28,109 bases of DNA from a virus: IMG/VR virus record IMGVR_UViG_3300047444_000058, positions 1 through 28,109 of that record. One strand, given 5' to 3'. The first letter of the stretch is position 1, and each line of letters starts with the position of its first letter. The notes beneath the pieces were generated by a model that saw nothing but the letters and a program-made list of their open reading frames with translations, was not told the DNA's origin and ran no database searches. Position numbers and translations under genes: made by a program. This document shows, in pieces, positions 1-28,109 of this stretch.

Positions 1-1
1 G

Positions 2-712
2 GTCATCCGAAATAACGAGACAAGAAATATGCTCGGTTCTTTCGCAGGACGAGAAGGAGTACATCAACGGGCTTACGCTCTCCTCAACGACACTCTCGGA
101 TTTGGAGAAAGCTTCTATACAGAGTTCCTAGAATACGGAGAAATGAAGGAAAAGCTTGAGTTCATGCTTGATGTTAAGAACACTAACCCGGAGGAGATTG
201 CTAAAGGGATTGCAAAGCAAGTCTTGGTGGAAGGTGTTTGCCTGTTCGCTTCTTTTGCTATGCTTCTTAACTTTCAGCGTCAAGGAAAGCTTATGGGCAT
301 GGGTGACGTAAACCAATGGAGTATTCGTGATGAGTCTATTCACGTTAAGGGACTTACTGCGTTATTTCGCCAGTTTGCCAAAGAACATCCAACCGTTATC
401 AATGACTCTTTCAAACGAGACATTTACCAAACCGGTAGAGATTGTATTGTTCTGGAGGATCGATTCATTGACCTTGCATTCGCAAAAGGAGGCATTGAGG
501 GGATTAGCGCTGAGGATACAAAGCAATATATCCGAAGCGTTGCAGATTACCGAATGGTGCAACTGGGATTTAAGCCTGAGTATAACGTTGAGAATCCCTT
601 TAGCTGGCTTGACTGGCTCACAAGCAGTTCCACTATTGAAAACTTTTTCGAAGCGAACACAACAGGGTACAGCAAGAATTCTATGATGGGGAGTTATTCA
701 GGTGGGTATTAG
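2..712 (+). CDS. nrdB: Ribonucleoside-diphosphate reductase small (beta) subunit, class I, 5'-truncated
   Basis: This is the C-terminal part of the R2 subunit, which holds the di-iron centre and tyrosyl radical used by the large subunit to reduce ribonucleotides for phage DNA synthesis. The reading frame is open to the window edge, so the true start lies upstream. Family landmarks visible: EGVHQRAY (the E-x2-H iron ligands, with the radical tyrosine four residues after the histidine), the helix around LVEGVCLFASF with another ligand glutamate, and RDESIH with the last Glu/His ligand pair. The C-terminus ends YSGGY, a flexible tail of the kind that docks into the large subunit. The ATG at 29 is an internal methionine. 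nrdA would be expected just upstream. The assignment to class I is firm; the subclass is not resolved. Confidence 0.95.
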   Translation, partial: VIRNNETRNMLGSFAGREGVHQRAYALLNDTLGFGESFYTEFLEYGEMKEKLEFMLDVKNTNPEEIAKGIAKQVLVEGVCLFASFAMLLNFQRQGKLMGMGDVNQWSIRDESIHVKGLTALFRQFAKEHPTVINDSFKRDIYQTGRDCIVLEDRFIDLAFAKGGIEGISAEDTKQYIRSVADYRMVQLGFKPEYNVENPFSWLDWLTSSSTIENFFEANTTGYSKNSMMGSYSGGY

Positions 713-950
713 AATTGAAGCAGGATGTACACAAAGCATGAGTACTAGGAAGTGGACATACATCTATGAAGATACAGATGGAATCCATACGGTTGACTTC
801 ACAGCAGCGCAGCGCCCTGTGATTGGAGACACGATTGAGAACGGTGTGTTGGTTCCTAAGACTGGATACATCATCAACAATGATCCGGGCTTTCAGAAGA
901 AGGGCACACTACAACCGAGGACATGGCCTATTGAAGGCCAAGATTCTTAA
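702..950 (+). CDS. Hypothetical small protein downstream of nrdB
   Basis: An 82-aa protein whose GTG start overlaps the last 11 nt of nrdB. A GGGGAG ribosome binding site lies at 688-693, eight nt before the GTG. An alternative ATG at 738 would give 70 aa beginning MSTRKWTYIYED; its only upstream signal is AGGA at 722-725, about 12 nt away, so I prefer GTG. The protein is soluble-looking with many aromatic and acidic residues, has no membrane segment and only one cysteine (Cys9), and lacks a motif I can name. It is the last plus-strand gene before a terminator hairpin at 953-986. Function unknown; co-transcription with the nucleotide-metabolism gene is the only context. Confidence 0.7.
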   Translation: MGIRIEAGCTQSMSTRKWTYIYEDTDGIHTVDFTAAQRPVIGDTIENGVLVPKTGYIINNDPGFQKKGTLQPRTWPIEGQDS

Positions 951-952
951 CC

Positions 953-986
953 AAAAAAAAGCCCCTAGGGATTTCTCTCTAGGGGC
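953..986 (-). terminator. Rho-independent terminator at the convergence of the early and late units
   Basis: The stem is GCCCCTAG (961-968) with CTAGGGGC (979-986), extended by a G-C and a G-U pair, with a short AT-rich loop. Eight A residues at 953-960 become a U-tract for minus-strand transcripts, so this is a strong terminator for the leftward late operon. For plus-strand transcripts the hairpin is followed by ATTCAACT, which is a weaker signal. It sits exactly between the last plus gene (stop at 950) and the last minus gene (stop at 1020), so it probably insulates both. Confidence 0.85.
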
Positions 987-1019
987 ATTCAACTGGGATT
1001 GCTTCCGCAACAGAAGCAG

Positions 1020-1136
1020 CTACACTCTATCCCGTCTATAATCAAAATACAAGTGCTTCAAATCAGTTACAACACACAGTCCTAACGCCAAAGACAGCCC
1101 GAACAAAACAATACACCCCGAATATATCAACCACAT
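1020..1136 (-). CDS. Small single-pass membrane protein
   Basis: A 38-aa protein read directly from the sequence. It begins MWLIYSGCIVLFGLSLALGL and ends in a charged tail (DLKHLYFDYRRDRV). Residues 2-24 form one hydrophobic segment with the positive tail predicted to be cytoplasmic. The start is supported by GGGGA about seven nt upstream of the ATG. It is the last gene of the leftward operon, 34 nt before the terminator hairpin. No family is recognised. The late position and membrane nature would fit an accessory lysis or superinfection-exclusion role, but that is speculation. Confidence 0.55.
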   Translation of the reverse strand: MWLIYSGCIVLFGLSLALGLCVVTDLKHLYFDYRRDRV

Positions 1137-1195
1137 TTTTATTCCCCGGTTGTTAAATTTTCCGGCAGGGTAGCAGGGTGCTGTGCCTGTGTCAA

Positions 1196-1477
1196 TTACT
1201 TCTTGCGGCCATGGTCCTTCAGGTGATGCTTGTTCTTGGCTCGATTGGCCTTGACAGAGATAGCTTGGAGATTGCTGCTGCTGTTGTTGGCCGTGTTCAT
1301 GTTCTTATGGTCCACGTCCTTACCGTCTCCCTTGTGCACCTTGCCTGCCTTCTCCATCTTCCTGCGTGCTGCGTTACGCTGTGCCCTACGTTGCTTCTGT
1401 AGCGGACTTGAGTTGTATGCTCGTTGCCGTTTGCTATCCGCCGTAGCGTTGGCTTTCAACTGCCCCTTCTTCGCCAT
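1196..1477 (-). CDS. HNH-endonuclease-like small basic protein
   Basis: A 93-aa, very Lys/Arg/Asn-rich protein. Its C-terminal half carries GKVHKGDGKDVDHKN, then a spaced NNSSSNLQAISVKANRAKNK. This pattern (DxDH, Asn, then NL..S...NR) is the one seen in small phage proteins annotated as HNH endonucleases, where D/H-H and the later N and H/R residues build the beta-beta-alpha metal fold. A third canonical histidine is less clear; KHHLKDH near the C-terminus offers candidates. The basic N-terminal half probably binds nucleic acid. The start ATG overlaps the stop of the upstream small gene by one nt (TAATG). In phages such nucleases may assist packaging or be free-standing homing enzymes; which applies here cannot be told. 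Confidence 0.7.
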   Translation of the reverse strand: MAKKGQLKANATADSKRQRAYNSSPLQKQRRAQRNAARRKMEKAGKVHKGDGKDVDHKNMNTANNSSSNLQAISVKANRAKNKHHLKDHGRKK

Positions 1478-1647
1478 TACTTCTTCTTGCCTCCTTTCCA
1501 GCGATTCCCATGCCCAGTGGTGTCTTTACCATTGTGGGTCTTAGTCGCCCAAGCCAAGACTCCCTTAGCCTGCTTGACGCTCATCCCTTCCTTCTTCGCC
1601 ATGCTCTTAGCAGCAGCACCTTTACTCATGTGTTTCTTCTTAGCCAA
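1477..1647 (-). CDS. Small lysine-rich hypothetical protein, TTG start
   Basis: A 56-aa basic protein beginning MAKKKHMSKGAAAKS if translation starts at the TTG at 1647-1645. GAGGA lies six nt upstream of that TTG, a good ribosome binding site. The alternative ATG at 1629 (50 aa) has only AAGAAG upstream. The middle reads AKGVLAWATKTHNGKD and the end is KKK. The gene overlaps the transglycosylase stop by 8 nt and the HNH-like start by one nt, so it is locked into the operon. I recognise no domain; its charge suggests nucleic-acid or membrane-surface binding. Confidence 0.65.
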   Translation of the reverse strand: MAKKKHMSKGAAAKSMAKKEGMSVKQAKGVLAWATKTHNGKDTTGHGNRWKGGKKK

Positions 1648-2260
1648 GGATTTTCCTCACGTAGTTTCTAGTTTCTGAAGGGATGTACACTTTCCAATCC
1701 CCACCTGTCTTGTTTGCTTTAGCAATGGCATTCTGGATACGTCCCGGACCAGCGTTGTATGCAGCTACAGCCTGTTCCTGATTGCCACCAAAGTTCTTCA
1801 GCATGGCCTGTAGATAGTCCCGACCAAAGCGTTTGTATTCATCAATGGAAGTGTTCTGAATAGGCGTGACACCAAATCCGGGATCGCCGCCAGTCTTAGG
1901 CATCACCTGTGTAACTCCCTGTGCGCCAGCAGAGCTAGTGAGCAGCTTCCCATCAGGACCGTAGTGCTGTCCATTACTCTCAGTGCCTACAAGCTTCTTG
2001 AAGATGTTATCGAAGGAGAGCAAGGGCTTCTGTTCAGGAAGGCTAGGGGAATCGTCTACGGGCTTCTTGTTGCCGCTCGCAGCAGCTAGTTCAGCACCAG
2101 ATACATCCCACGGCATCTTGACGCCTGTAGCCGTTTCTAGTGCGTTTGTGGCCTTGTCTGCCCATGTCCCTGCTGTCTTTGCTATGTTGTCCCAAGAAGC
2201 ACTCCACGGACCTTCAGCCGGGAGTGCATTGTCTTGTTGTGCTACTGGTGTATCAGCCAT
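1640..2260 (-). CDS. Virion-associated lytic transglycosylase (SLT family)
   Basis: A 206-aa protein from the ATG at 2260 (MADTPVAQQDN). A longer reading to 2398 is open but lies entirely inside the preceding gene, whereas the ATG at 2260 sits in an 8-nt ATGGCTGA overlap with that gene's stop, the expected coupling. Residues about 85-206 carry the soluble-lytic-transglycosylase/goose-lysozyme-like pattern: TESNG with the probable catalytic Glu94, then AQGVTQVMPKT, PGFG, YLQAMLKNFGGN and AVAAYNAGPGRI. Such enzymes cleave peptidoglycan between MurNAc and GlcNAc and let the ejection apparatus cross the cell wall. In T7 this domain is the N-terminus of gp16; here it is a separate protein next to the internal virion genes. 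Residues 1-80 are low-complexity and may bind other virion proteins. Confidence 0.88.
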   Translation of the reverse strand: MADTPVAQQDNALPAEGPWSASWDNIAKTAGTWADKATNALETATGVKMPWDVSGAELAAASGNKKPVDDSPSLPEQKPLLSFDNIFKKLVGTESNGQHYGPDGKLLTSSAGAQGVTQVMPKTGGDPGFGVTPIQNTSIDEYKRFGRDYLQAMLKNFGGNQEQAVAAYNAGPGRIQNAIAKANKTGGDWKVYIPSETRNYVRKILG

Positions 2261-4064
2261 TACCAACTTTGCTCCAGTTGTTACGGTCAGCCCAATCGCC
2301 AGCACCATTCCACTTATAAGTAGAGCCGTCTTTCCACTTAATAGCTTGTCCCGGTTTGACAGGGTAGATTTGGGGAAGGATGTAATATTTATTGTCATTC
2401 CAATATTTCTGGTAGTCAGTGGTGCCTTCCATATGCGCCCCCAATCTAACCAGAGTATTCGCGCCTTGAGCAGCAGTCTTCAGATTTTCTGCAACTGCCT
2501 GTGCCTGTTGAGCATCTTTATCACTCAATCCCTTACGCACCACAAAGTTAATACCCGCACCAGAGAAGTTAACATCAATGGCACGACTAATCGGAATATC
2601 GCTATCTGCCAGTGTTCCTTGAAGGCGTCCACCAATTGCGTTGGTGACAGCCGGTTCATACATCATCTGGAACGTCTTCTTAGCCGTCTGTGCAGCCACA
2701 GGATCGATTGAACCGTGTTGCACCATGTAGGCATATTCAGGAGAAGCGAAGAAGTCTGCCAAGCCTTTAAGCTTGTCTGGAGTAGCGCCTTGATTCAGCA
2801 ACTGCCCAGTTTGTTGGAGGATGTTATTGACACTGTTGGAAGCTTCAATGTTTCCAGCAGCAGAGTCATTCATCTTGCCTCCACGAAGTTGATTCACACC
2901 GAACTTCAATGCTTGCAATGCCGAACCTTCCACTTCAGGATTACCAGCAACTTGAGGAACATAGCCATTAGGCGTGCCGTTGTTCGTAGGCGTATTGCTG
3001 ATACCCGCCATAGCCTTAAGCGTTGCCTGTGCATTCGGAGCAAGCAGGAGAGGGTTGTTACTGCCAGCAAGAAGCTGTGACGTAGCCACTAGCCGCTTGG
3101 TAGATTCATCCCCAAGCAACACAAGCTGTTGACGTGTGATTAGGTCTTTCTTCTGCCTGTCTAGTTCTTCTGAGGCATTCTTTGGATCAAGCATCTTCAA
3201 TCCAAGCTGATATTTCGAATCGAAGACGGAACGATAGGGGGAAGCATCAATCTGTCCACCAGCAGCGGTTGCCTGTAGCACACCACTAATCTGTCCGTAT
3301 TGCGTATTCAGAATAGCTTGTGCATCTTCAGGAGTGCGCTTGCCAGTCTTAACATCGTTGCGAAGTGACTCAATAACTGCATCGAAAGAATCGAAATTGT
3401 GTCCTGCCAGATCGTTAATCATGCGAGTGGCAAACATCTTGTTATCTCGGTCTTGGTCTTGTTGCCCTGCCACTTGTTGCTCTCGCTGATACTTCCATTG
3501 TGCAGATTTAGCTTCAAGTTGCTTCTGAGCCATTACATTAGCCTGTGCCGCACTAACCACCACACCCCGTTGTGCATCAGTCATATCAGGACTTAGGTGG
3601 TAGCCTTGGGAAATTGCAAGCTGGTCTTCCGAATCCCGAATCTTCTTTGCATTATCCCGCTGATCCATGATAGCTTGGTCTGTATCCCCAACAGCCGTAG
3701 TTGCCTTGAACACACTATTGAGAGACATGAACTTATCTGCAAGCTGTGGATAGTTGGCAATGGCTTCGTTGTACACAGCCTGAGAACGTACATGGGCTTC
3801 CTGTGCGTTCATAGTGCCTTGCGACACAGCCTGATTGATTGTGGACTGTTTGCCAGCTACATCTTTAAGAATGGCGTTCTGTAGATTCTGCTGCTCAGAT
3901 GCTTGGTAATTCTTAATGCCTTCACCAATCATCGAAGCTACACTGCCAATAGCTCGCTGAACCAAACCACCATCTGATACTTGAGTTTTCTGAGTGACAA
4001 CCGGCTGATCTCCCGCCCCCGAAGGGGCAGAGAGATTTGCAGATTGTTCGCTGAAATCAGCCAT
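2253..4064 (-). CDS. Internal virion (ejection) protein, gp15-like by position
   Basis: A 603-aa protein, Gln/Ala/Asn-rich and largely helical, without cysteines in the parts inspected and without a signal peptide. It lies between the giant internal protein and the transglycosylase, the place T7-like phages use for internal core proteins that form a channel through the periplasm during DNA ejection. The start ATG overlaps the upstream stop (TAATG), with GGAA about seven nt before it. The C-terminus is richer in Trp and Gly (residues about 565-603), ending WADRNNWSKVGNG. I do not see a sequence motif that proves homology to T7 gp15; the call rests on size, composition and gene order. Confidence 0.7.
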   Translation of the reverse strand: MADFSEQSANLSAPSGAGDQPVVTQKTQVSDGGLVQRAIGSVASMIGEGIKNYQASEQQNLQNAILKDVAGKQSTINQAVSQGTMNAQEAHVRSQAVYNEAIANYPQLADKFMSLNSVFKATTAVGDTDQAIMDQRDNAKKIRDSEDQLAISQGYHLSPDMTDAQRGVVVSAAQANVMAQKQLEAKSAQWKYQREQQVAGQQDQDRDNKMFATRMINDLAGHNFDSFDAVIESLRNDVKTGKRTPEDAQAILNTQYGQISGVLQATAAGGQIDASPYRSVFDSKYQLGLKMLDPKNASEELDRQKKDLITRQQLVLLGDESTKRLVATSQLLAGSNNPLLLAPNAQATLKAMAGISNTPTNNGTPNGYVPQVAGNPEVEGSALQALKFGVNQLRGGKMNDSAAGNIEASNSVNNILQQTGQLLNQGATPDKLKGLADFFASPEYAYMVQHGSIDPVAAQTAKKTFQMMYEPAVTNAIGGRLQGTLADSDIPISRAIDVNFSGAGINFVVRKGLSDKDAQQAQAVAENLKTAAQGANTLVRLGAHMEGTTDYQKYWNDNKYYILPQIYPVKPGQAIKWKDGSTYKWNGAGDWADRNNWSKVGNG

Positions 4065-7000
4065 TACTTGTTTCCTTCTGTTTGTTGATCCAGAGACGCC
4101 TGAGCGTTCTGCATGTAGTCAAGAGCTTGCTTCATCTGAGCCTTAGTACCGTCGTCCCAAGGACCACGTTCGATACGGGTCTTGAAGTCTTGATTGCCCG
4201 GAAGGCCAAAGCTACGAAGCATCTGTTTAGCCAGTTCGTTATCTGTACCTGCTGCATCACGAGCGAACTGCTGTTGAATAACCTGAAGGGCTACAGGATC
4301 ATTCTCATACATCTGCATGGCAGCACCAGCAATCTGTGAGAGTCGATCCATATCGGGAGTATCCGTACCAGCATACGCATCAGCGTAAAACTGTTTGATA
4401 TTCTTATATACCTTCAGAGCTTCGTCTTTATGACTCTTTGAGTCAGTAGACATTTGAACGCCTAGCGCATAAGACTGAGCTTCTTCCTTGCTCTGGAAAC
4501 CAAAGGACTGAGCAATCGCATCTCCAGTAGTGGTTTTCTCGTCAATCAGTGCACCATATTTGTCTCGCTGTTCACCAGCCTTCATCATCAGATATGCCTT
4601 GTGAGCATTAGAGAATCCAGAGGACAGGTCAGCAACCGAAGTCATAATGTCTACAAACTTCTCAGGGGTGTTCCGATTGTCGTAAGGCTGAGGAGCAAAC
4701 ACAGAAGACATTTGCTTGAACACCTTGGCAAAGCGACCAGAGAAGAAGCTGCCAGCAGGAGAGCTATTGAGGATTGGCATCAAGCCACCAGTGGACGCAG
4801 CAGTGAAAAGCTTGGTCCATCCGTCAATCCCATACGGGTTCAACATGCCGAAGTCCACATCATGCGTATTCGGAAAGAACTTCTGAAGCGTATGGTTGTA
4901 TGCATACGAAACCAACCCTTCATGCATGATCTTCTGTGCTTCCGTATCGTTCTGCGGCAAGAAGTCAAACCCAAGCTTGTCAGACACAAAATCCAAAGCA
5001 CCACCCCAAAGAAGCAAATCCCCCACCAGCATACGGGCACGCGTAGTAGGCTCAAGACGCCTATTGGTCATTTGCAGCCAAGCCTTATGAGGCATCTGCA
5101 TGAACTGAAGGAACGTAGCAGCAGCCCCTTGGTTATAAGGCATATCGCCAGCAGCGTTCATGTCATACGTCAATGCACGAATTTCATCATGCGCTCGTTG
5201 TGCAACATCAGTGTTCTTCAAGTCACGACCAAGAGCTTTGTAACGGTCATAGACAGCAGCAGCATGGGAAATCATGTTAGCCAATTCGCCATTGTCAAAA
5301 CCGATTCGGCGAGAGAAGCCAATGGTGCTTTTAACTCCTCGAGTTATAGCGTTGCCTTCATCAGCAAGCGACTCCAGAACACTGCCTGCCAAATTGTGAT
5401 GCTTCACTGCTTCGGCCAATCCGCTCTTGTCGATAAACTTGGTGAAGTCGGTGGTGGCAGAAGTAAGCCCTGTATGGTGCACATAGAACTCCATAATGAG
5501 CTTAGGAACCCTTCCTGAGAGAAGGCCAGTGGGGTTGTACGAAGCAATACGCCAAGCCTGCACAGCCTGTGTAAAGACCTGACGCAGAGGGCTAGTTGCG
5601 AGGTAGGCAGCGAACACTGTCTTACGCGGAAAGTTTGCAACATCAGCATCCCCTGCTTTACGCAAGCCACGTTCAAGAAATGCACTCTTTTCACCAGCAG
5701 CATCAGCCATCGTATTCAAGACAGCCTTGTAGCCATCGTTCATCGAGTTGATGTAGCCTTGGCGCAGCCAGTTCAGATATTCCCACGTAGTACGAGCATC
5801 AGCAGAGAGCTTAGTATTGCGCTCACCAATCTTGCCGATTTCAGCAGCAGACTGAGGGAATCGCGCTTCACCCCAAGCATTCTTAGGCAACACTTCTTCG
5901 TATTGCTTCATGAATCGCTCTACACCTGTATCAATCACATTCCTCATCACAGTACGACCAGAAATGCTCTTGGCTGCACGTTCAGCAGACAGGGCAGGGG
6001 ACTCTACATATCCATGATCCCCAAGATGGTTAAGGCCAGCAGCATCCTCTAGCAATTGCCCACGATGACGCTGAGCGATACGTCCGCCAGCTTCGTTAAT
6101 GTCCCAATGCTCATCTGAGTTGTACCGGAACCCACGATCATCATTACGGATGTTGTACAGCTTGCCGGGATTGTTGGCTTGCGTCCTATTGATGAATGCT
6201 TGAGCTTCTTTAGTGTCGCCAGCTACAGCCAGAGTACGCACCTTCTTGCCAGTGCTATCCACTTCATCCACAAACTTTGCAGCCTTGTAGGTGACAGTGA
6301 AATACCCTTCACGCTTGTTCAACACCTTGTCGCTATCCTTCAGCGCTCTCGTATATTCACTAGGCGTCTGACGGACAATCATATGCTCTGTAGCATCCCC
6401 ATTGAACACAGAAGGACGACGCAGACGGGCAATCGTACCGCCCTTGTTGTACAGATCGTCTAGTTCACCCTTGTTAAAAGAACGGACAGCATCAATTGCG
6501 GGATCGTAGAATGAAGTAACGTTAGTAGAACGCCCGATTGGACGAGCAAACAGTTCAGCATTCTTGTTCTTAAAGTATTCATACCCCTGATTCCTCAGTG
6601 AACGAACCACATCAAGGTTTTCCAGATAGTGGTGATCGTCCCAGAAACTACGCCATTTTCTAATAGCTGCCACTTCAGAATCAGTAAATCCCCTAGCAGC
6701 CAGATCAGTTTTATCAAAAGCAATGCCTTTAAAGTTCGCTTCCCTAAAGTAGTCATCAATCTTCGCCTGTCTGTCTTTGGAGAAGCCCTTGACAGTCTTA
6801 GCGAAGTCTTCAGCCTTGCCCATTAAAATACGTTCAAATCGTGCGCCATAGTCCTTGGCAACTACAGAAGCGCCAGTGAGGGTTTGATGAAGCATACTGG
6901 CAGCATCCACCACATAACGCTGAATCGAACCACGATCTTTGAAGTGAGTGCCAGCAAATCGATCTAGCGGATTGCGCTTAACATCGAGATTGGAAATCTC

Positions 7001-9190
7001 ATTCATGAAGCTTGGACCAAGCTCAGGATTGGCATTCACCTGAATCTTGTAATCTCCTTCCTGTCCACGTACTGCATCAAGCTCTACAGGCTCGTGGTTG
7101 ATCCCGTTCTTGCGGAGAAGGGTGATATCCTTGTCCTCAATGCCGTACTGCCTGAGAGCGTATTTAGCCTGTTCAATCGCCTGTTCTGCGTCAGAGAAAC
7201 TACCACCAGCCACTTCATACACTTGCTTGATGGTTGCTCGGGAGCCATCCCAAGAGAACGAAGACATGGCATCGTTATGCACTAGTCCATTAGCATTCTC
7301 AAAGTCATTGACCACGCGGGCACGCGCACTGGCAGCTTCCATTGGAGTCATTGCATTAGCGCTAGTCTGGTCAATCAGATTAACTAGAGAAGGGTCCACT
7401 TGGTCTGCTTCACGAAGGGTACGATCGATATCCGCTGTACGGGTAAACACAGTGCCAGTATGTGAAGCTTGAGGCATCGTGTTGTTGACAATGGCTTGTT
7501 CCTTGTCCGCACCAGAAAGCGCCTGTGCCATTTCATCATCACCAGTTACAATAGCTTGGTGAAGGGAACGGGCCGTATCAGGATTGGCGTTATGCGCAAT
7601 CTCCATCGGGCTATTAGGATTGATTTGATGTACTGCCTGTTGCGAAGACAAGCGAGTCATCATGTCCCCAATCGATTCAGACAACACCTTCTTCTGAGCA
7701 GGAACATGCGAAGGCATGCCAGCAATCTGATTGTCAATGTCCTGAATGCGAATACGGGCTTTCTCAGCAGAGAGTTGAGTTTGCTTCTGGCTCTGAAGAT
7801 TAGACACCGTAGCGTCCTTATCCGCCTGTGCCGAATCAATCTGCTTCTGTGCAGCGTCTTGGGCTTCTTTAAATTTCATGCCCTTGTCTTGGTTCTGCTT
7901 GGTAAGCGTCTTCAAATCGCCTACATCACGAGCCTGAGCTTCAGCCAGATTTGCATCAATCGATGCCCCACCTTTCTCTGCTGTATTGCCCGCAATACCA
8001 AGTAGGTTTGACTTCTCATCCTGAAGGCTCTTGACAGCCGGATTAGCCACCATAGGCGTTCCCGGATTCGGGACAGTACCTAGGTTAGCCGGAATAGGAT
8101 TGGCGTCAGCAGTAGCCGCTGCATTGTCTCCCATCGTAGGCTCGATACGATTGGTAGACTGAATCGGTTTACCTGCATTGGCACGAGCAAACGCATCTGC
8201 TTCAGATTGATTCAGGAAGCCAGTCTTACCATTCACCATGCGGGCAACATTCTTACCCATCAACCCCAAATCCTTCAGAGTAGAACTAGCCGTAGCCAGA
8301 TCAAGCACTGAAGCAAAGTTGTCAAGAAACTCACTGCCACGACCATACGCACCAGTGCTGAACACCTTGGAAAACTGTTCGAATGCTTCATGGTGGTTGT
8401 CATTACCGTATAGGAATCCAGTACGATTCTTGACAGAGTTGTACATACTACGTGCTACAGCTTCCTGTTGTTGCGGAGGGAGGCCGTTCACATAATCAAT
8501 CATCTTCTTGGTTTCAGTACCAGTACGCAGATAGGAATCCATCGTCTCCCATACGGAGCGAGGGACACCTGTTTCAGCCTGTACCTGCCGATAAACCTTG
8601 TCCTGAATGATTGCACTGCGGAAGGGGATAAGCCCTGCTGCATGGTTCCAGAACTGCGTAGAAGCATCGTCAGCGTTCTCTGCATCCTTCAGGCTGTTAG
8701 CCATCACTTGAATAGCTGAACGGCTGTTAGCCATTTCATTCAACGCATCAACAGTAGAGATACGAGCCACTTCAGCATCCGGCGTTTCCTGCTTGGCGGG
8801 TTGTGCCAGCAGGTTGTTATGCAGGATCGTAGAAGTGTCCTGCATGTTCTTATTGATATTGAAGTTCTCTACAGCAGATTGTTTCTGCGAGTGAGGGACA
8901 CTCGTATCAGAGAGCATGGACATGAGCGAACCCATGTCCTGTTCCTTGGCTGCTGATTTAGCTTGCTGCTTCAACATGTCCTGAGTAGCCGAACTTCCTT
9001 GTTGGCTCTCAGTCATGATGGTGTTGTACGTGTCCTGCACCTTAAACGGATTGGAAATCAAGCTGGTGATAGCTGCCTGATTCCGTGTTGCTGCAACTGG
9101 CGGAGGATCGGCCGGAAGCGGAGAAGTCTGTACAAGATCATCCAAGCTAACCGGAGAACTGATTGCTCCGCTATCGTCCAAAATATCCAT
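4064..9190 (-). CDS. Very large internal virion / ejection protein, gp16-like by position
   Basis: A protein of about 1708 aa starting at the ATG at 9190 (MDILDDSGAISS), which has AAGGA five nt upstream and lies 7 nt after the preceding stop. An upstream ATG at 9253 falls inside the preceding gene and is unlikely. The N-terminal 130 residues are Gln/Ser-rich, residues about 180-330 form a compact helical domain, residues 350-410 are Pro/Ala-rich linker, and residues about 413-490 are a predicted coiled coil. The remaining two thirds are mixed helical, with a Trp/Arg-rich stretch around IRKWRSFWDDHH. It is longer than T7 gp16 (about 1318 aa) yet lacks the transglycosylase, which is encoded separately downstream. 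Likely role: ejected with the genome to form the translocation motor or channel. Confidence 0.75.
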   Translation of the reverse strand: MDILDDSGAISSPVSLDDLVQTSPLPADPPPVAATRNQAAITSLISNPFKVQDTYNTIMTESQQGSSATQDMLKQQAKSAAKEQDMGSLMSMLSDTSVPHSQKQSAVENFNINKNMQDTSTILHNNLLAQPAKQETPDAEVARISTVDALNEMANSRSAIQVMANSLKDAENADDASTQFWNHAAGLIPFRSAIIQDKVYRQVQAETGVPRSVWETMDSYLRTGTETKKMIDYVNGLPPQQQEAVARSMYNSVKNRTGFLYGNDNHHEAFEQFSKVFSTGAYGRGSEFLDNFASVLDLATASSTLKDLGLMGKNVARMVNGKTGFLNQSEADAFARANAGKPIQSTNRIEPTMGDNAAATADANPIPANLGTVPNPGTPMVANPAVKSLQDEKSNLLGIAGNTAEKGGASIDANLAEAQARDVGDLKTLTKQNQDKGMKFKEAQDAAQKQIDSAQADKDATVSNLQSQKQTQLSAEKARIRIQDIDNQIAGMPSHVPAQKKVLSESIGDMMTRLSSQQAVHQINPNSPMEIAHNANPDTARSLHQAIVTGDDEMAQALSGADKEQAIVNNTMPQASHTGTVFTRTADIDRTLREADQVDPSLVNLIDQTSANAMTPMEAASARARVVNDFENANGLVHNDAMSSFSWDGSRATIKQVYEVAGGSFSDAEQAIEQAKYALRQYGIEDKDITLLRKNGINHEPVELDAVRGQEGDYKIQVNANPELGPSFMNEISNLDVKRNPLDRFAGTHFKDRGSIQRYVVDAASMLHQTLTGASVVAKDYGARFERILMGKAEDFAKTVKGFSKDRQAKIDDYFREANFKGIAFDKTDLAARGFTDSEVAAIRKWRSFWDDHHYLENLDVVRSLRNQGYEYFKNKNAELFARPIGRSTNVTSFYDPAIDAVRSFNKGELDDLYNKGGTIARLRRPSVFNGDATEHMIVRQTPSEYTRALKDSDKVLNKREGYFTVTYKAAKFVDEVDSTGKKVRTLAVAGDTKEAQAFINRTQANNPGKLYNIRNDDRGFRYNSDEHWDINEAGGRIAQRHRGQLLEDAAGLNHLGDHGYVESPALSAERAAKSISGRTVMRNVIDTGVERFMKQYEEVLPKNAWGEARFPQSAAEIGKIGERNTKLSADARTTWEYLNWLRQGYINSMNDGYKAVLNTMADAAGEKSAFLERGLRKAGDADVANFPRKTVFAAYLATSPLRQVFTQAVQAWRIASYNPTGLLSGRVPKLIMEFYVHHTGLTSATTDFTKFIDKSGLAEAVKHHNLAGSVLESLADEGNAITRGVKSTIGFSRRIGFDNGELANMISHAAAVYDRYKALGRDLKNTDVAQRAHDEIRALTYDMNAAGDMPYNQGAAATFLQFMQMPHKAWLQMTNRRLEPTTRARMLVGDLLLWGGALDFVSDKLGFDFLPQNDTEAQKIMHEGLVSYAYNHTLQKFFPNTHDVDFGMLNPYGIDGWTKLFTAASTGGLMPILNSSPAGSFFSGRFAKVFKQMSSVFAPQPYDNRNTPEKFVDIMTSVADLSSGFSNAHKAYLMMKAGEQRDKYGALIDEKTTTGDAIAQSFGFQSKEEAQSYALGVQMSTDSKSHKDEALKVYKNIKQFYADAYAGTDTPDMDRLSQIAGAAMQMYENDPVALQVIQQQFARDAAGTDNELAKQMLRSFGLPGNQDFKTRIERGPWDDGTKAQMKQALDYMQNAQASLDQQTEGNK

Positions 9191-9197
9191 GTTTTCC

Positions 9198-9707
9198 TTA
9201 TGCTGCTTGTGGAGTAGTACCCGGAATCTTTGCCCTGCCGTATGCACCAGCACCTGAAGAAGCTACTGAGGCAATCCCGTTGAAAATAGTTGAGAGGTTT
9301 GCGCCACGACTCAGGGTTTGTTGCGCATCGAAAATGGACTGGCCTGCTTGCGACTGGAGATTACCAATCGTTACGCCACGCTCATAACCACCCCAAAGAC
9401 TTCCCTGATTGTTGCTGTATTGTGTTTGCAAACTGCCAAGCGAACCAATCTCACCAGAGCTTGCTTCCGTTCCGGTATTATTCGATTGCTGAAGAATACG
9501 TGCGCGACGAATACGGTCTTCCCGATATTGCGCCCTTGCATCAGCCGCTGCATTCTGGGTATTCTGTGCCCGTTGCTCGTTAGCTGCCTGCTGCTGAAGA
9601 TCGTTAGCGTGTCGCTGTTCCGCACGGGCTTTGTTGCTTGATATAACAGAAGTAGTGGTGGCAGCTACCGTAGCTACAATAGCCACTACAGCCAATGCTA
9701 CTGGCAT
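9198..9707 (-). CDS. Internal virion protein, gp14-like
   Basis: A 169-aa protein with a hydrophobic N-terminal segment (residues 2-24, Ala/Val/Thr-rich), followed by a Gln/Ala/Arg-rich helical stretch (about 25-75) likely to form a coiled coil, then a Gly/Ser/Asn-rich C-terminus. This plan, one N-terminal membrane-active helix plus a long amphipathic helix, matches the smallest T7-type core protein, which inserts in the outer membrane during ejection. Gene order supports it: tail tube B, GNAT-like protein, this gene, then two large internal proteins. It starts one nt after the upstream stop (TAGGATG). Confidence 0.72.
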   Translation of the reverse strand: MPVALAVVAIVATVAATTTSVISSNKARAEQRHANDLQQQAANEQRAQNTQNAAADARAQYREDRIRRARILQQSNNTGTEASSGEIGSLGSLQTQYSNNQGSLWGGYERGVTIGNLQSQAGQSIFDAQQTLSRGANLSTIFNGIASVASSGAGAYGRAKIPGTTPQAA

Positions 9708-9708
9708 C

Positions 9709-10155
9709 CTAAATCTCCTTGATAAACACTTGCTCTAAGGCTTCGTATTTGAGCCTTGGCAAGATTTTAATTAGGTTGGTATTCAAAGGAGCATTCCAAC
9801 ACATCAAATCCGCTCCCTTGGACTTAGCCATCGATTCAGTCTTACGGATGAGCTTAAGACCAAGGGAAGTGTCTCTGAATAGTGGATCAACATACAAAGC
9901 ATCGTTATTGCAACTGATATGCCCCGCACAGTGAATGTTGGGAGCGATAAAGCAGATTGAATATCCTACAATCGCCATATCGAAGTAGGCGAATAGTCCA
10001 AACGCCAGTCCTGCTTCCTCCATCTTTCCATATACATCCAGAAGAATATTGGCCTTGCGTTTAGACGTTCCGTACACTTCTTCCCAATGCTGTTCGAACA
10101 GGTCTTTAAGATCGTATGCAGTAGGAAGAATAGGTTGGCATTTAATATCAATCAT
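9709..10155 (-). CDS. GNAT-fold acetyltransferase-like protein in the virion gene cluster
   Basis: A 148-aa protein. The order of elements suits the GNAT fold: an N-terminal helix region, a central strand pair (LAFGLFAYFDMAIVGYSICF), then ALYVDPLFRDTSLGLKLIRKTESMAKSKG. That last segment resembles motif A, in which strand 4 is followed by the acetyl-CoA pyrophosphate loop (R/Q-x-x-G-x-G/A); here it reads R-D-T-S-L-G, so the loop is imperfect. CWNAP and the C-terminal strand would complete the fold. Small GNAT-like genes occur between tail-tube and internal-protein genes in several podoviruses. Substrate unknown; it could be a structural relic rather than an enzyme. The start has GGA about nine nt upstream. 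Confidence 0.6.
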   Translation of the reverse strand: MIDIKCQPILPTAYDLKDLFEQHWEEVYGTSKRKANILLDVYGKMEEAGLAFGLFAYFDMAIVGYSICFIAPNIHCAGHISCNNDALYVDPLFRDTSLGLKLIRKTESMAKSKGADLMCWNAPLNTNLIKILPRLKYEALEQVFIKEI

Positions 10156-10208
10156 GCTGAATCCAGTGTGTTTAGATACTTATATTTACCCCTGTGCATT
10201 AAGTGTTG

Positions 10209-12449
10209 TTACGTTACATTGTTGGCATTGATGGAGATATTCCATCCAACAATCTGACAATCCTTGCCGGGTTCAGTCTCAAAGTGCAATGCGAATGCCT
10301 TGCCCTTACCACGTAGCTTGTTCTTCGTAGTAATGAGTGCATAGCCCGTATCGTAGTCATCTGCCAGCCCTGTAACCAGCCTAGGCTTCACGTATCGATA
10401 CCCTTGCCGCAATGGAGTCCACTGATTACTATTGGAGTTATCAGAGAAGTTCCATTGTCCACGGAACAGACAGCTAGAAGCCGGAGTAGGTTGGTAGTTG
10501 GCATCAACCCCTGTCTCAGTCCTTCTGAAGTGCAGGACTAGGTATGGAATCTGTTTGTCGATACCTGAGTCACTTGCAATCTGAGTGCCGGTAGTGATGA
10601 ATGCACTTGCATCTATCGCACCTGCTCCAAGCCGTGTTGCCCAATCCTTCCAAGTTTTATCTTTGTAATGAGCAAACACTTGATGCACGTTATTATGATC
10701 TACCGCGTTCAAGGCAAACACGATATACCGGACTGATAAAAGCTTTGAGGTAGTATCCAATGGGTCTCTGTAGAACAGATTGGCAGAAGACACCATACCC
10801 ATAACCTCAATGTCATTGCTCTGTCCGATATAGTGCTTGGTGAACGCCTTCAGTTGAGGATCAAACACAAGCTCCCATGTCTGAGAGGTAGCAGAGTAGA
10901 GCGTTCCTGTCTTGAATATCCACCTAAGCTGCTTATTCGAGAAGTCATACACCCCACGAGCATTTGCCTTGGAGGAAATAGGAATATCCCGATAATACTT
11001 CTGGATGGTATCCAAAGTCAGGCTGCTAGATTGCAAATCACCAATTTGGGTAGGTCCAATAACGTAAATACCGTCCTGACTCCAGTAATAGCAAACCCCA
11101 CTGTCCACAACAACTGACGAAGGAGAGGTAGTGCCATTGTTAGTGATCTTGTTTACCTTGTAGTTGGTTGCAGAGAAACCGGAGTCAGTAGTGCCACCAG
11201 TAACTGCCCAAACGCCATTGGTAGCGAATACAAGCAAGCTAATCCCAATGTTCTGCAAGTGAACAATCTGCTGTGCACCCGCGATACGGATAAACCCTCC
11301 ATCGGTATCCACAATATCTGAACTATCGCGGCTAGTAGGGTCTCCCTCCTGATAACACTTGGTCAGGTCAGCACGGTTCTTTACCAGTTGAGAGAAGAAC
11401 AGATAATTGTTCAGGATAGGACTACGAGCATCCCCACCAGTTACTGTTCCACTGAATCCACCATAGAAAATACGACCAGCAAAGTCAGTGACAACTGTTG
11501 CTCCACCAGAGGTGGTGTCTGTAGGGATAGTGGGGAGTGGGTCAGGTGAAGGATTGATTGCGGGATAGTTTGCAAGGTTGTTCGAAAATTGAACATTCCG
11601 ACTTATCCCACGAGTAAGGGCATCGATGATGTAATACCCCTTAGCAGCCGATCCTTTAGCGCCACGTACATCCTGCCACAGATTGACGAACATACGCTCA
11701 AACGGAATCTGGGACGTAGCTACAGATTGGAAAGCCAATCCTGCCCATACCTGCTCTGAGTTACTAGGCCAACGCCCCAAACCTGTGTTATAGAACCGTG
11801 CAGGACTGGTTAGATTGCCTGTGTTGTCATTGCGAGGTACACCCCAACTCTGATTGGTTAGATTGTAATAATGGTGCCCATCGTAGACATTGCCATTGAA
11901 GTTGGGATCATTCTCAAAGTTTGCAATGGTGGACTCAATGCCCCACAAGTCCCTAGTCAGGATCGATTGATACGAAAGATTGAATCGGGGAGTGGCAGAG
12001 TCATATTCCACCACTGCAATCTGTTGACCATTACCAGCAACAACCAATCTGCCTTCCAGTGCTGCGAAGTCAAATCGTGCACCTACTGGCATGTTGGTTA
12101 GTTGAACCGAAGTCAAGGAAAGTACTGGATTAAGCGTTACCTGATCGTAGAACGATAGGTATCGTGTAGTCTGCACTACAATGAAATTCAGATTGGTGTC
12201 CCCATTAACGCTGTTCCAAAGGAAAGAGTTAGCGGTTTGAGGGGATACGTCAGCCTTCACCATAGGGACTGAGTTCACGAAATTCGTGGTGTAGTCAAGA
12301 CCAAGACGCCTAGCGCGTGAGCCATCCCGATTCAATTCGAAATTCTGTTCGTCCGAAGAAACATTTGGCGGGAAGGTGAGTAGGGATGCCTCTGTGTTAA
12401 ACCCGCCAATAAAGGAGCTTACTTCAGCGCGTTGAGTAGGCTTCGGCAT
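10209..12449 (-). CDS. Tail tubular protein B-like (tail nozzle) protein
   Basis: A 746-aa protein. The ATG at 12449 (MPKPTQRAEVSSFIGG) is preferred over a TTG one codon upstream; AAAGGTG lies about five nt before the ATG. The opening pattern FIGGFNTEASLLTFPPNVSSDEQNFELNRDGSRARRLGL is typical of podoviral tail tubular B / gp12-like nozzle proteins. The rest is beta-rich and consistent with a propeller, with several aromatic/Gly strands (for example GVWAVTGGTTDSGFSATNYKVNKI). Its position after the tail tubular A-like gene supports the role: a hexameric nozzle at the tail tip that carries fibres and channels DNA. The start overlaps the preceding 56-aa gene by one nt (TGATG). Confidence 0.88.
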   Translation of the reverse strand: MPKPTQRAEVSSFIGGFNTEASLLTFPPNVSSDEQNFELNRDGSRARRLGLDYTTNFVNSVPMVKADVSPQTANSFLWNSVNGDTNLNFIVVQTTRYLSFYDQVTLNPVLSLTSVQLTNMPVGARFDFAALEGRLVVAGNGQQIAVVEYDSATPRFNLSYQSILTRDLWGIESTIANFENDPNFNGNVYDGHHYYNLTNQSWGVPRNDNTGNLTSPARFYNTGLGRWPSNSEQVWAGLAFQSVATSQIPFERMFVNLWQDVRGAKGSAAKGYYIIDALTRGISRNVQFSNNLANYPAINPSPDPLPTIPTDTTSGGATVVTDFAGRIFYGGFSGTVTGGDARSPILNNYLFFSQLVKNRADLTKCYQEGDPTSRDSSDIVDTDGGFIRIAGAQQIVHLQNIGISLLVFATNGVWAVTGGTTDSGFSATNYKVNKITNNGTTSPSSVVVDSGVCYYWSQDGIYVIGPTQIGDLQSSSLTLDTIQKYYRDIPISSKANARGVYDFSNKQLRWIFKTGTLYSATSQTWELVFDPQLKAFTKHYIGQSNDIEVMGMVSSANLFYRDPLDTTSKLLSVRYIVFALNAVDHNNVHQVFAHYKDKTWKDWATRLGAGAIDASAFITTGTQIASDSGIDKQIPYLVLHFRRTETGVDANYQPTPASSCLFRGQWNFSDNSNSNQWTPLRQGYRYVKPRLVTGLADDYDTGYALITTKNKLRGKGKAFALHFETEPGKDCQIVGWNISINANNVT

Positions 12450-12619
12450 CAAGCACCTTTAGTTTCAAGATACGAATCAATAACCTGTTTAGCAATGCCT
12501 CTGTCCGTGAACATCCCCTGAAGCAGATTGGGAATCTTGCCTGCCTTGCCGGGTGTGATGATGATGTAGCTCTTAGGGTTGTTTACGTGAGGGCGAATCT
12601 CATAACCTTTGTAAATCAT
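12449..12619 (-). CDS. 56-aa hypothetical protein between tail tube A and B genes
   Basis: A short frame read by hand: MIYKGYEIRPHVNNPKSYII, then TPGKAGKIP and a C-terminal helix ending IDSYLETKGA. It is joined at both ends, with an ATGA overlap with the tail tubular A stop and a TGATG overlap with the tail tubular B start. This fills the only gap between the two tail genes and strongly suggests a translated gene. No membrane segment or named motif. Its place suggests a tail-assembly or virion accessory protein; that is inference only. Confidence 0.72.
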   Translation of the reverse strand: MIYKGYEIRPHVNNPKSYIIITPGKAGKIPNLLQGMFTDRGIAKQVIDSYLETKGA

Positions 12620-13374
12620 TTGACACTCCTGCGTCCGAAATTAGCATATCGCACTCCACCATGAGTCCTCCAAGCCTTTCGACTAAGCCATCGTTGCTGT
12701 CGTTGTGCTTTGGTTTCTGCCTTCTGATTGACCATCTGCTTTAGGACAAAGAATGCCGTACTCTTGGATTCTTCTACCAGCATGGGGAAGGCTTCACTAG
12801 GAAGGTCGGGAATGCCATCGTCTGTATGTTTCCAGCTAGGCTCCATGTACGCCATAACCTGAGTCTTGGAGCTTTGTAGCGTGCTTTCTATTGTGTTCTG
12901 GTATGAATCGCAGACAATGAAATCATCGTCAAACGAAGTCCAGTATTGCGGGGGTTTGTCTGTGAACACCAGAAGTTTGATGCCATTATCCAGAACCACA
13001 GTCTGTACGTTGGCACTGGTGCTGTTACGTACACTCGTCATCCTAAGGAATTCATCAGGATAGATGTATCGCACTTCTTGGTAGACAAGCTTGTTTCCAT
13101 CTTCAGGTCTACGGCAATCGTAGTTAAACTGAATCAGTTCCTTCATATTCTCAGGAACACGGAAATGGGTAGGCTTGGCACTAGTACCGGACGAATCAAG
13201 CGTAATGAACTTCTTCAGGTGCGGCCAATTACGATTGGCGATAAGTTCAAAGAAGCATTGACGTACAATGTTGGCTACCTGTTGGCTCTCTACGGTGTCA
13301 TCAATTGAATTAACCTCATCTGAATCCATATCATTCAGAATGTCTTGGGTGATCTTCAGGAGAGTTAGTTTCAT
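12616..13374 (-). CDS. Tail tubular protein A-like (adaptor/gatekeeper)
   Basis: A 252-aa protein of the length and layout of podoviral gp11-type adaptors (T7 gp11 is 196 aa, others reach about 250). The N-terminal region MKLTLLKITQDILNDMDSDEVNSIDDT followed by VANIVRQCFFELIANRNWPHLKK is the helical part seen in this family: a start within the helix, then an N-RNWPHL segment. The C-terminal half includes a long helix (ESKSTAFFVLKQMVNQKAETKAQRQQRWLSRKAWRTHGG). The protein would form a dodecamer between portal and nozzle. It is the first gene after the capsid-cluster terminator. AGG lies seven nt before the ATG. Confidence 0.85.
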   Translation of the reverse strand: MKLTLLKITQDILNDMDSDEVNSIDDTVESQQVANIVRQCFFELIANRNWPHLKKFITLDSSGTSAKPTHFRVPENMKELIQFNYDCRRPEDGNKLVYQEVRYIYPDEFLRMTSVRNSTSANVQTVVLDNGIKLLVFTDKPPQYWTSFDDDFIVCDSYQNTIESTLQSSKTQVMAYMEPSWKHTDDGIPDLPSEAFPMLVEESKSTAFFVLKQMVNQKAETKAQRQQRWLSRKAWRTHGGVRYANFGRRSVK

Positions 13375-13386
13375 TATTAGCCTAGA

Positions 13387-13426
13387 TAAAAAGAAAGGGG
13401 CAAAGAGCTTTTGGCTCCTGCCCCTT
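13387..13426 (-). terminator. Rho-independent terminator after the capsid and decoration genes
   Basis: Read on the minus strand, AAGGGGCA-GGAGC pairs with GCTCT-TGCCCCTT across a CAAAA loop with one bulged base, and is followed by TCTTTTT. It begins 6 nt after the decoration-like gene's stop and lies before the tail tube A gene. It likely ends part of the transcripts so that capsid mRNA exceeds tail mRNA, with read-through feeding the tail genes. Confidence 0.85.
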
Positions 13427-13431
13427 GTCTA

Positions 13432-13905
13432 TTAAGTTCGCGCCTTGTAGCGGAATTCAATCCACAGCGTAGCTTTACCTACACCGGGAGTAACCGTAGG
13501 CGACGTACCACCAAGGGCAATCGTCACCCGCTCATTGGCGGTAATGCCTGCTGCTGAGTTGGTAGCCCACGTACCCGTAAGTTCGCTTGCTACGTCCTTT
13601 GCGCCTACCGATCCCAAATCCGTTGCCGTCAACGTAATGCCATTAGTACCCGGAAGCGTGCCACCAACCTGAACGGTAGGAGCAGTGCCACCAAGCACAA
13701 ATGCTTGATCTACGTGGAGCGTCGCACGTTGCATGCGCGAGTTCTTGGGAATCACAACTGGAGGCAGAAAGATGTTATTCAATCCATCACCAGTCAGTTC
13801 AATGGTAAGCTCATCAAAATCATCATCAATACCAGCAGTGAGGCCCGTAGAACGAGCACCGTATTGATTGCTGACGTTAAGACCCGTCTTGTTTTCGTAA
13901 CTCAT
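13432..13905 (-). CDS. Probable capsid decoration / head protein
   Basis: A 157-aa, beta-rich, Thr/Gly/Val-rich protein immediately downstream of the major capsid gene and just before a terminator. AAGGA lies seven nt upstream of the ATG. Two related stretches, GGTAPTVQVGGTLPGTNG and GGTSPTVTPGVGK, suggest an internal turn repeat typical of a small beta sandwich. It ends TLWIEFRYKART. Shared transcription with the capsid gene and its composition point to an abundant outer capsid (cement or decoration) protein or a head fibre. No sequence motif proves this. Confidence 0.6.
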   Translation of the reverse strand: MSYENKTGLNVSNQYGARSTGLTAGIDDDFDELTIELTGDGLNNIFLPPVVIPKNSRMQRATLHVDQAFVLGGTAPTVQVGGTLPGTNGITLTATDLGSVGAKDVASELTGTWATNSAAGITANERVTIALGGTSPTVTPGVGKATLWIEFRYKART

Positions 13906-13917
13906 TTATTATCCTTA

Positions 13918-14862
13918 TTAAGCGATGTTGGTAGCCGAGGTAATCACCGTGCCAAGCGTATCAACACGTTGCGTACCAAAACCCCAACGGCAGGACGTAA
14001 CAAACTCATCACGACGCAGGTCTTTATTACGCTCGCCTTCAACCTTGGGCATACGACGCCATGCAGCCATCACAGGCTTCGTGTTGTCATCAGCAACCGA
14101 CATGAAGATGTTAGCCACTGCACCGTTAACCGAAGTCGTACCATCCGAGAACGTACCCTTGGGCAGACGATTCGAAGTGATGATGTTCCAGCCATACAGA
14201 TTCATGAGGAAGCTGTGTTCACGATCAAAGCCGTTCTGCATGATGTTCTCAGCAAAAGGCGTTGCATTCGAAACGATGCTAACCAAACCATCAAGAGTAG
14301 CGGCCACAACCGGATCAACGATTGCAATACGACCAGCCATCGGAACATTAGCCTTGTCAAACGCAAGCTTCATCTTAATGAAGTGCGAAAGTTGGATAAC
14401 GTTATTCGTAGCTGCCGAAGCCACACGGTGGGGGAAGCCATTGATGTTATTCGGGTCTGCATTAGTCTGTGCACTCTGTGCTTTCGAGAGGAAACGCGTT
14501 TCAAACACTTCCTGAATAGCACGAGTCGATTCTTGCGAACGCGCCGACATAAGCGCTTCAACCTGTGCGCCATCTTCCTTCAGTTCATCCGTGACATACC
14601 ATGCATCACCAACATAGTTGGTAATCGTCAACGTCACTTCACCCGATTCAATCGGAGTGTAATCGAACGGAACTTCTTCAGCACCATCTTGAATCGTGAC
14701 AGTACCAACCGTCTTGATGTGAAGCGTATTGCCCGCACCGAAGTCCGTTACATTGCGATAGAACGAACCCGGAAGCAAACCATCATGAAGATTGCGGAGA
14801 ATGAATGCCGAGTATTGTTCTGCTTCGATGAACGGAGTAGAATTAAAACGATTCTGACTCAT
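13918..14862 (-). CDS. Major capsid protein
   Basis: A 314-aa protein directly after the scaffold gene. It begins MSQNRFNSTPFIEAEQYSAFIL and has an early strand-rich segment (TLHIKTVGTVTIQDGAEEVPFDY, then LTITNYVGDAWYVTDELKEDG) followed by a helix with many Arg/Gln/Glu (QVEALMSARSQESTRAIQEVFETRFL), as in the E-loop and spine helix of HK97-fold capsids. The A-domain-like part includes GRIAIVDPVVAATLDGL. The length suits an unprocessed podoviral coat. Gene order (portal, scaffold, capsid, decoration, terminator) makes the assignment firm. AGGA lies about twelve nt before the ATG. Confidence 0.9.
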   Translation of the reverse strand: MSQNRFNSTPFIEAEQYSAFILRNLHDGLLPGSFYRNVTDFGAGNTLHIKTVGTVTIQDGAEEVPFDYTPIESGEVTLTITNYVGDAWYVTDELKEDGAQVEALMSARSQESTRAIQEVFETRFLSKAQSAQTNADPNNINGFPHRVASAATNNVIQLSHFIKMKLAFDKANVPMAGRIAIVDPVVAATLDGLVSIVSNATPFAENIMQNGFDREHSFLMNLYGWNIITSNRLPKGTFSDGTTSVNGAVANIFMSVADDNTKPVMAAWRRMPKVEGERNKDLRRDEFVTSCRWGFGTQRVDTLGTVITSATNIA

Positions 14863-14876
14863 TTATTATTATTTTC

Positions 14877-15689
14877 CTATTTGAAATACTTGAAAAACAC
14901 TTTCGGGTCTGCAAGATCGCCAACCTGCCCACCAGCAGCATGAAGTTCTTCAACCATGCGTTTGGCTCGTGCTGCTTCGTCCTGAAGCTCGCCAGTAGTG
15001 GCACCTACACCGAGAGGCGTAGCGTTCCGCTTTACGAAAGTATCTTGATGAGGCTGAAAGCCAGCCGTATTGACAGCAGAGCTAACAGGTGCAAAAGACT
15101 GTGGCTTTTGAGCCACTTGCGCTGCTACGCCCAATGCTTTCAAAACTGCTTTAGGACTCTTAGCTGCCATGTCATTCATTTCAGCTACAGACAGTCCCAA
15201 CTCCTTCGCCGCTTCGTTGTATTTTTCTTCTGCCTTTTCACCAAATACCTTAACCAGTTCACTAGCCACATGGCTCTGGTTGTCTTTGGCTTTCTGTGCA
15301 GCAGTGCGGCGATCAAGAGTTTGTTCTACGAGTTCAGCAAGCTTTGCAGGATCAAGAATCTCACTCGGGTTAGAAGGAGTATTTTGATTCTGTTTAGCAA
15401 GCAACTCCTGTACAGTACGTTCAAGCTCAGCCTGTTTCTCAGCACTCGTCTTGGCAGCATCAGCAGCAGCTTGCGCTTCTGCGAGTTGTCGCTTGAGTTC
15501 TGAAATGTACGTCTGTGCATGTGCAGCACCTTTCAGTGCTTCAGTAACGTTCGTGTACTTTTGTTGCCCTTGCTCATTCAAGATCATCGAAAGTAGGTTG
15601 ACATTCGGATCGTTCTGAGTCGGATTTGCTGCTTGACTGGCAGATGGTGCTGCCGTGGGATTTTCGTTAAAGATTGTCGGGTCTGACAA
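14877..15689 (-). CDS. Capsid assembly scaffolding protein
   Basis: A 270-aa protein, strongly acidic and Ala/Gln/Glu-rich. Residues about 60-100 form a predicted coiled coil (ISELKRQLAEAQAAADAAKTSAEKQAELERTV). Around 100-115 is a Asn/Pro/Ser linker, then more amphipathic helices, and it ends in FFKYFK, a short basic-aromatic tail such as scaffolds use to contact the coat. It lies directly upstream of the capsid gene in transcription order. It would guide procapsid assembly and leave before or during packaging. A start with a close ATG is embedded just after the tRNA-Asn gene. Confidence 0.85.
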   Translation of the reverse strand: MSDPTIFNENPTAAPSASQAANPTQNDPNVNLLSMILNEQGQQKYTNVTEALKGAAHAQTYISELKRQLAEAQAAADAAKTSAEKQAELERTVQELLAKQNQNTPSNPSEILDPAKLAELVEQTLDRRTAAQKAKDNQSHVASELVKVFGEKAEEKYNEAAKELGLSVAEMNDMAAKSPKAVLKALGVAAQVAQKPQSFAPVSSAVNTAGFQPHQDTFVKRNATPLGVGATTGELQDEAARAKRMVEELHAAGGQVGDLADPKVFFKYFK

Positions 15690-15713
15690 TTGAATTCCTT
15701 TTATAGTTATTCT

Positions 15714-15789
15714 TGGCTCCAGAGGTAGGGATCGAACCTACGACCAATTGATTAACAGTCAACTGCTACTACCGCTGAGCTACTCTGGA
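15714..15789 (-). tRNA. tRNA-Asn (anticodon GTT)
   Basis: The minus strand folds into a canonical cloverleaf of 76 nt including an encoded CCA. The acceptor stem is TCCAGAG with CTCTGGA, G is the discriminator base, and CCA follows. The anticodon stem is GTTGA/TCAAT-like around the loop CTGTTAA, giving anticodon GTT. The T arm is GTAGG-TTCGATC-CCTAC. It is in the same orientation as the late operon and lies between the AT-hook gene and the scaffold gene, so it would be cut from the late transcript. It may raise Asn-tRNA supply for the Asn-rich structural proteins. Confidence 0.95.
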
Positions 15790-15956
15790 TTTGTTCTTAT
15801 AACTTCTATTTATATTGAAGAGGCTCACTCGTTACTTACGTACTTCGTATCGCTCACTCAATCATCACGTTTCGTTCTCTCTTCATTTATCGGTTGAGAA
15901 CAGAAAAAATTACGAAAATATTTATAAAAATATTTTGTAGTAACTTCTGACGGAAA
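15790..15956 (-). other. AT-rich spacer with an A/T-only hairpin and a direct repeat
   Basis: This 167-nt spacer between tRNA-Asn and the AT-hook gene has no supportable gene. It contains a perfect 9-bp inverted repeat made only of A and T (AAAATATTT at 15915-15923, AAATATTTT at 15928-15936), a direct repeat GCTCACTC (15823-15830 and 15852-15859), and GTTCTC/GAGAAC (15874-15879, 15896-15901). On the minus strand the A/T hairpin is followed, after 6 nt, by six T residues, so it could act as a weak terminator or RNA-processing site. A promoter with clear -35 and -10 boxes is not visible. Confidence 0.5.
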
Positions 15957-16298
15957 TCATGTAGGGGTATGCACCTTCGGTGGGCGGCCCCTGCGTTTCT
16001 TCGGGGACGCGGACAGAGACTCAGCACCCGTCGGTGCTTCGCTTTCTGCCTTTGATTCATGCGTCAGAAGGCTTATAACTTCTGTCAAAGCTCTTTCATA
16101 ACCAATTGAATCAGCCTGAAGGTAAGCCCAGTTAGCAATCTCGAATGCACTCTTACTGCGTACCATCCGATTACTTGCGGTAATCTTTTCGTTCAGGATT
16201 TTTCTCAACTGCTCACGAAGGACAGCAGAGTGCACAAAGGCACTCCGCATTTCCTCTGATTGCTGTTCATTCAATCCTTTGAGAATGACGGTCTTCAT
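15957..16298 (-). CDS. Small protein with a C-terminal AT-hook-like tail
   Basis: A 113-aa protein coupled to the portal gene by an ATGA overlap. The N-terminal 80 residues look helical (MKTVILKGLNEQQSEEMRSAF, later FEIANWAYLQADSIGYERALTEVISLLT). The C-terminus is Ser/Pro/Lys-rich and holds RRGRPPK, the core of an AT-hook that inserts in the minor groove of A/T-rich DNA. Genes of this size occur between portal and scaffold in related podoviruses, but I do not recognise a named family. It may act in head assembly or packaging, or bind DNA; the striking A/T-only spacer directly downstream is a possible target, which is speculative. Confidence 0.7.
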   Translation of the reverse strand: MKTVILKGLNEQQSEEMRSAFVHSAVLREQLRKILNEKITASNRMVRSKSAFEIANWAYLQADSIGYERALTEVISLLTHESKAESEAPTGAESLSASPKKRRGRPPKVHTPT

Positions 16299-18142
16299 AG
16301 CATTGCCTTAGCTTGCTGACGCGTCTGAAGGGCTTGCATGCGTCCTACTGCGTTACTGGTAGGAGGTGCGGAAGCAGGGGCACCAGCAGGCGCTTGGCCT
16401 GTTGCAGCCATATTCTGCTCAGTGCCAAGATTCTCCTGTGCACCATTGATGAGACGTTGCGTTTCCTGTTGCTCGAATACAGCCTTGTTCGGAGAGAACA
16501 GACTGAATCGGGTAAGACCAAGAATGTCTTCCACCAATCGTGATAGCGCGATACCTGACGTATGAGGTGCCAGATAACTCTGCATAGGCCCGTTAAAGAC
16601 TCCCTGAAGATTCTGGAGTAGTTGGGCTTGGGCAGCGAAGTGACGGGCACCAATAGGCCGTAGAATGCCGTTAGCGGTAATGTCATCACGTGTGAGCTTC
16701 AGGAACTGCTGAACACCAAGATCGTTGTCCATCACACGAACAACGTCTTCACCATCCAGATTGCGTCGTGCTGTCTCCAGCATCGAGTTAAGGAGAGGTT
16801 CCAGCATTTCGATTTCGAACGTATTGATCTTCTCTTGGAAGATACGACCAGCAGCGTTCTCAAGGGTCTGTACTTCGAATGCAGTCTTCTCACCCGGTGT
16901 ACGGATACCCATTGCTTCACGAGGGGCACCAGCATACTGTTCCATGCGCTGTTCAAGTGCCTGAACCTGACTCTCAGCCTGAAGTACCCATTGGACATTC
17001 TTGGCAAGCTCTGTGACTGAGCCTTCAGCATCAATGTGGATTTCTTCTCCGGGAGCGTAAGTGAATTCCTCCACTTCACCAGCAATCACCAATGGGGGCA
17101 GGACAGCCAAATCCATTGCGTCTGCTTTTAGATTCTCCAGATGGTCAATGCGATATTGCATGCCAACCAGATTATCCAGCGGTCCCATAGCCCACAGATT
17201 ATCAGGACGGACACGCCAGCCTACGTGGTAGATAGGAGCCGTACCAAACCAAGTGGGAATGGCTATATCCTCAATGGTCCACATACGATCAATGATGGTG
17301 ATCTTCCGGCCTGCCTTTAGCTCGCCCGTATTGTTGTCGTACAGGTCTCCGTAGAACGTCAATACCTCTACATACGACTGTCCTAGATAATCGGTGTAAG
17401 AGCCGAATCCATCAATCTGAAAGCCTTCTGCCTTGTCCCATTGCTCGATGCCGTAGGTAGCCGTGTAGTTAACCAGCTTCTTGCGTTTCTCAAGCGAGTC
17501 TGCAAGCTGTGCATTCTCCGGTTCATTCTCTGACTTCCAGACTAGTTCACCAAGGTTAACAACACTTCGTACAATCTTCCAAGAGTCGGCAAATGAAGCA
17601 GCGAGTGGATTAAAGACAATATCAAGAGGGCTAATTCGACGCGCCTTGGGTCCGACATATTGAATCACCTTATTACCGTTTTCATCTTCCCGGTAGCTGT
17701 TTTCAAAGTCGGTAGTAGCAAACGCATTACCGTAATCAATGTAGTCAAGCAAAAGCTTGGTCATTTCAGTACGAAAGTGACTCTCACGAGTCTTGTTGCT
17801 CATATACGATTCAATGGCTACTCGTTTGGCCTTGGTAGCATCATCCTGTGTGTAAGCTTCCCATCGTAGCCAATCGTCATTGGGGAACAGTGCACTCAGA
17901 TAGTTTGAATGCAGGTTGTCCCGAATCTGACAGAGCTTGGGAAGGGTAGTGGAGTTCTTCCAAGGAAGTGTGCCATTAGAGGTAGTGCGAGTGTCTGTTG
18001 CAAAAATGTAATTGCGAAGCTCTTTCCATTCCTGTGTTTTAGGATTACGATTCATGTAGTGAGTAATCCATTGGTTCGCAATGAATTTACTCGCACTGTC
18101 CTGTCCGAACATTGCTGGTACGTCTAGCGGTTTATTTGACAT
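16295..18142 (-). CDS. Portal (head-to-tail connector) protein
   Basis: A 615-aa protein lying between TerL and the head genes, as in most podoviruses. It is somewhat longer than T7 gp8 (536 aa). The N-terminus has the layout typical of podoviral portals: a helix with WKELRNYIFATDTR, then NLHSNYLSALFPNDDWLRWE. The middle contains SPLDIVFNPLAASF and DNLVGMQYRIDHLENLKADAMDL. Residues about 430-480 are helical (the stem/clip region), and a helical C-terminal barrel is followed by an Ala/Pro/Gln-rich tail. It would form the dodecameric ring through which DNA enters and leaves. It starts 2 nt after the TerL stop. Confidence 0.93.
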   Translation of the reverse strand: MSNKPLDVPAMFGQDSASKFIANQWITHYMNRNPKTQEWKELRNYIFATDTRTTSNGTLPWKNSTTLPKLCQIRDNLHSNYLSALFPNDDWLRWEAYTQDDATKAKRVAIESYMSNKTRESHFRTEMTKLLLDYIDYGNAFATTDFENSYREDENGNKVIQYVGPKARRISPLDIVFNPLAASFADSWKIVRSVVNLGELVWKSENEPENAQLADSLEKRKKLVNYTATYGIEQWDKAEGFQIDGFGSYTDYLGQSYVEVLTFYGDLYDNNTGELKAGRKITIIDRMWTIEDIAIPTWFGTAPIYHVGWRVRPDNLWAMGPLDNLVGMQYRIDHLENLKADAMDLAVLPPLVIAGEVEEFTYAPGEEIHIDAEGSVTELAKNVQWVLQAESQVQALEQRMEQYAGAPREAMGIRTPGEKTAFEVQTLENAAGRIFQEKINTFEIEMLEPLLNSMLETARRNLDGEDVVRVMDNDLGVQQFLKLTRDDITANGILRPIGARHFAAQAQLLQNLQGVFNGPMQSYLAPHTSGIALSRLVEDILGLTRFSLFSPNKAVFEQQETQRLINGAQENLGTEQNMAATGQAPAGAPASAPPTSNAVGRMQALQTRQQAKAML

Positions 18143-18144
18143 TA

Positions 18145-19746
18145 TTATCTAAATGCGATACCACCGAAGCGGCTGTTAATTGGAATGATGTTGCCACGTG
18201 ATGTATTCAGGCTCCCTCTGGTCTTTGGCTTCACTGCAATCGTTACAGCAGCCGCCAGAGCATCTTTAACGTCATCATGCGCAGGACGGGCTTGGATAAG
18301 CTGTTCTTCCAGAACATCTGTGTATCCGCCCTTGAAGTGCCAGATTTGCTGGTTCTCATATCGATGCTCCAAGGCAGCAGCAATACGTTCTTCCTTGCTA
18401 CCTTCGGTCCTGTTAGGACGGTATTCATCGATAGACAATGCCAAGCCATGCTCACGCATTCTGTCCTTCAAGTCCCGAACAATCACGGTTTGGGCTACAG
18501 TTACTTCAGCACGGAGCTTCTTGAATTCCCACTTGGAGTGAAGGCGGGCAATCTCGTTGAAGTAGTCATTGATCTTGTCAGTCTTGAAACAGGCGATATC
18601 CAGCACATAGATGAAGTTGTCTGCATCAACACCAATCACCACAATGGCTGTATCATCGGACCGCTTGGACAAAGAGAATGCGAAGTCGATAGAAGCAAAG
18701 ACATTCAGGCGATTGCCTTTGTAGAACCAATTCCCATCGCTCTGTTTCAGAAACTTTCTATCGTAGTATTGAAACTTGTCATGGGAGATTCGATTGCTGC
18801 CGGGATCGTTAGGATCGTTGTAGTACTGTGCGTAGAACTGTGTACGGTCTGTATATTCAGCCTTAATACGAGAAAGAACCTGTTGGTCAAAGCCGAAAGC
18901 TTTTCCGTCCTTGGGGCGAATCATTCGCGGCCATGTGAATACTCCGTCTGACTCAACGACATATTCTTTAATCTCCCATACCTTTCTACGATCAACAATT
19001 AAACCTTCCTTGTCGTACACATCGTATTCCTGTGCCTTCCAAGTGGAGTACACATCGTTAGGATGGTATCGAGTACCGCAAGCCAGTGTGAAGCCTCCAG
19101 CATTACGAATGGAGGTGAATTGGGAAGACTTCTTTGAAACTGAATCACGACCATCTTCCGTATAGGCATTCTCGGGAACTACCAAGTCATCTGCTACGAT
19201 AATGTCTGCGTGCCAGCCCGTTGTATTGGTAGTAAGGCCGGCAGTGGCTACCGTTGCATCCCGAATACCTTCGAGCTTGCGAATCTCATGATCGATGGAC
19301 ATTTTGCGCTGACTCCACTTCTCACGAAGCCCTTCCTGTGGATTGATATACTCAGGGAAGTAGCGCTGATAAACTGTAGAGCCAAGGATATTCTGAATTG
19401 CGTAGAGCTGTGTTTCTGCCAGTTCCGCGGTTGCGGAAACGTATAGGATTGTTACTTCAGGGTGACGAGTAATAATCCAAGCTGCCCATGTAGCCACCAT
19501 GTGACTCTTTAGGTGTGCTCGTGGGAGCATGATAAGCTTGTTGCTGGTAAGGTTTTCACCAATACCAAACAACGTATATTCTTCTAGCCACTGGAAACAT
19601 TCTTTATGAACGTCTCCGTACATGTAGCCCGGATTAACCAGACGGGCAAAGAAATACAAGTCTTGCTTGGCAAGCTCTCGAATCTCTTTGGCTTCATCTG
19701 GCATCCTAGCCAGCTTCTGTTTTGCTTCTGTTAGCCAATCAGCCAT
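18145..19746 (-). CDS. terL: Terminase large subunit
   Basis: A 533-aa protein with both activities visible. The N-terminal ATPase has a variant Walker A, PRAHLKS (residues 75-81), and Walker B, ADIIVADD (180-187), with the catalytic acidic residue at its end. The C-terminal nuclease (RNase H fold) has ASIDFAFS (Asp354), a middle acid at RAEVTVAQT (Glu414) and PAHDDVKDAL (Asp491/492 and Asp495), the expected three acid sites for two metals. Together with TerS it recognises and cuts the concatemer and drives it into the procapsid through the portal. The start ATG overlaps the TerS stop by 8 nt (ATGGCTGA). Confidence 0.96.
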   Translation of the reverse strand: MADWLTEAKQKLARMPDEAKEIRELAKQDLYFFARLVNPGYMYGDVHKECFQWLEEYTLFGIGENLTSNKLIMLPRAHLKSHMVATWAAWIITRHPEVTILYVSATAELAETQLYAIQNILGSTVYQRYFPEYINPQEGLREKWSQRKMSIDHEIRKLEGIRDATVATAGLTTNTTGWHADIIVADDLVVPENAYTEDGRDSVSKKSSQFTSIRNAGGFTLACGTRYHPNDVYSTWKAQEYDVYDKEGLIVDRRKVWEIKEYVVESDGVFTWPRMIRPKDGKAFGFDQQVLSRIKAEYTDRTQFYAQYYNDPNDPGSNRISHDKFQYYDRKFLKQSDGNWFYKGNRLNVFASIDFAFSLSKRSDDTAIVVIGVDADNFIYVLDIACFKTDKINDYFNEIARLHSKWEFKKLRAEVTVAQTVIVRDLKDRMREHGLALSIDEYRPNRTEGSKEERIAAALEHRYENQQIWHFKGGYTDVLEEQLIQARPAHDDVKDALAAAVTIAVKPKTRGSLNTSRGNIIPINSRFGGIAFR

Positions 19747-20272
19747 TCTTCAGGAGACGGAGAACATCAGCACCGTACTCGTCACTAGCACGTGCTTGAA
19801 ACTCCTTCTCTCGTTGTACTTCCTGCTTCGAAGGACGGCCAGCACCACGCTGGTCCCATCCACGATCCGCAAGCCATTTGGCAGCTTGGAAGGAGCCTTT
19901 CTGCCCCTCCTGAATCATTGACTTGATACCTTTGGCACGCAGCTTGTATTCAAGCTCTGAACGCCATTCATCGATGCTTCTGCGGATTGCCTTGTTGTCA
20001 CAGATTTTCTGCCAGTGCTTCCAGCCACAGAACACCGTATTTGCATAATCGTATTCCGTAGGGTCTTCCATCAACAGATAGAGACGCTTGGCAGAAAGCA
20101 TGTACTTGCCGTTATAAACGTAGTCATCATCCTTAAGCGTGAACAGGGCAGCATCGTTATAGCCAAGTTCAAGGAACAGGCTTTGTGTCAGATACCGACT
20201 TTGACCGTCCAGCATCAGATGTTTGTCCGGCAGCGTCGTTAAGAAGCTTTCGGACGGATTCGTATTGTCCAT
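19739..20272 (-). CDS. terS: Terminase small subunit
   Basis: A 177-aa protein from the ATG at 20272 (MDNTNPSESF). An in-frame TTG at 20290 adds six residues but has no better ribosome binding site. The body reads DGQSRYLTQSLFLELGYNDAALFTLKDDDY, then a helical Trp/Arg-rich part ending IDEWRSELEYKLRAKGIKSMIQEG and FQAAKWLADRGWDQRGAGRPSKQEV. Position and size upstream of TerL fit the small terminase, which binds the packaging site. The N-terminal 34 codons overlap the Rz C-terminus in another frame (20169-20272). A later start at 20215 is possible. Confidence 0.82.
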   Translation of the reverse strand: MDNTNPSESFLTTLPDKHLMLDGQSRYLTQSLFLELGYNDAALFTLKDDDYVYNGKYMLSAKRLYLLMEDPTEYDYANTVFCGWKHWQKICDNKAIRRSIDEWRSELEYKLRAKGIKSMIQEGQKGSFQAAKWLADRGWDQRGAGRPSKQEVQREKEFQARASDEYGADVLRLLKNG

Positions 20273-20690
20273 AGTAGTAGTCTCTTTCAATGATTACGGA
20301 GTCTGCTCTGGCAGCTTCCCTTGCAAGAAACTCTGCATCCTCTCGGTAAAGCTGGGTTCCTGTGCAGGTGCTTCCAGCACTGGAATTGTTGGGTAAGTTA
20401 TTGGGACGGGCTTGACGGTTGCGCAAGCTGTCAATAACAGACTGCAAAGAAGCAGCATTCTTTTTGAGGGCTTCATTCTTGTCCTTGTCTGCGGCTGCTT
20501 TCTGGTCAGCCATGTCCTTGCTATGCTGAATTGCTATGTCTTCACTCTGTTGAATGAGTTGGGCATATTCCTTTTCTAGTGCCTGATACTGACGGTCCTT
20601 GTACAGCCATACGCCGTATCCAACTGCCATCACAAGAACTAATGCCAAGACGGCTTCAGCTATTTCTATTACGGTGTCTTTGATTGGCAC
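20169..20690 (-). CDS. Rz-like i-spanin (inner-membrane spanin)
   Basis: A 173-aa protein with GTG start at 20690 and AGGTGG four to five nt upstream. Residues about 8-30 form one N-terminal transmembrane helix (IEIAEAVLALVLVMAVGYGVWLY). A long periplasmic helix follows (about 35-90, QALEKEYAQLIQQSEDIAIQHSK) and then a Gly/Asn/Ser linker. This is the class of the lambda Rz i-spanin. It pairs with the lipoprotein Rz1, whose gene is nested inside in another frame. Spanins fuse inner and outer membranes at the last lysis step. Start overlaps the endolysin stop by 22 nt; the C-terminus overlaps TerS. Confidence 0.88.
   Translation of the reverse strand: MPIKDTVIEIAEAVLALVLVMAVGYGVWLYKDRQYQALEKEYAQLIQQSEDIAIQHSKDMADQKAAADKDKNEALKKNAASLQSVIDSLRNRQARPNNLPNNSSAGSTCTGTQLYREDAEFLAREAARADSVIIERDYYYGQYESVRKLLNDAAGQTSDAGRSKSVSDTKPVP
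20294..20476 (-). CDS. Rz1-like o-spanin lipoprotein, nested inside Rz
   Basis: A 60-aa protein: MKPSKRMLLLCSLLLTACAT has basic residues, a hydrophobic stretch and the lipobox LTAC with lipidation expected at Cys18. The rest is proline-rich, ending KLPEQTP. It lies completely within the Rz gene in a different frame, the arrangement of lambda Rz/Rz1. Maturation would leave about 43 residues anchored in the outer membrane that contact the Rz C-terminus across the periplasm. Confidence 0.9.
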   Translation of the reverse strand: MKPSKRMLLLCSLLLTACATVKPVPITYPTIPVLEAPAQEPSFTERMQSFLQGKLPEQTP

Positions 20691-21145
20691 ATTGCCACCT
20701 CTACCTTTCTTCGGTTATACAACCCTACAGAATATTTACCGTTGACGTATACCCATTTGTACATCCCATTACAGGCTTCGTCATAGCGCCCTTCATTCAG
20801 TGGTTTCAGTACAGAAGAACTCTTGCAGAAAGCGCCTACACCCACGTTATAAGCGAATAGGGTGAGAGCGTTGTACTGGTTCTGATTCAGTGGTACGGTT
20901 ACACACTCAAGGATTCCTGCGCCATGCTTGACCAAATCCTTTTCTAAAACCTCTTTACAGGCTGCTGGTGTCCACTTAACACCCATCTTCACATCTGCCC
21001 CTGTGTGCCCTGTACAGACGGTTGGAAGCCCTCCAATGTCCTTGTAGGGGCTTAGGTATTTGTTGTAGTCTCCTTCAAGAACAACAGCCCCCGAAATGAG
21101 GGCTGCTGTACAGGAGCCAACTAACCACTTGTTGGCTTTTATCAT
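20669..21145 (-). CDS. Endolysin, GH24 lysozyme, probable SAR type
   Basis: A 158-aa lysozyme. Residues 6-23 (WLVGSCTAALISGAVVL) form a weakly hydrophobic Ala/Gly/Ser-rich signal-arrest-release segment. The Glu of LEGDYN (Glu24), Asp36 and Thr42 (LPTVCTGHTG) are in the positions of the E-D-T catalytic triad, with a slightly longer E-to-D spacing than usual. Cys12 in the SAR and Cys44 next to the active site resemble P1 Lyz, where a cysteine in the SAR domain controls activation by thiol exchange. NALTLFAYNVGVGAFCKSS matches the GH24 core. It would be exported by Sec, then released after the holin triggers. ATGA overlap with the spike gene's stop. Confidence 0.9.
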   Translation of the reverse strand: MIKANKWLVGSCTAALISGAVVLEGDYNKYLSPYKDIGGLPTVCTGHTGADVKMGVKWTPAACKEVLEKDLVKHGAGILECVTVPLNQNQYNALTLFAYNVGVGAFCKSSSVLKPLNEGRYDEACNGMYKWVYVNGKYSVGLYNRRKVEVAMCQSKTP

Positions 21146-22848
21146 GCGGTTCCTAAACGAAGGCCATTCTGGAAGATTCGATATTCCGAAGCAGCAAGTG
21201 CGCTCCCATTACGAGTAAGCTGGAATGCACTGCCATTCACTGTCAAATCCTGAGTGCCACGGAAATTACAGTTGAAGAATGGAATGGCATTTGCTCCATT
21301 AACATTCAAGAAGAATGCATTGGGGCTATTAGACGTATCAAACCAGAAATCGCAGTTATTGAAGAATTGAATGTTACTGCCTGCTCCACCCTGTGAGGTG
21401 TAGTGGAAGTTGCCATTCGGATAGCCGCCAATAGGTGTTACATTGAACTTACATTGCTTATAAGAAGTACCAGCAAAGTGACCGACAATAGGATTACCCG
21501 AACCATCTCCCGTAGGGTCAGCACATGCAATACCCTTAACTTCTACGTTAATCAAAGCGCCTTCTGCACGGAACATGAAGGGGAAGAAGTCTTCTTCTAC
21601 CGTCATCCGAACGTCAGTACAATCCTTTATATAGATTGCATAGCCGGGGCCCGGATAAGGAGTCGTACCCGCACCGCCTGCATACACAACATAGGTCTGA
21701 TCGAACGTAGTGTCGTTAGCGTTCTCCAGATAGATAACGGGTTGATCTCCGTAACCTACACACATCAAGCCTGAGATATAATTGCCATCAGAGGCAGACA
21801 ATGTACCGAAGGAAGTGAAGGGAGGCGTAACACCTAGCGGGTTATTCTTGGTAATAGCAACACCCCATTTACCCAATGTAGCAACATTGTTAAACTTGCA
21901 GGTGTTGATATTGTTGAATATCATAGGCAAAGAAATCGTGCTCTTTGCTGTTGCGACAGTGACATTCTTCAAGTAGTAGTTTGTACCACCCGGACTACCA
22001 AGACGACTATTATCCGAACTAGTACCACCGATAATGCCAACACTAGAAGGGTTAGGGCACTTAGAGGGATTGATCTGGAACGCTGAAGAGAATGTTACAT
22101 CCTCAATGGTCACATTGTTGGCACCTGTGATATCAAGGAAGTATCCACCAGTGTTCATAATAACCATACTGCCTTTGTTCACCGGCAGTTCATACGCCAA
22201 CCCCCAACTAGGAGATTGCGAACCATATCCCTTAATGTACAGACCTTCACGGTTAGTAGCATTCAATGGGCTGTTGATACGGAAGCCAAGAGTGGTAGGT
22301 GGGATAATAACGATGCCGCTATTGATTGCCGTCTGGAATGCAGAAGTGCAGTCAGTAACACCATCATCTACGGCACCGTAGTCTTTAACTGTCTTGACAA
22401 GATTAAGAGAGGCTACCTGAGAACTGAGGGAAGCCACAGAAGCCGAAAGGGAACTAACTGTACTATTAAGGGTAGTGATCTGCGTGTTCTGCCCTTGGTT
22501 GTCCGTATCGAGTTCAACCAGAGCATCTTGTACATTTGTTGACGCAATAGTTCCTGTAGGAGCAACAGTGACAATAGAAGCTTTAATCTCAGGAAGAACA
22601 CCACTACCACCGAACTCAGCCGCCAGAAGGTCTTGAAGCCGTACAGGCTCATTAAGGTTTACAGGTGCTGGAAGATTGAGGATACGATTGCTATTCATAT
22701 CCAGAGGGTCCAGCATCTGGTTTGCCTCACCGGTTGGATTATCCCGGTACAATACTTTATCATTCAGATTGTCTGCAATCTCCTGAAAGTTTGCATTGAT
22801 CTGTGAAAGGTTGTATCCCCCATTTGTATCAAGAGGTATATATTTCAT
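21142..22848 (-). CDS. Tail spike with beta-helix, likely polysaccharide-binding/depolymerase
   Basis: A 568-aa protein starting at the ATG at 22848 (MKYIPLDTNGGYNL), two nt after the fibre stop; an upstream reading to 22962 lies inside the fibre gene. Residues 17-58 are an N-terminal anchor shared with the tail fibre. Residues about 105-150 form a Ser/Leu heptad coiled coil for trimerisation. DYGAVDDGVTDCTSAF (156-171) is the classic opening of a right-handed beta-helix of the pectate-lyase type. The helix runs to about 520 in NNVTIEDVTF-like rungs, and the C-terminus is a short beta-rich tip. It would recognise and perhaps cleave capsule or O-antigen. Confidence 0.88.
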   Translation of the reverse strand: MKYIPLDTNGGYNLSQINANFQEIADNLNDKVLYRDNPTGEANQMLDPLDMNSNRILNLPAPVNLNEPVRLQDLLAAEFGGSGVLPEIKASIVTVAPTGTIASTNVQDALVELDTDNQGQNTQITTLNSTVSSLSASVASLSSQVASLNLVKTVKDYGAVDDGVTDCTSAFQTAINSGIVIIPPTTLGFRINSPLNATNREGLYIKGYGSQSPSWGLAYELPVNKGSMVIMNTGGYFLDITGANNVTIEDVTFSSAFQINPSKCPNPSSVGIIGGTSSDNSRLGSPGGTNYYLKNVTVATAKSTISLPMIFNNINTCKFNNVATLGKWGVAITKNNPLGVTPPFTSFGTLSASDGNYISGLMCVGYGDQPVIYLENANDTTFDQTYVVYAGGAGTTPYPGPGYAIYIKDCTDVRMTVEEDFFPFMFRAEGALINVEVKGIACADPTGDGSGNPIVGHFAGTSYKQCKFNVTPIGGYPNGNFHYTSQGGAGSNIQFFNNCDFWFDTSNSPNAFFLNVNGANAIPFFNCNFRGTQDLTVNGSAFQLTRNGSALAASEYRIFQNGLRLGTA

Positions 22849-22850
22849 TA

Positions 22851-24047
22851 TTATGCTACTCGACGGCAGATGACATAGGTAGTAACTTGGCAGGTTCCCC
22901 CAGAGAAGAATCCACTGACAACACCATATGCAGTGAAAGAAGAAGCCGAAGTGATACGGCACAGCCCACTTCGCATTACAAATGCTCCAGTATTAGATTG
23001 TGTAATATTCACCCCTGCAATATTATTCTGATTGGGTAATGCGCCATGGGTGTTGTTTGTTTGGCTAACACTTAGAGTTGCTACACTGAGCGCACAACCA
23101 GCACCAAGTTGGAAGTAGGTGACATTCTCAATGTCCCAAATCCCTGCACCCAATGCGGCTGTCTGAATCGTTGTCGGAGTCCCGTTAGTAAGCCCAGAGA
23201 CTGCCGAAGAAAAAGTAACAATCTCGCCGATGTTGCCTGAAGCCGGATTAGAACCAGATACCACACCGGCGAACGTACAAGGAACTGAGAAGGTTTGTCC
23301 TGCACCCCAAGTATTGTTACCATTGAGGAAGGGCACTACGCCACCTGACGTTCCCGTATTAGCCACTGCTGCCGTACCCAAGCCAAGGCCAGTACGTGCT
23401 GTAGCCTGCGTGGTGCCACCAGTACCACCACCAGCAATACCAAGAGTGCCGTATGAAGGATCGGCTGAAGCACCACCAGAGAGAAGGGGTAAGCCTGCTG
23501 TACCTGCTGCCGTATAAGAAAGACCACTGGCTCCGTTTCCGATAACCACCCCATGTGCCGTAGAAGCGGATAGAATGACATTCGAGAACGTAGGGACATT
23601 CCCACTACCCAATCCCATATTGGATCGTGCCGTAACTACATTCGATACATCGCTGAGATTGTTAGTTTTAACTAAGGCATTAGTTAATGTAGAAGAAGCA
23701 GAGGCTGCACTAGCGGCTGCTGCCGTAGCACTGTTATTAGCATTGGAAGAAGACAGACTGGCAGCATTAGCATATCCCTGAGCTTGTAGGGCATAAGCAC
23801 CAGCTTGGCTGACACTCCCTTCAACAGACGTACCATTCACCGTAATATCTGTGAAGCTGGCCTTACCCCCATTCAGAATGTCATTAGCATTCATGTCTAG
23901 GGCGTTCTCCATCTGATTAGGCTCTCCTACTGGATTAGCCCGATAGAGCACTTCGTCATTTAGCTGTGTCGCAATCTGAGCAAAATTGTCATTGATTGCA
24001 GAAATGTTGACACTGTTAGTTATTGTATTTAATGTAATCTTGCTCAA
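22851..24047 (-). CDS. Tail fibre protein, TTG start
   Basis: A 398-aa protein starting with TTG at 24047; GAGGA lies six nt upstream and no better ATG exists nearby. Residues 18-59 are the anchor shared with the spike. An Ala/Ser-rich helical part follows (about 75-130), then Gly/Thr-rich repeats such as LGIAGGGTGG and LGLGTAAVANTG, common in phage fibres. The C-terminal domain ends CQVTTYVICRRVA and has several Cys. The first codons overlap the holin stop (TTGA). It may be the connector to which the spike attaches or a second receptor-binding protein. Confidence 0.82.
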   Translation of the reverse strand: MSKITLNTITNSVNISAINDNFAQIATQLNDEVLYRANPVGEPNQMENALDMNANDILNGGKASFTDITVNGTSVEGSVSQAGAYALQAQGYANAASLSSSNANNSATAAAASAASASSTLTNALVKTNNLSDVSNVVTARSNMGLGSGNVPTFSNVILSASTAHGVVIGNGASGLSYTAAGTAGLPLLSGGASADPSYGTLGIAGGGTGGTTQATARTGLGLGTAAVANTGTSGGVVPFLNGNNTWGAGQTFSVPCTFAGVVSGSNPASGNIGEIVTFSSAVSGLTNGTPTTIQTAALGAGIWDIENVTYFQLGAGCALSVATLSVSQTNNTHGALPNQNNIAGVNITQSNTGAFVMRSGLCRITSASSFTAYGVVSGFFSGGTCQVTTYVICRRVA

Positions 24048-24262
24048 GGCAATTCCTCTGTATCCTTAATTTGTTGCTTGCCTTTCCATTCCTTGTACCA
24101 TATCCATCCCTTGTGCCCTACCAGCATAAGCAGGTAGAGAAAGGTGAGGGCGTTAATAGCAATGGGAAGGAAGGCTAGAAAGTTTCCTACGGAGACGCCT
24201 GCGGCAATTGGAACTGCCACAGATGGACTAGCGGCTGCATCTGTTATTACTTGTAAATTCAT
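24044..24262 (-). CDS. Holin
   Basis: A 72-aa protein, the first gene of the late operon. Residues about 15-50 are hydrophobic and can form two closely spaced transmembrane helices (VAVPIAAGVSVGNFLAFLPIAI and ALTFLYLLMLVGH). The C-terminus is charged (WYKEWKGKQQIKDTEELP). This matches class II holins (two helices, basic tail), which form the inner-membrane lesions that trigger lysis. The upstream AGGAGA is about ten nt from the ATG. The position next to fibre, endolysin and Rz/Rz1 completes the lysis cassette. Confidence 0.78.
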   Translation of the reverse strand: MNLQVITDAAASPSVAVPIAAGVSVGNFLAFLPIAINALTFLYLLMLVGHKGWIWYKEWKGKQQIKDTEELP

Positions 24263-24506
24263 CTCTGGATGTTCTCCTGTTCCTTATTTGTGTATCTCCT
24301 CCATTTACTGCCCATAAAAACTATTTATTACTAATTTGGACAGTTTTTGACAGGAAGGGCGATTTGTGCCTATTTCTGTGAAAAAGTTTGGAGGGGTAAT
24401 GCACATAAAACCCAACCCCCAAACCCCCTCTACCGGGTGTCTTGTGCTAGGAAATCCCGCCTTCGGCAACAGTTGATAACAGTTATTATGTCAAATTACC
24501 CCTCAA

Positions 24507-24518
24507 GTGCATATGCAC
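24507..24518. promoter_or_regulatory. 12-bp palindrome GTGCATATGCAC, operator candidate (copy 1)
   Basis: A perfect palindrome that recurs unchanged at 26668-26679, each time in a non-coding control region. A dimeric DNA-binding protein is the natural reader. Confidence 0.5.
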
Positions 24519-24756
24519 ACTACGTGTAAACCCTAATGGACAAGAACGTCACTTCGTGACATGTAGGTTTGGCTATGTGTGGGGCACAATGTCTCTCACC
24601 TGCAATATTCATTGGTATAGAGAGAGCATCGATCAGGCTAGAACGCCTGCGGCATAAGGCTGTGCGCCGTGGGCGCGTATTAAAAACACGCCTACGGCAT
24701 TGCTGGTATGTGTTGTACGCAAGCAACTACGTATAAACACCTATAGTAGCTATTGC

Positions 24757-24785
24757 TTGACACTTTGTAACTGAGTGTGTATTGT
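24757..24785 (+). promoter_or_regulatory. Sigma70-type early promoter P1
   Basis: TTGACA (24757-24762), 17-nt spacer, TATTGT (24780-24785). The spacer begins with CACTTTGTAAC (24761-24771), the element also found at two of the downstream promoters. Transcription would start about 40 nt before the first early gene at 24833. Confidence 0.75.
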
Positions 24786-24832
24786 GAAGGCTCACCAGTA
24801 CCTAACGCAGTAACAAACACACAGGGGCAGCC

Positions 24833-25171
24833 ATGACATACGCAACGCAGATGGATAACGCAGCACGTAAAGAATTGAAGATTGGTCAACTCGTGTGGCA
24901 TATCACGTTTCAATGCATGGCTGAAGTTGTTCGAGTTAGCACGGATGCTGAAGATGTAGAAGGCTCTGATGTGTGGGTTGATGTGAAGCTCTGCAAAGAT
25001 GGTGCTGTGTTTGGTGGCACAGGTGCATTGCGTATGCCGTATGTGACAGAGATTGAAACACACAGCGTACAACTCGATCATCAATACAAGTTGAGTGACG
25101 ATGCAGCACGTAAGATTGCGGGCTATCGCAAGGCACGGGCAGACAACAACGCTATCATCATTAACGCGTAA
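24833..25171 (+). CDS. Early hypothetical protein
   Basis: A 112-aa protein, the first gene after promoter P1. AGGGG lies six nt upstream of the ATG. The sequence MTYATQMDNAARKELKIGQLVWHITFQ is followed by beta-like AEVVRVSTDAEDVEGSDVWVDVKL and a helical Lys/Arg-rich end (SDDAARKIAGYRKARADNNAIIINA). No motif or membrane segment recognised. Early promoter proximity suggests a host-takeover or regulatory protein, without direct evidence. Confidence 0.75.
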   Translation: MTYATQMDNAARKELKIGQLVWHITFQCMAEVVRVSTDAEDVEGSDVWVDVKLCKDGAVFGGTGALRMPYVTEIETHSVQLDHQYKLSDDAARKIAGYRKARADNNAIIINA

Positions 25172-25185
25172 CAAGGGGAATGACA

Positions 25186-25383
25186 ATGGCAATCATCGGA
25201 CAGGTAGAGATTCCGGGACAGTACACAGTACAACTGGCTGTCAATGAGGCGGCTACACATTGGTATGTAACCTACGGCTTACAACCTGTTAAGACATTCG
25301 TCACTGCTGAAGCGGCAATCAAAGAGTTTAAAGATTGCGCCTTGCATGCGATGCGTTGTGCGGGTTGGTCGGATAAACAATAA
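25186..25383 (+). CDS. Early hypothetical protein
   Basis: A 65-aa protein starting at ATG 25186 (MAIIGQVEIPG). The ATG at 25180, two codons upstream, is only one nt after AAGGGG, too close, whereas 25186 is seven nt away. The body is beta-rich and aromatic (YTVQLAVNEAATHWYVTYGLQ), then helix KTFVTAEAAIKEFKDCALHAM. It follows the 112-aa gene by 14 nt and shares its transcript. Function unknown. Confidence 0.7.
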   Translation: MAIIGQVEIPGQYTVQLAVNEAATHWYVTYGLQPVKTFVTAEAAIKEFKDCALHAMRCAGWSDKQ

Positions 25384-25394
25384 AGCTAATCATC

Positions 25395-25565
25395 ATGCTA
25401 AACTGGGGTTTGCGCGATTACTGGGTTGGTGTGTTCGTTGACGGACAGAAACACATGCTCGTAATCCAAGCGCTTAATGAGAATGAGGCCGAACAAGAAG
25501 CCTTGTCTCAATTCGAAGAGACCGGACAAATCTATTTTTGTGAACTAGCTAAGGGATGGAACTGA
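25395..25565 (+). CDS. Small early hypothetical protein, no clear ribosome site
   Basis: A 56-aa frame read by hand: MLNWGLRDYWVGVFVDGQ, then HMLVIQALNENEAEQEALSQF and ending ELAKGWN. The hydrophobic/acidic balance and the clean, gap-free coding fit between two genes favour a real protein. No Shine-Dalgarno is visible; the ATG overlaps the end of a GCTAATCATCAT element (25384-25395) found before several early genes. Function unknown. Confidence 0.55.
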   Translation: MLNWGLRDYWVGVFVDGQKHMLVIQALNENEAEQEALSQFEETGQIYFCELAKGWN

Positions 25566-25567
25566 AC

Positions 25568-25774
25568 ATGCGCGGATATGAAACGTATCAATACATGCCT
25601 TTGTTTGCTAAGGTAGCAATCGAACGATTGGATGCAGACAGTGATATGCGAACTAGCGCCATGTTGAATGAGTTGCTAGACTCTTACGCAAAGACATACG
25701 GTTGTGTAGTGGATGAACATATCCGAGAGTCCGCTATTCATATCTGCGGCAAACGGTTTTGGAATTTTAAATAA
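25568..25774 (+). CDS. Small early hypothetical protein
   Basis: A 68-aa protein (MRGYETYQYMPLFAKVAIERL, then MLNELLDSYAKTYG, ending CGKRFWNFK). I prefer ATG 25568, with AGGGA about eleven nt upstream; ATG 25556 would abut AAGGG and overlap the preceding gene. Mostly helical, no motif recognised. It lies 2 nt after the preceding stop, implying coupling. Confidence 0.6.
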   Translation: MRGYETYQYMPLFAKVAIERLDADSDMRTSAMLNELLDSYAKTYGCVVDEHIRESAIHICGKRFWNFK

Positions 25775-25802
25775 GCTATAATCATTTGTTTAGGGGCTTA
25801 AC

Positions 25803-26153
25803 ATGACAATGCAAACTGTTTCGTATAAGAACGGCTATATTCACTACACCACAGAAGGCAACGATACAAAGATTGAAGCACAACACAGCGATGGTTCACG
25901 CAAGGTTGTTAGCTCTGAGCGTGCTGCGCGTGAGTTCATCAACCAATACAACGGGCACAAGAACTGGACTCATTGGAATGTGTCGTTGTGGCTGAACAAT
26001 GACGAAGGGCTATATAACATGGCGTTGGAGTATAAACGTCGTTGGAGTATTGCTATAGCCACGAGAGAACTGTTGAGAATGCTTCCAAGAAAAACCCCAG
26101 ACGGCGCGAACTACAACACTACCAATGTATCGGCTGCTCTGCGTGACATGTGA
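25803..26153 (+). CDS. Early phage protein with WNVSLWLNNDEGLY motif
   Basis: A 116-aa protein. AGGGG lies six nt before the ATG. N-terminal beta strands (VSYKNGYIHYTTEG, DTKIEAQHSDGSR) are followed by a conserved-looking HKNWTHWNVSLWLNNDEGLYNMALEY, a helix, and a C-terminal TPDGANYNTTNVSAALRDM. I associate this W-N-V-x-L-W-x-x-N-D-E-G-L-Y pattern with a small phage family of unknown function, but cannot confirm the family name. An intrinsic terminator follows 8 nt after the stop. Confidence 0.75.
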   Translation: MTMQTVSYKNGYIHYTTEGNDTKIEAQHSDGSRKVVSSERAAREFINQYNGHKNWTHWNVSLWLNNDEGLYNMALEYKRRWSIAIATRELLRMLPRKTPDGANYNTTNVSAALRDM

Positions 26154-26161
26154 CTTACACT

Positions 26162-26190
26162 AGCCCGCTCTGTTTGCGGGCTTTGTTCTT
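26162..26190 (+). terminator. Rho-independent terminator
   Basis: AGCCCGC (26162-26168) pairs with GCGGGCT (26176-26182) across TCTGTTT, followed by TTGTTCTT. It ends the first early transcription unit. Confidence 0.85.
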
Positions 26191-26202
26191 TGTACGCAAT
26201 GC

Positions 26203-26214
26203 GCTATCATCATT
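26203..26214 (+). promoter_or_regulatory. GCTATCATCATT element before the H-NS gene
   Basis: One of six similar 12-mers in the early region. Its TATCAT resembles a -10 box; TTGTTC at 26183-26188 is 16 nt upstream and could serve as a weak -35. Confidence 0.45.
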
Positions 26215-26263
26215 CACAAGCGCCCTACTCTACCGGCGCTACACACATTGGGAGAGCAATAGC

Positions 26264-26611
26264 ATGGCTGATTCATTGAAGGCACTACTGAAGCAACAGG
26301 AAGAACTAGCAGAAAAGATTGAAGCCTTGCGAGCGGAGAGCAAGGGCAAAGGGATTGAGCAAATCAAAACCATCATGGATGAGCTAGGCATTACCGCCAG
26401 TGATCTAGGCTTCTATGATGTTGACCATCTGCCACAAGGCAAGACAGGCCCGCGTACATTCAAACAACGCAAGCCAATGGCACCGCCAGAACCTAAATAC
26501 CGTGACCCTGCTACAGGCAACACATGGAGTGGGCGCGGCAAGCCGCCACGCTGGCTACAAGGGGACCGCGACGCGTTCCTAATAGGTAGAGAGCAGGCTA
26601 AAGCAGCGTAA
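26264..26611 (+). CDS. H-NS family nucleoid protein (phage-encoded)
   Basis: A 115-aa protein from ATG 26264 (MADSLKALLKQQEELAEKIEAL), with GGGAG nine nt upstream; a longer frame to 26150 has no such signal. Residues 1-35 form the coiled-coil oligomerisation helix. Residues about 55-77 are a linker. Residues 78-98, KYRDPATGNTWSGRGKPPRW, are the H-NS DNA-binding domain with the GRGKPP AT-hook-like loop that reads the minor groove. The layout and length match the short H-NS of betaproteobacteria. A phage copy could silence host defence or redirect host H-NS by mixed oligomers. Own terminator follows. Confidence 0.93.
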   Translation: MADSLKALLKQQEELAEKIEALRAESKGKGIEQIKTIMDELGITASDLGFYDVDHLPQGKTGPRTFKQRKPMAPPEPKYRDPATGNTWSGRGKPPRWLQGDRDAFLIGREQAKAA

Positions 26612-26630
26612 GCGCCCTTCCCTTTCTGAC

Positions 26631-26656
26631 AAGCCCGCCATGTGCGGGTTTTCTTT
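26631..26656 (+). terminator. Rho-independent terminator after the H-NS gene
   Basis: AAGCCCGC (26631-26638) pairs with GCGGGTTT (26644-26651) across CATGT, including a G-U pair, followed by TTCTTTT. Confidence 0.82.
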
Positions 26657-26667
26657 TGCCTGTATGT

Positions 26668-26679
26668 GTGCATATGCAC
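26668..26679. promoter_or_regulatory. 12-bp palindrome GTGCATATGCAC, operator candidate (copy 2)
   Basis: Identical to 24507-24518. It lies about 90 nt upstream of the promoter cluster. Confidence 0.5.
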
Positions 26680-26767
26680 TAAGCATGGCTCACAGCTATC
26701 ATCGATTGTCAATGTGTAAAGCTTACCTGTCCGGGTTTACTAGATGTAACAGGTGTGCAACAAAGTG

Positions 26768-26797
26768 TTGACAACCCCTCATATCGTATGGTGTAAT
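26768..26797 (+). promoter_or_regulatory. Promoter P2
   Basis: TTGACA (26768-26773), 18-nt spacer, TGTAAT (26792-26797). ACAAAGTG (26760-26767) abuts the -35 box. Confidence 0.6.
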
Positions 26798-26845
26798 TCA
26801 TTCCGTCGTAAGCAGCAACGAAACGAAGTGCCAAGTAGATTGTGC

Positions 26846-26875
26846 TTGACAAGGTGTTACAAAGTGTGCGATACT
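26846..26875 (+). promoter_or_regulatory. Promoter P3
   Basis: TTGACA (26846-26851), 18-nt spacer, GATACT (26870-26875). The spacer holds GTTACAAAGTG (26856-26866), the P1/P4 element in reverse orientation. Confidence 0.65.
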
Positions 26876-26977
26876 GCACACACTGAATGAAGAACGAGAA
26901 CTGCGGAACGCGAGAGCGTACGATGTGGTAAGGGATTCAGACAGTAAGCAAACACTGTGCCAGTCGTAACAAAACGC

Positions 26978-27006
26978 TTGACACTTTGTAACGTAAGGTT
27001 TACAAT
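26978..27006 (+). promoter_or_regulatory. Promoter P4
   Basis: TTGACA (26978-26983), 17-nt spacer, TACAAT (27001-27006): the best of the cluster. CACTTTGTAAC at 26982-26992 is identical to P1. Confidence 0.8.
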
Positions 27007-27204
27007 GCTTCACATGATGTAACGGCAACAAGATGTAACGGCGTAAGGTAGAAGTTACCCGCTCCGCACTATGTAATAGATTGTGTGCGAGTGTTTCTAG
27101 ATGTAACGGGTGATAATTTATCTTATGTTATATCCAAGCAGTCCGAATTAACTGTTCGGTTAGCGAGGATGCCTAACGATTCATAGCGAACGTTAGGGCG
27201 CATT

Positions 27205-27216
27205 GCTCTTTAACAA
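27205..27216 (+). promoter_or_regulatory. boxA-like antitermination element 1 (GCTCTTTAACAA)
   Basis: It matches the rRNA-operon boxA core GCTCTTTAACAA, bound by NusB/NusE(S10). A 7-bp hairpin (27172-27178 with 27191-27197) lies just upstream, reminiscent of boxB-boxA order. Confidence 0.65.
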
Positions 27217-27459
27217 TACGGATGCATGAACCATCAGTAGATGGAACCCGCCAACACTAGCCCAGTAGGTTAGTGCGGTTGTGTCGTGCTGGAGAAATGA
27301 GATAGGCGCTAGTCGCTGAAAAGGGGATACCCCTGCTTGTGGATATCAGTCTCCAATCGCGCTCAAGCTGGAGTGTGTTGTGTGTAGGTCCGGGGGAAGT
27401 CAATGGATGGGGGAGGGTAGGGCTATGCTCTGCCCCTAATTACAGTGCATCTTGTGTTG

Positions 27460-27471
27460 GTTCTTTAACAA
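27460..27471 (+). promoter_or_regulatory. boxA-like element 2 (GTTCTTTAACAA)
   Basis: GTTCTTTAACAA, 255 nt after element 1 by the TCTTTAAC core (27462-27469). Confidence 0.6.
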
Positions 27472-27716
27472 TCTATTCGTCAGTTCTTTGTGCGCCAGTT
27501 GAAAGGACACATTGTAGCAAAATGTTTCGTGGCTTGACATTCCCTTTGAAGCGAGACTAGCAGACCCTCATATAGTGTAACGCTATCATCATTTTTCTAC
27601 GATTGTGTCAGGCAAGCAAAGGTAATACGCTGCTGTAAAGCATCCGTTCTGACGTGCTAGGTAAAGACTAGATTGAGCGTCATTCACTGGACTAAGCATT
27701 GAGTGGCGCTTGATAT

Positions 27717-27726
27717 GTTCTTTAAC
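27717..27726 (+). promoter_or_regulatory. boxA-like element 3 (TTCTTTAAC core)
   Basis: The core TCTTTAAC at 27719-27726 directly abuts the 5' end of the tRNA-like element and is 257 nt after element 2. Confidence 0.5.
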
Positions 27727-27805
27727 GCGGGTTCTAAATGGATAGTGCGTGTGGCTGATTACCACATAATCTACGCAGTGTGTTCGAGTCACACAACCCG
27801 CTCCA
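27727..27805 (+). tRNA. tRNA-like element, anticodon loop would read GAT (Ile), atypical
   Basis: Seven-bp acceptor GCGGGTT/AACCCGC, then T and an encoded CCA. T arm GTGTG-TTCGAGT-CACAC is canonical. A 5-bp anticodon hairpin TGTGG-CTGATTA-CCACA would give anticodon GAT, though position 37 is T instead of a purine. The D region (16 nt, CTAAATGGATAGTGCG) lacks a normal D stem and the variable region is 11 nt. It may be a degenerate tRNA, a tRNA mimic or an RNA processing signal. A functional isoleucine tRNA is doubtful. Confidence 0.5.
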
Positions 27806-27821
27806 ATTTCTAGGAGGTTGT

Positions 27822-27977
27822 ATGTCTGCAAATCAACGTTCTAATCTTCGCATTGCTCAGGCCAATCATGCTCGCAATATTCGTGACAATTTCAAGTGCT
27901 GTGAACGTGCTTACAACTACTTGCGCAAACGTGGTTGGTCTGAAGAAGGCGCGGCGTTTGTTGTGTTTGGTGACTGA
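27822..27977 (+). CDS. Small basic hypothetical protein
   Basis: A 51-aa protein (MSANQRSNLRIAQANHARNIRDNF, then CCERAYNYLRKRGWSEEGAAFVVFGD). AGGAGG lies four nt before the ATG, the best ribosome site in the early region. It is helical, Arg/Asn-rich, and may bind nucleic acid. It follows the tRNA-like element by 16 nt. No family recognised. Confidence 0.75.
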   Translation: MSANQRSNLRIAQANHARNIRDNFKCCERAYNYLRKRGWSEEGAAFVVFGD

Positions 27978-28068
27978 GTATTGGTTGTTGTTTCTGTTTC
28001 AGGTTGGTCTTATCACGTTAGGCGTGCTTTGGTGCGTAACAATCGCAAAGCTTCTTTCCCACGCTTAA
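27970..28068 (+). CDS. Small membrane protein, GTG start
   Basis: A 32-aa frame (MTEYWLLFLFQVGLITLGVL, then WCVTIAKLLSHA) whose GTG overlaps the preceding stop by 8 nt. Residues 4-27 form one transmembrane helix. No strong ribosome site, so expression would rely on coupling. Function unknown; small early membrane proteins can serve in superinfection control. Confidence 0.4.
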   Translation: MTEYWLLFLFQVGLITLGVLWCVTIAKLLSHA

Positions 28069-28104
28069 CATCATACCATTGAATTTTATATTAGGGGTAA
28101 CATC

Positions 28105-28109
28105 ATGTT
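28105..28109 (+). CDS. Start of a gene cut by the window end
   Basis: ATG at 28105-28107 with AGGGG seven nt upstream (28093-28097). Only the start codon and two bases are visible. Confidence 0.45.

Follow-up and report, generated by a model that had tools for sequence, protein, structure and literature searches.

A boxA-flanked, helix-closed leader, putatively of the rrn antitermination type, before the early genes of Zobellviridae-type phages

In the published model of the E. coli rRNA (rrn) operons, boxA keeps the 5' strand of the leader-trailer helix near RNA polymerase (PMC10250234), and the published boxA consensus is GYTCTTTAANA (PMC5725501). The put RNA is reported to prevent pausing and termination on its own, with no need of additional factors (PMC9378689). 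boxA, rrnTAC, and nut sites are known; a phage leader composed of boxA-flanked, helix-closed modules is apparently undescribed in Rfam and in the open-access literature, in which no description of such a leader was found. In the leader analyzed here, the boxA cores, the module layout, the covarying helices, an acceptor/T-arm element, and the position before the first early gene are observed directly. We interpret it, with moderate confidence, as a cis-acting rrn-type processive-antitermination element of the phage early operon, for which transcription, NusB/S10 binding, antitermination, and RNase P cutting are inferred.

The stretch of DNA analyzed (the window) is an entire IMG/VR virus record of 28,109 bases and is a fragment of a Zobellviridae-type podovirus. 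The head and tail proteins are encoded by minus-strand genes, and the major capsid protein is 71% and 69% identical to those of Salinivibrio phage CW02 and Klebsiella phage Klyazma, respectively, both of which belong to Zobellviridae. The boxA leader lies on the plus strand between an H-NS-like gene (positions 26264 to 26611) and the first early gene (27822 to 27977, plus strand, 51 amino acids), which has a ribosome-binding site, AGGAGG, at 27812 and no match in PHROG for the stretch tried. An open reading frame homologous to this gene follows the leader in the relatives G003, G001, and L279; no similarity between the leader DNA and named phages was found. Elsewhere in the window, a minus-strand tRNA-Asn(GTT) gene (15714 to 15789) is located inside the structural gene block, and a gene for the small subunit of ribonucleotide reductase (2 to 712) is truncated by the left end of the record. 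The motif GCTATCAY, whose function is unknown, occurs at 26202, 26694, and 27581. It is found both within and between genes in some relatives and is enriched with a bias toward the early-gene strand (16 versus 5 copies in G030 and 18 versus 3 in G021, with approximately 2 per strand expected; also in the G017 genome).

A T7-type RNA polymerase was found in none of 30 records (13 IMG/VR relatives and 17 named phages, which share CW02 and represent 29 distinct phages). Other polymerase types were outside this search, and the positive control, T7, was recovered with E = 1e-109. For this reason, the early genes are probably read by the host polymerase. Two clear sigma70-type promoters precede the leader on the plus strand, at 26846 to 26875 (TTGACA, 18 nt, GATACT; 10/12 in the consensus scan; activity only predicted) and at 26978 to 27006 (TTGACA, 17 nt, TACAAT; 11/12), and a transcription start near 27013 is inferred from the second. 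The earlier note on this DNA had counted three promoters reading into the leader; the consensus scan did not bear out the third. TGTAAC/GTTACA repeats are located within and around both promoters (26737 to 27112), and a perfect 12-nt inverted pair (26856 to 26867 and 26981 to 26992) lies inside the two promoter spacers; the TGTAAC/GTTACA elements are possible operator sites.

The sequence GCTCTTTAACAA begins at 27205 on the plus strand, and the TCTTTAAC cores begin at 27207, 27462, and 27719 on the same strand, i.e., at spacings of 255 and 257 nt, which agrees with the claim of three boxA cores approximately 255 nt apart. The window contains seven copies of TCTTTAAC, compared with 0.76 expected from shuffled sequences, and three of the seven are within 0.5 kb at the leader. 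boxA1 (GCTCTTTAACAAT, 27205 to 27217), of which TCTTTAACAAT is invariant in an alignment of nine relatives, fits the published consensus (PMC5725501), and the presence of an rRNA-consensus boxA downstream of a promoter satisfies one criterion for an rrn-type antitermination leader. Over 13 nt, boxA2 (GTTCTTTAACAAT, 27460 to 27472) exactly matches the boxA that follows 16S in Aquabacterium and Roseateles. The closest cellular relatives of the H-NS-like protein (37 to 40% identical) are mostly from Burkholderiales, the order of these two genera, which is a hint at the host; the assignment of the host to Burkholderiales is a guess. boxA3 (GTTCTTTAAC, 27717 to 27726) is present only in the window and G003 and is decayed in G001 and L279, and one-base changes of boxA are found in several relatives (TCATTAAC and CCTTTAAC). 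The hairpins that had been said to precede the first copy are present in the predicted fold at 27143 to 27159 and, just 5' of boxA1, at 27172 to 27197; the latter also appears in the centroid structure.

The spacing of the boxA copies was rejected as stand-alone evidence; a scan for paired boxA copies across all viral contigs returned 102 stretches versus 86 for the reversed pattern, mostly in coding sequence. The frequency of TTCTTTAAC alone in 48 relatives was barely above that of the reversed control. A scan for AATTACAG plus boxA2 gave 60 stretches, most of them by chance, and the profile retrieved records that were already in the set. Unrelated leaders and coding matches were among the results of a scan for boxA plus GTGTCGYG. 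The case rests on the clustering of boxA in non-coding DNA together with the covarying helices.

A search with the capsid protein gave 80 loci, of which the long records were retrieved. The order of elements in the module is boxA1, a 5' strand, an interior of approximately 200 nt, usually AATTACA or a near variant, a 3' strand, and the second boxA. This layout is found in the close relatives G003, G001, and L219/L279 and, with very different sequence, in G030, L203, G021, G012, G024, G023, G019, G018, G016, G027, G028, G013, and G017; Erwinia phage Pecta has at least the first boxA and the closing helix P1. Of the 13 records of at least 47 kb that were examined, 11 carry the module, CW02 (G045) has three boxA copies without the inner motifs, and no module was found in G005; shorter contigs carry the module too. 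L219 and L279 are parts of one contig of 51,962 bases, which has slightly diverged copies of the leader at both ends and contains either diverged terminal repeats or a mixed assembly. The blocks without variation in the nine-relative alignment, whose columns are 56% identical on average, are the two boxA cores, GTGTCG, CTCC, and AATT.CA. The boxA cores recur at the same place in divergent relatives, which retain most but not all of the blocks; GTGTCGY is missing from G018, G016, G013, and Pecta.

As mentioned above, the first module is closed by P1, whose 5' strand (GATGCA, 27221 to 27226) pairs with the 3' strand (TGCATC, 27446 to 27451) and which covaries among relatives. The conserved AATTACA just 5' of the latter strand (27438 to 27444) is AATTGCA in some relatives and is absent in G017. 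The P1 strands are GATATCAAG/CTTGGTATC in G030, AGAATAGCA/TGCTATTCT in G021, and TTGCAACAAA/TTTGTTGCAA in G016. RNAalifold on the nine relatives gave a weak, mixed structure in which P1 was missed; therefore, an alignment-free, arm-by-arm permutation test was used, in which the duplex energy of each phage's own 5' and 3' arms was compared with that of its 5' arm and the 3' arms of other phages. For 14 representatives, the matched sum was -223.3 kcal/mol, whereas the mean of 20,000 re-pairings was -139.6 and no re-pairing was below -185.8 (0/20,000). The idea of P1 was formed by eye on the sequences tested, and the arms in the test were taken at fixed distances from boxA; the representatives are related to one another, and the permutation counts are not exact probabilities. 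A position scan placed the best P1 partner at boxA2 for 8 of the 17 phages scanned; in some others, the boxA2 position was close to the best. P1 of the window is short, and other stretches of the window pair equally well or better; hence, the window alone is insufficient to prove P1. Pairing between the flank that immediately follows one boxA and the flank that immediately precedes the next, a further criterion for an rrn-type leader, is therefore met across the relatives and weak in the window alone. The folding energy of the leader in the window is unremarkable (z = -1.5); the case for RNA structure is comparative. On this comparative basis, a structured leader RNA is well supported. Neither the module-closing helices nor the phage family had been recognized in the earlier note, whose proposal of a miniature rrn-type leader or a large structured non-coding RNA is strengthened in that the boxA cores and the stems are kept even as the sequences of the stems diverge. 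Loss of the cores and stems from related phages, which would have refuted it, is not what is seen; both are retained, and the stems covary.

Inside module 1, the loop strand GTGTCGTG (27281 to 27288) lies between helices P3 and P3b, with GTGTCG.G invariant in the nine-relative alignment, and CTCC (27351 to 27354), also conserved, forms the opposite strand of the same internal loop. The matched energies of the two flanking helices were -107.9 versus -62.9 and -106.2 versus -50.4 (each 0/20,000). In two other phage leaders, L367 (approximately position 1437) and L373, boxA is followed by GTGTCGTG; in L367, a CACGACAC located 5' of the first gene could be its pairing partner, which makes this a different leader, of boxA plus a long stem. 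The GUGUCGY/CUCC loop is the most conserved part of the leader after boxA, as if it contacted something, and the modules might act directly on RNA polymerase in the manner of the HK022 put RNA, with boxA playing a minor part. We regard this as very unlikely, given that boxA is conserved and duplicated although put has no need of it, that GTGTCG is missing from four relatives, and that the modules are far larger than the put hairpins.

Many predicted folds also contain a small hairpin after the 5' strand of P1, 20 to 30 nt 3' of boxA1 (CCATC-AGTA-GATGG in the window), at which a phage N-like protein could act together with boxA, as in lambda and the Nus-dependent mEp phages. There is a precedent in non-lambdoid coliphages, for which an N-like protein and three nut sites have been published (PMC11893012). 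However, neither the stem nor the loop of this hairpin has a sequence shared among relatives (each phage could encode its own N), the large closed modules have no role in a nut scheme, and no N-like gene was identified, albeit without a systematic search and in a record that ends before the further early genes. A nut-type mechanism is considered unlikely.

A second helix-closed module follows boxA2, with its 3' strand mostly 130 to 170 nt downstream, and the group test supports its helix (-247.1 versus -200.3, sd 9.8, 0/20,000). For the window, the closing strands proposed by eye are CGTCAG (27478 to 27483) and CTGACG (27649 to 27654), whose equivalents at the same places are GATGG/CCATC in G001 and GTCGG/CCGAC in L279; another duplex is stronger in the window than the proposed one. 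A hairpin before boxA3 (GAGCGTCATTCA ... TGAGTGGCGCTT, 27675 to 27711) has compensatory changes in L279 (GAGCGTCTTTTAA ... TTAAAAGACGCTTG).

A coding explanation of the region was rejected. Many indels separate the close relatives, most of them of a length not divisible by 3, and the long open stretches are absent from more distant relatives, which upholds the earlier statement that no gene explains the DNA. The covariance search that had been suggested, carried out with the Rfam 15 models, placed the leader in no family at the gathering score and gave only implausible eukaryotic matches with E above 2.

Seven isolated phages also have boxA in non-coding DNA close to sigma70-type promoters, namely Pseudomonas phages PA11 and O4, Klebsiella phages Klyazma and VR7901, Vibrio phages Saratov-12 and 1.253.O, and Salinivibrio phage CW02; as far as visible, the full module is not seen in any of them. 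Seven other loci have two boxA copies approximately 230 to 250 nt apart in non-coding DNA, and in three of them (L274, L249, and L208) each boxA is closely downstream of a sigma70-type promoter. Promoter-plus-boxA units may be common in phages. The boxA leader of Klyazma is inside the annotated terminal repeat, and together with the leader copies at both ends of the L219/L279 contig, this would suit an element acting at the DNA level, such as a replication origin, a packaging site, or a feature of terminal repeats. Such an element is highly improbable in our view; the pairing of arms approximately 200 nt apart, the orientation toward the early genes, and the boundaries at boxA fit RNA, and boxA follows a sigma70-type promoter in CW02, Saratov-12, and 1.253.O.

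The tRNA-like element at 27727 to 27805 (plus strand) follows boxA3 with no gap, as had been noted from the first reading. It has the acceptor stem GCGGGTT/AACCCGC, the T arm GTGTG-TTCGAGT-CACAC, an encoded UCCA end, and an anticodon-type arm with GAT, and it lacks a D arm. ARAGORN assigned it to tRNA-Ile(GAT), whereas the Rfam tRNA model gave no match there; with no D arm folding and the negative Rfam result, the criterion of a complete cloverleaf for a tRNA gene is unmet. A filter that requires an acceptor stem of 7 bp, a T arm whose loop is of the T type, and CCA retrieved one element in each of 4 of 16 leaders (those of the window, G003, G001, and G030), in every case immediately 5' of the first gene's ribosome-binding site, and in 0.5 Mb of background from relatives it gave six matches, all resembling ordinary tRNA genes. 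The acceptor and T arm were recovered by ViennaRNA for the elements of the window and G030; another fold was preferred for G001. Between the window and G001, the elements show no sequence relationship although their flanks are homologous, which suggests that the element is swapped or fast evolving with its acceptor/T-arm/CCA core kept. In this comparison (L176, minus strand, approximately 16499 to 16585, against the window at 27727 to 27805), the two elements occupy the same place, as would an exchanged cassette. Small model substrates are recognized by RNase P through such an acceptor/T-arm/CCA core. Dependence on a 3' RCCA has been described (PMC12710915), and the UCCA of the window is less favorable than RCCA. 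boxA3 and the tRNA-like element are not general across the phage family.

In the lineages that have it, the tRNA-like end would free the leader as a separate RNA, and with two to three boxA copies per transcript, the freed leader could act in trans as a decoy that titrates NusB-S10 and hampers host rRNA synthesis. This is quite unlikely, we believe; a decoy would need neither the position at the head of the early operon nor boxA exactly at the module borders, and the tRNA-like end is missing from most relatives.

On the rrn-type antitermination interpretation, host sigma70 RNA polymerase would initiate near 27013, and boxA1, on emerging, would be bound by host NusB-S10 (with SuhB, NusA, and NusG) and tethered to the polymerase. 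The strand after boxA1 would be held while the next approximately 200 nt of RNA form a folded loop, and would then pair with its partner 5' of boxA2, which closes module 1; boxA2 would reload the complex for module 2. The polymerase thus modified may traverse the early operon in a termination-resistant and Rho-resistant state, with the folded modules keeping the tethered strands ordered and hiding the untranslated leader from Rho. In some lineages, including that of the window, RNase P may cut at the tRNA-like acceptor/T-arm/CCA end, which would separate the leader from the mRNA. The boxA-boxC spacing reported for Enterobacteriaceae is 18 to 19 nt; the shorter distance from boxA1 to the helix in the phage leader stands against this interpretation. 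A related possibility, which is rather unlikely, is that the modules mimic rRNA transcription and processing, as stable RNAs that fold with the aid of the rrn antitermination complex of the host. The modules would then be excised by RNase III, acting at the closing helices, and by RNase P, acting at the tRNA-like end, and might act in trans on ribosome assembly or Nus factors in addition to acting in cis; both processing and trans action are inferred.

If the rrn-type antitermination interpretation is true, a widespread podovirus family has a phage antitermination leader built on the rRNA plan rather than the N/nut plan. This would suggest how phages without an identified T7-type RNA polymerase keep the host enzyme going along the whole of a long early operon. 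The leader would also be a small natural system in which to address an unresolved question of rRNA biology, namely whether a complex tethered at boxA directs distant strands to pair during synthesis of the intervening RNA.

Among the known systems, the 5' untranslated region of suhB also has an rRNA-type boxA in a messenger leader outside rRNA operons (PMC5725501); there, boxA brings about repression of suhB, whereas the phage leader has repeated boxA copies with structured modules at the head of an operon. The HK022 put RNA is likewise a folded leader RNA of a phage with which early transcription begins, but it is described as Nus independent, and boxA is central and conserved in the leader presented here. 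Lambda nut with N, and its counterparts in the mEp phages (PMC11893012), also places boxA in a phage early transcript, as does this phage, which apparently uses the host polymerase; unlike nut, the leader has no conserved boxB loop sequence, no N has been identified, and large helix-closed modules lie between the boxA copies. The bacterial rrn leader and 16S-23S spacer are alike in having rRNA-type boxA before and after a structured RNA with pairing flanks, upstream promoters, a tRNA or tRNA-like element in the same transcript, and a hairpin just 5' of boxA1. The phage leader differs in that the enclosed RNA is approximately 200 nt long and is something other than rRNA (the window has no match to an rRNA model of Rfam, so that the criterion of enclosing ribosomal RNA is unmet), two modules stand in series, the boxA-to-helix spacing is shorter, a coding operon lies downstream, and the leader is carried by a phage. 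The phage module fits the rrn layout in the arrangement of the published model (PMC10250234) on a much smaller scale. The leader would thus act in the manner of an rrn leader without being one, and its order of boxA, stem, RNA, stem, boxA, and tRNA-like element is that of an rRNA operon in miniature.
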